From Thalassospira xiamenensis M-5 = DSM 17429 (GTDB lineage Bacteria > Pseudomonadota > Alphaproteobacteria > Rhodospirillales > Thalassospiraceae), in NCBI RefSeq assembly GCF_000300235.2, contig NZ_CP004388.1, positions 3,170,001 through 3,234,000 on the forward strand: a stretch of 64,000 nucleotides of DNA, in the 5' to 3' direction. A model generated the notes under the pieces. It had not been told where the DNA came from and did not search any database. It saw nothing but the letters and a program-made list of their open reading frames with translations. This document shows positions 1 through 64,000 of this stretch, in pieces. A program made the position numbers and the translations under genes. Each line of letters opens with the position of its first letter. Position 1 is the first letter of the stretch.

Positions 1-2
1 AG

Positions 3-353
3 ATCGGCCGCAATGGGGGTTATGGCAACTATATCCGTCTGCGCCACAACGATTCCTATGATACCGCATATGCCCATATGAAGGGCTTCGCCAAGGGCCT
101 TAAACAGGGATCGCGGGTCAAGCAGGGGGATGTCATCGGTTATGTCGGCACCACCGGCGCATCGACCGGCCCGCACCTGCATTTCGAAATCCTGAAAAAC
201 AACGCCCAGGTCAACCCGATCAAGGTCAAGATGCCAAGCGGCAAGACCCTTAAAGGAAACGAACTGAAAACTTTCCTGGCCAAGGCAGAGGGGCTCCGCG
301 GGCAATATGCCGAACTTTCGATGCATAACCGCAAAGTCGCCAGCGCCGAATAA
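3..353 (+). CDS. M23-family cell-wall peptidase, C-terminal part (5' end outside window)
   Basis: Open frame enters from the left edge and stops at 351-353. The translation contains NYIRLRHND, AYAHMKGF and GPHLHFEI, the last being the HxH metal-binding motif of LytM/M23 zinc endopeptidases. These enzymes cut peptidoglycan cross-links, or act as inactive activators of amidases, in the periplasm. Both the YAHM and HLHF histidine motifs are present, so the metal site looks intact as far as it can be seen. The tail after the domain is about 45 residues and charged. The N-terminal half, with any signal peptide, coiled coil or LysM domain, is not in the window, so the subfamily cannot be told. A strong hairpin follows the stop codon. 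Confidence 0.85.
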   Translation: MGRNGGYGNYIRLRHNDSYDTAYAHMKGFAKGLKQGSRVKQGDVIGYVGTTGASTGPHLHFEILKNNAQVNPIKVKMPSGKTLKGNELKTFLAKAEGLRGQYAELSMHNRKVASAE

Positions 354-376
354 ACAGCACTTCCTGAAAATTTAGC

Positions 377-398
377 AAGCCCGCCATTTGGCGGGCTT
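377..398. terminator. Bidirectional terminator between M23 peptidase and lysR
   Basis: Perfect 9-bp stem (AAGCCCGCC / GGCGGGCTT) with a four-base loop. It lies between two convergent genes and touches the stop codon of the lysR gene, so it can serve both. Confidence 0.75.
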
Positions 399-1321
399 TA
401 TGCTTTTGGTGCCTGCTCGCCCCCCAGCATTTTATGCAGTTCAAGAATAAGACCGTCATAGAAATCACGTGCCATACCCGATAACGGCCGCACGTTGGAC
501 GTAATGATTTCCAGTGGCTCCATAATGCGAGGACGAAACGGCAGCAACCGGATGTTGGGAAAGTTGAAGGCATCGCTGAAATACCGGCAATTAAGCGCAT
601 CGACCAATGTCAAACCCATGCCGAGATTGACAAACGACATGGCATGAACCGTCGTATGGACCTCGATGATACGATTGAACGTGATCCCGGCATCGTCATA
701 AGCCCGGCGCAATTCCCGTGTGGTGGCATTTTCCGAATCAAGTGTGATCCAGGGGGATGTTCCGGCATCCGCCAATGTCACCTCATCAAGCCGGGCGGCC
801 GGGTGATCAAGTGGAACGGCACAGAAGCAGGGCAAATCCATCGAAACCGATTCATGGCTAAGCGAGCTTTCGGATTTATCCACCAGCCCGATCTGATACT
901 GCCCGGATGCCACCCCCTGCCGAATCACTGAACAACCCGCATGATGCAGGCTGACCTGCACACCGGGATTCCTTTTCATGTAATCGGCAATCAATTCCGG
1001 CAAAAAGCGATAGGCAGGGCCAAAGATGGAACAGATCCGCAGACGCCCGCCCTTATTATTGCGTGCCGCTTTCAGACTGTCTTCAAGATGGCTAAGCCCT
1101 TGCAGAATTGAATAAACTTCATCATGCAGGAAGTGCGCTTCGTCGGTCGGCAGGAGTTTACCGTTATGTCGGACGAATAGCTTGTAACCGATTTCCGCCT
1201 CGAAATTCGCCAGCATCTTGCTGGCAGCAGGCTGGCTGACGAAGCTTCGTTCGGCCGCGCGGGTGATACTGCCAGTGACAAAAACCTCGTGAAATATCCG
1301 TAAACGCTTGATATTCATCAA
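398..1321 (-). CDS. LysR-family transcriptional regulator
   Basis: 307 residues. An N-terminal winged helix-turn-helix (about residues 3-62, with FVTGSITRAAERSFVSQPAA) is followed by a type 2 periplasmic-binding-like effector domain (about 92-300), the standard LysR length and layout. The gene is divergent from an amino-acid ABC transporter and FAD oxidase operon, so it most likely controls that operon and responds to its substrate. The inverted repeat ATAACT-CGA-AGTTAT three bases upstream of its start has the T-N11-A form of a LysR box, which suggests autoregulation. A second Met codon lies immediately after the first, so the exact start is uncertain by one residue. The effector is unknown; opine and amino-acid regulators (OccR/NocR-like) are plausible relatives, but this is inference. 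Confidence 0.9.
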   Translation of the reverse strand: MMNIKRLRIFHEVFVTGSITRAAERSFVSQPAASKMLANFEAEIGYKLFVRHNGKLLPTDEAHFLHDEVYSILQGLSHLEDSLKAARNNKGGRLRICSIFGPAYRFLPELIADYMKRNPGVQVSLHHAGCSVIRQGVASGQYQIGLVDKSESSLSHESVSMDLPCFCAVPLDHPAARLDEVTLADAGTSPWITLDSENATTRELRRAYDDAGITFNRIIEVHTTVHAMSFVNLGMGLTLVDALNCRYFSDAFNFPNIRLLPFRPRIMEPLEIITSNVRPLSGMARDFYDGLILELHKMLGGEQAPKA

Positions 1322-1323
1322 TC

Positions 1324-1338
1324 ATAACTCGAAGTTAT
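1324..1338. promoter_or_regulatory. Candidate LysR operator (T-N11-A dyad)
   Basis: Perfect inverted repeat ATAACT-CGA-AGTTAT between the divergent lysR gene and the transporter operon, three bases from the lysR start codon. It matches the family's T-N11-A symmetry. Binding is inferred. Confidence 0.5.
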
Positions 1339-1508
1339 CGAACCATTAAAAACATTCAATACCATTATTCTTGTTCTTATCCTAGGATCACGATGATTTT
1401 GCGCCGGGGGGCCGGAAATCGCGTCTGATGCAGCAGCATCACAGATTGCGATACGGAAAACCGGTTTGCAGAAACAGCATCAACAAGAACCTTAATCAGG
1501 GAAGCATA

Positions 1509-2549
1509 ATGAATAAATTTGCCTCGGCTCTGGCTGTCAGTGCAGCCATGATTTTCGTCCAGACGTCGGCCAGTCAGGCCGAAGAAGGCACATCGACACT
1601 TCAGACCGTCAAGGATCGCGGCAGTGTCAGCTGTGTGATCGGGAACTCCTTCCCGGGCTTTTACAGCCTGAACAAGGAAGGCGAATGGCAGGGCATGGAT
1701 ATCGATATGTGCCGTGGTGTTGCCGCAGCCGTTTTCGGAGATGCAGGCAAGGTCAACTTCCTGCCGGTTCAGTGGGCACAGAGCTTTACCACGATCAAAA
1801 GCGGCAAGGGCGACATCCTTTCCAAAGGCATGACCTGGACGCTGTCACGTGATGTAAGCCAGGGCCTCGACTTCCTTGACACCTATTTCTATGACGGCCA
1901 GGGCTTCATGGTCCGCAAGGACCTTGGTGTCACGTCTGTCAAACAGCTTAAAGGGGCGACGGTCTGCGTGCTGACCGGCACGTCAAGCGAACTGAACCTT
2001 GCAGATTACAGCCGGACACATGGTCTGGACCTGAAAACCGTTGTTTTCGATGATTCGGCCGTGCGCAACACCGCGTTCTTTAACGATAACTGCGACGCGC
2101 TGACCAATGACAAATCCGGCCTTGCCGCACAACGTTCCGCCGCACCGAACCCGGCAGATTATGTTGTTCTGCCCGAAACCATTTCCAAGGAAGCCCTGTC
2201 ATTTGCCGTCAAACAGAATGATAGCGAATGGGCCAATGTCGTGAAATGGACCTTCCAGGCGATGGTTGCTGCCGAGGAATACGGCATTACCTCGGAAAAT
2301 GTTGATGACATGCGCGCCAATTCGGAAAGCCCGATCATCCGTCGTATTCTCGGGGTCGAAGGTGATCTGCATGTCGGTCTGGGATTGCCGCAGGACTGGG
2401 CCTATCAGGTCATCAAGAATGTTGGCAATTACGGCGAAATCTATGAACGCAATGTCGGCCCGGACAGCATTCTGGGTCTGGACCGCGAAGGTACGCTGAA
2501 TGCCCTTTGGCAGGATGGCGGCCTGATGTATGCAAAGTCATTCCGTTAA
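1509..2549 (+). CDS. Amino-acid ABC transporter, periplasmic binding protein (AapJ-like)
   Basis: 346 residues. The start at 1509 is preferred over an upstream start at 1428 because it follows a GGGAAG ribosome site and begins a clean signal peptide with cleavage near residue 24 (SQA/EE). The mature part is a type 2 solute-binding protein of the polar amino-acid family, with NSFPGFYSLN and WQGMDIDMCRGVAAAVFG as the typical first-lobe motifs. It closely follows the AapJ/BztA layout. It captures a polar amino acid or derivative in the periplasm and feeds the two permeases encoded just downstream. The exact ligand cannot be read from sequence; the FAD oxidase in the same operon suggests an amine or N-modified amino acid. 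Confidence 0.9.
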   Translation: MNKFASALAVSAAMIFVQTSASQAEEGTSTLQTVKDRGSVSCVIGNSFPGFYSLNKEGEWQGMDIDMCRGVAAAVFGDAGKVNFLPVQWAQSFTTIKSGKGDILSKGMTWTLSRDVSQGLDFLDTYFYDGQGFMVRKDLGVTSVKQLKGATVCVLTGTSSELNLADYSRTHGLDLKTVVFDDSAVRNTAFFNDNCDALTNDKSGLAAQRSAAPNPADYVVLPETISKEALSFAVKQNDSEWANVVKWTFQAMVAAEEYGITSENVDDMRANSESPIIRRILGVEGDLHVGLGLPQDWAYQVIKNVGNYGEIYERNVGPDSILGLDREGTLNALWQDGGLMYAKSFR

Positions 2550-2618
2550 TTCCGTACGTTCAGGCAGGCTGGTGATCCAGCCTGCCTGAATGCCCCACAT
2601 TCCCACGGTTACCCCGGT

Positions 2619-3821
2619 ATGAACTTTATTTCGCCATCGCGTCCAAAACCCGGCATCGCGCACAGCATTTTCTCCTGTCTGAACAAGGATTCAACACGCG
2701 GCGTGGTCATACAGGCCGCAACGCTTGGCCTTGTGCTGGCAGTTCTTTTGTATCTGTTTTCAAATTCGGCACAGAACCTTGACAGGCTCGGTCTGAGTTT
2801 CGGGTTTGACTTTCTGCAAACGACCGCCGGCTTTGACATAAGCTGGAGCCTGATCGCCTATGACCCGAGCATGAGCTATTGGCGGGTCTTTCTGGTCGGG
2901 ATCGTCAACACCCTGTTCCTGTCCTTCTGTGTCATTGTCTTTGGCACCCTTATCGGCACCATTGTTGGCATTTTGCGCCTGTCCCATAACCCGTTGGTAT
3001 CGCAACTGGCGCGATGCTATGTCGAGGTGGTCCGCAATGTCCCACTGCTGATCCAGATTATTTTCTGGTTCACCACCGTCTTTTCCGCCCTGCCGCCACC
3101 GCGCAGCGGTTACGGGTTTGCCGGGCTGATCTTTTTGAACAATCGCGGCTTTTACATGCCATCCGCCGTCAGTGATATGTCTGGCTGGCTGATTGCCGCA
3201 GTAAGCCTGATATTGCTTGGCACGCTCTGGTTCCTGCTGCGTAGCATACGTCGCCAGCAACGCCAGAACGGATCGGTCAGCCGTTCGTACCGGATTGCCT
3301 TTGCCCTCTGGGGTCTTGTGTTATGTGGCATGGCCCTGATCGTTGGCAGTTCATTGCGCTGGTCGGTACCCGCGTTGCAGGGCTTCAATATCGAGGGCGG
3401 CATGTTTTTGCCCTCGGCATTTGGCGCGGCCTTTATCGCAATGACGGTTTACCGGTCCGCCGCCATTGCCGAAACCGTGCGTGCGGGTATGGAATCCATC
3501 AGCAAGGGACAACATGAAGCCGCCGCGACCATCGGCTTTTCACGGTTTCAGACGCTTCGCCTGATCCTGATTCCACAGGCCGTTCGCGCCATTATTCCCC
3601 CGCTTGCCAATTCCTGGCTGGTCGCGACCAAGGATTCGTCGCTTGCCGTTGCCATCGGCTTTCCCGAACTGGTGTCGGTCTTTATGCAGACATCGGTCAA
3701 CCAGACGGGGCGCGCGATCGAGATCATTTCGATGGTGATGGGCTTTTACGTCGTGGTCAGTCTGATCATTTCATATCTGCTCAACAAATATAACGCCCAC
3801 GTGCAAATCAAGGCGAGGTAA
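2619..3821 (+). CDS. Amino-acid ABC transporter permease (AapQ-like)
   Basis: 400 residues with several hydrophobic membrane segments and a C-terminal permease core. The coupling-helix EAA motif is visible (GQHEAAATIGFSR, then IPQAVR). The long insert between early membrane segments (about residues 150-260) is typical of AapQ rather than of shorter HisQ-type permeases. It pairs with the next gene to form the inner-membrane channel for the binding protein upstream. It lies 69 bp after the binding-protein gene and three bases before the second permease, so this is one operon. No strong ribosome site precedes the ATG. Confidence 0.88.
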   Translation: MNFISPSRPKPGIAHSIFSCLNKDSTRGVVIQAATLGLVLAVLLYLFSNSAQNLDRLGLSFGFDFLQTTAGFDISWSLIAYDPSMSYWRVFLVGIVNTLFLSFCVIVFGTLIGTIVGILRLSHNPLVSQLARCYVEVVRNVPLLIQIIFWFTTVFSALPPPRSGYGFAGLIFLNNRGFYMPSAVSDMSGWLIAAVSLILLGTLWFLLRSIRRQQRQNGSVSRSYRIAFALWGLVLCGMALIVGSSLRWSVPALQGFNIEGGMFLPSAFGAAFIAMTVYRSAAIAETVRAGMESISKGQHEAAATIGFSRFQTLRLILIPQAVRAIIPPLANSWLVATKDSSLAVAIGFPELVSVFMQTSVNQTGRAIEIISMVMGFYVVVSLIISYLLNKYNAHVQIKAR

Positions 3822-3824
3822 GCA

Positions 3825-5168
3825 ATGTCTGAACAGAAGCTCAAACATTTCGTTCCCACCCCGCCCCGCCTTCCGGCCACGAACGAGCAAAACCTGCTAC
3901 GCCGCATTCAAAAGCGCTGCTTTAACAGCATCGGCAACAGCCTGCTGACCATTTCGGTTCTGGTGCTGATCTATTATGTCGCGAAGTCGTTTCTTGACTG
4001 GGCTGTCTTCAACGCGGTGTGGAATGCGGCCACCCGGCGCGAATGCATGGATATAAGCCCGGATGGTGCCTGCTGGGCCGGTGTGATCGACTGGTTTAAC
4101 GGCCTGATTTACGGACGTTATCCGGATGAAGAACAATGGCGCGTCAATAGCGGTGTCATCATGGCGCTTTTGTGGTTATTGCCCCTGATGACCCGGCGCA
4201 TTGCCTATCGCAATTCCATCCTGATCAGCTGGATCACCCTGTATCCGTTCCTTGGGGCCTATATGTTTCTTGGCGGCACCTTCGGACAGGATGTCGGGAT
4301 CATTCATATGATCTTTACGTCGCTGGCTGCGGGCTACTTCATCCTGCTGTATCTGAACTGGATGCTGTGTGCCGCCGGGCAGCCATCCCTGCCGGAAAGG
4401 CTGACACCGCTGACGTCAAAGCTGTTTCGGCGCGGGCAACATATGAACGGTTTCCTTTTGGTCTGGGCCGTTCTGTCGATCCTTTGCGGCGGCGTACTGG
4501 CGCAGGTGCATCTGGAACCGGTTCCGGTGGATCGTTGGGGCGGATTGTTCCTCACACTGATCATTGCATCCTTTGCGATTACCATGTCCATTCCGGTCGG
4601 CATTCTACTGGCCCTTGGGCGACGCTCGAAACTACCGGTCATTCACTGGCTATCGATGATGCTGATCGAACTGGTACGCGCGGTTCCGCTGATTACCGTT
4701 CTGTTCATGGCCGTAACCCTTTTGCCGATCTTTTTGCCAAGCGGTGCCGAGCCCGACAAGCTGTCGCAGGTCCTGTTTGCGGTCTGCCTGTTTGCCGGGG
4801 CCTATATGGCCGAAAACATTCGCGGCGGCCTGCAAGCCATTCCCGACGGCCAATATGAAGCCGCCCAGACACTGGGCCTTGGCTATTGGTTGACCATGGG
4901 GCTGATCATTCTGCCACAGGCCATGCGGCTGATGATCCCCAACATCATGACATCCTTTATCAGCATGCTCAAAGACACGACCCTGGTGTCGATCATCGGC
5001 CTGTTCGACATCATGCTGATGGCGCGCAATATCGCCAACGACAAAAACTGGATCGGCCTTCATACAGAGCCGCTTGCCCTGATTTCGATCCTGTTCTTCG
5101 TGATGTGCTACGGCATGTCGCAATACAGCCTGAACCTTGAAAAACGACTGAAAGCGCATCGCTCATGA
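3825..5168 (+). CDS. Amino-acid ABC transporter permease (AapM-like)
   Basis: 447 residues, the second membrane subunit of the importer. Hydrophobic segments run through the protein, and the coupling motif [14 protein letters not shown] followed by [12 protein letters not shown] sits near residues 345-375, as in AapM. It is longer than the classical AapM of about 380 residues because of an extended N-terminal half. The ATG follows the first permease by three bases, with GAGGTAAGC as ribosome site. Its last four bases overlap the start of the ATPase gene (ATGA), indicating translational coupling. Confidence 0.88.
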
Positions 5169-5935
5169 CTCTGTCTGATCCGCAGGCACCGGCAGGCAAA
5201 CTGTCCCGCCCGGCCATTGAAATCGATAACCTGAACAAATGGTTTGGATCCTATCACGCCTTGCGTGACGTCTCCCTGACCGTTGGCGAGCAGGAGATCA
5301 TGGTGGTGTGCGGCCCCTCTGGCTCCGGCAAGTCCACTTTGATTCGCTGCCTCAATCATCTTGAAGAATATCAGGAGGGCCGGATTTGCGTCTTTGGGCA
5401 GGAACTTGCCCGCGACCAGAAAAGTGACCGGTTCATTCATCAAACCATGGGCATGGTATTTCAGAACTTTAATCTGTTTCCCCATCTTACGGTTTTACAG
5501 AATTGCACGCTTGGCCTGACATGGTTGCGCAAGAAAACCGAAAGCGAAGCCCGCGATATCGCCATGGGATTGCTTGAACGTGTTGGCATCGAGCATCTTG
5601 CGGATCGCTTCCCCGGGCAGCTCTCCGGCGGTCAGCAACAGCGCGTGGCGATTTCGCGCTCCCTCGCGATGGACCCCAAAATCATGCTGTTTGATGAACC
5701 GACATCCGCCCTTGACCCCGAAATGGTCAAGGAGGTGCTTGATGTGATGGTCAAGCTTGCTGAAACCGGCATGACCATGGTGTGTGTCACCCACGAAATG
5801 CAGTTCGCCCGTCAGGTCGCCGACCGCGTGGTGTTCATGCAGGACGGCGAAATTGTTGAAGTTGGCCCACCTGAGCAAGTCCTCTTGCATCCGCAATGGG
5901 ATCGCACGCGGGAGTTCCTCAATCACATTCTGTAG
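5165..5935 (+). CDS. Amino-acid ABC transporter ATPase (AapP-like)
   Basis: 256 residues, a complete nucleotide-binding subunit of a polar amino-acid importer. Walker A is GPSGSGKST (about residues 53-61), the Q-loop is in [11 protein letters not shown], the signature is LSGGQQQR, Walker B is [12 protein letters not shown], and the switch histidine is in VCVTHEM. It powers transport through the two permeases encoded upstream, whose second gene overlaps it by four bases. All catalytic residues are present. Confidence 0.93.
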
Positions 5936-5984
5936 GTCCTAGTCCCTAATCCCCGATACACGCCCTGAAACGGAACACATCGAG

Positions 5985-7295
5985 ATGTTGGCAAAACATT
6001 CATCGAACTATATCCATGCGCCTTATTGGCAGGCGGCCATCGCGCCGAAAAAACCCGAAGCATCGATCAACCACCGCGATCTTCCCAAGCGTGCCGATAC
6101 CGTAATTATCGGCGGGGGCTATACCGGCATCTCGGCCGCCATCACCCTTGCCCGCGCCGGGCAGAAAGTCGTTGTTTTCGAAGCCGACGCGTTCGGTAAC
6201 GGTGCCAGCAGCCGCAATGGCGGAATGCTTGGCCCAAGCTTCAGCAAGCTGGGTGAAAATGGCCTTGAACGCCAATATGGCCGCGAACAGGTTCACGCCA
6301 CGATCCGCGAAAGTCTGGCTGCCTTTAACTGGCTGGTCGATTTCATCCGCACCGAACAGATCGATTGCGACCTTCAGATATGCGGCCGTTTTCGCGGCGC
6401 CAGTCACCCCGCTCACTATGCCGGTCTGATCGAACAGGCCAGCGAAATTGCCAAGATTGTCGACTTCTCCGCAATTGAAATCAGCCGCACCCAACAGGGC
6501 GACGAAGTCGGATCGAACGCCTATTACGGCGGCGTGGTTTATCCGACCGATGGCGCGGTCCATCCGGCCAAGCTTTTTCACGGTCTGTGTGAAATTGCAA
6601 AGCGCGACGGGGCATTACTGTTTGATCACAGTCCCGTACGTCAGGTGATTAAAAACAACAGCCAGTTCACCATCAGCATCGATGACAAGAAAATCACCGC
6701 CGATCATGTCATCATCGCGACCAACGGCTATACCGGCGGGCCGTTCGGTAAATTCAAACGCCGCCTGATTCCGATCCGCTCCGCGATGATTGCAACCGAA
6801 GAATTGCCGGAATCCGTCATCCGGTCGGTGTCACCCAAACTACGCTGTCATGGCAGCACCGAACGCCTGTCGGTCTATTACCGTCCCTCCCCCGATGGCA
6901 AACGCATCCTGTTTGGCGGGCGGTCGCTTGGTTATGGTGATTGCCCGCAGATATATCATAAATACCTGCAAAACTTCATGACGCGCCTGTTCCCGCAGCT
7001 ATCAAACGCAAAACTTGATTACGTCTGGTCGGGCAAAATCGCCTACACGTTCGATCATGTCCCCCATATCGGGGTAATGGATGGCATGCATTATGCCATG
7101 GGCTATTGCGGATCGGGTGTCGGACGGGCGAATTACTTCGGACGCAAGATTGCGCAAAAGGTGCTTGATCAGGCCGAAGGTTACACAATCTTTGAAGAAT
7201 TCCCCTTCAAGACCCGCCCGTTCTATACCGGTCATCCGTGGTTCCTGCCCGCGATCATGAAATGGCACAGTCTGGCGGATCGACTTGGGTTTTAG
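5985..7295 (+). CDS. FAD-dependent amine/amino-acid oxidoreductase (DAO family, PuuB-like)
   Basis: 436 residues. The dinucleotide-binding motif VIIGGGYTGISAAITLARAG lies near residues 40-59, followed by the GNGASSRNGGM segment typical of the DAO family that includes gamma-glutamylputrescine oxidase and glycine oxidase. It probably oxidises a C-N bond in the compound imported by the preceding transporter, giving an aldehyde or oxo-acid and reduced FAD. It lies 49 bp behind the ATPase gene and is followed by a terminator, so it ends the operon. Opine oxidase, sarcosine-type oxidase and gamma-glutamyl-amine oxidase are all possible. The substrate is not decided by the sequence. Confidence 0.85.
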   Translation: MLAKHSSNYIHAPYWQAAIAPKKPEASINHRDLPKRADTVIIGGGYTGISAAITLARAGQKVVVFEADAFGNGASSRNGGMLGPSFSKLGENGLERQYGREQVHATIRESLAAFNWLVDFIRTEQIDCDLQICGRFRGASHPAHYAGLIEQASEIAKIVDFSAIEISRTQQGDEVGSNAYYGGVVYPTDGAVHPAKLFHGLCEIAKRDGALLFDHSPVRQVIKNNSQFTISIDDKKITADHVIIATNGYTGGPFGKFKRRLIPIRSAMIATEELPESVIRSVSPKLRCHGSTERLSVYYRPSPDGKRILFGGRSLGYGDCPQIYHKYLQNFMTRLFPQLSNAKLDYVWSGKIAYTFDHVPHIGVMDGMHYAMGYCGSGVGRANYFGRKIAQKVLDQAEGYTIFEEFPFKTRPFYTGHPWFLPAIMKWHSLADRLGF

Positions 7296-7326
7296 GGGCG
7301 GCATTAATCCCCCTCGGAAACAAGAA

Positions 7327-7352
7327 AAGGGCGGCCCGACGGGGCCGCCCTT
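7327..7352. terminator. Terminator after the transporter-oxidase operon
   Basis: Perfect 11-bp stem AAGGGCGGCCC / GGGCCGCCCTT with a four-base loop, between two convergent genes, so it can serve both. Confidence 0.8.
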
Positions 7353-7386
7353 GCTCGTTTTTCAATCCATAGCCGATTGTTGGGGC

Positions 7387-9183
7387 CTATGCTGCATCCT
7401 GTTCGAACTGCAACCTGGCCAGACGTCCATAAAGCGGGTTTGATTCCATAAGTTCCTGATGGGTCCCTATGGCAATCAGCTTTCCGTCATCAATCACGGC
7501 AATCCGGTCGGCATGCAGCACGGTTGCCAGTCGATGGGCAATCACAAGGGTGGTGCGTGTTGCCATGATGGTTTCAAGTGCCTTCTGGACCACCTGCTCG
7601 CTTTCGGCATCCAGCGCACTGGTGGCTTCGTCAAGCAGCAGAACCGACGGATTGCGCAGGATTGCGCGCGCAATCGCGATGCGCTGGCGCTGCCCACCCG
7701 AAAGACGAACGCCCCTTTCCCCCAGGAAGCTGTCAAAACCGTCGGGCAACCGATCAAGGAATTCGGTTGCATGGGCGGCATCGGCCGCCGCCCGGACGTC
7801 CTCGTCGGACGCGTCAGGGCGGCCATAGCGGATGTTTTCCCACGCATTGGCGGCAAAAATCACCGGATCCTGCGCCACCAGACCAATCCGTTCGCGCACG
7901 GCTATCGGATCAGCCGTACGGATATCGACGTCATCGACTTTGATCACGCCGTTCGCCGGATCGTAGAATCGCAGCAAAAGCTGAAACACGGTGGTTTTGC
8001 CCGCACCCGACGGGCCGACAAGTGCTACGGTTTCCCCCGGTTTGACCTGCAACGAAAAACCGGTCAGTGCCGAGCGGTCCGGGCGCGCCGGATAATGGAA
8101 AGTGACGTTTTCAAAACTGACATGGCCAAGATGTTTTTGCGGCATCTGGACGGGGTTTGCCGGTGCGGCAATCGCCGGTTCGGTTTCAAGCAACCCCATC
8201 AGGCGTTCAGCCGCCCCCGCCGCGCGTTGCAGATCACCGATCACTTCACTGATGGCACCTACAGAACCGGCAACAACAATGGCATAGAACACAAAGGCAG
8301 AAAGGTCCCCGGCCGAAATCGTGCCATCAAGCACGTCATGCCCGCCGATCCATAAAATCGTCCCCACCGCGCCAAAGACCATGACGATAACGATGGCGGT
8401 CAGAAGGGCGCGCGCCGAAATACGCGAAATCGCGGTTTTGAATGCGCCTTCGACAAAGCCATCAAACTTGTCGCTTTCAATCTTTTCGTGGGTATAGGCC
8501 TGAACCGTCCGCAGCGCATTGAGCGATTCTTCGGAAAAGGCACTGACATCGGCGATGCGGTCCTGTGCCTCGCGCGACAGGCGGCGTACCCGGCGCCCGT
8601 AACCGATGATCGGCACCACCACCAACGGCACGACGAGCAAAACAAGTGCGGTCAGTTTGGGGCTGGTGATCGCCAGCATGGTCAGACCGCCGACAAACAT
8701 CAGGATATTGCGCAGCGCAATCGAAACACTTGATCCGATCACAACCTGCAAAAGGGTGGTGTCTGTTGTCAACCGCGAGAGGACTTCACCCGTCCGGGTG
8801 ACCTCAAAGAATCCCGGATCCAGCCGGATGATATGGGCGTAAACCGCCGAACGGATATCGGCAACAACACGCTCCCCGATCCACGATACCAGAAAGAACC
8901 GGGCATAGCTTGCCCCGGCCATAAGCAGCGTTACGGCAAACAGAACAAAAAGCGCCTGATCAAGCAGGGAGGCATTGCCATCGGCAAACCCCTGATCAAC
9001 AAGCATGCGCAACCCGCTGCCAAGCGCAAGCACCGTGCCCGACGCAACAACCAGTGCCACCATCGCGCCGGCAACCTGCAACCTGTAGGGCCGAACGAAG
9101 GGGATAATGGCGCGAAGAGCGGAGAAATTACGACTGGAGTCCCTGTCTGCAAGACGGGGTGAAGTACGAGGATTTAATGCCAC
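7387..9183 (-). CDS. ABC exporter half-transporter (fused membrane and ATPase domains)
   Basis: 598 residues. An N-terminal six-helix exporter domain (about residues 25-325) is fused to an ATPase domain with Walker A GPSGAGKTT, signature LSGGQRQR and Walker B VLLLDEATSALD. This is the MsbA/ABCB half-transporter layout, so it works as a homodimer in the inner membrane and exports a lipid, peptide or drug. The start is a GTG at 9183 behind GGAAGG. It lies 45 bp downstream of the frataxin gene on the same strand. The substrate is unknown. Neighbouring L31 and DUF1465 genes resemble a cluster I recall from other alphaproteobacteria. Confidence 0.9.
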   Translation of the reverse strand: MALNPRTSPRLADRDSSRNFSALRAIIPFVRPYRLQVAGAMVALVVASGTVLALGSGLRMLVDQGFADGNASLLDQALFVLFAVTLLMAGASYARFFLVSWIGERVVADIRSAVYAHIIRLDPGFFEVTRTGEVLSRLTTDTTLLQVVIGSSVSIALRNILMFVGGLTMLAITSPKLTALVLLVVPLVVVPIIGYGRRVRRLSREAQDRIADVSAFSEESLNALRTVQAYTHEKIESDKFDGFVEGAFKTAISRISARALLTAIVIVMVFGAVGTILWIGGHDVLDGTISAGDLSAFVFYAIVVAGSVGAISEVIGDLQRAAGAAERLMGLLETEPAIAAPANPVQMPQKHLGHVSFENVTFHYPARPDRSALTGFSLQVKPGETVALVGPSGAGKTTVFQLLLRFYDPANGVIKVDDVDIRTADPIAVRERIGLVAQDPVIFAANAWENIRYGRPDASDEDVRAAADAAHATEFLDRLPDGFDSFLGERGVRLSGGQRQRIAIARAILRNPSVLLLDEATSALDAESEQVVQKALETIMATRTTLVIAHRLATVLHADRIAVIDDGKLIAIGTHQELMESNPLYGRLARLQFEQDAA

Positions 9184-9228
9184 AGCAGCCTTCCAGTTTA
9201 CGCTTTTCCTGCCATTTCCATGATCGGA

Positions 9229-9561
9229 TCAGTCGAGATCAAGTCGCCGACCGGTCTTCACCGCAAGATCAGCCGAAAGCTGATCGGTCAGCGTCGTCGA
9301 CCCGCGGGTCGAGGTCCAGCTTTCATTGTCTTCATCGAAATCATAATGGCTGGCTCCGCTGACCGGCGAGGACATCCATATCTGGCGGTTCGGACCATGT
9401 TTATTGATGATGAACTGTTCACCCGAGTCGAGCTCGATCGTCAGGATTCCCGATTGCAGATCGACATCAAGATCATCGCCCATCTCGTCATCTATATGAT
9501 CCGAGAGGGTTTCGATGGTGTCATCAGCAAGCTGATGGAAGCGGGTTTCATCAAGGGCCAC
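9229..9561 (-). CDS. cyaY: Frataxin homologue, iron-sulfur cluster assembly protein
   Basis: About 110 residues from a GTG at 9561, chosen because GGAG precedes it by eight bases and the length then matches frataxins; a TTG at 9606 would add 15 residues. The protein has the acidic first helix (ETLSDHIDDEMGDDLDVDL) and the strand pattern LTIELDSGEQFIINKHGP ... QIWMSSP ... HYDF of CyaY. Frataxins bind iron and tune cysteine desulfurase activity in iron-sulfur cluster assembly in the cytoplasm. The gene is on its own here rather than in an isc or suf cluster and is followed by the ABC exporter. Recognition rests on the whole strand pattern. Confidence 0.8.
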   Translation of the reverse strand: MALDETRFHQLADDTIETLSDHIDDEMGDDLDVDLQSGILTIELDSGEQFIINKHGPNRQIWMSSPVSGASHYDFDEDNESWTSTRGSTTLTDQLSADLAVKTGRRLDLD

Positions 9562-9784
9562 GATCAACACTCCGTCTGTCAAAAGGGGCAAAACGCCCCC
9601 TGGCAAGGCGACAATTTCATATGCTGGCGCACCATACTATATAAAGAGTCTCGCGCAAGTCTGCATCACACAGGAACCACGGATTATTACCCGATGCGGT
9701 GTGCAATATCACCCTGCCCGCCGGGAAAAAACGCCTATCGCAACCGTTAATCAGGCTTTATCCAATAATTCCCGGATACAGGGG

Positions 9785-9813
9785 TTGCATAGGTCGATTT
9801 TTTACCTTATACA
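9785..9813 (+). promoter_or_regulatory. Sigma-70-type promoter of rpmE
   Basis: TTGCAT at 9785-9790 and TATACA at 9808-9813 are separated by 17 bases and lie about 30 bp before the rpmE start codon. Confidence 0.6.
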
Positions 9814-9842
9814 CCGCGCTTCAAATTCCGGAGTGATAGGCG

Positions 9843-10070
9843 ATGAAAAAAGACATCCATCCCGATTACCATGAAATCACCGTTCAGATGACGGACGGCA
9901 GCAGCTTCACCACCAAATCGACCTGGGGCAATCCGGGCGACGTTCTGAAGCTTGACATCGATCCGAAAAGCCATCCGGCTTGGACTGGTGTTCATCGTCT
10001 GCTCGACAGCGGCGGTCAGCTCGCGAAGTTCAAAAAACGCTTCGCCGGTTTCAATATCGGTAATAACTAA
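9843..10070 (+). CDS. rpmE: 50S ribosomal protein L31
   Basis: 75 residues starting [19 protein letters not shown], the characteristic L31 N-terminus. The zinc-binding cysteines of the C+ form are missing, so this is the zinc-independent type of L31. It is part of the large-subunit central protuberance and contributes to the intersubunit bridge. The ATG follows GGAGTGATAGGCG, and a good promoter lies just upstream. It is divergent from the frataxin gene and is followed by a terminator, so it is probably transcribed alone. Confidence 0.95.
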
Positions 10071-10105
10071 GCAAATTTCGCCTTTCTGGCGATTTATGGG
10101 ATCAG

Positions 10106-10144
10106 CGCCCGCTAGCGTCTTCATGATGCTGCGGGCGTTTTTCT
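10106..10144 (+). terminator. Rho-independent terminator of rpmE
   Basis: Stem CGCCCGC / GCGGGCG extended by AGC / GCT after a one-base bulge, followed directly by TTTTTCTTTT. Confidence 0.8.
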
Positions 10145-10309
10145 TTTCCGGATGCAGAATCAGAATGGTATGCAACCCAGCTATACGGTGGCATTAGCCA
10201 TATTTAATGGTCATCCGGACATTTTCTTGCCATAATCTTCAACCGGCGCTATACCGCGCGGAAAACGGGGATGGGGTCCCCCTATTGTCAGGAAGACTGG
10301 GCTAAGCGA

Positions 10310-12070
10310 ATGAACCAGGTGATTGCGCGCACCCAGGTCAGTTATGAGGTCTATGTAAAAGACCGTTCAGGGCGTTGGGAAATTCACGCCCACTTTACCG
10401 GTGCGCAGAAAAAGCAGGCCGAGGAAGAGGCGCGCTCGATTGAAAAGATGGCGCATGTCTCGGCTGTGAAGGTCATTCGCGAAGTCTATAACCACGCGAC
10501 CAATGCTGCGGATGAATATGTCATCTATGAAACGCGGCAAAGCGGCGCAAAAGACAAACCCCAGAACGCATCAAAGACAGCACCAACCCGCCCGGCCCCG
10601 GCGCGTGCGCCAGCAAGCCCCCCCGAACAGGTTTCCCCACCGGCCCCAAAACCGGCCCGGACAAAGGTCAAAACAGCCAGCCCGGATGAAAGCCCGGGCC
10701 TCATTGCTGTGGCGCTGAAACTGGTGATGGCGTTTTGCATCGCGATTGCCATCGGTCTGGTTGCGATGCTTGGCGCATCTCACGGGCTTGAATATCTGCC
10801 GCGTATGGGACTTTCGATCAGTCAGGGCTTCTACGACAAGGCCAATTTCATATCCTTTATTGTCGGCTTCCTTGCCAGTGCGACACCGATGCTGATGAGC
10901 ATCACAAGCAAATTCAAGGGCAAGGCGCGAAAAGAGCCGGCGCAACAGCCCGTGGCCAAACGTTCCGCCAGACCGGGGCGCAAGACGGCATCGCCGAACC
11001 GCCCGTCCTTATCGGGCAGCTTTGCAGAAATGGCCGCCGAGGTTGCGCGTTCTGAAAATGAAGCAATGCCCGACATCGATGCGGATGAAACCGACGATAC
11101 CCAATCCGCATCCGAACAGCGCGATGACGGCATCCCCGATCAGCCAATGACCGTAACGCCAGCCCTTCAGGCCACGCGCGAGGTCATGAAATCCTTCATC
11201 GCCGGTTCGATAGAAGCCATCAAGCGGACCGTTCCGAACATGGACGCCTACCACAAATTCGGCGTCAATCTATACGTTGCCGGTGCCTGTGACGCCTGTA
11301 GCGAGAAGAACGCCCTTGGCACCAGTCAGGGACGAAGTGTTCTGAAGGACTGCATTTCCGCACTTGGGGCAACCCACAATATGGCCGACACATTCTGCAA
11401 GAATGTCGACAGCTATATCCTGGAACCGAAATACAAGGACATGTATGGCGCGGGCAGAAGCTCGATGGATGCCTACATGAAGGACGAGCAGAGCATCACC
11501 ACATCGGTGTCGCGTGCGATTGCGTCATGGTCCGAAAAGCCGACTGGCGCGCCAGCAAACGCAAATAACAAGCTGCATGCGCTGATGTTTACCGACATCG
11601 TCAATTCGACCCAGATGACCCAGCAACTGGGCGATGTCGGCGCCCAGAAGATGGTGCATATCCACAACCAGATCGTGCGCACCGCCCTGATCAATAATTA
11701 CGGCAAGGAAGTGAAGCATATGGGGGATGGCATCATGGCCGTGTTCCCGTCGTCTGCAAGTTCCGTCGAAGCCGCCATCGAAATTCAGCGCAACATGACG
11801 CAGCATAATGGCCGCGAGGACCTGAAATTCCAGATTCGCATCGGCATCAATGCCGGCGAGGCCATTGCCGAAGAAAACGATCTGTTTGGCAGCGTCGTGC
11901 AGCTTGCCGCACGTGTCTGCGCCCAGGCCGGTGGGGATGAAATTCTGGTATCGCAGAACGTGAAGGATACCTACGCCGGCAGCCGGGCAACCTTCACATC
12001 GAAAGGCACACGCCAGATGAAGGGCTTTGCCGAACCGATAGAAGTCTTTGCCGCGACCCCGCGCGCCTAA
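10310..12070 (+). CDS. Membrane-anchored class III adenylate/guanylate cyclase
   Basis: About 586 residues from the ATG at 10310; an ATG at 10271 would add 13, and neither has a clear ribosome site. Order of parts: a small N-terminal domain (VSYEVYVKDRSGRWEIHAHF), a Pro/Ala/Lys-rich linker, two hydrophobic segments (about 130-158 and 177-198), another charged linker, a domain with four cysteines (GACDACSEKN ... DCISAL ... TFCKN), and a C-terminal cyclase homology domain (about 419-584). Both metal-binding aspartates of class III cyclases are visible, in FTDIVNST and HMGDGIMAVF. It should make cAMP or cGMP at the inner membrane; the substrate choice is not clear. The cysteine domain may be sensory, which is inference. 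The gene is transcribed alone. Confidence 0.85.
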   Translation: MNQVIARTQVSYEVYVKDRSGRWEIHAHFTGAQKKQAEEEARSIEKMAHVSAVKVIREVYNHATNAADEYVIYETRQSGAKDKPQNASKTAPTRPAPARAPASPPEQVSPPAPKPARTKVKTASPDESPGLIAVALKLVMAFCIAIAIGLVAMLGASHGLEYLPRMGLSISQGFYDKANFISFIVGFLASATPMLMSITSKFKGKARKEPAQQPVAKRSARPGRKTASPNRPSLSGSFAEMAAEVARSENEAMPDIDADETDDTQSASEQRDDGIPDQPMTVTPALQATREVMKSFIAGSIEAIKRTVPNMDAYHKFGVNLYVAGACDACSEKNALGTSQGRSVLKDCISALGATHNMADTFCKNVDSYILEPKYKDMYGAGRSSMDAYMKDEQSITTSVSRAIASWSEKPTGAPANANNKLHALMFTDIVNSTQMTQQLGDVGAQKMVHIHNQIVRTALINNYGKEVKHMGDGIMAVFPSSASSVEAAIEIQRNMTQHNGREDLKFQIRIGINAGEAIAEENDLFGSVVQLAARVCAQAGGDEILVSQNVKDTYAGSRATFTSKGTRQMKGFAEPIEVFAATPRA

Positions 12071-12112
12071 AGCATTTTGCCTTTAATCTGAAGAAGGTGG
12101 CTGAACCGTTGC

Positions 12113-12562
12113 TCAGGCTGAACAGCGTGCCGCGACCTGAAGCTCCATCCGCGCCGTTCGCATATAAAGCGAATGGGCCCGTTCCATAAGATCGCGAAGG
12201 GCGGGGGGAAATCCTGTTTCTTCGTCGCAGTCGTCGCGAACACAGATTTGCAGATCGACCATCAGATCATCAAGATCAACCGCATCTTCCCAATCAATCT
12301 CGCCCTCTTCAACCGCCCGCACCGCAAGCAGCCACGCCATCGCCCGGATCAGGCGGTTGGTCATGCGCATCTCCTCAACGAATTGCTTCATTTTGGCACT
12401 GCCGTGAATCCCATGGCGCGATGCGGTTCGATTTGCGGAAAGATAATTACGCGCCTCCACCAGCAGGGTGAAAGCCTCGTCATAGGTTCGCGAAAGAGGA
12501 ACAATCGCGAAGTTGCTTTGATAGGGTTGCCCGATCCCGGTCGGGTGATCCTTTTTTGCCAT
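12113..12562 (-). CDS. DUF1465 family protein
   Basis: About 149 residues from the ATG at 12562 (MAKKDHPTG); an upstream GTG at 12586 would add eight. The core EEMRMTNRLIRAMAWLLAVR fits the conserved helical segment I know from alphaproteobacterial DUF1465 proteins. It has no signal peptide or membrane segment and looks like a small helical cytosolic protein. Function is unknown. It is convergent with the cyclase gene. A promoter-like sequence (12729-12757), a leader hairpin (12651-12666) and a palindrome array (12783-12824) lie upstream in the right orientation, so expression may be tightly controlled. Confidence 0.75.
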   Translation of the reverse strand: MAKKDHPTGIGQPYQSNFAIVPLSRTYDEAFTLLVEARNYLSANRTASRHGIHGSAKMKQFVEEMRMTNRLIRAMAWLLAVRAVEEGEIDWEDAVDLDDLMVDLQICVRDDCDEETGFPPALRDLMERAHSLYMRTARMELQVAARCSA

Positions 12563-12650
12563 AAAGCTTATATGGGAAACGGACACCGGGCTTCAAGCAT
12601 CCGGGAAAATTTGCTCTGAATTTGCCCCGAAATAGCCCGAAATAGAAAGA

Positions 12651-12666
12651 CCGCCCCAAAGGGCGG
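12651..12666 (-). terminator. Terminator-like hairpin in the leader before the DUF1465 gene
   Basis: CCGCCC / GGGCGG around a short loop, followed in the minus direction by TCTTTCTATTT. It lies between a minus-strand promoter candidate and the DUF1465 start, so it could attenuate that gene or end a short RNA of about 70 nt. Confidence 0.55.
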
Positions 12667-12728
12667 CCTTGCCTCAACCTGCTAAACTTGCCGGACTTTT
12701 TTTTATTCTTGATCTTGTTTGTGGCCGA

Positions 12729-12757
12729 ACTGTAGCTAGCGGTTGGCAAGGGGTCAA
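12729..12757 (-). promoter_or_regulatory. Candidate sigma-70-type promoter reading toward DUF1465
   Basis: On the minus strand TTGACC (12757-12752) and TACAGT (12734-12729) are separated by 17 bases. Transcription would start near 12722 and run through the hairpin at 12651-12666. Confidence 0.5.
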
Positions 12758-12782
12758 GGTAATAAGTGTCGGAAATATGACA

Positions 12783-12824
12783 GTACGTATTAATACGTAC
12801 CGAAATACGTATAAACAGTACGTA
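12783..12824. promoter_or_regulatory. Array of four TACGTA palindromes
   Basis: TACGTA occurs at 12784, 12794, 12806 and 12819, spaced 10, 12 and 13 bp, roughly one helical turn. The first two form the perfect 18-bp palindrome GTACGTATTAATACGTAC. The array ends 26 bp upstream of the candidate minus-strand promoter, a typical activator position. The binding protein is unknown. Confidence 0.5.
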
Positions 12825-12843
12825 AAAGGCGAAAACATAAAAA

Positions 12844-12868
12844 GAACCGCCCTGAATTCGGGCGGTTC
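12844..12868 (-). terminator. Terminator downstream of the DUF1192 gene
   Basis: Perfect 9-bp stem GAACCGCCC / GGGCGGTTC with a seven-base loop, followed in the minus direction by TTTTTATG. It lies about 150 bp beyond the DUF1192 stop codon. Confidence 0.6.
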
Positions 12869-13018
12869 AGTTTAACAGGGAGGCATCGAAACATCACGTT
12901 CGACAAGGGGCCAAACAGTGGCCCACTACCCATATATAAGACGGTAAGTTTAATATTCAATTAACCGGAGATTTAAAAATATATCCTCACGTTTAATGTT
13001 TTGGCGTACCCGTCCCCG

Positions 13019-13213
13019 TCAGTTCTTGAAAAGCGCTTCCGCCCCGGCACGAACACCATTGCGATGCTCCATTGCCGCATCAACCCGCACCAGTTCCTGC
13101 TCCAGGGCGGCTCGATAATCGACAAGGTTTTCAATCGACATTCCGTCAAGGCTCCGCGGCAGGCCGAACATCGCGGCCAAAGGTTTTTGCAGGTCGTCTT
13201 CTTCCACAGTCAT
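13019..13213 (-). CDS. DUF1192 family small protein
   Basis: 64 residues. The helical segment SIENLVDYRAALEQELVRVDA and the C-terminal ALF motif fit the DUF1192 family of small alphaproteobacterial proteins. They are predicted coiled-coil proteins of unknown function. AGGATGA precedes the ATG. The gene is divergent from a quinone oxidoreductase gene 80 bp away. It has no signal peptide, membrane segment or catalytic motif. Confidence 0.7.
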   Translation of the reverse strand: MTVEEDDLQKPLAAMFGLPRSLDGMSIENLVDYRAALEQELVRVDAAMEHRNGVRAGAEALFKN

Positions 13214-13293
13214 CCTCCTTTGACATTTTGCCCCTGGCGGTTTTGCCGCTATTACATAGGGATCGAATTTATCATTCGCTATGGAGTTTTGTC

Positions 13294-14328
13294 ATGACCT
13301 TGCCAGACGACCTTGCCCCAAGCCTTGCCCCAGACCTTGCCAAAGACATGCAGGCAATCGAAATCCGTATTGACGGCGAAAACCGATATCTTGCCACGGG
13401 CAAGGTCGCGATGCCGCAAATCGCGCAGGGCGAGGTTCTGGTGCGTATTCGTGCCGCCGGGGTCAACCGGCCCGATCTGATGCAGGTGGCCGGCATGTAT
13501 CCCCCGCCCCCCGGCGCGTCGGAAATCCCGGGGCTTGAACTTTCCGGTGAAATTGTCGCCACCGCCCCCGATGTCACGACATGGAAGGTTGGTGATCAGG
13601 TTTGCGCGCTGGTCACCGGCGGCGGCTATGCCCAATATGCCGCGGTCCCCGCCGCCCAATGCCTGCCGGTCCCGGCTGGTCTTTCCATGACAGAAGCCGC
13701 AAGCCTTCCTGAAACATTCTTTACCGTCTGGCATAATGTTTTTGACAAGGCCGGGCTGAAATCCGGCGAAACCTTCCTTGTTCATGGTGGCACATCGGGG
13801 ATCGGCACCACCGCGATCCAGCTTGCCAAGGCATTTGGCGCGCGCGTGATCACAACGGCCGGCAGCGATGACAAATGCCAGGCCTGTCTGGACCTTGGTG
13901 CGGATATCGCCATCAATTACAAAACACAGGATTTCGTCGAACAGGTAAAATCCGCAACCGATGGCAAGGGGGCCGATGTCATCCTTGATATGGTGGCGGG
14001 CGACTATGTTGGCCGCAATTTCAAGGCGGCTGCGATGGAAGGCCGCATCCTGATCATTGCCTTCCTCAATGGGCCAAAGGCCGAAACCAACTTTACCCCG
14101 CTTCTGTTAAAGCGCCTGACCCTGATGGGATCAACCCTGCGCGCCCAGCCGGTTGCAAACAAGGGCGCGATTGCAGAAAAGCTTCGCGAACAGGTCTGGC
14201 CGCTATTTGAAAACGGCACGATCAAACCGGTCATTTACCAAACCCTGCCGATGGATCAGGCCCAACAGGCGCATGAGATTTTGCAGGGTGGCGCACATGT
14301 TGGAAAAGTGGTACTGGAAGTGCCTTGA
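13294..14328 (+). CDS. Zinc-independent NAD(P)H quinone oxidoreductase (PIG3 type)
   Basis: 344 residues from the ATG at 13294, preceded by GGAG at seven bases; earlier starts lack such a site. The protein is a medium-chain dehydrogenase/reductase with an N-terminal GroES-like domain (RIRAAGVNRPDLMQ) and a Rossmann domain (VHGGTSGIGTTAIQLAKAFG). The catalytic zinc ligands of alcohol dehydrogenases are missing, as in the quinone oxidoreductase and PIG3 branch. It reduces quinones or enones with NAD(P)H in the cytosol, probably as a detoxifying enzyme. The exact substrate is open. The gene is transcribed away from DUF1192. Confidence 0.88.
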   Translation: MTLPDDLAPSLAPDLAKDMQAIEIRIDGENRYLATGKVAMPQIAQGEVLVRIRAAGVNRPDLMQVAGMYPPPPGASEIPGLELSGEIVATAPDVTTWKVGDQVCALVTGGGYAQYAAVPAAQCLPVPAGLSMTEAASLPETFFTVWHNVFDKAGLKSGETFLVHGGTSGIGTTAIQLAKAFGARVITTAGSDDKCQACLDLGADIAINYKTQDFVEQVKSATDGKGADVILDMVAGDYVGRNFKAAAMEGRILIIAFLNGPKAETNFTPLLLKRLTLMGSTLRAQPVANKGAIAEKLREQVWPLFENGTIKPVIYQTLPMDQAQQAHEILQGGAHVGKVVLEVP

Positions 14329-14532
14329 TCGTTTACGGATCCGGGTTGAAGGCATATCGATCACCATCGACTTCACCCTTTCCCGGCAACAGGCCTTCGA
14401 TTGCGGGTCGAAAAGAAATATTCTTTTCGATAACCTGCAACAGATTGTTGCTTTTAACCGCACATTGATCGAAAAGAGCGCTGTGGCGGTTCCAGCGACG
14501 CGCGGCACTCACCTTGGGTTGCCTTTGCTGCG

Positions 14533-14560
14533 TTGCCGGAACACCAAAACAGATTATATT
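14533..14560 (+). promoter_or_regulatory. Promoter of trcR
   Basis: TTGCCG (14533-14538) and TATATT (14555-14560) with 16 bases between, 80 bp before the trcR start. The rest of the 310-bp gap after the quinone oxidoreductase gene shows no gene. Confidence 0.5.
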
Positions 14561-14639
14561 CTGGGGCAGATATTCCCGCGTATTTGGGGTTCATCCCATC
14601 GCCGGTCTCCAGAGAGAGAAAGAGTAAACAGGAGGAATT

Positions 14640-15320
14640 ATGGCTCAGCCCCTCATGCCCAAAGCAACGGCCGTATGGCTTATCGACAATACCGGTTTGT
14701 CGTTCCGGCAGATTGCAGCCTTTACCGAGCTGCATGAACTGGAAATTCAGGCCATCGCTGATGGCGATGTCAATCAGGGGATTGTCGGCCTTGATCCGGT
14801 TGCCAATGGTCAGTTGACCAAAGACGAGATCGCGCGCTGCGAAGCTGATCCGCGTGCATTGCTGAAAATGGCAAAGTCCGACCTGCCGCGTCCGCGCGCG
14901 CATGGCAAAGGCGCACGCTACACCCCGGTTTCAAAACGCCAGGATCGCCCGAATGCGATTGCATGGCTGCTCAAACACCATCCGGAACTCTCGGATGCGC
15001 AGATTTGCAAACTGATCGGCACCACCAAGGACACGATTGGCAAAATCCGCGACCGTACGCATTGGAACTCGGCCAACCTGACGCCGCGCAACCCGGTGAC
15101 CATGGGGCTTTGCATCGAACTTGACCTTGAAAAACAGGTCGTGATCGCACGCAGCAAAAACCCGGAAAAGGTCGTCAAGAATGTCGAGCCCGATCCGCTG
15201 CCCGAAGAATTGCAGATCAACCCGGAACCGGATTATCCCGGCAAAAAGGATGATCGCAAAAAAGACGAACCCAAAACATCCGATTACATGGAAGCAGCAG
15301 AAAACCTGTTCCGCTCCTGA
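14640..15320 (+). CDS. trcR: DUF1013 transcriptional cell-cycle regulator TrcR
   Basis: 226 residues starting MAQPLMPKATAVWLIDNTGL. Two helix-turn-helix-like parts are visible, one around residues 10-50 (LSFRQIAAFTELHELEIQAI) and one around 105-140 (LSDAQICKLIGTTKDTIGKI), followed by a charged Lys/Asp/Pro-rich tail. This is the alphaproteobacterial DUF1013 protein. In Caulobacter the family member TrcR associates with RNA polymerase and helps set cell-cycle transcription; that role is family knowledge, not shown here. AGGAGGAATT is a very strong ribosome site. An insertion sequence now sits in its terminator, 31 bp after the stop codon. Confidence 0.88.
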   Translation: MAQPLMPKATAVWLIDNTGLSFRQIAAFTELHELEIQAIADGDVNQGIVGLDPVANGQLTKDEIARCEADPRALLKMAKSDLPRPRAHGKGARYTPVSKRQDRPNAIAWLLKHHPELSDAQICKLIGTTKDTIGKIRDRTHWNSANLTPRNPVTMGLCIELDLEKQVVIARSKNPEKVVKNVEPDPLPEELQINPEPDYPGKKDDRKKDEPKTSDYMEAAENLFRS

Positions 15321-15329
15321 TCGATGCAA

Positions 15330-15351
15330 AGGCCGCCCACCGGGGCGGCCT
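15330..15351. repeat. Left copy of the 22-bp target-site duplication (trcR terminator hairpin)
   Basis: An 8-bp GC stem (GGCCGCCC / GGGCGGCC) with flanking A/T. It is identical to 16857-16878 on the other side of the insertion sequence. This copy is no longer followed by a T run, so by itself it should be a weak terminator. Confidence 0.85.
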
Positions 15352-15363
15352 CAGACCGCTGAC

Positions 15364-15394
15364 AAACCCCGTCATATTTTGGCGGGGTTTTTCT
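15364..15394 (+). terminator. Inward-facing terminator at the left end of the insertion sequence
   Basis: Stem AAACCCCG / CGGGGTTT followed by TTCTTTT on the plus strand. It probably now ends trcR transcripts. Confidence 0.7.
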
Positions 15395-15435
15395 TTTAGA
15401 GGTGTTTGAAAGCTGGCTTGAGTGTGCCGAGGGGA

Positions 15436-16803
15436 TTATCCCTCAGCGATTGGCCCCTTGGGGCCCAAAGCCAGGGCTATTTTCTTGATGTTTTGGGCGG
15501 CGGCGGCCAGCAGACATTGGCATTTGACATTGATCAGTCCCCGGAACCTTGCATATCGATGACCGTGAAGCTGTTTGGCATCTGCAAAAGAGCGTTCGAC
15601 CGTCTCTTTTCGGCGCTTGTAAACCCGCTTACCCCACTCTGTCAGACGATAGGCGTCAGCCCGGTCTCTGGCGTCTTGCCAGACATGGCGCGTGACAGTT
15701 TTTCGGTGGTGGGCATTGGCGGTACAGGAAGCCAGCACAGGACAGGTGCGGCATTTTTCCGGGTCGCTGTGATAATGGCGGTATCCATTTCGGTCGGTTG
15801 TCGCATAAGACAGAAGCTGACCTTCGGGGCAGCGATAAGCATCACGTTCAGGGTCATAAACGTATTTGCGTTTGGGGATGTAGCCTTCCCGAAGGTTCGG
15901 GCGGCGATAGCCCGTCACGCCAAGGATGTCACGATCTTCAAGGCCTTTGGCAATCGCGGCGGTCGCATAGCCCGCATCCAGTCCGACGGCGATAACATCA
16001 AGGTCAAAACGCTGCCTTTGTCGGTCAAGACGGTCGAGATAGGGAATGCTGTCATGCAGATTGGCCGGGGTGGCGTAACTGTCGGTAATGATCCCAAGCT
16101 TGCCATCGACCGTGCGGTGATCGAGATAGAAAAAGCCCTTGGGCTTGCCGTCGCGCACCATATATCCGCTGTCGGGATCGGTTCGGCTGATCTTGGTTTC
16201 TTTCTCAACCGGCTGGCGTTCCTTGGCTTTGAGCGGCTTTTTCGCATGAGCCGCCCGGTCTTCCTCAATCGCCAGATCCAGATCATCCCAATAGGCCGCG
16301 CGCGATTTGGCAACCACTTCGCGGTCCCATTTGTTCTTGTTGGCATCGGCCTTCAAATGCGTGCTGTCGGTATAGAGAACCTTACCATCCACCAGCCCGT
16401 GCCTGATCGCCTGCTCGACGATCTCGTCAAAAATATCCTGCGCAACACTGGCATCATGATATCGACGCCGCCGGTTCTGCGACAGGGTCGAGGCATCAAA
16501 GACCTTGTCGGTCAGCTTGAGTTGCAAAAACCAGCGATAGGCGACATTGACCTCAATCTCGCGCACAAGCTGGCGCTCCGAGCGCACGCCAAACAGATAG
16601 CCAATGAACAGCGCCTTAAACATCATCACCGGATCAAGGGCGGGACGGCCATTGTTCGCGCAGTACAAATCGGCCACGCGCGCATGGATAAAACTGAAAT
16701 CGATCACGGCATCGATCTTACGAAGCAAATGATCGCTGGGGACCAAACTGTCGAGTGTCACCATCTCAAGTTCGGTTTGATGTGGGCTGGGTTTCTTAAG
16801 CAT
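15436..16803 (-). CDS. IS1182-family transposase
   Basis: 455 residues from the ATG at 16803 (MLKKPSPHQTELEMV); a TTG at 16818 would add five. The N-terminal DUF772-type domain (LVPSDHLLRKID, ALFIGYLFGVRSERQLVREI) is followed by a DDE domain (VLYTDSTHLKADANK, LDAGYATAAI, and RRKETVERSFADAK near the C-terminus supplying the acidic residues). A cysteine cluster (CPEGQLL, CRTCPVLASC) is typical of this family. The frame is uninterrupted, so the enzyme may be active. It moves the element by recognising the terminal inverted repeats. Confidence 0.9.
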   Translation of the reverse strand: MLKKPSPHQTELEMVTLDSLVPSDHLLRKIDAVIDFSFIHARVADLYCANNGRPALDPVMMFKALFIGYLFGVRSERQLVREIEVNVAYRWFLQLKLTDKVFDASTLSQNRRRRYHDASVAQDIFDEIVEQAIRHGLVDGKVLYTDSTHLKADANKNKWDREVVAKSRAAYWDDLDLAIEEDRAAHAKKPLKAKERQPVEKETKISRTDPDSGYMVRDGKPKGFFYLDHRTVDGKLGIITDSYATPANLHDSIPYLDRLDRQRQRFDLDVIAVGLDAGYATAAIAKGLEDRDILGVTGYRRPNLREGYIPKRKYVYDPERDAYRCPEGQLLSYATTDRNGYRHYHSDPEKCRTCPVLASCTANAHHRKTVTRHVWQDARDRADAYRLTEWGKRVYKRRKETVERSFADAKQLHGHRYARFRGLINVKCQCLLAAAAQNIKKIALALGPKGPIAEG

Positions 16804-16819
16804 TCCCCATTGAATCAAA

Positions 16820-16842
16820 AGTCCCCGCCAATGGCGAGGACT
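16820..16842 (-). terminator. Inward-facing terminator at the right end of the insertion sequence
   Basis: Stem AGTCCTCGCC / GGCGGGGACT on the minus strand, one G-U pair, followed by TTTTGATT just before the transposase start. It would block read-through from outside. Confidence 0.6.
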
Positions 16843-16856
16843 TTGTCAGCAGTCTG

Positions 16857-16878
16857 AGGCCGCCCACCGGGGCGGCCT
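16857..16878. repeat. Right copy of the 22-bp target-site duplication
   Basis: Identical to 15330-15351. It is followed by TTTTCTCTTT, the T run that must originally have completed the trcR terminator. Confidence 0.85.
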
Positions 16879-17014
16879 TTTCTCTTTGGCGACCAACCCA
16901 AAAGCGAATATGTTTTGTTTCATATGAATGCCGTGAAACGGTAATATTCCTGAAATGAACACGACATAACATTCGTTCAAACAAAACCGCGAAACAACCG
17001 CCAAAGAACCCCTC

Positions 17015-17824
17015 ATGCAAAAACGTCCGACTGAACGTCAGGCCAGTATCGTTGAACTTGTCCGTGCTGACGGTTTCAAGACCATTGAACAGCTTGCCGA
17101 ACGTTTTCAGGTAACCCCGCAAACCATCCGCCGCGATGTAAACGCCCTTTGCGACGAAGGATTGCTGCGCCGTCGCCATGGCGGGGTTGAACCGGCACTT
17201 GAACATGAAAACATCGCCTATCGGGCGCGCAAGGTTCTGCATGTGAATGAAAAGCGCAAGATCGCGGCACTGGTCGCGCGCGCCATTCCCGATGGCGCAT
17301 CCCTGTTCTTTTCAATCGGCACCACACCGGAACTGGTGGCAAGCGCGCTTTTGCAGCATCGCGGTTTGCGGATTTTCACCAACAACCTCAATGTCGCCTA
17401 TGTCGCCGCCACCAATGACAGCTTTGACGTCACCCTGATTGGTGGCCGGTTGCGCAATCGCGACCGCGATGTTCTCGGGCCAGAGGTCGAGGCCTTCTTT
17501 AACAGCTACAAGGTCGATTACGGCATTTTCGGCGTTGGCGGCATTGATGCCGATGGCAGTCTGCTTGACTTTGACGAACAGGAAGTCCGCGCACGTTCCG
17601 CCATTCTGACCAATTCGCGCCAGACCTATCTGGTCGCCGATCATACCAAGTTTGGCCGCAATGCCGTGGTGCGGGGCGGCTCTGTCACACAGGTCACCGC
17701 CTTCTTCACCGATTGCGCACCGCCCGCTGCCATCGCCCAGATGATCGAAAAAAACGGCGTTGCCCTGCATATCCCCGAACCAAACGCCGAATTCCCGACT
17801 TTCTACGTCCCCGAAGAAGACTGA
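17015..17824 (+). CDS. DeoR/GlpR-family transcriptional regulator
   Basis: 269 residues. The N-terminal DeoR winged helix (about residues 5-60) has the signature FKTIEQLAERFQVTPQTIRR and RRRHGGV. The sugar-phosphate-sensing domain (about 75-230) has SLFFSIGTTPE, NLNVA, and GVGGIDADGSLLDFDEQEVR. It closely follows the GlpR branch that senses glycerol 3-phosphate, but no glp genes lie nearby, so the target is unknown. Its tail overlaps the convergent LysR gene by 22 bp. The palindrome TTCATATGAA at 16919-16928 upstream could be its operator; this is inference. Confidence 0.88.
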   Translation: MQKRPTERQASIVELVRADGFKTIEQLAERFQVTPQTIRRDVNALCDEGLLRRRHGGVEPALEHENIAYRARKVLHVNEKRKIAALVARAIPDGASLFFSIGTTPELVASALLQHRGLRIFTNNLNVAYVAATNDSFDVTLIGGRLRNRDRDVLGPEVEAFFNSYKVDYGIFGVGGIDADGSLLDFDEQEVRARSAILTNSRQTYLVADHTKFGRNAVVRGGSVTQVTAFFTDCAPPAAIAQMIEKNGVALHIPEPNAEFPTFYVPEED

Positions 17825-18720
17825 TTTGGCGTCCAGTCTCGCGCAGCCGCAATCAATCCATTGCGGACTTCGCGCAATCCGCTGCCCATCACCTTGTCGC
17901 GCCGGACAACAAGGGCAAGGCTCCGCGCAAGGTCCGGGGCAAGCTTGCGGGTTTTGATCGGGAACTGTGTGCGGCCCAGCCGCGCGCCCATGGCGGGCAA
18001 TATCGTTGCCCCCAACCCGGCACCCACCAGTTCCTTGATCGCCTCGACACTGCCCAGTTCCATGATCGAATGCCCGGCAACACCGGCGGCCCGCAGCCAG
18101 TCATCAACAATCGTGCGCGTCTGACCACCGCGTTCATACAGAACCAATGGAATATCTGCCAGATCAGCCGGCCGGACCAGATCGGGCACATCCATCCCGT
18201 CGGCAAAGATCGCGACAAACGGATCGGTCAGAACCGGCACGATATCAAGACTGCGCCCACTGGCGGGTAATGTCACCAGCCCGATATCAAGGCTGTTTTC
18301 CTCAATCGATTTCAGAACGTCGCTGGTATTGCCGGTCCGAACGATGATTTCAAGCCCCGGAAAACGCCGCTGCAACTGTTCCAGAACCTTTGGCAGGAAA
18401 TAGATACACGCCGTCGCCCCGGTCCCAATCCGCACCTGCCCCACCGTGCCGCTGGCAAATCCCGCCACCGCATCCAGGGCGTTCTGAACGGACGCGTCAA
18501 TCTCCCCCACCCGATCCAGCAATGCCTGCCCGGCGGGCGTTGGCATCGCGCGTTTGCCGACGCGCTCAATCAACCGCACACCAAGACGATCTTCAAGCTG
18601 GCGGATCTGTTGACTGATCGCAGGCTGGCTTAAATTCTGCCGTGCGGCGGCGGCTGAAAAACTGCCAAGTTCGATCACATCGGCAAAGGCATGCACCTGA
18701 TCAAGGTTAAGGCCACGCAT
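17803..18720 (-). CDS. LysR-family transcriptional regulator
   Basis: 305 residues. The N-terminal helix-turn-helix (LGSFSAAAARQNLSQPAISQ, about residues 17-36) is followed by an effector domain (about 90-295), close to the CysB/CbbR-like branch in layout. It is divergent from a GNAT acetyltransferase and MFS transporter pair, which it probably controls. The dyad CTTAT-GATCCGC-ATAAG in the shared gap has the T-N11-A form. Its 3' end overlaps the convergent DeoR gene by 22 bp. The effector is unknown. Confidence 0.88.
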   Translation of the reverse strand: MRGLNLDQVHAFADVIELGSFSAAAARQNLSQPAISQQIRQLEDRLGVRLIERVGKRAMPTPAGQALLDRVGEIDASVQNALDAVAGFASGTVGQVRIGTGATACIYFLPKVLEQLQRRFPGLEIIVRTGNTSDVLKSIEENSLDIGLVTLPASGRSLDIVPVLTDPFVAIFADGMDVPDLVRPADLADIPLVLYERGGQTRTIVDDWLRAAGVAGHSIMELGSVEAIKELVGAGLGATILPAMGARLGRTQFPIKTRKLAPDLARSLALVVRRDKVMGSGLREVRNGLIAAARDWTPNQSSSGT

Positions 18721-18732
18721 CTAAAACTATTC

Positions 18733-18749
18733 CTTATGATCCGCATAAG
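18733..18749. promoter_or_regulatory. Candidate LysR operator between divergent lysR and acetyltransferase genes
   Basis: CTTAT-N7-ATAAG containing TAT...ATA with T-N11-A spacing, 13 bp from the lysR start codon. Confidence 0.45.
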
Positions 18750-18827
18750 AATACAAATCTTATCTTATTTCAGATGACCGGCTAATGTCACGCCATACCA
18801 TCAATTTCTGATATGGAACCCCGATCA

Positions 18828-19400
18828 ATGTCGACCGATACACTGCCCGCCGCCACCAAAACGTCCGATCTCGTCATACGCAATGCCGATCATGCCGACA
18901 TTGCCGCGATCACCGCGATTTACCGCCACCATGTCCTGACCGGCACCGCCTCGTTCGAAGAAATCCCGCCGTCCGAGACCGAAATCACCAATCGCTTTGA
19001 TGCCATCCGCGCCAATGGCCTGCCCTATCTGGTCGCCCTGCGCGGTGATGTCATCGTCGGCTATTGCTATGCCAGTCTCTATCGCCCGCGGTCGGCCTAT
19101 CGCCACACGGTGGAAAATTCGATCTATGTCGCGCCCGATTGCATCGGGCACGGGATCGGTGCGGCCCTGATGGCGGCCCTTCTCGAACGCTGCGAAGCTG
19201 GCCCGTGGCGGCAGATGGTTGCCGCCATCGGCGATAGCAAAAACCACGCATCGATTGCCCTGCATCGGAAATTCGGCTTCGACATGACCGGGACGTTTCA
19301 CAATGTCGGCTACAAGTTCGGCACATGGCTGGACTCGGTTCTGATGCAGTGCCCGCTTGGTTCTGATAAACCGGTCATCCCGGGCCCGACGGATAAATGA
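18828..19400 (+). CDS. GNAT N-acetyltransferase (phosphinothricin / L-amino-acid type)
   Basis: 190 residues from the ATG at 18828; the ATG at 18813 would add five. The protein follows the PAT/MnaT family: IRNADHADIAAITAIYRHHV at the N-terminus, GTASFEEIPPS, YVAPDCIGHGIGAALM as the acetyl-CoA-binding motif A, and ASIALHRKFGF. Such enzymes acetylate the amino group of phosphinothricin, methionine sulfoximine or related amino acids and can give resistance to them. It overlaps the downstream MFS gene by four bases (ATGA), so acetylation and efflux are probably coordinated. A broader amino-acid detoxifying role is equally possible. Confidence 0.85.
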   Translation: MSTDTLPAATKTSDLVIRNADHADIAAITAIYRHHVLTGTASFEEIPPSETEITNRFDAIRANGLPYLVALRGDVIVGYCYASLYRPRSAYRHTVENSIYVAPDCIGHGIGAALMAALLERCEAGPWRQMVAAIGDSKNHASIALHRKFGFDMTGTFHNVGYKFGTWLDSVLMQCPLGSDKPVIPGPTDK

Positions 19401-20626
19401 TCACCCGCGCACTTGTCATAAAGCTGGGGCTGGGGCAGCTCATCAGTTGGGGCACGGCCTATTATCTGATTGGCAATTTCGGAACCCTGATCGCCCAACA
19501 TCACGGCTGGTCCGACAGCGTGGTTTATGCCGGTTTCTCGGCAAGCCTCCTGACCATGGCGGTCATATCCCCCTTTTGCGGCAGGATGATCGACCGTCAC
19601 GGCGGGCGGATCATCATGACGCTGGGGTCATGCCTCAATGCCCTTGGCTGTCTGATCCTTGCATTCGCCGATCATCAGATCATGCATTTCATCGGTTGGA
19701 TCATTCTTGGGCTTGCCATGCGTGCCACCCTTTATGATGCGGCCTTTGCCACCCTCGCCCGGATTGGCGGGCGCGATGCCAGACGGGCGATGGGGCAGAT
19801 CACGCTTTTTGGCGGCTTGGCCTCAACCGTCTTCTGGCCGCTCGGGCATTTGATCCAGTCGGAATTCGGCATCACAATCGCCCTTGTCGTCTATGCCGCT
19901 TTTGCCCTGTTGACCGTCCCGATGTATGCCGCCATCCCCGATGCCCGACATGGCAAACCTTCGGGAACCACCCTTAATTCCACCGATAATACCAATGACA
20001 CCAGTAATGCCGATGACCATGGACTGCCAACGCATCAACGCCTGTGCGGCTTTCTGTATGCCGTGATCGTCACCCTGCTCAATGTCGTGAATGCCGCAAT
20101 GTCGGCCCACATGATCGCCATCCTGATCGGACTTGGCTTAACCACCGCCGCCGCGATCAATGCCGCATCGCTCCGCGGTATCGGCCAATCCGCGGCGCGT
20201 GCCGCCGAAATCCTGTTTGGCAAACGCATCGCCCCGGCAAGCCTGACATTGTTTGCCACGGCCGTTTTGCCGCTGTGCTTCGTCCTTGCCTTCTGGGGCG
20301 ATCAGTTTGCGATTGCCGCCATGACCTTCACCCTGCTTTACGGGGCGGCAAACGGCGTCCTGACAATCACGCGCGGAACCCTTCCCCTGATGATCTTTGG
20401 CAATGCCCGCTACGGCCATCAGGTCGGGCGTTTGCTGGTACCGGGTTTTATCCTCTCCGCCCTCGCACCCAGCCTTTACGAACGCGCCATCGCGCACTGG
20501 GGCCCCAACGGCGCACTCTGGCTTTCCATCGGCCTGCTGGCCTGTGCCTGTGGCGCAGCCATATGGCTTTATCTGCTCTTACGCCCGCAAAGGTCTGAAA
20601 CCCGCCCTGCGCTGATTGTCCGATAG
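19397..20626 (+). CDS. MFS transporter
   Basis: 409 residues with about twelve hydrophobic segments in two halves and a polar, Asn/Thr/Asp-rich loop between them (about residues 190-215). The GRMIDRHGGR motif after the second helix is the MFS signature loop. It is translationally coupled to the acetyltransferase gene, so it may export the same toxic compound or its acetylated form. The substrate is not identified. It is followed by a hairpin shared with the convergent autotransporter gene. Confidence 0.85.
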   Translation: MITRALVIKLGLGQLISWGTAYYLIGNFGTLIAQHHGWSDSVVYAGFSASLLTMAVISPFCGRMIDRHGGRIIMTLGSCLNALGCLILAFADHQIMHFIGWIILGLAMRATLYDAAFATLARIGGRDARRAMGQITLFGGLASTVFWPLGHLIQSEFGITIALVVYAAFALLTVPMYAAIPDARHGKPSGTTLNSTDNTNDTSNADDHGLPTHQRLCGFLYAVIVTLLNVVNAAMSAHMIAILIGLGLTTAAAINAASLRGIGQSAARAAEILFGKRIAPASLTLFATAVLPLCFVLAFWGDQFAIAAMTFTLLYGAANGVLTITRGTLPLMIFGNARYGHQVGRLLVPGFILSALAPSLYERAIAHWGPNGALWLSIGLLACACGAAIWLYLLLRPQRSETRPALIVR

Positions 20627-20644
20627 ATATTTCTCATAAAAAAA

Positions 20645-20667
20645 GCCCGCAAATCAAATTTGCGGGC
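20645..20667. terminator. Bidirectional terminator between MFS and autotransporter genes
   Basis: Perfect 10-bp stem GCCCGCAAAT / ATTTGCGGGC with a three-base loop. A run of T follows in the minus direction. Confidence 0.8.
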
Positions 20668-20688
20668 CTCACTAGCATCGCGTCGCGT

Positions 20689-22516
20689 TCAGAACTTCAG
20701 GTCTAAGGTAATCATCACATCTGCGCGCTGCGCAGCCGGATCCCCGGACAGGCTCAACTTACTCGAAAATCTGTCATCAATATCCGCAAGCATTGCGCCC
20801 GCGGAAATTTCTGGCGTCCCACGATCAGACAGGCTGGTACCGACATAGGGCGACGCCGTTACGGCAAAGTTTCCATCCCGACCGGTAAACGAAATACCAT
20901 AAGCAACCAAACCGCTCAGCGTGTATTCGCGGTAATCATCACGCCCGACCATGCGCGACCCTTCGATTGAGCCCGACAGACCCGTCCCGCCCGAGGCAAA
21001 CCGCACACCACCACCAAGGTCAAACGCCCCGGCATCGCCGTTGGTCTGGTCGGTGAAATCGTGGATATAACCCGCTTTGACATATGGCGTCAGGGACGTC
21101 TCGCTTATCTGGAAAGAATAGGCCAGCTCGGCATTCGGCTTTAACTGAACGGTATTGACCGAGGATTCAGCAACCCGGCTACCGTCACTTTCGGTGTAGG
21201 CAGCAAGCGTATTGCGCGACGTCAATGCACCCAGCCCGCCCGTAACCCGAAACGGGCTATCTGCAATTGGCTGGAAAGTCTGGCGTGCATCAACCTGCAG
21301 ATACCAGGTCTGGCTGTCGGTATTTCCCGTCACAGTGCTATTGCGGCTTCTGGCGACATCCCCGAACGCATATCCCGCAATCGCCGAGAAGGTCAGCATG
21401 TCCGACGGTCTATAGATCACATAGGGCGAGAGGTTCCACGTATCCTCTTCGTAAGTGCCGTTCTCAAAGGTGGTCGTAATGTCTGTCTGGGCGTAGCCGA
21501 CGGACATACCCGCCACCAGTGCGGGCGAAAAACGATAATCCGCACCGACATTGTACCCCCAGACGCTACCGTCGTAACGGCCGTCCTCGCCCGTCCGGTT
21601 GCGCGTATTCTCGATATCGGTAAAGGACCCATGCCCCCAGATCGTAATCGGACTTTCGCGAGACAGCAGCGTTCGTTGTTCCGCCCCATCCGTTGCACTA
21701 TCAGCGTTTTGCGCCACCGCAAGCACACGCGATGTATCGAAAGACGCAAGCATCGCCAGCCCGCCCAGGGTTGTCCCCTCCGTGCGCGTTTTCTTGCCCA
21801 TGGGATCATCAAGCAAGCCCACTGAAGCAAAACCGAATTGCTGTGTCGACGTGGTGTTAGTATTAGCCGGCACCGTTCCAACGGATTGGCCAGCTGTCAT
21901 ATTGGCCACCCGTGATCCGAAATTCTGGCCGATGATCACAGATTGCGCCCGTGTTGCCGAACCTTGAAGCGCGCGCAGGGCAGCGGCCGAGCTATCAGAG
22001 GATGCAGCATCAGCAGTCGTGATTGTGACCGATGCACTGTTGAAGGTCGTAGCCCCCCCCTACCACTAGGGTATAATTGACGGTCATCCGGATCGTCGCC
22101 CCGTTCTCCCCATCAATGGTGACCGTCGCGGTTTCATTAGTGGCATTTTCGCGGTCATTTGTGCAACTAGCACCAGCGGCGGCGTTAAAAGCGCCGAGAC
22201 GACATCCTCTATGCGCAGCATCGTCGCTGCTACCCCCGGTTCCGATCCTGAATTGCTCGACTGAGAGGTTCGAGTTTCGGACCTGGAAGACGATATCGCG
22301 CAATGCGGTGCTGTTGTTTTCATTATTTGCCGCGACGCAGGTACCATCACTGTCGTCGTAGGCCACATGAGAGGTCGATGCATTGGCTGCTGCGAGGTTG
22401 GTGCAGGTGATTGTCGTCGTTGCCGCAAATGCGTCACGCCCATCACCGGCCATAAAGCCACAAAAGATGGTCATCGCCAAAAGCAGCAACGATGGCAATT
22501 TAGCAATACTAATCAT
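20689..22516 (-). pseudogene. Autotransporter outer-membrane protein, frame broken at a G8 run (possibly phase-variable)
   Basis: Two open frames are joined at a run of eight G (C8 at 22053-22060 on the plus strand). The upstream part starts at 22516 behind GGGGAC and has a signal peptide ending near DAFA, then a short Asn/Thr-rich passenger. It runs off frame after TLVVGGG. Dropping one G continues it as TLVVGGATTFNSASVTITT and leads straight into the 416-residue autotransporter beta-barrel, which ends in the expected terminal Phe (DLKF). The restored protein would be about 600 residues, with an unusually short passenger. With eight G the product is a truncated secreted peptide. A sequencing error, a dead gene and reversible slippage are all possible. 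Confidence 0.7.
22053..22060. repeat. Homopolymer of eight C (G8 on the coding strand) at the frameshift
   Basis: The run lies exactly where the autotransporter reading frame changes; loss of one base restores it. Confidence 0.9.
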
Positions 22517-22555
22517 ACAGGTCCCCGAACCATTCCGCCCCAAACAGATTTATCG

Positions 22556-22613
22556 CACGCAACACCGCGTTGCATAACAACCTCCCACGCAACACTGCGT
22601 TGTGTAATAACCT
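22556..22613. promoter_or_regulatory. Two 28-bp direct repeats, each with a dyad, upstream of the autotransporter
   Basis: Copies at 22556-22583 and 22586-22613 with a 30-bp period (about three helical turns). They share CACGCAACAC-GCGTTG and AACCT ends and differ at only a few bases. Each holds the dyad GCAAC-N5-GTTG. They lie 40-100 bp upstream of the autotransporter start, a normal place for operators. The binding protein is unknown. Confidence 0.6.
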
Positions 22614-22743
22614 GACTAGCTAAAATTTTTATTGTGATCAACCTTTTAAGAGCCACAAAAACAACGCGCGGTTTCACCACGCGGAAACTTCAGGCCCTGT
22701 GTCGCTTCTTTTGGTCGGGAGCGTATCTTCAACCCACGGTGGC

Positions 22744-22906
22744 TTAACCGGCCTTCCATGCGGTTTCCAGCATGTCGGAAATCGCCTTGCTAAGATGCCC
22801 CGACACGGGCAGGGCGGGCGGAATGTTTTCGGCAATCATCGGACAACGAATCATCCATCAGCACCTTGAACGCATCACGATAATAAATCATGTCATCAAT
22901 ACTCAT
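22744..22906 (-). pseudogene. Remnant of a small gene with a frameshift
   Basis: An ATG at 22906 begins MSIDDMIYYRDAFKVLMDD. The frame then fails, and the +1 frame continues as MIAENIPPALPVSGHLSKAI to a TAA at 22744. Together these read like about 55 residues of a real protein broken by one base change. No family is recognised. The Gly-rich stretch upstream also keeps a possible earlier part (LIYPALGGV) ended by a stop. It sits next to the tandem-repeat arrays in a gene-poor stretch. Confidence 0.35.
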
Positions 22907-23110
22907 TCCCGACACATTGGCCATCTGCCCATAACTGGCAGTTCAAACCCCGCCAAGGGCTGGATAAATCAACGCCGCCCCGGAACCCGGCCCCCAAAGC
23001 TCTCTTCGCGCGCCCGGACCGCAATCCCGGCAGCCAGAACGATCTTCTTGCCTGAATGCACCCGGCGATCTGATCCGTGCCTTTGCCGATCCGCCGGTCT
23101 TGCATTTCAC

Positions 23111-23190
23111 GGGTTGGGTTGGGTTGGGTTGGGTCGGGGCGGGTCGGCTCTGCTCGGCTCTGCTCTGCTCGGCTCTGGCCCTGCCATGCC
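23111..23190 (+). repeat. Five-base tandem array (GGGTT then GGNTC-like units)
   Basis: Sixteen consecutive five-base units: four GGGTT, then GGGTC, GGGGC, GGGTC, GGCTC, TGCTC, GGCTC, TGCTC twice, GGCTC, TGGCC, CTGCC and ATGCC. The first part has five runs of three G separated by two bases and should be able to form a G-quadruplex. Confidence 0.85.
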
Positions 23191-23282
23191 TGCCCCGCCA
23201 TTCCGATGCCGCCTTTGTGACATTGGCCGGGCTTGGCGGAGGTGATGCTGCACGGGCAACGGGCAAATCCCCTGCCCGGCCT

Positions 23283-23354
23283 TCGCATAGCTTGGCGGTC
23301 TGGCAGTCTCGCGGCCTGACGGTTTCGCAGCTTGGCCGTCTGGCGATCTGGCAT
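23283..23354 (+). repeat. Eight-base degenerate tandem array
   Basis: Nine units of eight bases with consensus YYTGGCRG (for example CTTGGCGG, TCTGGCAG, CTTGGCCG, TCTGGCGA, TCTGGCAT). It lies 90 bp after the five-base array. Confidence 0.65.
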
Positions 23355-23708
23355 CGACGGAGCTGTCGCACCTGCCGATCTGATCCGGTCGCAATTCGGC
23401 CCTGCCGCAACCACAGTCATTGCCATCGCCACCCCTGTCGGGTTTGCCTCTTTCGCCTTCCCGACACTTCCGGCACGTCCCGATGCCCGAAGGACACATT
23501 TCTCCCGTCATGATTAACAACCGTTTTCGCAAATGCCCCCCGAAACTTATCGAGGCTATCGGGCGTCACCGCCCGGACGCACGTCCCCCGTAATGACTTT
23601 TCCATCCGCCATCAATGCCCCTGTGGCAACGTCGTCGTCGCCCTGCCGCCCCATCAGATCGCTGAACAATCATCGTCACTTTCCTGTCTTCCCGGCCCGG
23701 ATAAGCAA

Positions 23709-23746
23709 AAACCCGCGAAAGCGCATCACGCTTTGCGGGTTTTTGA
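23709..23746. terminator. Bidirectional terminator downstream of prpE
   Basis: Long stem AAACCCGCGAAAGCG / CGCTTTGCGGGTTT with one bulge and a five-base loop, flanked by A and T runs. It lies about 220 bp beyond the prpE stop. A second hairpin (CCGCCCGCAGGAT / ATCCGGCGGGCGG, 23869-23907) lies nearer the gene but lacks a T run. Confidence 0.6.
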
Positions 23747-23963
23747 TCCGGGTGCATTTGTCCCGTTGACTTTGCCTTTATGGCACAAATAAAAGAACAA
23801 ATCAAGAACATTTTTCGGAAAAATTCATTCCCGTGAAAATGGTATATTTTTCAATATATTAGGAAGGCCCGCCCGCAGGATAAATCAGAATAAATCCGGC
23901 GGGCGGTGATGCTGCCCCGGCCCCATACCAGTCCCGGCATTGGGAGTTTTCATCCCATCAGGA

Positions 23964-25865
23964 TCACGCCGATTTGGCGTAACCAATATCTTTCAGGGCT
24001 TCGGCAATTTCCGGCAAAATCCCCGGATCATCAATGGTTGCCGGGGCGTTATATGCCTCCCCATCCGCGATGGATCGCATGGTTTTACGAAGGATTTTGC
24101 CCGACCGGGTTTTGGGCAGACGATCCACGATGGTTGCCTGCTTAAACGCCGCAACCGGCCCGATCTGATCGCGGACCATGGCAACCACTTCCTTGATGAT
24201 CGCCTCATGCGGGCGGTCCACCCCGGATTTCAGAACCACAAAGCCAAGCGGTAATTGCCCCTTAAGGTCATCATGCACCCCAATGACGGCACATTCGGCA
24301 ACATCGGGATGCCCCGAAAGCACTTCTTCCATCGCCCCGGTCGACAATCGATGCCCCGCGACATTGATGATGTCATCGGTTCGCGACATCACATAGATAT
24401 AGCCGTCCTCATCGATAAAACCGGCATCCCCGGTGGCGTAATAGCCCGGGAATTCTTCCAGATAGGCCGACCTGAACCTTTCATCATTCTGCCAAAGGGT
24501 CGGAAGTGTTCCCGGCGGCAATGGCAGCTTGGCGACCAGTGCGCCGATCTTGCCGCGTTCAAGCGGCTTGCCGCCCTCATCCACCACCTGCACGTCCCAG
24601 CCACAGGCCGCGACCGTCGGCGATCCATATTTGATCGGCAGCATTTCAATACCGCGCGGATTGGCACAGATCGACCAGCCGGTTTCGGTCTGCCACCAAT
24701 GGTCGATCACCGGCACGCCAAGGCTGTCTTCGGCCCAGTGCAGCGTATCGGGGTCTGACCGTTCGCCCGCAAGATAAAGCGCCTTCAGGCATGAAAGATC
24801 ATAATTGGCCATCAACGCGGCCTTGGGATCATCGCGCTTGATCGCGCGAAACGCGGTTGGTGCGGTAAACAGGACCTTGACGCGATGCTGCGATATCACC
24901 CGCCAGAATGCCCCGGCATCGGGCGTTCCGACCGGTTTTCCTTCATACATCACCGTCGTGCATCCGGCCAGAAGCGGCGCATAAACGATATAGGAATGCC
25001 CGACGACCCACCCCACATCGGATGCCGCCCAATACACATCACCCGCCTCAACATCATAGATATTTTTCATCGACCAGTTAAGCGCCACCATATGACCGCC
25101 ATTGTCGCGCACAACCCCTTTGGGCTGGCCGGTCGTGCCCGATGTGTACAGCACATAAAGCGGGTCGGTCGCGGCCACGGGCACACAATCAGCCGGGGCG
25201 GCCTTGGCACATTCCGCCATCCAGTCAAAATCACGGCCGTCGATCAGCGGGGCCGAACATTGCGCCCGCTGGAACATCAGGACCGTTTCGACCTTGTGCT
25301 TCGCCTGATCAATCGCGCGGTCCAGAAGCGGCTTGTATTCGATCACCCGCGATCCCTCGATACCGCAACTGGCACTCAGGATCAGCTTTGGCTTTGCGTC
25401 ATTGATCCGGGTCGCAAGCTCGTTCGATGCAAAGCCACCAAACACGACCGAATGGATCGCACCAATGCGCGCACAGGCCAGCATCGCCATCGCCGCCTGC
25501 GGGATCATTGGCATATAGATGATCACCCGGTCGCCTTTGGTCACCCCCTTGGCATGCAGGGCCCCGGCAAGGCGCGCAACCTCATCACGCAACCGGTTAT
25601 AGGTGAATGTTTCAATCGTATTGGTGACGGGGCTGTCATAAATCAGGGCCGCCTGTTCACCACGACCGCCTTCGATATGACGATCCAGCGCATTAAAACA
25701 GGTATTGACCATTCCGCCTTCGAACCAGCGATAAAACGGCGCGTTGCTGTCATCAAGCACCCGGTCCCATTTCTTGTACCAGGACAGACTTTCCGCAGCT
25801 TCTGCCCAGAAACCTTCCTTGTCCGCGATCGAACGATCATAGATTTCCTGATAGCGACCCGTCAT
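23964..25865 (-). CDS. prpE: Propionyl-CoA synthetase (acyl-CoA synthetase, PrpE type)
   Basis: 633 residues from the ATG at 25865, chosen for the perfect GGAGGAAG ribosome site; a start at 25904 would add 13. N-terminal acetyl-CoA-synthetase cap domain (YQEIYDRSIADKEGFWAEAA), P-loop-like YTSGTTGQPKGVV, adenylation motif HWWQTETGW, YYATGDAG, and the catalytic lysine in KTRSGKILR, where protein acetylation can switch it off. The enzyme ligates propionate, and less well acetate, to CoA in the cytosol. No methylcitrate genes are adjacent, so acetate or another short acid cannot be excluded. Transcribed alone. Confidence 0.85.
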   Translation of the reverse strand: MTGRYQEIYDRSIADKEGFWAEAAESLSWYKKWDRVLDDSNAPFYRWFEGGMVNTCFNALDRHIEGGRGEQAALIYDSPVTNTIETFTYNRLRDEVARLAGALHAKGVTKGDRVIIYMPMIPQAAMAMLACARIGAIHSVVFGGFASNELATRINDAKPKLILSASCGIEGSRVIEYKPLLDRAIDQAKHKVETVLMFQRAQCSAPLIDGRDFDWMAECAKAAPADCVPVAATDPLYVLYTSGTTGQPKGVVRDNGGHMVALNWSMKNIYDVEAGDVYWAASDVGWVVGHSYIVYAPLLAGCTTVMYEGKPVGTPDAGAFWRVISQHRVKVLFTAPTAFRAIKRDDPKAALMANYDLSCLKALYLAGERSDPDTLHWAEDSLGVPVIDHWWQTETGWSICANPRGIEMLPIKYGSPTVAACGWDVQVVDEGGKPLERGKIGALVAKLPLPPGTLPTLWQNDERFRSAYLEEFPGYYATGDAGFIDEDGYIYVMSRTDDIINVAGHRLSTGAMEEVLSGHPDVAECAVIGVHDDLKGQLPLGFVVLKSGVDRPHEAIIKEVVAMVRDQIGPVAAFKQATIVDRLPKTRSGKILRKTMRSIADGEAYNAPATIDDPGILPEIAEALKDIGYAKSA

Positions 25866-26308
25866 TTGTGAAACTTCCTCCCGCGCGTCTGGATCTTTGC
25901 CCAAATATACGCGTCTGGCTTGTGTGCTGCGTTACCGCGACATCATCATCCGCAAATGTTGTGACATCGCCTGCCCGATCCGTATCAAGGGCCAGCCCCA
26001 AGGCCGCCCTAATTCGGCATCATAATACCGATTTAAATTTCCAATGCCCCTTAGACATTGGTAGAGGGCAGAAAACCGGGATTTTTGCGGATTTAAATCA
26101 ATCCAGAAAACATCTTTCCACGTATGTTGCTTTATGAAGGTCAGAACGCAGAAGGATGCTTACAAGAATGCCGCCTCTCGTTGTGGGCGACAAGCGGAGG
26201 CGGCAAAAAATGAAGGAACTGATCCTGTCGTCAGGAGATGCATTTTTCAGGAAATCGGCACAGCCTTACCATCACGCCATGCGGATTTTGCCAGCATCCT
26301 CTTGACGG
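25866..26308. other. Intergenic stretch with a long hairpin
   Basis: Holds the prpE promoter region and an imperfect hairpin at 26170-26204 (GCCGCCTC / GAGGCGGC outer stem, TTGT / ACAA inner stem). The hairpin is followed by six A on the plus strand, so it is not a normal terminator in either direction. No convincing gene. Confidence 0.4.
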
Positions 26309-26473
26309 CTAATGGGTTATTCGACTTATCTCGTCCTTGATTTCGAGCTTGCGGCGTTTAATGTCTGCGACACGGGAATTGTCTGGCGCCGGGCGGCGCT
26401 GCTCGTAATGGAGTTCCTGCTCAAGTGCAGCATGTTTGGCAGTGAGAGCTTCGACATGGGATTGAACACTCAT
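26309..26473 (-). CDS. YdcH-like small protein (DUF465)
   Basis: 54 residues from the ATG at 26473, behind GAGGAG; an in-frame start at 26506 would add eleven. The pattern SHVEALTAKHAALEQELHYE ... IKRRKLEIKDEI matches DUF465, a short two-helix coiled-coil family. Its biochemical role is unknown. It is divergent from ubiX. A second, different copy of the family lies at 28968. No terminator with a T run was found after it. Confidence 0.8.
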   Translation of the reverse strand: MSVQSHVEALTAKHAALEQELHYEQRRPAPDNSRVADIKRRKLEIKDEISRITH

Positions 26474-26588
26474 TCGCCTACTCCTCAGTTCTGACTTTGC
26501 CCACACAAAGATGGTAGTAATTCTGTAATATGATTTCCAGTCTTTCGACGACGCAATCGTTCAAATAGTGACCCGGATAACACATAAA

Positions 26589-27206
26589 ATGTCTCAAAAG
26601 GATCGACTTATCATTGGCATAACCGGCGCGTCCGGGGTGATTTACGGCATTCGTTTTTTACAGCTGCTGAAAAATTCGCCAATCGAGACCCACCTGATCC
26701 TTTCAAAGGCGGCAGAGCGCACAATCGCCTATGAAACCGATTTTAAAATCCGCGATATCAAAGAGTTGGCAGATGTTGTCCATGACAATGCGGATATCGG
26801 TGCCTCAATCGCATCCGGTTCTTTTCGCGCACGCGGCATGGTCATCGCCCCCTGCTCGATGAAGTCTCTAGCCGAGGTCGCAAGCGGAGTCGCAGACAAT
26901 CTGATCGCACGTGCCGCCGATGTGATGCTCAAGGAACGCCGCCGACTGGTTTTGATGGCGCGTGAAACGCCTTTGCATGCCGGCCACATCCGCAATATGG
27001 CACTGGCGACTGAAAACGGTGCGATCATTGCCCCGCCGGTTCCCGCCTTCTATGCGCGCCCGCAATCGCTTGATGAAATGGTCACGCAAAGCTGCGGCCG
27101 GGTCCTTGATCTGTTTGATATCGATCTTCCGGAAACGGCCCGCTGGGGCGACACGGACGCCGAAAACCACATCCCGGTCACCGGCAAACCGCGCAAGACG
27201 GATTAA
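26589..27206 (+). CDS. ubiX: Flavin prenyltransferase UbiX
   Basis: 205 residues from the ATG at 26589; a GTG at 26568 would add seven. The FMN-binding start IIGITGASGVIYGIRFLQLL and the segments VIAPCSMKSLAEVASGVADN and RETPLHAGHIRNM are diagnostic. It attaches a dimethylallyl group to FMN to make the prenylated flavin used by UbiD-type decarboxylases in ubiquinone synthesis. No ubiD is adjacent; the COQ9-like and ABC1 kinase genes elsewhere in the window belong to the same pathway. Its stop overlaps the convergent neighbour by four bases. Confidence 0.93.
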   Translation: MSQKDRLIIGITGASGVIYGIRFLQLLKNSPIETHLILSKAAERTIAYETDFKIRDIKELADVVHDNADIGASIASGSFRARGMVIAPCSMKSLAEVASGVADNLIARAADVMLKERRRLVLMARETPLHAGHIRNMALATENGAIIAPPVPAFYARPQSLDEMVTQSCGRVLDLFDIDLPETARWGDTDAENHIPVTGKPRKTD

Positions 27207-27694
27207 GCTATCAGGCCGCCCTGCGCCTTCGGACTTAACTTCATGCAGGCGCAAAGCTGTTCCAGCGCAGCATCGCATTCCGACTGGCTCATCTTAAAGC
27301 GGGTCGGCGATAGATAGGCCCGTGCCGGTGCCATCGGATCACCGGCCGGGACGGTTTCAACGGCCTTGCACAGAAGTTCCTGTTCGATACGTTCGGCGGC
27401 AACTTCGTCATTCTTGACCTTGCCACGCAGTTTTTGCGCACTGCTCCAATCGGCATTGCGCAAAAAGCGACGGGTATTGCGCAACGGCACAATCACCTGT
27501 TCACGCCAGTCCCGCACCGCATTTTCAAGGGCGGATATGCTATGCGGTGCCTGCCCCTTCTGGCCAAGATAGAACATGAACAGCAACATGTTCACATCCA
27601 GATCACAACGTTCCTGCAATTCAAGACAAAGCGGCGCAACGCCGTCCCGTCCATACATCTCGACCGTAAAGGCCCAGACTTCCTCTGCGTTCAT
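27203..27694 (-). CDS. TIGR02444 family protein
   Basis: 163 residues from the ATG at 27694; a TTG at 27700 would add two. The N-terminal WAFTVEMYGRDGVAPLCLEL, DVNMLLFMFYLG and WREQVIVPLRNTRR match the TIGR02444/DUF2390 family of small cytosolic helical proteins without known function. It follows pfkA by 46 bp on the same strand, so the two are probably cotranscribed. Its 3' end overlaps the end of ubiX. Confidence 0.75.
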   Translation of the reverse strand: MNAEEVWAFTVEMYGRDGVAPLCLELQERCDLDVNMLLFMFYLGQKGQAPHSISALENAVRDWREQVIVPLRNTRRFLRNADWSSAQKLRGKVKNDEVAAERIEQELLCKAVETVPAGDPMAPARAYLSPTRFKMSQSECDAALEQLCACMKLSPKAQGGLIA

Positions 27695-27740
27695 ATCCAA
27701 CCTGTGCGTTTTTCGTTTTTATAAGCGTGCGATCTTTTGA

Positions 27741-28847
27741 TCAGACCGTCTTTGCCGTCCGCGCTGTTTCTGGCGGATGCCCCAGATAGGCACCAAGCCC
27801 TTTTGCGGTCGATACCATGGTTCCCTTGGTATCGACAAGACGCGGCCCGACAATCACATCGGCCATCGCAACATCAATCACCTTGCGCTTTGACCAGGCG
27901 ACGACACGATCAAACCTTTTCTGCGCAATCAGGTCCACCGCATGCACCCCGAAGGCCGATGCAATGACCCGGTCGCGCGGCGATGGAATCCCGCCGCGCT
28001 GCACATGGCCCAGCACGGTCACACGGGTTTCCCAGCCGGTTCGTGCGCCCAACTCATCGGCCAACCAATGCCCGATCCCGCCATAACGTATTTTCTGACC
28101 ATCATCCCCTTGCGTCACCGCCGCACCGTCATCGCGTTTTACGGCCTCGGCAACGATCACCAATGCATGATTGCGTCCACGCTTGCGGATATTCAGACAA
28201 TGTTCGGTCAGGGCATCCAGATCGTAATCCATTTCCGGGATCAGGATCGCATCCGCCCCACCGGCGACCCCGGCAAAAAGGGCAATATGCCCGGCATCGC
28301 GCCCCATGACTTCAAGGATCATGATGCGGTCATGGGATGCGGCTGTCGGCTGCAACCGGTCAAGTGCCTCGACCGCCACATTGACCGCCGTGGTAAAGCC
28401 GACGGAATATTCCGTCAGTGCCAGATCATTATCGATGGTTTTGGGGATACCCACCAGATTGATGCCACCCATTTCGGCCAACCGATGCAGGATCGCCATA
28501 CTGCCATCCCCGCCAACCCCGATCAGGGCATCAAGGCCAAGCTTGTGATACCCGGCAATCACATCGGCGGATCGGTCGGCAAAACTGCCATCAGGCATCG
28601 GATAATGGAACGGATCCCCCTTATTCACGGTGCCAAGAATCGTACCGCCCAAACGCAGCATTCCGTCATTATTGACGTAATCGTTCAGATCAATGGCCTG
28701 CGGCGGGTCCTGCATCAAACCGTGCGTCCCCTGCCGGATGCCAACCACGTCCCAGCCATAACCAAGTACCGCACGGCGTACAACCGCCAGAATAACCGCA
28801 TTCAGGCCCGCGCAATCGCCGCCACTGGTCAGAATTCCGATCCGCAT
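27741..28847 (-). CDS. 6-phosphofructokinase
   Basis: 368 residues. Motifs in order: ILTSGGDCAGLNAVI, GGDGSM (residues 112-117), PKTIDND (135-141, catalytic Asp), MGRDAGHIA, and GHVQRGG. It phosphorylates fructose 6-phosphate in glycolysis. In this family ATP enzymes usually have Gly at both diagnostic sites and pyrophosphate enzymes Asp and Lys. Here the sites are Gly (GGDGS) and Lys (PKTID), the mixed group III pattern, which I recall as usually ATP-dependent. The phosphate donor should therefore be called uncertain. It is divergent from a YdcH-like gene. Confidence 0.9.
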   Translation of the reverse strand: MRIGILTSGGDCAGLNAVILAVVRRAVLGYGWDVVGIRQGTHGLMQDPPQAIDLNDYVNNDGMLRLGGTILGTVNKGDPFHYPMPDGSFADRSADVIAGYHKLGLDALIGVGGDGSMAILHRLAEMGGINLVGIPKTIDNDLALTEYSVGFTTAVNVAVEALDRLQPTAASHDRIMILEVMGRDAGHIALFAGVAGGADAILIPEMDYDLDALTEHCLNIRKRGRNHALVIVAEAVKRDDGAAVTQGDDGQKIRYGGIGHWLADELGARTGWETRVTVLGHVQRGGIPSPRDRVIASAFGVHAVDLIAQKRFDRVVAWSKRKVIDVAMADVIVGPRLVDTKGTMVSTAKGLGAYLGHPPETARTAKTV

Positions 28848-28967
28848 CCGTATCCTCCGTCCTATCCGATCTTGCTTAACAAAGCAGATTACAAATCATA
28901 TGGGTTGCCAACCCGAATTCTGATAGTATTACAGGCTCTTCGCGTCGCTAACCAAGCTGGATCAAAA

Positions 28968-29174
28968 ATGGACGAAATCAATCAGATCGCGGTTGAAAAA
29001 AGACTGCTGTTTCTGCGCGAGGAACATCGTGATCTCGATATCGCAATCGAACAACTGGCCCACGGGGCCCATCACGATCAGTTGCGGCTGGGGCGCATGA
29101 AAAAACGGAAACTCGCCCTAAAGGACGAGATTCTGTATCTCGAGTCGCAACTCGTACCCGACATTATCGCCTGA
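28968..29174 (+). CDS. YdcH-like small protein (DUF465), second copy
   Basis: 68 residues. EKRLLFLREEHRDLDIAIEQ followed by LRLGRMKKRKLALKDEI is the DUF465 pattern in a clearer form than the copy at 26309; the two are paralogues but not near-identical. It is a small charged two-helix protein of unknown function. The gene is divergent from pfkA and about 75 bp from the convergent degenerate GGDEF gene. A weak hairpin (GGTGTT / AACACC, 29185-29204) follows. Confidence 0.82.
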   Translation: MDEINQIAVEKRLLFLREEHRDLDIAIEQLAHGAHHDQLRLGRMKKRKLALKDEILYLESQLVPDIIA

Positions 29175-29249
29175 TAAACAATCCGGTGTTTCCGGCAGAA
29201 CACCCCTTTTGGAAAGACACGAGCGGCACGGCAGGACGCCGTTCTCGCC

Positions 29250-30092
29250 TCAAAGACCGCTTGGAATACGTTGTAATTGCGCTGATTTCATTTCTTTTTC
29301 AGCACGCAGGGCATAATCGACAGATACCAACGCTTCTTCGGCGGTTTCCCCCGATTTGACGTGATAAATGCCAAAAACCGGAACGATGGTGATGTATTTT
29401 CCGTTCCAGAAATAAGGATGCTTTCTTAGCCGACGTGTAATTGCGTCTGCCCGCTGCCAGGCATCCTGTTCATCCATGTTGTAAAGCAACGCGATAAAAT
29501 CGTTGCAGCCAAGATATCCGACCTGATGGGGCGGCATGATGAATTCGGTAATCGTGCGATACAAAAAGGTAAACACCCCTTCCTTGCATCCATGACCGTG
29601 CCGCTGCAACACATCATCAAGATTGGCAATCTCGCACAGCAACAGCGCGCGTGTCGTTCGATCCGATCCAACCAGCACCATTTCATTTTCAACAATCTGC
29701 ATGAAACTGGTGCGGCTTAACGCGCCGGTAAATGGATCACGCCCTTCTGCGCGGGCCAGTTCGACCTGATGACGCTGCAATTCGCTCAGATGGTCCGAAA
29801 GCCCGTTAACGCGCAGCATCAAACGCGAAATCGCCCGTTCCACAGCCGGGGTCACCTGTTCATCAGGAATGCCCAGAACATCGGCAATGTCGTGGATGTT
29901 CGCGGTAACAGCCGGTTCGGCATTCAGGATATCGCGATTGACGATATCAACCTGATGCTGATCGGGGTCAGGCGCACCTTTTTTGCGCACCGACCTGCCA
30001 TAGGTGTACGCGGCATAGGGATTGGATGGATACCGTCCATCGCCCGCCCCCATTGATGACGGTGTGGCGGCACCGGGTCTGGTGACTTTCAT
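29250..30092 (-). CDS. Degenerate GGDEF-domain protein
   Basis: 280 residues from the ATG at 30092, behind GAGAGGG; an upstream start would add 16. An N-terminal disordered, Pro/Gly-rich part precedes a helical segment and then a GGDEF-like fold from about residue 120 (DPFTGALSRTSF corresponds to the family's DPLTGLPNR). The active-site motif reads GCNDF instead of GGDEF, and no RxxD inhibitory site is seen. It is probably not a working diguanylate cyclase. It may act as a GTP or c-di-GMP sensor or a scaffold; this is inference. It has no membrane segment. Confidence 0.75.
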   Translation of the reverse strand: MKVTRPGAATPSSMGAGDGRYPSNPYAAYTYGRSVRKKGAPDPDQHQVDIVNRDILNAEPAVTANIHDIADVLGIPDEQVTPAVERAISRLMLRVNGLSDHLSELQRHQVELARAEGRDPFTGALSRTSFMQIVENEMVLVGSDRTTRALLLCEIANLDDVLQRHGHGCKEGVFTFLYRTITEFIMPPHQVGYLGCNDFIALLYNMDEQDAWQRADAITRRLRKHPYFWNGKYITIVPVFGIYHVKSGETAEEALVSVDYALRAEKEMKSAQLQRIPSGL

Positions 30093-30224
30093 GTCTGCCC
30101 TCTCTTGTGCTACCTGCACAGAGACAAAAATTAAGATCAAAAACTATAAACCCAAAATACTTATACTTCACTTAAATTATCAACTGTAAGCAAGGATAGT
30201 ATCCCTACCCTTATAGCTACCCCT

Positions 30225-30258
30225 GCGCAATATTGCGCGCCGCGCAGAATGCTGCGCG
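30225..30258. promoter_or_regulatory. Two back-to-back palindromes upstream of the purE promoter
   Basis: GCGCAATATTGCGC (30225-30238) is a perfect 14-bp palindrome. CGCGCAG-AATG-CTGCGCG (30241-30258) is a perfect 7-bp inverted repeat. They end 30 bp before the purE -35 element and have no T run, so operators are more likely than terminators. Confidence 0.45.
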
Positions 30259-30288
30259 AAACGATGTCATATCGCGCCATTGGCGGGC

Positions 30289-30316
30289 TTGCATGATCAC
30301 CCTTCCTGCCTATAAT
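30289..30316 (+). promoter_or_regulatory. Promoter of purE
   Basis: TTGCAT (30289-30294) and consensus TATAAT (30311-30316) with a 16-base spacer, about 40 bp before the purE ATG. Confidence 0.7.
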
Positions 30317-30355
30317 GCGGGCCTTCTGATAACGCCCGAAAACGGAGCCGCCAGC

Positions 30356-30856
30356 ATGAGCGATCAAAGCCCGGTCATCGGCATTATCATGGGAAGCCAG
30401 TCTGACTGGGAAACCATGAAAAATGCAGCAGATGTCCTTGATGCGCTGCACGTCCCCTACGAAACCAAAATCGTATCAGCCCATCGCACCCCTGATCGCC
30501 TGTATGACTATGCCAAATCAGCAAAGTCGCGCGGCCTTAAGGTGATTATTGCCGGTGCTGGTGGTGCGGCCCACCTTCCGGGCATGGCCGCGGCCATGAC
30601 GCCGCTTCCGGTTCTCGGCGTTCCGGTACAAAGCCGCACGCTTAAGGGCCTTGATAGCCTTCTGTCGATCGTTCAGATGCCGGGCGGCGTTCCGGTCGGA
30701 ACACTGGCAATCGGTTCGGCCGGGGCCAAGAATGCCGGCCTGATGGCCGCCGGGATCATGGCACTGATGGATGATGCGCTCGCAGGACGTCTTGACGACT
30801 GGCGCGCACAGCAAACCGACGCGGTCGCCGAAGAACCGGTCGATCCCGCACCGTGA
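30356..30856 (+). CDS. purE: N5-carboxyaminoimidazole ribonucleotide mutase
   Basis: 166 residues from the ATG at 30356, behind GGAG and just after a strong promoter; the longer frame starting at 30233 begins upstream of that promoter. Hallmarks are [22 protein letters not shown] and [11 protein letters not shown]. It moves the carboxyl group of N5-CAIR to carbon 4 in purine synthesis, using the product of PurK, encoded next. A hairpin with five T separates the two genes. The class I (bacterial) form, normal length. Confidence 0.95.
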
Positions 30857-30867
30857 CATGAATGAAG

Positions 30868-30892
30868 CGCGCCCGAACGGGCGCGTTTTTCT
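30868..30892 (+). terminator. Terminator between purE and purK
   Basis: CGCGCCC / GGGCGCG with a four-base loop followed by TTTTTCTTT, 11 bp after the purE stop. It could reduce purK expression relative to purE. Confidence 0.7.
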
Positions 30893-30956
30893 TTGGCATC
30901 ATTCAGGTCAATGATGCCCGCCCCAACCGGGGAATGTGAAGGAATTCGAGGAATAA

Positions 30957-32051
30957 ATGACGCAGGATTTCGCGACACGCATCATCGCACCGGGCAGCAC
31001 GATTGGCATCATGGGCAATGGCCAGCTTGGCCGGATGGCCGCCCTGTGCGCTGCCGAGCTTGGCTATAAGGTTCATGTTTTCGGCCCCGGCACAGACAGC
31101 CCGACCGAACAGGTCTGTGCCAAGGCAACAATTGCCGATTACACCGATCTCGATGCGCTTCGTGCCTTTGCCGCCGATGTTGATGTCGTGACGTTTGAAT
31201 TTGAAAACGTGCCGCATGACAGCGTGAAACTGTTATCCGAACTGGTGCCTGTCCGTCCGGGCTGGAAATGCCTGCATCTGTCGCAGAACCGTCTGCGTGA
31301 AAAGACTTTCTGCAATGAAAACGGCATCGGCACGGCACCTTTTGCCGCCGTCCGTTCGATTGCCGATCTTGAGGCCGCCGTTGCCAAACTTGGCCGCCCC
31401 GCCGTGCTTAAAACCACCGAAATGGGCTACGACGGCAAGGGTCAGGTCAAAATAACTGACGAAACCAGCCTTGCCGACGCATGGACGGAAATGAACGGTG
31501 CCGAGGCCATCCTCGAAGGATTCATCTCGTTCGAGCGTGAAATCTCGGTCATTGTCGCGCGCGGGGTCAAGGGGGACACCGCCTGCTTCTGCCCGGTTGA
31601 AAATGTGCATACCAATCACATTCTTGATGTCACCATCGCCCCGGCGAAAATTCCCGCCGATCTTGCCCGAAAGGCCGAGGACATCGCCACCCGTCTGGTC
31701 GAGGCGATGGAATTTGTCGGGTTGCTGGCGGTCGAGATGTTTGTGACCACTGATGGCGACGTTCTGGTAAACGAAGTTGCCCCGCGTCCGCACAATTCCG
31801 GCCACTGGACGATTGATGCCTGTGTCACCAGCCAGTTCGAACAGTTCATCCGTGCTGTTTGCGGATTGCCGTTGGGCAATCCGGCCCACCATTCAAATGC
31901 CCGGATGAAGAACCTTCTGGGCCATGACATTGATGACTGGCAGGCAATTTTGGCCGAGCCGGATGCAAAACTGCACCTTTATGGCAAGGCCGAAGCCAAA
32001 GCCGGGCGCAAGATGGGCCATATCACCTGGGTTCTGCCCAAAGAGGACTGA
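30957..32051 (+). CDS. purK: 5-(carboxyamino)imidazole ribonucleotide synthase
   Basis: 364 residues, an ATP-grasp enzyme. IGIMGNGQLGRMAALCAAEL opens the N-terminal preATP-grasp domain, KTTEMGYDGKGQ is the ATP-binding loop, and VNEVAPRPHNSGHWTIDAC is the catalytic end. It makes N5-CAIR from AIR, bicarbonate and ATP for PurE. The ATG lies 100 bp after purE, past a terminator, so expression needs read-through or its own promoter. A terminator follows it. Normal family length. Confidence 0.95.
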   Translation: MTQDFATRIIAPGSTIGIMGNGQLGRMAALCAAELGYKVHVFGPGTDSPTEQVCAKATIADYTDLDALRAFAADVDVVTFEFENVPHDSVKLLSELVPVRPGWKCLHLSQNRLREKTFCNENGIGTAPFAAVRSIADLEAAVAKLGRPAVLKTTEMGYDGKGQVKITDETSLADAWTEMNGAEAILEGFISFEREISVIVARGVKGDTACFCPVENVHTNHILDVTIAPAKIPADLARKAEDIATRLVEAMEFVGLLAVEMFVTTDGDVLVNEVAPRPHNSGHWTIDACVTSQFEQFIRAVCGLPLGNPAHHSNARMKNLLGHDIDDWQAILAEPDAKLHLYGKAEAKAGRKMGHITWVLPKED

Positions 32052-32076
32052 TATCCATCCGAGTGCAATTTATGCC

Positions 32077-32112
32077 AATGCCCCGAACCATGCTGGTTTC
32101 GGGGCATTTTTC
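32077..32112 (+). terminator. Terminator after purK
   Basis: Perfect 11-bp stem AATGCCCCGAA / TTCGGGGCATT followed by TTTTC. Confidence 0.8.
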
Positions 32113-32215
32113 ATTGGATCACAGATGCTTCGCCCGGCAGGCAGTTTCTTCCTGCCAAACTGGCATTGCGCTTGCTGATATCCCGTCAGGAAATACTTTT
32201 CGGGTAACAGGCGTG

Positions 32216-32863
32216 ATGAAAAAACTTCTTCTCATCCTTGCAGTCATAACCGGCTTTGCATCAGCCACCGGCACAAATAACGCCGCCCACGCCGCACCGG
32301 GGGCCGCGGGTTTCCCGGATGTACTGCAAGGCGACCAGCTTCGGTTTGGCAATATGATTGTCGAACTGTTTGGCATCCGCGCCCCGCGACCGGGCATGAT
32401 CTGCCGGGCAGGCAGTGTCGAGTTTCAATGCGGGGCCGCCGCCGCACAGGCACTTGACCGCATCATTGAAAATTATGCCGTCGCCTGCCAGCAGGTTTCA
32501 GATTCCCAGCTATTCCCGATGCTGACCGAATGCCGCATGGGTCAGACCGACATCAACCGTTTGCTGCTGCGCGCGGGTTGGGCAATTGTCGATATGAACA
32601 GTTGCGATGGCAACCCGAACTGCCTGACCTATCTGGGGGATCAGGCCCATGCCAAGGAAAACCGCAAAGGCATGTGGATGGGTGACCTGCCCTATGAACT
32701 GGTTGCATTGGCCGCCAAACCAAAGCCGATTGATATCGACAACGCCAATGGCGAAACGGAAGTCGCCAACGACAACGGTGCACCGTTCAGCATCAATCTT
32801 GCCGCCGAAATGGAACAGGCGAACAAGCCCGACACGACGCTTCTGAGCTTTCTGATGCGCTAG
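32216..32863 (+). CDS. Exported SNase-like (thermonuclease-fold) protein
   Basis: 215 residues from the ATG at 32216. The signal peptide MKKLLLILAVITGFASATG has likely cleavage after AHA. The rest follows the staphylococcal-nuclease OB fold: VELFGIRAPRPGMICR, CGAAAAQALDRII, INRLLLRAGWAIV and AKENRKGMWMG. In active enzymes the first motif is usually GIDAPE with a calcium-binding Asp; here it is GIRAP, so nuclease activity is doubtful. Six or more cysteines suggest disulfides in the periplasm. The C-terminal 45 residues are a polar tail. The last residues (LLSFLMR) are hydrophobic. Confidence 0.7.
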   Translation: MKKLLLILAVITGFASATGTNNAAHAAPGAAGFPDVLQGDQLRFGNMIVELFGIRAPRPGMICRAGSVEFQCGAAAAQALDRIIENYAVACQQVSDSQLFPMLTECRMGQTDINRLLLRAGWAIVDMNSCDGNPNCLTYLGDQAHAKENRKGMWMGDLPYELVALAAKPKPIDIDNANGETEVANDNGAPFSINLAAEMEQANKPDTTLLSFLMR

Positions 32864-32902
32864 ACGCAGTCACGCGCCTTGTCCCCAAAGTCCTCCCCAA
32901 CG

Positions 32903-32934
32903 CAAAACGCCGCCCGATGCAGGGCGGCGTTTTG
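32903..32934. terminator. Bidirectional terminator between the nuclease-like gene and coq9
   Basis: Perfect 13-bp stem CAAAACGCCGCCC / GGGCGGCGTTTTG with a six-base loop. Confidence 0.85.
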
Positions 32935-32959
32935 TCTATGGATATAAATCAGAGCCGGT

Positions 32960-33655
32960 CTATGCGCCGAACTGGCGACGGACCCGCCCCGGCGTTGGCA
33001 TGCATTTGGCCAGCTTCGCACCAAGCTTGAACGGGGTTGCCGCGAATTTCCCTGCCTTTTTAACCGTGCCGGTGATTTTCGGGATTTGCATGACATTGCC
33101 GATCCGGCGATCCAGAAAGACCCAGCTGTCTGCGTGACCTTCGGATTTGTCATCCAGCCAGTAGGCAAGTGTCGAACCATAAACCCCCGCCAGCAACATC
33201 CGTTTGGTGTACCAATTGTGATCGGTCGACGTATCACCGGCCGCGATCCACATCTTATCCACCGTGCCATGCGTCAGCTTAAGGCTAAGCGGGACGTTTT
33301 GCGGCAATGCCAGATAGGAAAGGGCTGCCCGCACCGTATCCTTTTCATGTTCCACCAGCGACAGTCGGGTTTTGACCGCAGTGGCAATCCGTTCGCGGAT
33401 TTTCATCGATGGCAGATCAAGCTCGTCGAGTTCCTCGACCATTTTGCGATCTGTCATCTCGACATAGGTAATGATGGCCTGACGAATGCCCCCGGGCAAA
33501 AGACGATCCACCTCGCCCGGTGCAAGTTCAAGGTCCTCGGCACCGCTGCGAAGGGCGGCCATGCTCCAGCCGTCAAACGGGATATGTTGAAGTGCCGCCG
33601 CAACCAGCGCCTCACGCTGCGTACGCAGGCGGTTCATGCTTTCGGAAACGGTCAT
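32960..33655 (-). CDS. COQ9-family ubiquinone biosynthesis protein
   Basis: 231 residues from the ATG at 33655, behind AGGAGG inside the end of def. The N-terminal TetR-like helical part (REALVAAALQHIPFDGWSMA) and the later DKMWIAAGDTSTDHNWYTKR and LAGVYGSTLAYWLDD are the COQ9 signature. COQ9 binds lipids and presents ubiquinone precursors to the hydroxylation step. The gene starts one base after the def stop codon and is therefore in the def operon. Confidence in the family is high; its role in this organism is inferred from mitochondrial COQ9. Confidence 0.88.
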   Translation of the reverse strand: MTVSESMNRLRTQREALVAAALQHIPFDGWSMAALRSGAEDLELAPGEVDRLLPGGIRQAIITYVEMTDRKMVEELDELDLPSMKIRERIATAVKTRLSLVEHEKDTVRAALSYLALPQNVPLSLKLTHGTVDKMWIAAGDTSTDHNWYTKRMLLAGVYGSTLAYWLDDKSEGHADSWVFLDRRIGNVMQIPKITGTVKKAGKFAATPFKLGAKLAKCMPTPGRVRRQFGA

Positions 33656-33656
33656 T

Positions 33657-34259
33657 TCAGGCCTCCTTGCTTTCGTCATTGGCACCATCATCGGAACTGT
33701 CAGCAGATGATGCCCCCTGTCTGAGGGGCGTCTCGGGCGGGTTGTCGCGCAACTCGTCGGCAAAGCCCAGCAACGTCATGTCTTCCATACGTTCGGGATA
33801 CATCACCCCGATCAAATGATCATATTCATGCTGAACCACGCGCGCATGGAATCCACCGGCAATGCGTTCAACATCCTTGCCATATTCATCTAACCCGCGG
33901 TAACGGATTTTGTTCCAGCGCGGCACCACGCCCTGCAACCCGGGAATCGAAAGGCATCCTTCCCAGCCATCAACGATTTCATCGCCAATCGCCTCTATTT
34001 CCGGATTGATCAGCACGCTTAACGGCACTTCCGCATCATCGGGATCATCGCTTTTGCGAAAGGCCGGGACATAAAAAACCATGATCGCCTTTGACTGAAA
34101 CACCTGCGGTGCCGCAAGGCCAACGCCTCCGGCATCCTTCATGGTGTCCTTCATATCCGCGATCAAACGCTGGATTTCTGGATCAAGCGGGTTTTCGACC
34201 TGGTCCGCGACCCTGCGCAGAACCGGGTGGCCCATCCGGGCAATTTTAAGGATCGACAT
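33657..34259 (-). CDS. def: Peptide deformylase
   Basis: 200 residues from the ATG at 34259 (MSILKIARMGHPVLRR); an upstream start at 34277 would add six. All three active-site motifs are present: GVGLAAPQ, EGCLSIPG with the metal Cys, and HEYDH with the two metal His and catalytic Glu. It removes the formyl group from new proteins. The C-terminus has a 30-residue acidic, Ser-rich extension. It directly precedes coq9. No fmt or priA-type neighbours are present, so it may be one of several deformylases. Confidence 0.93.
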   Translation of the reverse strand: MSILKIARMGHPVLRRVADQVENPLDPEIQRLIADMKDTMKDAGGVGLAAPQVFQSKAIMVFYVPAFRKSDDPDDAEVPLSVLINPEIEAIGDEIVDGWEGCLSIPGLQGVVPRWNKIRYRGLDEYGKDVERIAGGFHARVVQHEYDHLIGVMYPERMEDMTLLGFADELRDNPPETPLRQGASSADSSDDGANDESKEA

Positions 34260-34316
34260 GGCTCTATATCCAACCAAAACGCCCCGACTGTAAAGCCCCT
34301 ACGCATGATCCGCCGC

Positions 34317-35549
34317 CTAATGAGCCGACAAAACCAACGTCTGTAGCGGCCAGAGCAGCGCCTGAATACGCAGTAACAACGCATGCACGATCCCGACCGT
34401 CTGCACCATATGCAGGAACAACCATTCGCCCGTACTGATTTCCGGGTTTTCAAGCTGATCATGGGTATTGGTATAGGCATTGGCAACGCACTGGCTGCCC
34501 CTTGGCACATCCTTGATCTGCTCAGGATAAAGCGGGATCATTTTGGCAAGGAACGTACCCGGTACGGCCCGTTCCGAGATATCTAGCAATCTGTCTGTCG
34601 GGCGGAACTGACCGGCAGCAATCACCGGTTGCACACTGGTTACCAACATCGGGATGACTTCAAACGGCAGCGACGCACACGACATTTCCGCAAGAATCCC
34701 GGCTTTGACAACCTGGGCGGAAACCTGCTGAAAACCGGCTTGGAATATGACCTCCTCGGGTTCGGCTGGTATAAGGATACCGGCCGGACGTAACAACGGA
34801 TTGACGATATCACCGATCTGCAATGCAAATTGCTGTATCACGCCATCGACACCGGCCCGGACAACGGTTTTGCCAAGGGCAACCTCGGCCGAACGAAGCG
34901 ACGCTTCCGCGCTGGCAAGCTGGGCTGGCAGAAGGGTTTCCATTCTGGTTTCGACGGCATTGACATTGGCCTTGGCCGCATTAACCGATCCCTGTCGTGT
35001 GGTTAAGGCCACTTCAAGCCGTTCGACCTCCCGCCGGGAAACCGCATTGGTACCGCGTGACAAAAGATCAGCCTTGACCGCCAATTCCTCGCGCACCTGC
35101 TCATACGCCCCTTGCGCTTCTTCAAGATTGCCGTTCGCCACCGCAAGATCAGCCTGCGTTACCGCCATCTGCGCACGGATTTCCTGCACCTGCTGCCGGG
35201 CGATTTCGACCGCCTCGGTTTCTGTCCGGTCATCAAGGCGGAATAACGGTTCGCCCGATTTTACCTGATCATCGTTATCGACATAAATCTCGACCACCCG
35301 GCCATTTTTCTCCGGCAAGATGGTCAGGGTCCGATAGAACGACGCAACGTTATGACTTGACGGGTGGTAATAAAAAATCAGCGTAATCAGCGAAATTGTC
35401 AGGATCGCACAGCCGACAATCCCGTATCGCAGCTCGTACCAGACCGAAAACAGGGTGATTTCCTTGCCGATACGTTTGCCCTGCGCATATCGGCGAATCA
35501 AGTAATCAGGCAGGATCGTAAAAATGGAACATAGCATAAGTTCAAACAT
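34317..35549 (-). CDS. HlyD/EmrA-family membrane fusion protein
   Basis: 410 residues from the ATG at 35549, eight bases inside the upstream gene. One N-terminal membrane segment (about 48-68), then a biotinyl-lipoyl-like domain (NGRVVEIYVDNDDQVKSGEP), a long coiled-coil hairpin (about 105-220), and the returning beta part (VVRAGVDGVIQQFALQIGD). Unlike classical HlyD it has further hydrophobic segments at the C-terminus. It is coupled to a DUF3302-like membrane gene, as in the YiaV/YiaW pair of enteric bacteria. No pump or outer-membrane channel gene is adjacent, so partner and substrate are unknown. Confidence 0.8.
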   Translation of the reverse strand: MFELMLCSIFTILPDYLIRRYAQGKRIGKEITLFSVWYELRYGIVGCAILTISLITLIFYYHPSSHNVASFYRTLTILPEKNGRVVEIYVDNDDQVKSGEPLFRLDDRTETEAVEIARQQVQEIRAQMAVTQADLAVANGNLEEAQGAYEQVREELAVKADLLSRGTNAVSRREVERLEVALTTRQGSVNAAKANVNAVETRMETLLPAQLASAEASLRSAEVALGKTVVRAGVDGVIQQFALQIGDIVNPLLRPAGILIPAEPEEVIFQAGFQQVSAQVVKAGILAEMSCASLPFEVIPMLVTSVQPVIAAGQFRPTDRLLDISERAVPGTFLAKMIPLYPEQIKDVPRGSQCVANAYTNTHDQLENPEISTGEWLFLHMVQTVGIVHALLLRIQALLWPLQTLVLSAH

Positions 35550-35988
35550 CTTTACGGCCCTCCTGCACATTCATATCGGCGGAGATCGTCGAGGCGTCAC
35601 CATCGGTGACCGGCTTTGGCCCGGTGGATTCGCTCATTACCCCCTTTTCCCGTGCCATGGCCTTCACGGCATCAGCAATCGCATTAATCGGGGTGTAAAA
35701 ATCGGGAACCTGAACCACGGCAATCACCAAAGCCGCCAGCCAGAACAGGTTGTTATGGGTAAACAGCGCCAGAAGCGTCAGGATACTGATAAGCTGGATC
35801 TGGGTGTGATTGGCATGATGGGCCAACCGTTCAGGCAGGGCATGCAGGCTCAGATAAAGAGCCCCCAACCCAAACACCCCCAGAACGACAGACCAGACAA
35901 CAATCATGAACAGCACATCCGACTGTCCGGGCCCGGTAATGAAGAACGGCGCATGTGCAATTGCCGTCTCTCGCAATGAGCTTTCCAT
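35542..35988 (-). CDS. Small inner-membrane protein, DUF3302-like
   Basis: 148 residues from the ATG at 35988; a start at 36030 would add 14. Three hydrophobic segments ([20 protein letters not shown], the [20 protein letters not shown] region split in two) with [14 protein letters not shown] between are reminiscent of DUF3302/YiaW proteins. The C-terminal 45 residues are polar. Its stop overlaps the HlyD start by eight bases, so the two proteins probably work together in the membrane. No function is known. Confidence 0.6.
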
Positions 35989-36357
35989 GTGCAAATATCC
36001 CACCGTTATGAGGGCTCTGCGCGGATGCAAACCTACGCCACCGGCGGCATACCCAAACTCACCCCCAGCGATAAGCCCAATTTTGTCAAAGCATTATATC
36101 AACTTTTGAGATTTTTTTCGGACATACAATTCGCGCAAAGCGCAACACCACAAACCCAGAGTCTGGAAATTCGTGTTTTGCCTTGGCGTTTTGCGCCTTT
36201 GGCTCAACCAACGCCAAAGGCGAATATCTCCTTCCCTCTTTTCTTTTGCTCCGCTTTGGACTATATAAAGCCCACGGTCATACAGGCCGTGCTACCAACC
36301 GGAGGGCATGCTGCCTTATCCGGGTGTTTTTGTTTTTTTGAAAGGAGCGTGGTTTCC
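35989..36357. other. Divergent promoter region before rpsU, with a perfect inverted repeat
   Basis: CGCCTTTGGC (36194-36203) and GCCAAAGGCG (36213-36222) form a perfect 10-bp inverted repeat with a nine-base loop, followed by pyrimidine-rich sequence. It could be an operator, an rpsU leader hairpin or a terminator. TATATAAA near 36262 is a possible -10 region. No gene seen. Confidence 0.45.
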
Positions 36358-36561
36358 GTGCAGGTAATCGTTCGCGACAACAATGTCGATCAGGCTCTGA
36401 AAGCGCTTAAGAAAAAGATGCAGCGCGAGGGCATTTTTCGTGAGATGAAACTCCGCCGCCACTTTGAAAAGCCGTCGGAGAAGAAAGCTCGCGAAGGGGC
36501 GGAAGCAGTCCGCCGTTCCCGCAAGCTGGAGCGCAAGCGCATCGAGCGCGAAGGCTTCTAG
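36358..36561 (+). CDS. rpsU: 30S ribosomal protein S21
   Basis: 67 residues from a GTG at 36358, ten bases after AGGAG, giving the standard N-terminus [20 protein letters not shown]. An ATG-containing longer frame from 35989 lacks family similarity before this point. S21 joins late in 30S assembly and helps initiation; it ends in the usual basic tail ([13 protein letters not shown]). The gene is transcribed alone. A hairpin with a long T run follows. Confidence 0.93.
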
Positions 36562-36634
36562 TCTTTTTCACTTTCGGGGTTCCTCGAACGTGACTGTACG
36601 ATCGGTTTTGGCTTGCTAAAACCGGACCCGTGCG

Positions 36635-36676
36635 CCAAGCCCGCCTCGGAGCAATCCGGGCGGGTTTGGTTTTTTA
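36635..36676 (+). terminator. Terminator of rpsU
   Basis: CCAAGCCCGCC / GGCGGGTTTGG with one G-U pair, followed by seven T. Confidence 0.75.
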
Positions 36677-36834
36677 TACCCCTTTTTTCCAAATCTCTCC
36701 CCGGATCGCATAGCTGTCATTCCTGCTAAGTTTTTTGCCTTGGCATCGGATTGTTTTAAACAATTCCCCGGCAGGTCTTCACCCGCCATGCGCAAACACC
36801 TTTGCGCCACCACCAACCAGTCAATCGGGGAGAC

Positions 36835-38316
36835 ATGACTGTGAACACACAAACCGATACCGGCAACGCCCCCGCCGGATCCGACTTCAATGGATATTAC
36901 CGACTGACCCGCGTCCTGCCTGTCATCGCTGTGATGGCCGCGATCTATGGCATTGCCGCACTGGTCGATTACCACATCAATGCTGTCTTGCTGACCATCG
37001 TTGTCATGATCGCGCTGTGTCTTTTGCGCGTTCCAGTGCCGATTGCGCTGATTTCCGCCGCCTTGCTGGGTGCACTGCATGCCGGGATGGATACAACCAC
37101 CGCCATCGGTGCGCTTAATGACAACCTTCTGGTCGGCGCGCAGGTCGGCATGACCTATGTGATGATCGGTGCCTTTGCGGTTGCGATTACGCGTTCGGGC
37201 ATTCTTGATCTGTTTGCCCAAAAGATCGCCGCCCGTGTCGGAAGCGATGCGCAAAGTACCTCAAAGGGCCTTAAGTGGTTCCTGTTTGCGATCTTCATTT
37301 TCTGTTCGTTGATTTCACAGAACCTGGTGCCGGTTCATATCGCCTTTATCCCGGTGATGATCCCGCCGCTTCTGGCCGTATTCAATCGCCTGCGGATTGA
37401 CCGCCGCGCCATTGCCTGCATCCTCGCCTGCTCGATCAGCTTTTCCTATCTTCTGCTGCCGACCGGCTTTGGGGCGATTTACCTTAATGAAATCCTGATG
37501 GCCAATGTCAACGACGTTGGTGCGGCCTATGACCTTTCCATGACGGCCGATATGGCGCCCAAGGCTATGTTCCTGCCGGTTATGGGGATTGTCGCCGGGA
37601 TGCTGGTTGCGGTCTTCATCACCTATCGCAAACCCCGCGATTATGTGACCGATCCATCTGCCGAGCGCCATATCAACCCGGCCAAGCCCGTGTCGATCAA
37701 TCCGCTTCAACTGCTGGCAACCTTAGCCGCCCTTGCCGTTGCGCTGATCTGCCAGTTGCAGTTTGACAGCCTTCTGGTCGGCGCGATGATCGGCTTTGTC
37801 ATTCTGGCGGCGGCGGGCATTTTCCGCTGGCGGGCTCAGGATGATGTCTTCACCGAAGGCATGCGGATGATGGCCCAGATTGCCGTGATCATCACCATAG
37901 CATCGGGCTTTGCCGGGGTGCTTGATGCCACCGGCGAAATTGCTCCGCTGGTGCAGGCCAGTGCCGAACTGATCGGCGATAACAAGGCAGTTGGCGCGCT
38001 GATCATGCTTCTGGTCGGCCTGTTCATCACTATCGGCTTTGGCGACAGCTTCGCCAGCGTGCCGATCCTGGCTCCGATCTATATCCCGCTGGCACTGGCC
38101 CTTGGCTTCTCGCCCATGGCAACCATTGCGCTTCTGGGGGCATCGGCTGCCCTTGGCGATGCCGGATCACCGGCATCCACCATCACGCTTGGCGCAACAT
38201 CGGGCCTTAATGCCGACGGGCAGCATGACCATGTCAAGGATTCAGTGATCCCGACCTTCATCCACGCCAATTTTGGAATGGTTGTGTTTGCGTGGATTGC
38301 GGCCATGACCCTTTGA
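36835..38316 (+). CDS. Na+/H+ antiporter family membrane protein
   Basis: 493 residues from the ATG at 36835, behind GGGGAGAC; a start at 36802 would add 11. About twelve hydrophobic segments. Conserved polar stretches inside the membrane part, such as SQNLVPVHIAFIPVMIPP, IGFGDSFASVPILAPIYIPL and GDAGSPASTITLGATSGLN, resemble the NhaC/ArsB superfamily members annotated as Na+/H+ antiporters. It probably exchanges cations or an organic acid for protons across the inner membrane; the substrate is not certain. The gene is transcribed alone and ended by a strong hairpin. Confidence 0.75.
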   Translation: MTVNTQTDTGNAPAGSDFNGYYRLTRVLPVIAVMAAIYGIAALVDYHINAVLLTIVVMIALCLLRVPVPIALISAALLGALHAGMDTTTAIGALNDNLLVGAQVGMTYVMIGAFAVAITRSGILDLFAQKIAARVGSDAQSTSKGLKWFLFAIFIFCSLISQNLVPVHIAFIPVMIPPLLAVFNRLRIDRRAIACILACSISFSYLLLPTGFGAIYLNEILMANVNDVGAAYDLSMTADMAPKAMFLPVMGIVAGMLVAVFITYRKPRDYVTDPSAERHINPAKPVSINPLQLLATLAALAVALICQLQFDSLLVGAMIGFVILAAAGIFRWRAQDDVFTEGMRMMAQIAVIITIASGFAGVLDATGEIAPLVQASAELIGDNKAVGALIMLLVGLFITIGFGDSFASVPILAPIYIPLALALGFSPMATIALLGASAALGDAGSPASTITLGATSGLNADGQHDHVKDSVIPTFIHANFGMVVFAWIAAMTL

Positions 38317-38350
38317 TCAAATCCGCACAATAAAGCCGGAACCAAACAAC

Positions 38351-38382
38351 AAACCCGTCCGATATTTGTCGGACGGGTTTTA
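38351..38382. terminator. Bidirectional terminator after the antiporter gene
   Basis: Perfect 12-bp stem AAACCCGTCCGA / TCGGACGGGTTT with a six-base loop. Confidence 0.8.
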
Positions 38383-38405
38383 ATTTGCCGACTGAAACCC
38401 GGGTA

Positions 38406-38993
38406 TCATTTCGACCCGAGCAACCAGTCAAACACCCCATCAACAGCTCCCTTTCTGGCGTCATTCGACTGTGTAACGTCTTCGCGCACCAAAAGCCCGA
38501 ACTGGCTTTTATAGACCGTATAAGTATTGGCGACCGCGATATCGGTGAAAGTCGAACTGCCATATTCGGCATCAATCAGGAAGTTCCAGTCCGCCACCAG
38601 CTTGCCGATATCAATGCCCTTGGTCGCATCAAGGTCATAGGCCATATGCGGGCGGGTGTTCTGATCTTCGATATCTTGGTATCGGCCTTCCAGTCGCACC
38701 AGCTTGTACCGGGAATCCACGCCAAGAATATTGGCCCACGGCTTGATCTTCACAAACTCCGCGTCAATCCGCCACTGATCGCCGTAAATCACGTATTTGC
38801 CAGGGATATCGTGGCCCGGTAATGTCAGATAAGCGTTGTATTCCTGATCCCCGATTTCCTCGAACGTAATTCGCGCCACCGGCTCCTCGGCGGTCAGCCG
38901 GAAATAGGTGATGAAAACACCCGAAACCGACGCCACTAGCGCGAGCGACAACAGGACAATCGTAAAGACGGATACTTTCAGAAGTCGGAACAT
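38406..38993 (-). CDS. Membrane-anchored hypothetical protein
   Basis: 195 residues from the ATG at 38993, behind GGGAGAATTG; a start at 39023 would add ten. One N-terminal membrane segment (VSVFTIVLLSLALVASVSGV) is followed by a soluble domain of about 165 residues rich in Asp, Tyr and Ile (GDQWRIDAEFVKIKPWA, YKLVRLEGRYQDIEDQ, FLIDAEYGSSTF). It is probably anchored in the inner membrane facing the periplasm. No family is recognised with confidence. It lies 33 bp after a GNAT acetyltransferase gene on the same strand, so the two may be cotranscribed. Confidence 0.65.
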   Translation of the reverse strand: MFRLLKVSVFTIVLLSLALVASVSGVFITYFRLTAEEPVARITFEEIGDQEYNAYLTLPGHDIPGKYVIYGDQWRIDAEFVKIKPWANILGVDSRYKLVRLEGRYQDIEDQNTRPHMAYDLDATKGIDIGKLVADWNFLIDAEYGSSTFTDIAVANTYTVYKSQFGLLVREDVTQSNDARKGAVDGVFDWLLGSK

Positions 38994-39026
38994 CAATTCT
39001 CCCGATTTGAAGGCGGAGTACAATTC

Positions 39027-39593
39027 TCAGGCATTTTCCTGAGAAAATCTGAACTCTTCACGTGTAATTTGATAATATCTACAACGCTCCTGACGATCTC
39101 GAGCAGAACTATATGCCATCCTTTCTTCGAAAGACTTCATACCCCATGAGGTCATGACACCAAAGGATGCCTCATTGGCAAGCTGGGCACCGGCTTCAAT
39201 GGAATCAAAGCCAAACAGATCAAATCCAGCCTGCAAAATGGTGAGCTTGATTTCGCTTAAATACCCGCGCCGCTGTGCCGGTATCCCTATCCAATATCCA
39301 AGCATTCCCCTACGCGGATTATCCTGATAGCGATACAATGAGACCCAGCCAACAAAACGATCTGTCTCACGCTCGATGATCGCCAATGGCAGTGCGTCTC
39401 CTGCCGCCGCCTCCTTCCTACTTCTTGTGATGCGATCTCGCGCCATTTCGACGGTGAACGGAACCTTCCAAGAGGCCAACCAACAAGCAATTTCATGTAC
39501 CATCAAGCTTGCAATGGTTTCCGCGTCCTGATCTTCGACGCATCGCAGATACAGACGTTCGGTTTGCGCACTGAAATTCGTTAGGCTGCTCAT
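39027..39593 (-). CDS. GNAT acetyltransferase, RimJ/RimL type
   Basis: 188 residues from the ATG at 39593; a start at 39650 would add 19. ERLYLRCVEDQDAETIASLM at the N-terminus, FVGWVSLYRYQDNPRRGMLG, and YWIGIPAQRRGYLSEIKLTI (acetyl-CoA loop Q/R-x-x-G) are typical of RimJ/RimL-like proteins. They acetylate N-terminal amino groups of ribosomal proteins or small molecules; the acceptor here is unknown. Codon use and composition look slightly more AT-rich than the neighbours, which may mean acquisition. Confidence 0.75.
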   Translation of the reverse strand: MSSLTNFSAQTERLYLRCVEDQDAETIASLMVHEIACWLASWKVPFTVEMARDRITRSRKEAAAGDALPLAIIERETDRFVGWVSLYRYQDNPRRGMLGYWIGIPAQRRGYLSEIKLTILQAGFDLFGFDSIEAGAQLANEASFGVMTSWGMKSFEERMAYSSARDRQERCRYYQITREEFRFSQENA

Positions 39594-39694
39594 AGATTTC
39601 TTACTCAAGCAAAATGAAACGAGGCTAGACTGCCAAACCGACAAATACACCGTAGCCGACGGATATTTTAGTCGAGTATGAACCTTTAGAAGAA

Positions 39695-39719
39695 GAAAAG
39701 GGCGACCAAATGGCCGCCC
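39695..39719 (-). terminator. Terminator of the pnt operon
   Basis: On the minus strand GGGCGGCC-N4-GGTCGCCC, with one G-U pair, followed by TTTTCTTCTTC, 27 bp after the pntB stop. Confidence 0.7.
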
Positions 39720-39746
39720 CTCTTGTGTCCCAGCAGTGAAACCAAA

Positions 39747-41144
39747 TCACTCGTCGAGATGCATCACAATCTCTTCGCACATCTTTTTGGCGTCACCGAA
39801 CAGCATCATCGTGTTGTCCTTGAAGAACAGCTCGTTCTGGATACCGGCGTAGCCTGCCGACATTGAACGCTTGATGAACAGAACGGTTTTGGCTTTTTCG
39901 ACCTCAAGGATCGGCATGCCAAAAATCGGCGATGACGGGTCGGTTTTGGCTGCCGGGTTGGTGATGTCGTTGGCACCAATCACAAAGGCCACATCCGCCG
40001 TGCCGAAATCGCGGTTGATTTCTTCCATTTCAAGCACGTCGTCATAGGGGACATTCGCCTCGGCCAGAAGCACGTTCATGTGGCCTGGCATACGCCCCGC
40101 TACCGGATGGATGGCATAGCGAACGTTAACGCCCTCGGCCTTGAGGATATCGCCCATTTCACGAAGCGCATGCTGGGCCTGTGCGACCGCCATGCCGTAA
40201 CCCGGCACGATGATCACGCTCGACGCGTTTTTCATGATGAAGGCCGCATCGTCGCTTGAGCCCGATTTGACCGAACGGTCGCCATCGGTTCCGACCGCCG
40301 GGCCTGCATCGCCCTCGGTCCCGAAGCCGCCAAAGATGACGTTAAAGATCGACCGGTTCATGCCCTTGCACATGATGTAGGACAGGATCGCACCCGATGC
40401 ACCAACCAGTGCGCCGGTGATGATCAGGGCATTGTTCTGAAGCGTAAAGCCGATGCCGCATGCCGCCCACCCCGAATAGGAGTTCAGCATCGAAACAACA
40501 ACCGGCATGTCCGCCCCGCCAATCGGAATGATCAGCGTCACGCCAAGCACCAGAGCAAGCACCACCAGAATCCAGAAAGCCGTGTGGCTTTCGGTGGTCA
40601 CAACGATGATGCCAAACACCAGTATTCCGATTGCGATTGCAAGATTGAGCATATGCTGCCCGGTAAAGCGAACTGGCGTACCCGATACGATCCCCTGCAA
40701 CTTGCCAAAGGCAACAAGCGAGCCGGTGAAGGTAATGGCACCGATGGCAACGCCAAGGCCCATTTCAATCAGGCTGGCCGCCCCGATATTACCCGCCGTG
40801 CCAATGCCATAGGCACCCGGCGAATAAAGGGCGGCGGCGGCAACAAACACCGCTGCCAGACCCACCAGCGAGTGGAAGGCGGCAACAAGTTGCGGCAATG
40901 CGGTCATCTTGATCTTGAGCGCGATGACCGTACCAATGGCCCCGCCAAGCAAAATGCCGACAATGATAGTGGTATAAGACACGACTTCGGGTGATGCCAG
41001 GGTGGTCAGAATGGCAATCGCCATCCCCACCATGCCAAGGATATTCCCGTTACGTGCCGTTTCCGGTGAAGACAGACCGCGCAGCGACAGAATGAAGCAG
41101 ACGGACGCCACCAGATACAGGAAAGCCGACAGGTTTTCCGACAT
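39747..41144 (-). CDS. pntB: NAD(P) transhydrogenase subunit beta
   Basis: 465 residues. About nine hydrophobic segments in the first 260 residues form the membrane domain II, followed by the NADP-binding domain III (VIIVPGYGMAVAQAQHALRE, HPVAGRMPGHMNVLLAEANV, FVIGANDITNPAAKTDPSSP). The enzyme uses the proton gradient to reduce NADP with NADH. It is the last gene of the operon pntAA-pntAB-pntB, 12 bp after pntAB. All NADP-binding motifs are intact. Confidence 0.95.
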   Translation of the reverse strand: MSENLSAFLYLVASVCFILSLRGLSSPETARNGNILGMVGMAIAILTTLASPEVVSYTTIIVGILLGGAIGTVIALKIKMTALPQLVAAFHSLVGLAAVFVAAAALYSPGAYGIGTAGNIGAASLIEMGLGVAIGAITFTGSLVAFGKLQGIVSGTPVRFTGQHMLNLAIAIGILVFGIIVVTTESHTAFWILVVLALVLGVTLIIPIGGADMPVVVSMLNSYSGWAACGIGFTLQNNALIITGALVGASGAILSYIMCKGMNRSIFNVIFGGFGTEGDAGPAVGTDGDRSVKSGSSDDAAFIMKNASSVIIVPGYGMAVAQAQHALREMGDILKAEGVNVRYAIHPVAGRMPGHMNVLLAEANVPYDDVLEMEEINRDFGTADVAFVIGANDITNPAAKTDPSSPIFGMPILEVEKAKTVLFIKRSMSAGYAGIQNELFFKDNTMMLFGDAKKMCEEIVMHLDE

Positions 41145-41156
41145 TGTGTGTTCCCC

Positions 41157-41612
41157 CTACTTCTTTTTCTTGAACATGTGCAGCATGCGCTGTGCGACGA
41201 TGAAACCGCCAAAGATGTTGACCGACGCCAGCACCACGGCAATGAAGCCCATCGCCTTGGACAGGTTCATATCAATCGGGCCAGCCGCCAGAAGCGCACC
41301 AACAATGATCACCGATGAAATGGCATTGGTCACCGCCATCAACGGTGAATGAAGGGCCGGGGTGACTTTCCACACAACGTAATAGCCAACAAAGCAGGCC
41401 AGAACAAACACCGTCAGGCCAAGCACCGTAGGGCTGACACCGCTTGTATGGACAACCGTGTTGGCCGAGCTGGCCATATCGCCCGCCTGATTGGCAAGGC
41501 TATCGGCAAGCTTTGCGGCCTTTTCGGCCAGACCAAGGGCCGCATCGCGCAGCTCGTTGGCATTCTCGGCGGCATTCTGGGCCGCATTTTGGGTTACGGA
41601 TTGATCAGCCAT
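41157..41612 (-). CDS. pntAB: NAD(P) transhydrogenase subunit alpha, part 2
   Basis: 151 residues from the ATG at 41612, behind GAGGAGG. An Ala/Asn-rich N-terminal part ([16 protein letters not shown]) of about 50 residues precedes three hydrophobic segments, ending in HMFKKKK. It supplies the alpha part of the membrane channel in organisms, mainly alphaproteobacteria, where the alpha subunit is split. The Ala-rich extension is longer than in many homologues. The gene start overlaps the end of pntAA by eight bases. Confidence 0.9.
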
Positions 41613-42765
41613 TTGCGACCTCCTCACCACCGAATTTCGGATGAACAACCTTGCCATCACGGGTCAGCATGGTTTCGGCAATAATCTGGTCTTCGGCATT
41701 GAAGGCCAACGTGCCTTTTTCCTTGTCAACGGACAGCGTGATGAAATTCAGAAGGTTTTTGGCATACATCGCCGTTGCATCGGTTGCGACGGAACTGGTG
41801 ATGTTTTCAGGGCCAATGATTTTCACACCATTATCGGTCACAACCGTTTCACCAAGTTTCGCACCCGCAACGTTGCCACCGCGTTCAGCCGCAAGATCAA
41901 TGATGACCGATCCCGGCTTCATGCCCGCGACCATGTCGGCGGTAACGATTTCCGGTGCCGGACGGCCCGGAATCAATGCTGTTGTGATGACGATATCGGT
42001 CTTTGCCAGAACTTCCTTAAGCTTGGCGGCCTGTTTGGCCTTGTATTCGTCCGACATTTCCTTGGCATAACCGCCTGCGGTTTCGCCATCGGCTGCGTCG
42101 TCTTCGACCTCGATAAACGTCCCGCCAAGTGACTGAACCTGTTCCTTGACTGCCGGGCGCACATCAAACGCGGAAACCACCGCACCAAGGCGCTTGGCGG
42201 TCGCAATCGCCTGAAGCCCGGCAACACCGGCCCCGACGATAACAACGCGTGCGGGTGGCAACGTCCCCGCGGCTGTCATCATCATCGGATAAATCCGGCC
42301 AAATTCATGGGCGGCATCAAGCACCGCACGATACCCCGCCAGGTTGGATTGTGACGATAGCACATCCATCGACTGGGCACGCGAAATGCGCGGCATCAGT
42401 TCCATCGCAAAGGACGAAACCCCCGCCGCCGCCATTTTTTCAATAAGATCCTTGCGATCATAGGGATCAAGCAAGGCAATGATGGCGGCACCCTTTTTAT
42501 AGGCGGCAAGCTCGTCGGTTTTTCCATCAACAACCGGCGGGCGCACCTTCAGGATGACATCGGCATCCTTGACGGTGGTTTTCATCGTTTTGGCAATGGT
42601 TGCACCAGCATCGGCAAAGCGATCATCCGGTATCGCGGCGTTAATTCCGGCACCAGCTTCGATTGCAACGTCAAACCCAAGACCAATCAGTTTCTTGACG
42701 GTATCTGGTGTAACGGCAACGCGCCTTTCCCCGGGCCATATTTCCTTTGGAACGGCCAGTTTCAT
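41605..42765 (-). CDS. pntAA: NAD(P) transhydrogenase subunit alpha, part 1
   Basis: 386 residues from the ATG at 42765 ([20 protein letters not shown]), behind GGAGG; a TTG at 42774 would add three. This is the soluble NAD-binding domain I, with [22 protein letters not shown] (first 20 residues of the Rossmann site) and FIEVEDDA. It binds NADH and passes hydride to the NADP site on PntB. First gene of the three-gene operon. A predicted 6S RNA gene lies 125 bp upstream on the same strand. Confidence 0.95.
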
Positions 42766-42889
42766 CGCGTTCAACCTCCTTCCCTACAATTATGAATAAG
42801 CACGGCATTTTTGTTTTTATAAAACGCGGTCCGCGTCCGGTGCCTGCGCATCAGACTGGCCACGATTACCCTTGCCCGGCAAGAAAAAA

Positions 42890-42922
42890 GGCGGTTCTTC
42901 CGCTTTAACAGAAGAAACCGCC
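42890..42922 (-). terminator. Terminator of the predicted 6S RNA gene
   Basis: On the minus strand GGCGGTTTCTTC and GAAGAACCGCC form a stem with a one-base bulge and a ten-base loop, followed by TTTTTTC. Confidence 0.75.
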
Positions 42923-43066
42923 CACTTTCCCACCACGCATTCCGAGGCAAAAAGCCTTGGCGACAAGTCAGGTCCCACCCGCCATTGGTGCTCAGGACAA
43001 ACAATCAATGACGCCCTGCCTTGTCTGCGTTGAATGCAAGATGCGATTTCTTCCGGCCTGCGACAA
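42911..43066 (-). ncRNA. ssrS: Probable 6S RNA (RNA polymerase regulator)
   Basis: No protein frame fits this stretch, which ends in a strong minus-strand terminator. On the minus strand the outer ends pair: GGAAGAAATCGC with GCGGTTTCTTC, and GCATTC with GAATGC. The centre holds GTCC-TGAG-CACC ... GGTG-GGAC, where GTCC pairs with GGAC and CACC with GGTG. CCTGAGC is the conserved strand of the 6S central region. 6S RNA mimics an open promoter and binds the sigma-70 polymerase in stationary phase. The 5' end is an estimate; TATAGG at about 43081-43076 may be its -10. The 3' outer strand is also the left arm of the terminator stem. A covariance-model search would settle the assignment. Confidence 0.6.
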
Positions 43067-43484
43067 CATCAAAACCCTATAAAAAATCACTTTAACTTAA
43101 TTTCAGTTTATATTATCTCAAAACACATATGAGCGGATTCTCGCACATATTATTTCCACCCTGTAACAGGTCCTTATCCCGAACAGATAGAATCAATCCC
43201 TTGATTTATGGAAGTTTCCCCTATTTCACGCCATCGCGGTAAGTGAATATTATTTGAAAAACACACCCTCAGGTTTTCACCAAACCCATCACAACGCAAG
43301 CAAAGAAAGGAAAAAGTTTTCAACACCCAGGGTCGTTCAAGTAGGGAAATTTCGGATTAAATAGCCGAAAAAGGATCATGCAAAACCGTATTGTTCCGAA
43401 ATAGCCGATCAATTCGCAAATCGACCCAACCGATTCTTTCGATCCGGAACGTCAAAAATAAAATTATAAAACAGGGAAATCGGA
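43067..43484. other. AT-rich intergenic stretch, no gene seen
   Basis: About 420 bp upstream of the predicted 6S gene and downstream of the ABC1 kinase gene. AT-rich with many stops in all frames. No clear terminator for the kinase gene and no repeat was noticed. Confidence 0.4.
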
Positions 43485-44864
43485 TCAGTTTTCTGGACGA
43501 TCCAGCCCGACTTTGGAAAGGGCAGCATCCTGATTGCGGGCCAATATGTCCGCATCAAAGTTTCCGACCAGATCGTTGAATATCTGATACCAGTTCAGAT
43601 GCGCATCAAGGCGCAGGAACACCGCACCAAGCCCAACGGCCGCACGATCCACCAGAACAAATTCGCGCGGCGGCTTGACCCCACCGACGCGGCGCAACTC
43701 ACTGTGCACCCTGCCCGCGACCTCCGCCCCATAGGCCACCGAATTGGTTTCATCCATCCGGCGTTCGCGATCATCAAGGATCGGGCCATACACAAAACCA
43801 GCCCAGATATTAAGAACATCAATCAGTTCTCGTGACGGGTTATCGAATCCCCAGCTTTGATAGGCATGAACCGCCTTTTCCTCGTCCTTATCCCGCAATG
43901 CTTCATAAAGCGTGATGACGGCATTGACGAAAGCAGGCGGGAAAATACGGATACAGCCGAAATCAAGCAGATTGACCGACAGATCTTCGCGCAGCGAATA
44001 GTTCCCCAGATGCGGATCGCCATGTATCACGCCATAACGATAAAATGGCACATACCACGCGCGAAACATGTTCAGCGCCACCTGATTGCGTGCTTCCTGC
44101 GACGGATCACTATCAAGGAATTTCTGGAATTTCTGCCCAGTCTGCCACGTCATGGTCAGAAGCCGCTTGGTCGTAAGGTCCATCACCGGTTCGGGCACAT
44201 GCGCGCAATTTTCATCCGCCACCATATGGCGATAAAGCTGCATGTTGCGGGCTTCGCGTTCGTAATCAAGTTCCTCACGCAGGCGCGCGGTCAGTTCCAA
44301 CTGGATATTTTCGGCATCAATCGCGCTGTCATACCGGCGATAGATCGCAAAGGCAGCGCGAAGCTGCTTAAGATCGGCTTCCACTGTCGCCGACATATCG
44401 GGATATTGCAGCTTGCAGGCCACCGTTCGACCATCATCAAGTGTGGCACGATGAACCTGCCCAAGCGATGCCGCGGCCACCGCATCACGGCTGAAATCGG
44501 CGAATTTTTCCTGCCATCCCGCCCCCAATTCGGTGCGCATCCGGCGTTTGACAAACAGCCATCCCATACTGGGGGCGTCCGCCTGAAGCGTTGCCAGTGC
44601 CTGGGTATATTCCTTTGGCAGGGCATCGGGGATGGTCGACAGGATTTGCGCAACCTTCATCAACGGGCCCTTAAGCCCGCCCAAGGCGGACGTCAGTTCG
44701 GCGGCATATTTCGCATGATCGATATCACCGCCGAACATTTTTCCCGTGGCAAGGCGTGCTGCCAGCTTTCCAGCCGACGCCCCCACCTTCGCATAACGAC
44801 GAACCCTCCCGCCGAACCGATTGCTCTCGTTTTGGGCGGTGAAATCTTCGTCGTCATTGCTCAT
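43485..44864 (-). CDS. ABC1/UbiB-family atypical kinase
   Basis: 459 residues. The family's KxGQ motif appears as KVAQ (in LMKVAQILSTIPDALPKEY), the Ala-rich nucleotide loop as AAASLGQVHRA, the catalytic loop as HGDPHLGNY, and the metal motif as LLDFG. It lacks the two C-terminal membrane helices of UbiB and so belongs to the soluble ABC1 branch. Family members support ubiquinone synthesis or lipid homeostasis as ATPases or kinases. It starts one base after the oligopeptidase stop codon, so they form an operon. Confidence 0.88.
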   Translation of the reverse strand: MSNDDEDFTAQNESNRFGGRVRRYAKVGASAGKLAARLATGKMFGGDIDHAKYAAELTSALGGLKGPLMKVAQILSTIPDALPKEYTQALATLQADAPSMGWLFVKRRMRTELGAGWQEKFADFSRDAVAAASLGQVHRATLDDGRTVACKLQYPDMSATVEADLKQLRAAFAIYRRYDSAIDAENIQLELTARLREELDYEREARNMQLYRHMVADENCAHVPEPVMDLTTKRLLTMTWQTGQKFQKFLDSDPSQEARNQVALNMFRAWYVPFYRYGVIHGDPHLGNYSLREDLSVNLLDFGCIRIFPPAFVNAVITLYEALRDKDEEKAVHAYQSWGFDNPSRELIDVLNIWAGFVYGPILDDRERRMDETNSVAYGAEVAGRVHSELRRVGGVKPPREFVLVDRAAVGLGAVFLRLDAHLNWYQIFNDLVGNFDADILARNQDAALSKVGLDRPEN

Positions 44865-44865
44865 C

Positions 44866-46641
44866 TCAGGAAAGTTCCTCCAACTCGTCGATCATGCGTT
44901 TGATCATGTTAAGGCCGCGCTGCCAGAATGCCGGATCGGAGGCGTCCAGACCGAACGGTGCCAGCAGCTCCTGATGGCGTTTGGTGCCACCGGCTTTCAG
45001 CATTTCGAAATATTTCTGCTGGAAACCGTCTTCGGCATTTTCATAAACGTCATACAGCGAATTCACGAGGCAATCGCCAAACGCATAGGCGTAAACATAA
45101 AACGGCGAATGGATGAAATGCGGGATATAGGACCAGTAATATTTGTACTCGTCCTCGTACCGGATCGCATCACCCAGACTTTCATGTTGTACGGCAAGCC
45201 AGATCTCGCAGATCTCATCGACCGTCAATTCACCTTCGCGGCGTTTGGTATGAACGCGTTTTTCAAATTCAAAGAACGCGATCTGGCGCACGACGGTGTT
45301 GAGCATATCCTCGACCTTGCCAGCCAGCATGATGCGTTTCATCTTCGGATCGGTTTCCGCACGCAGCATCGACTGGAAGGTCAGCATTTCACCAAAAACA
45401 GACGCGGTTTCCGCCAAGGTCAGCGGCGTGTCAGACAGGAAATAGCCCTGCTCCCCGGCAAGAACCTGATGAACCCCGTGGCCAAGTTCGTGCGCCAGCG
45501 TCATCACGTCGCGCGTTTTGCCGTGATAGTTCAGCAGAAGGTACGGGTGGGCTGACGGCACGGTCGGATGGGCAAAGGCCCCCGATGATTTACCGGCGCG
45601 CGGCGGCACATCAATCCACGGATTATCAAAAAATTTCTGACCGACTTCGGCAAGCTCGGGCGAAAATTCACCATATGCCTTAAGGACGGTTTTACGCGCC
45701 GTGTCCCAATCGATATGGCGATCATCATCATCTGGAAGCGGCGCATTGCGATCCCAGTAATCAAGCTGATCAACGCCAAACCATTTGGCTTTCAGACGGT
45801 AATACCGATGCGACAGATCGGCATGGCTGCTGGCGACTGCGGAATTCAGCGCCTCGACAACATCGTCTTCGACCTGGTTTGACAGGTTGCGCGCCGACAC
45901 GGGGGTTGCGAATTTACGCAGCCGGTCGTCAATTTCCTTGTCCTTGGCCAGCGTATTGGTGATATGGGCCAGAAGCTTGATGTTTTTTCCAAGCACATCG
46001 CCAATCGATTTTGCCGCTGCCTTGCGTTCCGCCACCTTGGTCGAAGACAGCATATTGGCGACATCCGACATGGTCAGTTCTTCGCCATTCATCGGGAAAC
46101 GCAGATCGGCCATCGTCTGATCGAACAAACGCACCCATGCGCTTGAACCGGCAACGCGGCGTTCATGCAGGACCTGCTCGACCTCGTCCGAAAGTTGGTG
46201 CGGACGGAAAGCACGGTTTTCATCAAGCCACGGGCGATAGCGGCGAAGGGCGGCACTTTCGTCATATTTTGTCGAAAGCACCTCTTCCTCAATCCGGTTG
46301 ATTTCAAGACCGAAGAACAGCGACAGGCTGGAAATGCTCGTCATTTCTTCCTGAACGGATTGATAGAACTGACCAATCGCAGCGTCCGAGCTATCGCCTG
46401 CATACAGCAGTTGGGCAAATGATCCGATCCGGCCACAGACTTCACTGATGGCTTCATATTCGGCAATTGCGGCTGCAAGTTCATTCCCCGAAAGATCGGC
46501 AAGCTTGCCCTGATAGTTTTTCTGGAAGGCGTCCGAGCGGGCTTTGGCATCGTCAAGATCACGCCGGATGGCCGGGTCTTTGGGATCGTTATAGAGATCG
46601 GTCAGATCCCAGGTCGGCAAATTCTTGTCGGTCGCGTTCAT
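44866..46641 (-). CDS. pepF: Oligoendopeptidase F (M3 metallopeptidase)
   Basis: 591 residues. The zinc motif HELGH is in MTLAHELGHGVHQVLAG (about residues 390), with the downstream Glu in TLAETASVFGEM. The N-terminal oligopeptidase F domain (about 100-185) is present. It cleaves short peptides in the cytosol. GGAGG precedes the ATG. The gene is followed by the ABC1 kinase after one base and is divergent from an acyl-CoA ligase gene. Motifs and length are normal. Confidence 0.92.
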   Translation of the reverse strand: MNATDKNLPTWDLTDLYNDPKDPAIRRDLDDAKARSDAFQKNYQGKLADLSGNELAAAIAEYEAISEVCGRIGSFAQLLYAGDSSDAAIGQFYQSVQEEMTSISSLSLFFGLEINRIEEEVLSTKYDESAALRRYRPWLDENRAFRPHQLSDEVEQVLHERRVAGSSAWVRLFDQTMADLRFPMNGEELTMSDVANMLSSTKVAERKAAAKSIGDVLGKNIKLLAHITNTLAKDKEIDDRLRKFATPVSARNLSNQVEDDVVEALNSAVASSHADLSHRYYRLKAKWFGVDQLDYWDRNAPLPDDDDRHIDWDTARKTVLKAYGEFSPELAEVGQKFFDNPWIDVPPRAGKSSGAFAHPTVPSAHPYLLLNYHGKTRDVMTLAHELGHGVHQVLAGEQGYFLSDTPLTLAETASVFGEMLTFQSMLRAETDPKMKRIMLAGKVEDMLNTVVRQIAFFEFEKRVHTKRREGELTVDEICEIWLAVQHESLGDAIRYEDEYKYYWSYIPHFIHSPFYVYAYAFGDCLVNSLYDVYENAEDGFQQKYFEMLKAGGTKRHQELLAPFGLDASDPAFWQRGLNMIKRMIDELEELS

Positions 46642-47076
46642 TTGTCCTCCAGACAGTCGATTATGCCATCAGGCCTTTTACATTCAGGCCCGAAACATCC
46701 ATGCCCCGATATATGCTGGCCGGGGGCCCTGCGCCAGTGCCGATAACAGCTTTGTCTGTGCGCGCACATCAAACGGGGCGAATTTCAATACCGACAATAG
46801 CGTTTTGAACCCGGCTTGTGAAATCGCTATCATCGATGGAACCCAACGAATTTTTCCTACGGTGTGAAGTCGCACGCATTTGAACGGTTCAAAGATCATT
46901 TTCCGGCTGCGTAATGCCGCAATCCCTGATAACAAAAGCAATGTGGCCCCGTGCATCTGTGATGGAAGCGCCGAACTTTTGATAGTTTGCGATCACAATG
47001 CGGTGACAGACGTAAACAGTGACACCAAGATCACTGTATGAAGGTAAGAGAAACGACAACAAGGCAAGGAAGCGTC
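46642..47076. other. Divergent promoter region between pepF and the acyl-CoA ligase gene
   Basis: 435 bp with no convincing gene. A 90-codon minus-strand frame (46684-46956) lacks a ribosome site and family features. Confidence 0.4.
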
Positions 47077-48897
47077 ATGACGAATTTGCAGGATTATGCC
47101 GATTGGCAGAACTTGCCGTCGATGTTTTTCAAACAGGCTGAAAAATACGGGGATTCACCGTTCTTGTGGACCAAGGATGGTGAGACAGATGAGTTTGTCC
47201 CGACCAGCTGGAATGACGCCGCCGATCAGGTGCGCGCATTGGCGCGCTCACTTTATAAAATCGGGGTTCGCCCCGGTGATCGGGTTTTGCTGGTGTCGGA
47301 AAACCGCACCGAATGGAGTATTGCCGATCTGGCGATCATGTGTGTTGGTGCCCTGACCGTTCCCGCCTATACCACCAATACCGAACGCGATCATCTGCAC
47401 GCGATCGAAGACAGCGGTGCAGGCATTGCCATCATATCGACCAAAAAACTCGCCCAGCCGTTCCTGCATGCCGCCCTTGATAGCGGGCGCTGCCGTCATG
47501 CGATCATGATGGAAGACTGGGGTCAAAGCTTTGTTGGCGACATTACCATCACCCGATGGGAAGATATGATTTCACAGGGGCGCGGACTGACCGATGATAT
47601 CGATGCATGGGTTGCCAATATTGAACGCGATCAGCTTGCCTGCCTGATATACACATCCGGCACGGGCGGCGCGCCCAAGGGCGTTATGCTCAGCCACGGG
47701 GCGATCCTGTCAAACTGCATGGGGGCGTTTGATATCATCGAAACGCTGGGGATCGAGGAAGAGGTCTTCCTGTCCTTCCTGCCGCTGTCGCATTCCTACG
47801 AACATACCGCGGGCCTTTATTTTCCGATGAGCATCGGCGCACAGATCTATTACGCCGAAAGCCTTGATCGGCTCGCGGCAAACCTTGCCGAAGTCCGCCC
47901 AACCATCATGACGGCTGTACCGCGCCTTTATGAAATGCTCTATCAGCGCATGAGCCGCATGGTCGAAAAAGAAGGCGGCTTCAAGCAGAAGCTGTTTAAC
48001 CTGACGCTCAAGCTTGGTCGCAAAACTTACGAAAAACAACCCCTCAGCCTGATCGAAAAAATCCAGAATTTCGTTTGCGAAATTCTTCTGCGCCGCAAAT
48101 TGCGTCAGCGTTTCGGCGGCCGGATCAAGGCCATGGTATCAGGCGGCGGTCCTCTGAACTACGAACTGGGTGTATTGTTCGTCTCGTGCGGCATTCGTAT
48201 CCTTCAGGGATATGGACAAACCGAATTTGCCCCGGTCGTGTCGTGCAACCGTGCCGAAAACAACAAATTGCGTACTGTTGGCCCGCCGATGGTCGGGGCC
48301 GAGGCGAAAATTGCCGATGACGGTGAAATCCTGCTGCGCGGCGAAAGCATGATGAAGGGGTACTGGAACCTGCCCGAAGTCACTGCTGCCACCATCATAG
48401 ATGGCTGGCTGCATACCGGGGATATCGGCAAGTTCGACGAAGAAGGCAGCCTTGTTATTACGGACCGCAAAAAGGATATCATCGTCAATTCCGGGGGCGA
48501 CAATATCTCGCCCCAACGGATCGAGGGTCTTCTGACGCTGGAAACCGAAATTTCCCAGGCGATGGTTTACGGCGACGACAAGCCCTACCTGGTTGCCGTA
48601 CTGTGGCCAGACGAAGATTTCATGCGCGAATTCGCCAAGGAAAACGGAATCGAGAACAATATTGATCTCCTTGGCGAGAACGAGGAATTCCGCAAGAAAA
48701 TCCGCACCGCGGTTGATCATGTCAATCGCCGTCTTTCGACGATTGAAAAGGTCAGAAGCTTTACCTTCGCCGAAAGCCCGTTCTCGATTGATAACGAGAT
48801 GCTGACGCCATCAATGAAAATCCGCCGCCACAAGATCAAGGCGGCCTATGGTCAGGCTCTTGATGCCCTATATCAGCGCAAACGTGGCGGGCAGTAA
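47077..48897 (+). CDS. Long-chain acyl-CoA synthetase (FadD15/AMP-binding)
   Basis: 606 residues from the ATG at 47077, behind AAGGAAG; an upstream start at 47038 would add 13. The ATP loop reads YTSGTGGAPKGVM, where the usual second Thr is Gly. FLPLSHSYEHTAG, QGYGQTEFAPVVSCN and GWLHTGDIGKFDEEGSL are typical of the long-chain FadD15 branch, and the C-terminal KIRRHKI carries the catalytic lysine region. It activates fatty acids with CoA at the inner membrane or in the cytosol. A small P-loop kinase gene follows after nine bases. Confidence 0.88.
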   Translation: MTNLQDYADWQNLPSMFFKQAEKYGDSPFLWTKDGETDEFVPTSWNDAADQVRALARSLYKIGVRPGDRVLLVSENRTEWSIADLAIMCVGALTVPAYTTNTERDHLHAIEDSGAGIAIISTKKLAQPFLHAALDSGRCRHAIMMEDWGQSFVGDITITRWEDMISQGRGLTDDIDAWVANIERDQLACLIYTSGTGGAPKGVMLSHGAILSNCMGAFDIIETLGIEEEVFLSFLPLSHSYEHTAGLYFPMSIGAQIYYAESLDRLAANLAEVRPTIMTAVPRLYEMLYQRMSRMVEKEGGFKQKLFNLTLKLGRKTYEKQPLSLIEKIQNFVCEILLRRKLRQRFGGRIKAMVSGGGPLNYELGVLFVSCGIRILQGYGQTEFAPVVSCNRAENNKLRTVGPPMVGAEAKIADDGEILLRGESMMKGYWNLPEVTAATIIDGWLHTGDIGKFDEEGSLVITDRKKDIIVNSGGDNISPQRIEGLLTLETEISQAMVYGDDKPYLVAVLWPDEDFMREFAKENGIENNIDLLGENEEFRKKIRTAVDHVNRRLSTIEKVRSFTFAESPFSIDNEMLTPSMKIRRHKIKAAYGQALDALYQRKRGGQ

Positions 48898-48906
48898 CAG
48901 GAACCA

Positions 48907-49329
48907 ATGGCAAATCATTTGGCGGACAAACCGATATTAACCCTGATCCGGGGCCTTCCCGGATCAGGCAAATCAACCCTTGCCGCCGCGATTTGCCAGA
49001 TAACCGATGCAGTCCATCTCGAAGCCGATCAGTTCATGATCGACCGCAACGGCAATTACCGGTTTGATAGCCGCAAACTGCGTGACGTTCATGCACGCTG
49101 CGAAGCCGAATGCGACGGGCATCTATCAGCCGGGCAAAGCGTTGTTGTTTCCAACACATTTAGTGAAATCTGGGAAATGCAGGCCTATCTCGACATGGCG
49201 GAACGCCACCATGCCGCATTGCAGATCATCGAATGCCATGGACGATTTGGCAATATCCATGGCGTCCCCGATGATAAAATCAACGCCATGCGCAAACGCT
49301 GGCAACAGCTTCCCGAACGTTATAGCTAA
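48907..49329 (+). CDS. Small P-loop ATP-binding protein (AAA_33 / NEDD4BP2-like)
   Basis: 140 residues. Walker A is LIRGLPGSGKSTLA near residues 14-27; the rest (VHLEADQFMIDRNGNYRFDS, VVVSNTFSEIWEMQAYLDMA, IECHGRFGNIHGVPDDKI) is the pattern of NEDD4-binding-protein-2-like kinases, related to polynucleotide kinases. It likely phosphorylates a nucleotide or nucleic-acid end; no substrate is known. It is cotranscribed with the acyl-CoA synthetase gene nine bases upstream, and convergent with the DUF4197 gene five bases away. Short but complete. Confidence 0.8.
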   Translation: MANHLADKPILTLIRGLPGSGKSTLAAAICQITDAVHLEADQFMIDRNGNYRFDSRKLRDVHARCEAECDGHLSAGQSVVVSNTFSEIWEMQAYLDMAERHHAALQIIECHGRFGNIHGVPDDKINAMRKRWQQLPERYS

Positions 49330-49334
49330 GCCGT

Positions 49335-50138
49335 TCAGTTCACGGTCGAAAAGACCTTTTTCAACACATCCGTTGTCCAGCGCGCCGGGTCGTTGCGGAT
49401 ATCGGCTTCCTGTTTTGCGATGTAATAAAACAGGCCATCCATCGCCTTGTCGGTGGCATGATCGGAAAGTGATGCCTTGATATCGGGCACCATCGGCAAT
49501 GTGTCGTACTGCCCCATCATCTGATCATAAAGCTGCAACGCGCCGGTTTCGGCCAATGCTTCGCCAATTACCGGCCGCAATCTGCTTTCGATATCCCCGC
49601 CCGATACACGGCGCAGATATTTCGTCGCGGCATCTTCCGGCCCATCAAGAATACCCTTGGCATCTTCAAGCGTCATGCGACTGACGGCATCGGCGAGAAT
49701 ATCACCGGCATCCCGCATGGTCTGTTCGGCCGCGCGGTTCATTCGCAATTCAATTTCCTCGCCATAACTGCCAAGCCCGGCAGCACTTAGCAGGGATTGC
49801 GCATGCTTGACGCTATCAGGCAGCGGAATATGCGCCACCGGATCGGCATTGAAGCCATCCGTCACGCCAAGATCGGTGGTGACAACCTCAACCCCCTTAT
49901 CAAGCGCCTGACGCAGGGCATCGGAAACCGTTTCATCGGATAACCCCGCCATCGACGCCGAACTGCTGCCCGATCCGCTGCCAGTCGTGTTCCCTGTCAC
50001 GCTGCCAAGTGCTTCCTTGGCCTTGTCAAAAAAGGATTGCGCGGATGCATCGACCGATAGTCCGGCCATCAGGGCCAGAAACGACGCGGACACAATCAAT
50101 CGGGTAAAGGTCTTGGGTTTTGGTGGCAGTGATCGCAT
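49335..50138 (-). CDS. DUF4197 exported protein
   Basis: 267 residues from the ATG at 50138, behind AAAGGGA; a start at 50231 would add 31. A signal peptide (LIVSASFLALMAGLSVDASA, cleavage near SAQ) precedes a Ser/Gly-rich stretch (GNTTGSGSGSSSASMAGLSD) and then a helical domain of the DUF4197 family (DALRQALDKGVEVVTTDLGV; MDGLFYYIAKQEADIRNDPA at the end). These are periplasmic proteins of unknown function. The gene lies just downstream of clpB on the same strand, past a terminator. Confidence 0.82.
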   Translation of the reverse strand: MRSLPPKPKTFTRLIVSASFLALMAGLSVDASAQSFFDKAKEALGSVTGNTTGSGSGSSSASMAGLSDETVSDALRQALDKGVEVVTTDLGVTDGFNADPVAHIPLPDSVKHAQSLLSAAGLGSYGEEIELRMNRAAEQTMRDAGDILADAVSRMTLEDAKGILDGPEDAATKYLRRVSGGDIESRLRPVIGEALAETGALQLYDQMMGQYDTLPMVPDIKASLSDHATDKAMDGLFYYIAKQEADIRNDPARWTTDVLKKVFSTVN

Positions 50139-50199
50139 GGATGTCCCTTTGGATTTGGTATTTTCATCATCCTGCAGGCAGATCATGGCCTTGAAAAGA

Positions 50200-50228
50200 C
50201 AAAACCCCGATCCGGGACCGGGGTTTTG
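50200..50228. terminator. Terminator between clpB and the DUF4197 gene
   Basis: Perfect 10-bp stem CAAAACCCCG / CGGGGTTTTG with a nine-base loop, 23 bp after the clpB stop codon. Confidence 0.75.
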
Positions 50229-50250
50229 CAAGATTTCAAATCTGCGATGA

Positions 50251-52842
50251 TCAGTCGACCAGTTCGACCTTCTTGCCGTTCAGAAGTAACTGACCGCCTT
50301 CAGCAGAAACCGGGATGGTATCGCCATCCTTGATCCCACCTTCAAGGATTTGCATTGCAAGCGGGTTTTGCAGATAGCGCTGAACAACCCGTTTAAGCGG
50401 ACGCGCACCATAGACCGGGTCATACCCCTTATCGGCCAGCCAGCTTTTGGCGAACTCGTCAAGCTGCAGGGTGATTTTGCGATCAAACAGCAGCTTTTCA
50501 AGACGACCCAACTGGATATCGACAATCGTATCCATCTGGGCACGTTTCAGGCGATGGAAAAGAAGCACTTCGTCCAACCGGTTCAGGAATTCCGGGCGGA
50601 ACGACGCCCGCACGACTTCCATCACCTGGCTGCGCAATTCGCTGCTGTCATGGCCTTCTTCCTGATTGGCCAGAATGTCGGCCCCCAGGTTCGACGTCAG
50701 GATGATCAACGTATTACGGAAGTCGACTGTGCGTCCCTGCCCGTCGGTCAAACGACCTTCGTCAAGGACCTGCAACAGAACGTTGAACACATCGGGGTGG
50801 GCTTTTTCGACCTCGTCAAACAGCACCACCTGATACGGACGACGCCGCACAGCTTCGGTCAGCGAACCGCCTTCCTCGTACCCGACATAGCCCGGAGGCG
50901 CACCGATCAAACGCGCGACCGCATGTTTTTCCATGAATTCCGACATATCGATGCGAACCATGGCCTGTTCATCATCAAACAGGAACTGCGCAAGCGCCTT
51001 GGTCAATTCGGTTTTACCAACCCCTGTCGGACCAAGGAACAGGAACGATCCCATCGGCCGGTTCGGGTCCTGCAAACCGGCACGCGCACGGCGCACCGCA
51101 TTCGAAATCGACCGCACCGCTTCATCCTGACCGACGACGCGTTTGCGCAGGATATCTTCCATCCCAAGCAGTTTTTCACGTTCGCCTTCCAGCATCTTGT
51201 CAACCGGGATCCCCGTCCAGCGCGATACCACCGAAGCGATGTGCTTTTCGGTCACCGCTTCTTCTTTCATGCCGTCGGCCTGATCGTCTTCGGCCTTTTC
51301 AAGCAACCTTTCCAGTGCCGGAATTTCTTCGTATTGAAGCTGCCCGGCACGGTCCAGACGCCCGTCACGCATCGCACGTTCAAGTTCGCCGCGTGCCTGA
51401 TCAAGCTGTTCCTTGATATGGGTCGATGCCGCCAGTTCCTTTTTCTGGGCTTCCCATTTCGCGGTCAGCTCCGCCGATTTGCCTTCAAGTTCGGCCAGTT
51501 CCTTGTCAAGACGGCCAAGGCGATCTTTCGATGCCCGGTCTTCCTCTTTCTTAAGCGCCTCGCGCTCGATCTTCAGCTGAATGATACGGCGATCAAGCTC
51601 GTCGATTTCTTCGGGCTTGGAATCAAGTTCCATCCGAAGACGCGACGCCGACTCATCCATAAGGTCAATCGCCTTATCGGGCAGGAAACGGTCGGTAATG
51701 TACCGGTTCGAAAGCGTTGCTGCCGCCACCAGCGCATTATCGGCAATACGCACCCCGTGATGGAGTTCGTATTTTTCCTTAATGCCGCGCAGGATCGAAA
51801 CCGTGTCGGAAACACTTGGTTCTGAAACAAACACCGGCTGGAAACGACGGGCAAGAGCCGCGTCCTTTTCAATATGCTGCCGGTATTCGTCCAGGGTCGT
51901 TGCCCCGACACAGTGAAGCTCACCGCGCGCCAGTGCCGGTTTCAAAAGGTTGGAGGCATCCATCGATCCCTCTGCCTTTCCGGCTCCGACCAGCGTGTGC
52001 AATTCGTCAATGAACAGAACAATCTGTCCTGCTTCGGCCTCGATCTCGGACATCACCGCTTTCAGGCGTTCCTCAAATTCGCCGCGGAACTTGGCACCGG
52101 CAATCAGCGCCCCAAGATCGAGCGACAGAAGTTTCTTGTCCTTAAGCGTTTCAGGCACGTCACCCTTGACGATGCGCAACGCCAAACCCTCGGCAATGGC
52201 GGTTTTACCCACGCCGGGCTCGCCGATCAGAACCGGGTTGTTTTTTGTCCGGCGCGACAGCACCTGAATCGCGCGCCGAATTTCTTCATCACGGCCAATC
52301 ACCGGATCAAGTTTGCCTTCTCGTGCCGCCGCGGTCAGATCACGCGCGTATTTCTTAAGCGCGTCATACTGGCTTTCCGCACCGGAACTATCGGCCGTGC
52401 GGCCTTTGCGGATATCGTTAATCGCCCCGTTAAGAGCCTGTGCGGTCAATCCTGCATCGGCCAGAACCTTGCCCGCAACCGATTTCGGATCAAGTGCAAT
52501 GGTCAGCAACAACCGTTCAGCGGTGACATAGCTGTCACCGGCTTTCTTGGCGACTTCCTGTGCCTGATCAATCAACCGGGCAAAGTCGGACGACAGATAA
52601 ATCTGGCCATTGCCGCCCGATACCTTGGGCAGTTTTGCCAATTCCTGCGCACAGCGATCCTGTGCCGTTTTCGGCTTTCCGCCCGCCGCCTTGATAAGAT
52701 TGGCTGCCAGACCTTCTTCGTCGTCAAGCAGCACTTTCAGAAGGTGGATCGGCACAAACTGCTGATGGTTTTCACGCAGCGCCAATGATTGCGCCGCCTG
52801 AAGAAAGCCTTTGGACCGGTCCGTAAATTTTTCGAATTCCAT
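50251..52842 (-). CDS. clpB: ATP-dependent chaperone ClpB
   Basis: 863 residues from the ATG at 52842 ([15 protein letters not shown]), behind AAGGAGT. Clp N-domain (about 1-150), first ATPase with GEPGVGKTA, coiled-coil middle domain (about 405-530, rich in Lys/Glu), second ATPase with GPTGVGKTE, and the D2-small domain. The IGF-type ClpP-binding loop is missing, so it is a disaggregase, not a protease partner. It works with DnaK to dissolve aggregates after heat. A heat-shock-like promoter candidate lies upstream. Normal family length. Confidence 0.97.
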
Positions 52843-53228
52843 GCCTGTCACTCCTTGAGCCAACAGTATCGTAACATGCGGACCTTCTTGGAAGCATCCG
52901 CGACCTTAAGTGGTTTTATCCACAATGGAAATTATCACCCTTTCCATTGCCGACGTCTTTGATATGTCTCAGTTTCAGGGCTTTGCAAGACGATACCCCT
53001 ACAAAAGTTGCAAGAATTAATTGTGCATCGCAAAACCGTTTTCTGGCATCATTCAAGATTGCGACGAAAAGCACTGTCATTCCCGGCAAATCCGTTGCGC
53101 AAGACCGCACAGGAAGTCTTGCCCTTGGGAATGCAAGGCATTAACGTCGCCCTTCATATTTTTACGGCTTGCAACCCGGCCCGCCCCGTTTGCCGATATG
53201 CATATTATGCCACACAGGATCGAATGCC
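52843..53228. other. Divergent promoter region between clpB and the MOSC gene
   Basis: 386 bp with no gene. Holds the candidate clpB heat-shock promoter. Confidence 0.4.
52961..52989 (-). promoter_or_regulatory. Candidate heat-shock (sigma-32) promoter of clpB
   Basis: On the minus strand CTTGCA (52989-52984) and CATATC (52966-52961) with 17 bases between, about 120 bp before the clpB ATG. It resembles RpoH promoters (CTTG ... CCATAT), but the match is partial. Confidence 0.35.
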
Positions 53229-53993
53229 ATGACTGTCCAGCTTAAAGCCATCAAACGTTACCCCGTCAAAGGGCTCAGCGGCATTGAAATGCCTGCCGCC
53301 GACATCACTGCACACAAGATGCTGCAAGATGATCGTCGCTTCATCATCGCCACCCAATCATCGGTTGGTCAGGACGGTGTGCATGAATGGGCGCGCAAAA
53401 GCAATTTCCTGCAACTGGTTAACACGCCCAAGCTGGCCGAACTTGGCATCGAATATGACGATGCAACCACGACGTTGGCAATCCTTCGCAATGGTCGCGT
53501 GATCTGCAAAGGCAATCTTGAAGACAAGATGGGCCGCACCGTGGTCGAGGATTTCCTCTCGGCATTCCTGAAAAACGAGATCGCCGGAACGCCCAGAATT
53601 TATTCTGTCCCCGATGTCAGCTTCGGCGACATGAAGGAACCCTATATCTCGATCATCAATCTGGCATCGGTGCGCGATTTCGGCGACCGTGTCGCCCAGA
53701 CAGAAATCGATCCGATGCGCTTCCGCGGTAATCTGCTGATTGACGGGCTTGAACCATGGGCGGAACTGAAATGGGAAGAAGGCCAGATCATTCAGATTAA
53801 TGGCGTAGATTTCCGCGTTATCCACCCGATCACGCGCTGCAAAGCAACCAGCGTCAACCCCGGCACGGCAGAGTCCGACATCAATGTGCCCCTGCTGCTG
53901 CGTAAAGGTATGAACCACCTTTATATGGGGGTTTATGTCGAAGCACTCGGTTCCGGTGCCATCCATCCGGAGGATGTAGTCACAGTTGCATAA
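53229..53993 (+). CDS. MOSC-domain protein with N-terminal beta-barrel
   Basis: 254 residues from the ATG at 53229. The N-terminal MOSC_N barrel (LKAIKRYPVKGLSGIEMPA) is followed by a MOSC domain (about 120-250: RFRGNLLIDGLEPWAELKWE, PITRCKATSVNP). The Cys in TRCKATSVNP is the conserved cysteine thought to bind sulfur or the molybdenum cofactor. Relatives include the mARC reductases and YcbX, which reduce N-hydroxylated compounds. No electron-donor domain is fused here. The gene is convergent with the TraG-like gene three bases away. Confidence 0.85.
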   Translation: MTVQLKAIKRYPVKGLSGIEMPAADITAHKMLQDDRRFIIATQSSVGQDGVHEWARKSNFLQLVNTPKLAELGIEYDDATTTLAILRNGRVICKGNLEDKMGRTVVEDFLSAFLKNEIAGTPRIYSVPDVSFGDMKEPYISIINLASVRDFGDRVAQTEIDPMRFRGNLLIDGLEPWAELKWEEGQIIQINGVDFRVIHPITRCKATSVNPGTAESDINVPLLLRKGMNHLYMGVYVEALGSGAIHPEDVVTVA

Positions 53994-53995
53994 CG

Positions 53996-55630
53996 CTAGC
54001 TGAATGTCGGGGCATGTACGGCCATGCCCTGAAACATCTCGTCATGGTACCAGTCGATCCGGTACGCCCGGATCGGCGGGGTTCCTTTACGAAACAGGAT
54101 CTGTTCTTCGACCGGGAAGCGCGCAACTTCGGTTGATCGCAGGATTGGCTGATTGTCCTGGGGTCGCAGATGCACCGGGCGATCACCGCTTACACCACCC
54201 CCGGTATCGTCAAATTTCGACATCGCAGTCAGTCCGGCAACCCAATCCAGGTTGAAAGCCCCATCCTGGCTCAGCACCGAAATCGCATCCGCCTTCCCGA
54301 CAACATTTTCCCAATTCAGGCAAACATCCATCAGGCCGCTAACACCGGAAAAACCGGGCCAGATGATCATGCCATCGCCAAACCCGCCACCCAAAAGACG
54401 TTCAAACAACGGCATCCGGCCAACGGCCTCGATACCGTCCAGCAACACCAGAAATTCTGCATCCCCGCTTTTCCAGTCCCGGCGGGCAATCAGCTGCATC
54501 ATCGCACCAATCATCACCCGGCTGAATGCGGTTTGGGTGGCCGGTGTGTCACCTCCCATTTGACCGACAATGAAAATGGATACCGGTCGCCCCGTCAGAT
54601 CATCCATACCAAATGTGCTATTGCTGACGACACGTGCAATCGCCGGATTGTCAAAATCGGCCGTTGCCATCCGGCACGCCTCGATAATCGACATCCGCTG
54701 ATCTTCGGTCATATCAAGGATCGTCAGGGCAATATCAGAAATCCTGCCATCTGCGGATTCAATCCCCATCAGATCCTCAAGTATTTTATAGAAACGGTGC
54801 GATGGCATGACCAGGTTGCGGCGAACTTCGGCAAGGCTTCTGCTTTCTTTCAGGCTGGTTTGCATTGTGTAAACAATGAACCCCTGCAAAAGGGTGCGTG
54901 CCGCGCGTGTTTCCTGCTCGTCCAGTTCCTGTACAAATGCCGGTGCCAACAATGTATCGGCAATCAAACCGGCATCGGCAATTAATCCTTCGCCCTGCTG
55001 GCGTATAAAATCGCATGGATTGAACTGATCGGTTTCTGCGCCGGCCTGACCATGCGGATCAATCACGATGATCCGCTGCCCAAGTTTTTTGCGGCGCTCA
55101 TGCACCGCACGATAGATGCTGCCATAACGTTCATAAACAAACAGCGCACCAGTATGGAGCAAGGCGTTTGGCTCCGCCGAAGCGCGATAATATTCTTCCG
55201 GCTTGCTGGCGAATGTTATCACTCGGCGCAATCCCGATGCCCCGATCAGGCGCTTTTCAGCCCCCCAGCGTCCCAGAACGATTGACGGCTTGGGATCAAG
55301 AAGCTTTCGCGCTTCCAGGTCTTCGGCCTTGGCCCATTGGCCCTCGGCTTTCATCTTGGCCGCTACCATTGGTGATACAGATTGTTTTTTCTTCGACGGG
55401 GATGATTGCGCACGATTAAGCACGATCACAACCAGCGGCAGGAACATCGGAATGATAAAACAAACCGCCCCTAACAAAGCCAGCTCATAATCACCGTTAA
55501 AAACGCCAAGCGCGACAACCATAGCGCCAAGCGCCCACAGCAGTACCATGATGACGCGGAACAAGCCTGCCCCCATCATTCCCCCCCCAAGAATGTTTAC
55601 CTGTCTTTTAGCGAAGAGACCCCAATGCAT
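53996..55630 (-). CDS. Solitary TraG/VirD4-like protein without Walker motifs
   Basis: 544 residues; two N-terminal membrane segments (about 22-75) precede a domain with the TraG/VirD4 coupling-protein order. GQRIIVIDPHG, QFNPCDFI, RVVSNSTFGMDD, PVSIFIVGQMGGDT and LLDGIEAVGRMPLFERLLGG correspond to conserved coupling-protein strands. The Walker A site, expected near residues 135-160, is replaced by ITFASKPEEYYRAS. Walker B reads LLDGIEA where LLDEF-A is usual. It is probably a non-ATPase member of the fold. No other secretion or conjugation gene is nearby. The frame is intact for its length, arguing for a function. A G8 run (55581-55588) lies between the ATG at 55630 and two Met codons at 55579/55576. 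Confidence 0.6.
   Translation of the reverse strand: MHWGLFAKRQVNILGGGMMGAGLFRVIMVLLWALGAMVVALGVFNGDYELALLGAVCFIIPMFLPLVVIVLNRAQSSPSKKKQSVSPMVAAKMKAEGQWAKAEDLEARKLLDPKPSIVLGRWGAEKRLIGASGLRRVITFASKPEEYYRASAEPNALLHTGALFVYERYGSIYRAVHERRKKLGQRIIVIDPHGQAGAETDQFNPCDFIRQQGEGLIADAGLIADTLLAPAFVQELDEQETRAARTLLQGFIVYTMQTSLKESRSLAEVRRNLVMPSHRFYKILEDLMGIESADGRISDIALTILDMTEDQRMSIIEACRMATADFDNPAIARVVSNSTFGMDDLTGRPVSIFIVGQMGGDTPATQTAFSRVMIGAMMQLIARRDWKSGDAEFLVLLDGIEAVGRMPLFERLLGGGFGDGMIIWPGFSGVSGLMDVCLNWENVVGKADAISVLSQDGAFNLDWVAGLTAMSKFDDTGGGVSGDRPVHLRPQDNQPILRSTEVARFPVEEQILFRKGTPPIRAYRIDWYHDEMFQGMAVHAPTFS
55581..55588. repeat. Homopolymer of eight C (G8 on the coding strand) at the 5' end of the TraG-like gene
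   Basis: Lies inside codons 15-17 if translation starts at 55630, or one base before the ATG if it starts at 55579. In either case a change of length could alter expression. Confidence 0.85.
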
Positions 55631-55800
55631 TAAAATGCCTTTCGATCCTCCAGCAGGTCATACTTCCATCAAGTGATAGCAGTTAAAATCTGCAGTTGCA
55701 TCATATTAACTATTTATGGATGCGGGGTTTCACATCAAGAAGTCCAATTGACAGCACCGTAAATAAAGCTGTGGCAACGTGGCACTTCGAGGGCCCGGAA

Positions 55801-55840
55801 ACAACAAACCCCGCGGGATTTCTCCGGCGGGGTCTGTTGT
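55801..55840 (-). terminator. Hairpin after the DUF4167 gene
   Basis: On the minus strand ACAACAGACCCCGC / GCGGGGTTTGTTGT with one G-U pair and a twelve-base loop, 20 bp after the stop codon. No long T run follows. Confidence 0.55.
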
Positions 55841-55860
55841 AATCGTGACAAGCCAAATGA

Positions 55861-56691
55861 TCAGGCGGAAACCGGTTCCGCTGATTTGTCTTCGCTTGTA
55901 CCTTCATCGCCATCTTCGCGACCGGCAGCACGGCTGCGGCCACGACGCGCTGTCGGATGACGGCCACGTGTGCGGCTTGTTCCGGCAGCAGCTTTGCGCG
56001 GTTTCTTTTCTTCGCCGTCCGCCGACGTATCGGTATCAGCATCGGCATTATCAGCTGGGCCAATATCCAAAGATGGCTGATCGCTGTCTTCGGATGCGGC
56101 TTTTGGCGGGCGACCACGCGGCGCAGCACGGCGTGCACGCGGTGCACGTTTTACCGGTGCAGCATCACCATCGTTGTTGTCCGTGGAAGAAGCAGCAGAA
56201 GAAGTTGCAACATCATTGCTATCGGCCGAATTGGTGCCGGTATCATTGGACGTATTATCTGCCGACGCCGCAACATCATCCTGATTGACAGAATTGTCGC
56301 TGCTGTCGTCCCCATTCTGGTTCTCGCTGCGCTCGTCACGGTTCGGGCGGTTGTTGCCCCGATCGTTACGGTCATTGCGATCATTTCGCTGCGGACGCGG
56401 GCTGTTATTGTCGCCACGCTCTTCACGACGCTGGTTTTCCCAGTCAATCGCGGCTTGCAGAATACGATGATAGTGTTCCGCATGCTGGTAATAGTTTTCA
56501 GCAAGGACCGGATCGTCAGTACAATCCTTCGCCAGCGAAACGTATTTTTCGTAAACCTGCTGGGCGTTTCCACGAACGCGCCCGTCCGGACCGTTACTGT
56601 CAAAAGTCTGAAATTTCGGATTTACAGGACGTTTATTCGGCTGCTGCCGACCGCGCGGACGCTTATTGTTGTTGTTGTTGTTATTTCTCAT
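55861..56691 (-). CDS. DUF4167 protein, low-complexity basic/acidic
   Basis: 276 residues from the ATG at 56691; a start further upstream would add 20. It begins MRNNNNNNNKRPRGRQQPNK, then a folded helical DUF4167 part (VYEKYVSLAKDCTDDPVLAE, NYYQHAEHYHRILQ, about residues 40-90), then a long disordered tail with RNDRND repeats, Asp/Ser/Asn-rich and Arg/Ala/Pro-rich blocks. Such proteins are conserved next to prmC in alphaproteobacteria. They look like RNA- or ribosome-associated proteins, but no function is established. The Asn run is coded by an AAC-type trinucleotide repeat. Confidence 0.85.
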   Translation of the reverse strand: MRNNNNNNNKRPRGRQQPNKRPVNPKFQTFDSNGPDGRVRGNAQQVYEKYVSLAKDCTDDPVLAENYYQHAEHYHRILQAAIDWENQRREERGDNNSPRPQRNDRNDRNDRGNNRPNRDERSENQNGDDSSDNSVNQDDVAASADNTSNDTGTNSADSNDVATSSAASSTDNNDGDAAPVKRAPRARRAAPRGRPPKAASEDSDQPSLDIGPADNADADTDTSADGEEKKPRKAAAGTSRTRGRHPTARRGRSRAAGREDGDEGTSEDKSAEPVSA

Positions 56692-56981
56692 ATCAACATG
56701 TCTTTGGTGTTGAAGGACAAATCCGGATTCATAAAGGAATCCCGGAACCACTCCGTCTGAAAAACATATTTCCCGCTAAACAGCACCGATTGAACGGCAC
56801 TACGACAAACCTGCCGAAAACCTTAAAGGGAACGGAGATTCATTACTGTTTACAGGGGAACACGGCGCTTTCATAGCGCGTCGGGCACCCGGCCCGTAAA
56901 AACAACCTATATGGCTTGACGCCTTATTCCAACTGTTTTTTTCAATGCCCGTATTTTTTTTGCAATGACGTGGCAGATCGG

Positions 56982-57902
56982 TCAGATCACACAGCGCCCG
57001 ACAGAACAGCGGGTCTTTTTGGCTGCAACGCAGCGCACGATGCCCCCCAAATCCTCCCGATATTCCACGCCGACAAATCCGGCCTCGACCAAAAGACGGG
57101 CAACGTCTTCTTCCTGCCCTTGCCCGATTTCAAAAATCACGAACCCGGCCGGTTTGACGAGTGAAAATGCAACCTGTGACAGAATGCGATACGCGCCAAG
57201 CCCGTCACCTTCATCGGTCAGCGCCATACGCGGATCATATTCGCGTACTTCAGGCGATAATATTTCCATATCTGCCCGTGTGATATAGGGCGGGTTGGAC
57301 ACCACCAGATCAAAACCTTCCTGGCGTTCCTCGTCCGTAATCGCACTGTCCCAGTCCGACACACGAAACTCAACCTGATCGCCAAGATCAAGGCGGTCGG
57401 CATTTTCGCGTGCGCAGGAAACTGCCCCCGCACTGATATCAACGCCAAGCCCACGGGCATTTTGCAGATCGCCGACGATGGATAACAACAGACATCCCGT
57501 GCCGGTTCCGAAATCAATAACCGTCGGCGCGTCGCGGTCTTCAAGCCAGTCCAAAGCCAGTTCGACAAGCGTCTCGCTATCGGGGCGTGGATCAAGGGTT
57601 TCGGGGGACAGCTTGAAACTGTGACGCCAGAAATCCCGTTGCCCCAAAATGCGTGATACCGGTTCGCGCTTCAAACGGCGTGCGACCATGTCCCGGAATT
57701 TTGCTGCACGGTCATTGGCAACCACATCCTCGGGCCGTGCCGCAATCCGGCTGCCATCGACTTCTGCTGCGTCGGATAAAAGAATACGGGCATCCATTCG
57801 GGCATTTTCGATACCAGCATCACGCAATGCGCCAACCGCCTCGGCCATCAGCGCGCCAAGGGTTACCGAGTTGTCGGTCGTGGTGGCATGGTCTGCCGTC
57901 AT
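56982..57902 (-). CDS. prmC: Release-factor glutamine methyltransferase
   Basis: 306 residues from the ATG at 57902, five bases after the prfA stop; an in-frame start at 57950 would overlap prfA. N-terminal helical domain, then a Rossmann methyltransferase domain with VIDFGTGTGCLLLSIVGDL and the catalytic NPPY motif in LVVSNPPYITRAD. It methylates the GGQ glutamine of the release factors. It is the direct partner of PrfA, encoded upstream in the same operon. The last ten residues (KKTRCSVGRCVI) extend beyond the usual end. Confidence 0.93.
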   Translation of the reverse strand: MTADHATTTDNSVTLGALMAEAVGALRDAGIENARMDARILLSDAAEVDGSRIAARPEDVVANDRAAKFRDMVARRLKREPVSRILGQRDFWRHSFKLSPETLDPRPDSETLVELALDWLEDRDAPTVIDFGTGTGCLLLSIVGDLQNARGLGVDISAGAVSCARENADRLDLGDQVEFRVSDWDSAITDEERQEGFDLVVSNPPYITRADMEILSPEVREYDPRMALTDEGDGLGAYRILSQVAFSLVKPAGFVIFEIGQGQEEDVARLLVEAGFVGVEYREDLGGIVRCVAAKKTRCSVGRCVI

Positions 57903-57906
57903 GGGA

Positions 57907-58989
57907 TCAATTCTCGATCTCGGCCAGTTTCTGGGCCTGATCTTCCGCAATCAGGGCATCAATCATTTCATCAACCGACGGTCCGCCCGTAATGAAATCA
58001 TCCAGTCGATAAAGGGTCAGGTTGATACGATGATCCGATACACGCCCCTGCGGGAAGTTATAGGTGCGGATGCGTTCAGAACGATCCCCGGAACCGACCT
58101 GCGATTTGCGGTCGGCTGCGCGCGCGCTGTCCTTGCTTTCACGCTCCTGATCATACAGACGCGAAAGCAGCATCTTCATCGCCTTTTCCTTGTTCTTGTG
58201 CTGCGACTTTGCTTCCTGGCTGGCGGCGACCACACCGGTCGGAATATGGGTGATACGCACCGCACTGTCCGTGGTGTTAACGTGCTGGCCACCCGCCCCT
58301 TGCGAACGATAGGTATCGATACGCAAATCTTTTGGATCGATATGGATGTCGACCTCCTCGGCTTCGGGCAGAACGGCAACGGTTGCCGCCGAGGTATGAA
58401 TGCGCCCGCCACCTTCGGTCACGGGCACACGCTGCACCCGATGCACGCCACTTTCAAATTTCAGGCGCGCAAACACGCCCGAACCCGATACGTTGACGAT
58501 GACTTCCTTGTATCCGCCAAGATCGTTTTCATTGGCGTCCATCTGCTCGAACTTCCAGCCGCGGTTTTCCGCGTAACGCTGATACATGCGATACAGATCG
58601 GCGGCAAACAGGGCAGCTTCCTCGCCACCGGTACCGGCGCGAATTTCAAGGATGGCGTTCTTTTCGTCCGCATCATCCTTGGGCAGAAGCATCAGCTTCA
58701 CGTCATGCTCGGCCTTCGGCAGCGCGTCGAGGATTTCATATTTCTCGGCTTCGGCCATTTCGCGCATATCGCGATCAGAACCCGCATCGTCAAGAATTTC
58801 CTGCGCACCTTCCAGATCAACGCGAAGCTTTTTGACCTTTTCGACCGCTTCGACAATCGGGGACAGCTCGGCATATTCGCGCGACAGTTTGGCAAACGAG
58901 TCACCATCCACCGCTCCACCTGACAGCAGGGATTTGAGCTCGTCGAACCGGCGTACAACGCCATCAAGTTTACCGGGGTCCAGACTCAC
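57907..58989 (-). CDS. prfA: Peptide chain release factor 1
   Basis: 360 residues, the usual RF1 length. The stop-codon-reading PxT motif is PVT in [14 protein letters not shown], and the catalytic GGQ is in [20 protein letters not shown]1 reads UAA and UAG. The start overlaps the hemA stop by four bases (ATGA). All motifs intact. Confidence 0.97.
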
Positions 58990-60335
58990 TCTTTTTCCTC
59001 CTTCGGGGGTTCATCATTCTGTTCGGCTTTGGTGCCATTCGGTTCGGACTGCAACGCGAACAAACGCGTCAAAAGCTTTTGCGCCTTCATCCATTCGACC
59101 GTTCCCGCACCATCCGTGGTTGCCGCAAGGTCTTTAAGCGCTTGGGTCGGTGCATGCAACAACCTATTGATCAAAAGCCGGGTTGCCTTTTCAGCATCAC
59201 CGTGGCTCTCGCGCAGCGCATCATCACGCACCGTTTCGAAATGCGTTCTTAAATCCGCCATCGCCGGGATCGCGGCACGCTCGGCCCGGACACGGACGAA
59301 ATGTTCAACCTCTTCCTCGATCAGCGCCCAGGCTTCGTCGGCCTTTTCTTCACGCCCGCCACGCCCTTCGGCGGCAATTTTTTCAAGATCATCCAGCCGG
59401 TAAAAGAACACTTCGTCGATTTCGTCAACCTGCGGGTCGATATCACCGGGAACGGCGGTATCGATCATCAGAACCGGCCGATATCGTCTGCGTTTGATTG
59501 CGGCAAGGGCGCGCGTTTTGTCAATAATATAGCGGCGTGATCCACCCGCGGTCAGAACCATGTCCGCCTCGGCCAACAAGCGATCCAGATCATCAAGTTC
59601 CGACCAGTGGCAATCAAGACGGCGCGCCACAAGACGTGCCCGTGCCGCCAGTCTATCGGTCACAAGAACCCGACCCATACCTCGTTCGGCAAGGGATGCG
59701 GCAATCAGTTCGCCCATGTCCCCCGCACCCGCCAAAAGCAATGTGCAGTTGGCAATATCACCATGCAGGTCACGCGCAACAGACTGTGCCGCCGCGGCAA
59801 TCGAAACCGCCCCCTGCCCGATCCCCGTCCGGCTGCGCACCTTTTTGGAAATGGCATAGGCCGTCTGATAAACCAGTTCCAGTTCGCGTCCGACAAGCTG
59901 ATGCTGCCGTGCGATCCGGTGGGCATCCTTGACCTGTCCGAAGACTTCCGGCTCGCCAATCACCAGACTGTCTAGCGACGCGGCAACCGCAAACACATGG
60001 CGCAACGCATCGCGCCCGGAACGGATGTAAAGCTCGCTTGCCAGCTTGTCGCGATCAATATCCGCCCAAAGCGCCAAAAGATCGATCAACCGTTCCCGGC
60101 CGCGTTCGGCTTCGGACGCAAGCAAATGGATTTCAGTGCGGTTGCAGGTCGAAACCACGATCGCCTGACCCAAACGGGCCTGCAAAATCGCCGACAGGAA
60201 CTGCGGCAGGCGGGCTTCGTCGATGAACAGACGGTCACGCGTATCCTCGCTGGAGCGCCGATGATTGGTCCCGATCACCATCAGGCGATCCAGTGGCCAG
60301 TCTCCGGCTTCTTCACGCGCGAATGCGTCTGTCAC
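58986..60335 (-). CDS. hemA: Glutamyl-tRNA reductase
   Basis: 449 residues. The catalytic cysteine is in [13 protein letters not shown]. The NADPH domain has [20 protein letters not shown], and [13 protein letters not shown] follows. A C-terminal dimerisation domain completes it. It reduces glutamyl-tRNA to glutamate semialdehyde, the first step of heme synthesis by the C5 route. It overlaps prfA by four bases, as in gammaproteobacterial hemA-prfA operons. Many alphaproteobacteria instead use ALA synthase; presence of a C5 enzyme here is worth noting. The protein has an acidic N-terminal extension ([16 protein letters not shown]). Confidence 0.92.
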
Positions 60336-60342
60336 CCTGCAC

Positions 60343-61584
60343 TTACCTTTTGCCGATTACGCCTGCAAGCTGATCAAGTGCGATTTCCTGCTGCTCGCCA
60401 CTGTCAAGGTCGCGCAACTGTGCAATCCCCTTGGCCAGTTCGTCATCGCCAAGAATAACCGCAAGATGCGCATTGGCCTTGTCCGCACGCTTCATGCGCT
60501 TTTTCATGTTACCGGCATAGCCAAGCTCGACCGCGATCCCCGCCTCACGCAAAGTCTGCGCCAGCGTGCGGCATCGTGCCTCGGCAGCATCCCCCATCGG
60601 GATCAGCGCAACCGGGCGCGGTGCTGCCGGGGCTTCACCGACCATCAATGCCAGACGTTCAACACCTGCAGCCCAGCCAACGCCAGCCGTCTGCGGGCCA
60701 CCCATGGTCGAAATCAGGCCATCGTAACGGCCACCTGCCATAACGGTTCCCTGTGCACCAAGGGTGTTGGTCGTGAACTCGAAACAGGTATGACAATAGT
60801 AATCCAGACCACGCACCAGACGCGGGTTCAACTCATACCCGATCCCGATATCACCAAGTCCACCAGTCAGCGACTTGAAGAATTCCTGACTGTGTTCATT
60901 CAGATATTCGGCAAATAGCGGTGCATTGGCTACCAGTTCCCGGTCGCCTTCATCCTTGGAATCAAGGATACGCAGCGGGTTCTTTTCAAGACGCGCCCGG
61001 CTATCTTCCGACAGCCTGTCGAAATGTCCCTTGAAATAATCGACCAGAACATCGCGATACGCAGCCCGGCTTTCGGGATCGCCAAGGGTATTGAGCTCAA
61101 GCGTTATGCTTTCCCAAAGACCAAGGCTTTTAAGGATATGCGCGCCGTATGCGATCATTTCGATATCGCCCGCGACCTGCTCGACGCCCAGGAGCTCCGC
61201 ACCGATCTGATGGAACTGGCGCTGGCGGCCTTTCTGCGGACGTTCATAACGGAACATCGGCCCATAGTAGGAAACCTTGACCGGTGACATCTGCTGCATC
61301 CCGTTCGAGATGTAGGCGCGCGCGATGCCGGCCGTCCCTTCGGGGCGTAGCGTGATCTGTTCACCACCGCGATCCTCGAACGTATACATTTCCTTTGTCA
61401 CGACATCGGACGTATCGCCAAGGGTCCGTGCAAAGACATCGGTAAATTCGAAGATCGGCGTGGTCATGCGATGGTAACCATACAACTCGCCGATGTCGCG
61501 CGCGACCTGCGCGATATGATCCTGCAGACGGTTCTGTTCAGGCAGAAGGTCATGCGTGCCACGGACGGGTTGAAGCGATGCCAC
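60343..61584 (-). CDS. hisS: Histidyl-tRNA synthetase
   Basis: 413 residues. Class II motif 2 is FRYERPQKGRQRQFHQIGAE, the histidine loops are LVRGLDYYCHTCFEF and AGGRYDGLI, and the C-terminal anticodon domain starts near PRPVALIPMGDAA. It charges tRNA-His. The gene lies seven bases before hemA, in one operon. Complete and of normal length. Confidence 0.97.
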   Translation of the reverse strand: MASLQPVRGTHDLLPEQNRLQDHIAQVARDIGELYGYHRMTTPIFEFTDVFARTLGDTSDVVTKEMYTFEDRGGEQITLRPEGTAGIARAYISNGMQQMSPVKVSYYGPMFRYERPQKGRQRQFHQIGAELLGVEQVAGDIEMIAYGAHILKSLGLWESITLELNTLGDPESRAAYRDVLVDYFKGHFDRLSEDSRARLEKNPLRILDSKDEGDRELVANAPLFAEYLNEHSQEFFKSLTGGLGDIGIGYELNPRLVRGLDYYCHTCFEFTTNTLGAQGTVMAGGRYDGLISTMGGPQTAGVGWAAGVERLALMVGEAPAAPRPVALIPMGDAAEARCRTLAQTLREAGIAVELGYAGNMKKRMKRADKANAHLAVILGDDELAKGIAQLRDLDSGEQQEIALDQLAGVIGKR

Positions 61585-61711
61585 TTTGGGGTCTCCGATC
61601 TAACTTGAATTCCAGATATTTGCGCCAAAATGATCGGCCCAAATTCATGTGAACATGAAAATAGCTTTCCACCCGGACGGCGGAAAGCCAAAATTCGTCA
61701 ATTCTGCTACG

Positions 61712-62836
61712 CTATTCTGCCGCGGCCAGCTTTGCCGCTTCTTCGGCTTCGATCTTGGCGGCGCGTTCCTCGACCAGTTCGACGATATGGTCGACCATTT
61801 TTTCGGTGCTGATATTGTGATCCGGGCGACCGGAAATATACATCTTGTGGTTTCCACCACCGCCACCGGTAAGCCCGATATCGGTTTCACGCGCCTCGCC
61901 CGGGCCATTGACGATACAGCCAATGATCGACAGCGAAATCGGCGTCGAAATGTGCGCCAGCCGTTTTTCAAGCTCCGCCACGGTATCGACAACGTTAAAG
62001 CCCTGACGTGCACAGGACGGGCAGGAAATGATCTGCACACCGCGGGTCCGAAGGCCCAGAGATTTCAGAATGTCATAACCAACGTGGATTTCCTCGACCG
62101 GGTCTGCCGAAAGCGACACACGCAACGTATCGCCGATACCGGCCCACAGAAGGTTGCCCATGCCAATCGCCGATTTAACAGTACCACCGCGAAGGCCACC
62201 AGCCTCGGTAATCCCCAGATGCAAAGGATAATCGCATGCCTCGGCCAAGCCGTAATAGGCGGCAACCGCAAGGAATACATCCGATGCCTTGACCGAAATC
62301 TTGAACTCGTAGAAATCCTGATCTTCAAGGATTTTGGCGTGGTTTAACGCACTTTCGACCATCGCCTCCGGGCAGGGCTCGCCATAACGTTCCAGCAATT
62401 CCTTTTCAAGCGATCCGGCATTGACCCCGATACGCATCGAACAGCCATGATCCTTTGCTGCCTTCACGACTTCGCGTACACGGTCGGTCGAACCGATATT
62501 GCCTGGATTGATCCGCAGGCACGCTGCACCGGCTTCGGCGGCTTCGATGGCACGTTTGTAATGGAAATGGATATCGGCGACGATCGGGACATGCACCTGC
62601 TTGATGATGTCCTTAAGCGCCGCGGTCGACTCCCGATCCGGGCAGGAAACACGAACAATATCGGCACCTGCTTCTTCAAGGCGCAGGATCTGATCCACGG
62701 TCGCAGCAACATCGGTGGTCAGGGTATTGGTCATCGACTGCACCGAAATCGGCGCGTCTCCACCAACTTCCACATTACCAACGCGGATCTTGCGGCTTTT
62801 GCGGCGTTCAATATCTCGATAAGGGCGGACGCTCAT
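61712..62836 (-). CDS. ispG: 4-hydroxy-3-methylbut-2-enyl-diphosphate synthase
   Basis: 374 residues from the ATG at 62836 ([17 protein letters not shown]), behind GGAACCGGAA; a start at 62887 would add 17. N-terminal TIM barrel ([20 protein letters not shown]), then the iron-sulfur domain with [10 protein letters not shown] and CIVNGPGEA, which hold the three cysteine ligands. It performs the penultimate step of the MEP isoprenoid pathway. It lies between rodZ and hisS on the same strand. A terminator separates it from rodZ. Confidence 0.96.
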
Positions 62837-62949
62837 TTCCGGTTCCAAGCAAATCTGTGTCTCTAGGCCGACTATATAGCTTATCAAGTGCCAATTAGAA
62901 ACCGTTGCCTTACGGTTTTTCCGTCAGATTTTGCAAAGCTGTCATAAAA

Positions 62950-62980
62950 AAAGCGGCCTGATATGGCCGCTTTCTTCAAA
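62950..62980 (-). terminator. Terminator of rodZ
   Basis: Perfect 9-bp stem AAAGCGGCC / GGCCGCTTT with a six-base loop, followed in the minus direction by a T run. A smaller dyad (GCCCTC / GAGGGC, 62990-63011) lies just before it. Confidence 0.8.
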
Positions 62981-63017
62981 ATCTTTGGTGCCCTCATGAT
63001 AACGAGAGGGCCCGGCA

Positions 63018-64000
63018 CTACTGTGCAGGTGCCACACCGGCCCCTTCAAGGGCCTCAACATCAAGAGAGAAGTCCGAAATCACCGCACCATATTCACCGA
63101 CCGGCAAGGCTTCCTTGCCATCAATGCTGTAGGTAAGTGCCCCGGCATTACCGACTTCAAGCATCAGCCCGTTTTTATTGGGCACGCGATAGGTATCCCC
63201 CGCACTCAGCATCCGGGTCAGCAGGATGTTGCCATCACCTTCGCGAATGCGAACCCAACTGGTTTCGACCGCCTCAATGGTAACACGGCTGTCAAGATTG
63301 ACCGCACCAAACACACGCCCGCCACCAACTTCGTCAACAGCCGGTGCTGCCGGAACAGAAGCCGTTTCCGCCGCTGGTGCAACTGGTGCCGATGACGGCG
63401 ACTGTGCGGTTGATTGTTCCGGTGCTTGCGCTGTCGGGGCAGGTGCTTCGGCAACTTCGTTCTGTGCCGCAGGTGTTTCTACCGGTACCGTATCAGCCAC
63501 TTGCGGGGCTTCTGCGGTTTCCTCCACCGGTTCCTGTTCTGTCACGACAGATGCAGGTGCATTTGAATCATCCGCTGGCGCTTCCGCCGTTTCGGCAGGT
63601 TGCTCTGCGGATGCGGATGGCTCGACTTCTGCCGCACGGGCATCCGCCGCATTTTCAAGATTGCGTTCCGGAACGGCCTGCTCACCACCCGACGTATAAC
63701 TTGCAAGACGTTCAGGCAGCGGATCAACGAGATCAGCAATCGTTTTTCCCTGGCTCGACAAGTAATACCAGCCACCATAGGCACCGATACCAAGCAATGC
63801 CGCAATCAGAAGAACCGCTCCACCGGGAACGCGGCTTTCCTGAACAGGTTTTGGGAAACTAAGCTCGCTTCGGGCTGCGGGCGCATTGCTTTCCACGCGG
63901 AAACGCCGCACGATTTCTGCCCCGTCAAGTCCGAGATGTTCGGCATAGGCTTTAACAAAGCCCAAACCATACGGGCCACCGGGCAACACCGAATAATCGC
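63018..64000 (-). CDS. RodZ-like cell-shape protein (N-terminal part outside window)
   Basis: The frame runs to the right edge of the window. It opens in the last part of the helix-turn-helix (YSVLPGGPYGLGFVKAYAEH, followed by LGLDGAEIVRRFR), then a membrane segment (GGAVLLIAALLGIGAYGGWY), a long Ala/Pro/Glu-rich linker of about 150 residues, and a C-terminal DUF4115-type beta domain (VTIEAVETSWVRIREGDGNI; GLMLEVGNAGALTYSIDGKE). RodZ links MreB filaments to the cell-wall machinery. The linker is typical of the family and is likely disordered in the periplasm. About 60 N-terminal residues are missing. Confidence 0.85.
   Translation of the reverse strand, partial: DYSVLPGGPYGLGFVKAYAEHLGLDGAEIVRRFRVESNAPAARSELSFPKPVQESRVPGGAVLLIAALLGIGAYGGWYYLSSQGKTIADLVDPLPERLASYTSGGEQAVPERNLENAADARAAEVEPSASAEQPAETAEAPADDSNAPASVVTEQEPVEETAEAPQVADTVPVETPAAQNEVAEAPAPTAQAPEQSTAQSPSSAPVAPAAETASVPAAPAVDEVGGGRVFGAVNLDSRVTIEAVETSWVRIREGDGNILLTRMLSAGDTYRVPNKNGLMLEVGNAGALTYSIDGKEALPVGEYGAVISDFSLDVEALEGAGVAPAQ

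Follow-up and report, generated by a model that had tools for sequence, protein, structure and literature searches.

A Thalassospira autotransporter gene whose reading frame is broken at a G8 tract

Organization of the locus

The window, i.e., the whole stretch of 64,000 nucleotides analysed here, comes from a Thalassospira chromosome (G000:C1:3170001-3234000), in a genome of two contigs and 4.77 Mb. It contains an autotransporter gene that is whole in the relatives but here falls into two reading frames, which meet at a G8 tract (Table 1). The upstream minus-strand frame spans 22549-22013, with its ATG at 22516 and its stop at 22012-22010. The barrel frame is open from 22059 to 20692, with its stop at 20691-20689, and its last residues are ITLDLKF. 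The two frames overlap by about 50 nt. Since a TAG of the barrel frame sits just upstream, at 22062-22060, the shift is confined to 22010-22062, where sequence inspection finds the G8 tract to be the only run of more than two bases. Alignment with the nearest relative puts a one-base indel at this tract; a shift elsewhere in the frame overlap was rejected on this ground. Given 33 G/C tracts of at least eight bases in 4.77 Mb, the chance that a random 53-nt interval holds one is about 4e-4, and tract and frameshift are, therefore, linked. A first-pass annotation, made from the sequence alone, had placed the meeting of a signal-peptide/passenger frame and a barrel frame at this tract, and both the open reading frames and the alignment confirm it.

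Table 1. Features of the split gene, its surroundings, and the long G/C tracts of its family (window coordinates unless stated otherwise)
Feature	Position	Strand	Remarks
N-terminal frame	22010..22516	-	signal peptide and most of passenger; 168 aa, out-of-frame stop
G8 tract (C8 on plus strand), family tract of window gene	22053..22060	-	5' end of frame overlap; Gly-rich hairpin-turn codons of passenger
C-terminal frame	20689..22059	-	last passenger strand, helix, linker, barrel, C-terminal extension; 456 codons + stop
Segment holding the autotransporter	20672..23045		absent at same place in G008 and G007; locus comparison
About 200 bp matching part of an autotransporter-neighbouring frame of other species	22837..23037		sequence match
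Terminator-like hairpin and T tail after barrel-frame stop	20642..20670	-	13 pairs; consensus scan
Two 30-bp tandem copies and imperfect palindrome upstream of ATG	22553..22612		repeat scan
Family tract G9	L176 1234-1242 (G026)		in frame, end of passenger of another family autotransporter
Family tract G10	L022 1082-1091 (G025)		probable leader; upstream ATG in another frame
Family tract C8	G016		147 nt before open frame

The signal peptide was judged by eye, and a helix occupies residues 6-24 in the structure model. Neither Pfam nor NCBIfam yielded a match for the 168-aa N-terminal product, and NCBIfam yielded none for the gene.

Around the gene, the consensus scan for terminator-like sites returned five hits compared to 2.4 in shuffled sequence, and the promoter scan returned none; Rfam gave 0 matches in 20000-25000. 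Sequence similar to the tandem copies was seen by eye upstream of several among seven relatives; elsewhere in the genome, this repeat is found at two sites, with two mismatches each, which equals the result for a reversed control pattern. In the leader before the ATG (22517-22535), a G-run is G4 in the window and in one HF15 copy, whereas G019 and others have G6. On the side towards the acyl-CoA ligase gene, the autotransporter is followed at 23110-23352 by a cluster of short tandem repeats (periods 5, 8, 10, and 15), the length of which is not the same as in G019 and G008. A dispersed repeat of about 340 bp (23484-23824) has at least nine further copies in the same genome and, among the matches listed, many in G007, G008, G019, G026, and G028.

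The site is empty in G008 (238 bp) and G007 (about 237 bp), where it is flanked by a transporter gene and the sequence that precedes the acyl-CoA ligase gene. In G028, about 1.2 kb separates the flanks, and this interval contains no autotransporter match. The 200-bp stretch upstream of the gene is probably a remnant carried along. In G013 and G005, the autotransporter gene lies between the frame containing this stretch and a frame that, by eye, resembles a CocE-type hydrolase; in G009, G016, G023, and G027, the stretch is likewise found near the gene. From these comparisons, the gene seems to have reached its present place in the lineage leading to the window genome and G019, bringing along part of its former neighbour.

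Barrel, fold, and passenger

The C-terminal frame matches the autotransporter barrel family PF03797 with an E-value of 5e-29 (102 bits against a cut-off of 26), as do all 50 relatives scanned; 78 of 7998 candidate proteins scored against the barrel frame had E-values of at most 1e-3. The structure model was made for a natural relative, P0001, and the fold comparison spans its residues 173-541. The model shows a 12-strand barrel that encloses a helix, an arrangement shared with solved members of the classical type Va, and matches the solved barrels of Hbp (3aeh), EstA (3kvn), NalP (1uyn), EspP (3slj), and BrkA (3qq2), with 12-17% identity to the Thalassospira family in these matches. Together with the intact relatives, the barrel domain and the fold matches (Hbp, EstA, and NalP) substantiate the view that an autotransporter gene is broken at the tract. 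We read the gene as a split Thalassospira autotransporter of the classical type, with a small, β-rich passenger. A signal peptide, a passenger, and a barrel in a single open frame, which type Va members require, are found in 38 other genes, but not in the window. As assembled, with its frames separated, the gene is a broken family copy and not a working type Va member.

The first-pass annotation had, in addition, taken the frame junction for the boundary between passenger and barrel. The position at the tract stands, whereas the boundary does not: in the model, the break falls within the passenger, at the turn that leads into the final passenger strand, and would be followed by that strand, the helix, a disordered linker, and the barrel. 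According to model and alignment, the G8 site corresponds to a variable, glycine-rich hairpin turn.

Solved autotransporter barrels stop at their last strand. The matches to them end near residue 540 of 607, whereas the Thalassospira family adds about 66 residues beyond. The barrel frame ends in Phe, and the model sets four more strands (551-605, block pLDDT 48-58) past the matched barrel; this low-confidence stretch (P0001 residues 541-607, window 20692-20892) may owe its strands to faulty modelling or represent a C-terminal extension of an uncommon kind. Among the relatives, P0071-P0073, one of them named Sneathiella, combine ubiquitin-like Pfam domains (PF00240, PF11976) with the barrel.

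The gene family in Thalassospira

With one genome compared per species, 39 full-size family genes, including that of the window, were found in 29 Thalassospira genomes (E at most 1.8e-73). A profile search recovers the same 39 and reads the window gene as two pieces. The 38 others are single open frames of 604-709 aa and are devoid of internal stops; one of them (G009:C10, 604 aa) runs off its contig. Below these, shorter relatives are found on G009:C12 (380 aa, at a contig end) and at G005:C4:586543 (with internal stops). Database proteins that are 95-97% identical over the barrel frame are full length (607-618 aa).

The tract site was aligned at the DNA level with nine relatives, drawn from ten close copies (one of three copies in G023 was omitted). 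A G-run longer than five is present in none of the nine, the longest being five. The nearest relative, Thalassospira sp. MCCC 1A03138 (L033; genome G019, 93-95% DNA identity to the window), has interrupted glycine codons at the site. Relatives had been proposed as a test, in which intact genes with a tract of fixed length would point to an assembly error; the genes are intact indeed, but, in the aligned relatives, there is no tract whose length could be fixed.

Some full-length protein could still be produced by programmed ribosomal frameshifting or transcriptional slippage on the G8 tract, situated as it is at the extreme 5' end of the overlap between the frames. However, no relative is arranged in this way, all other full-size members being single open frames, and we consider this reading hardly credible.

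Passenger diversity

The two sides of the tract differ strongly in their substitution pattern. Between the window copy and G019, 47.5 nonsynonymous and 10.5 synonymous differences lie before the tract, compared to 25 and 53 after it (Fisher p 1e-8, rounded counts). Among six close copies, the dN/dS of the passenger ranges from 0.7 to 1.7, with none of the 15 pairs significantly above 1 (best, 0.919 of bootstraps), while that of the conserved remainder of the gene is 0.12-0.19. The values of 1.47 against G019 and of 1.68 on a stricter stretch are likewise not significant, so that a passenger ratio significantly above 1 was rejected. Against four more distant copies, the ratio drops to 0.27-0.33 at a dS above 1; thus, the freedom of the passenger becomes visible only among close copies.

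P0001 is a mosaic as judged from sequence identity: its residues 32-75 share 93% with P0018 and 52% with P0002, whereas for its barrel the corresponding figures are 90% and 99%. A variable, mosaic passenger on a conserved remainder would fit a surface-exposed recognition domain, and one may guess at phages or predators as the source of the pressure on it.

Decay or maintenance

Downstream of the tract, 446 codons are free of stops, and their dN/dS between the window copy and the nine relatives is 0.12-0.19 (0.146 for the nearest), compared to 0.11-0.21 for the same codons among intact copies (13 pairs). On the window branch, nonsynonymous and synonymous codon changes stand at 7:12, on the G019 branch at 6:14, with 31 ambiguous ones set aside (Fisher p 0.74). 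The earlier argument that the clean barrel speaks against long decay is upheld by ratios like those of intact pairs and by the lack of a nonsynonymous excess on the window branch. It follows from the absence of decay downstream of the tract that the break is either recent or not real. An old pseudogene under decay, to which the broken frame and the lack of the gene from this location in G007, G008, and G028 could also point, is in conflict with these downstream data and is considered very improbable.

Base-call error or mutation

Eight-base homopolymers rank among the error-prone places of a genome. A base-call or assembly error in the run, with the gene intact in the living strain, would agree with the open frames of all other full-size members and with the otherwise flawless state of this gene. 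The exact 168-aa product is present in the protein database (P0079) on two contigs, the longest of 4,576,570 bases; these need not be independent.

The assembly as a whole argues in the other direction. The window could be aligned to G019 over 61,790 of its 64,000 bases (2,210 bases fall outside), and in the aligned part the indel at the G8 tract is the only one that, by our judgement, breaks the frame within a gene and is not cancelled by another; the assembly is, therefore, not generally indel-rich. Calls of inside or outside a gene are based on judged gene starts. Other candidate indels were rejected on account of their positions: before the S21 frame (36314), ahead of the AIR carboxylase start (30342), at the histidyl-tRNA synthetase start (61584), between phosphofructokinase and a DUF465 frame (28875), between a dehydrogenase and TrcR (14356, 14614), before the starts of open reading frames (17008, 1411, 2615), near the start of the 53996-55630 frame (55579, 55626), before an internal ATG (10150-10167), and in frames with no Pfam match (12626, 12702, 26086, 22978-23148). 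Within three genes, clusters of gaps cancel (19971/19987, 40295-40303, 55306/55312). A second C8 of the window lies near the start of the 53996-55630 frame (55581-55588), where G019 has C6.

Genome-wide, 24 of the 33 G/C tracts of at least eight bases lie in stop-to-stop frames of at least 200 aa and eight do not, the remaining one being the window tract; placement was by ORF length via inspection, and ten frames, belonging to five loci, were also checked against Pfam. Only the window tract sits at a confirmable frame junction. The genome's C12 tract (L067), considered as a second split gene, lies between short-chain dehydrogenase and phasin frames. A single error in about 25 tracts is, nevertheless, quite possible, and a miscall is in our view an unlikely yet serious explanation.

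An evolved switch or an incidental run

The first-pass annotation had further proposed that the gene is phase-variable and was caught in its OFF state, i.e., an evolved contingency gene with the G-run as a slippage switch. This proposal draws on the surface location of the protein, the variable passenger, and the one contingency-gene feature present, a repeat tract exactly at the frame junction. Two further features of such genes are absent. The tract is not conserved in place, none of the nine aligned relatives having a run longer than five, and its length is within chance: eight-G matches number two in the window and 3.8 ± 2.8 in dinucleotide-shuffled sequence. As, moreover, no second split gene at a tract was confirmed, phase variation is not borne out. 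A literature search for Thalassospira together with "phase variation", with most subscription journals outside its scope, found nothing.

A further point on the side of a switch, less telling than the free variation and mosaicism of the passenger, comes from the family. In 37 family ORFs with 150 bp upstream of each (75,291 bp; one ORF cut by a contig end), four G/C tracts of at least eight bases were seen against 0.42 expected (Poisson 0.0009), and two of at least nine against 0.115 (0.006); without the window gene, three of at least eight remain against 0.41 (0.009). These figures are post hoc, from a test devised after the data had been seen, which ignores differences between genomes and left out three full-size members in L163 and L012 missed by the motif. 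However, the four tracts are at unrelated places. For the G10 of G025, the ATG just before the tract lies in another frame, and a translational switch was considered; the tract is probably leader, since the relative P0082 (64%) has its predicted start after the tract and the G025 protein itself (P0081) starts later still.

As for length, the Bordetella study (PMC1891110) reports that tracts below the authors' length threshold are also phase-variable in that genus; accordingly, G8 would not be too short in principle. In the same study, however, the BP3651 locus is described as varying within a culture only above C8. Altogether, an evolved switch appears doubtful, and less probable than a miscall.

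We favour, over both of these, a recent one-base length change in an incidental G-run of an otherwise maintained gene, with a probability of roughly one half. The preference is based on the variable, glycine-rich turn in which the run lies, on the lack of such a run in all nine aligned relatives, and on its length being within chance; the over-representation of long G/C tracts in the family, which would fit a contingency role, counts against it. According to this favoured sequence of events, the run would have arisen by ordinary drift in glycine codons, from a state such as the interrupted codons of the nearest relative, and polymerase slippage would then have shifted the frame. In the assembled state, only an exported passenger fragment of 168 aa, lacking its last strand, would be made, and no barrel, so that nothing should be displayed. 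The same slippage could in principle reverse the change.

More speculatively, this free-living marine genus may keep small autotransporters with passengers that diversify and recombine on a fixed barrel under pressure, for instance of phages or predators, and poly-G runs that appear within or ahead of these genes may serve as transient, non-conserved contingency switches; we regard this picture as tentative and improbable as a whole. If the length change is real and varies in culture, the gene would present a poly-G switch in a marine alphaproteobacterium. Should it prove to be an isolated mutation, or a miscall, the fast-varying mosaic passenger on a conserved barrel would still offer a clean contrast in an easily testable non-pathogen.

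Comparison with known systems

The closest described parallel is bapC of Bordetella (PMC1891110). Together, bapC, which is grouped there with the autotransporters, and tcfA of Bordetella pertussis are precedents for a switch by a coding tract: as in the window gene, a G-tract in the coding region of a surface-protein gene breaks the frame, and for bapC the most common allele is predicted to give a truncated protein. The bapC tracts are mostly G11, with mixtures of G10-G12 (in some strains G8-G10), and their length varies even inside one colony. The window gene, in contrast, has G8, its aligned relatives are devoid of the tract, and it is known here from one assembly.

The alternative, plain inactivation that is not tied to a tract, is represented by capC and capD of Campylobacter (PMC7168839). 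As in the Thalassospira family, intact copies of these autotransporter genes exist beside others that stops or frameshifts have inactivated, and the inactivation of capC is stated to be independent of the length of upstream tracts. Their decay is lineage-linked across thousands of genomes, whereas in Thalassospira one of 39 full-size genes, from 29 genomes, is split.
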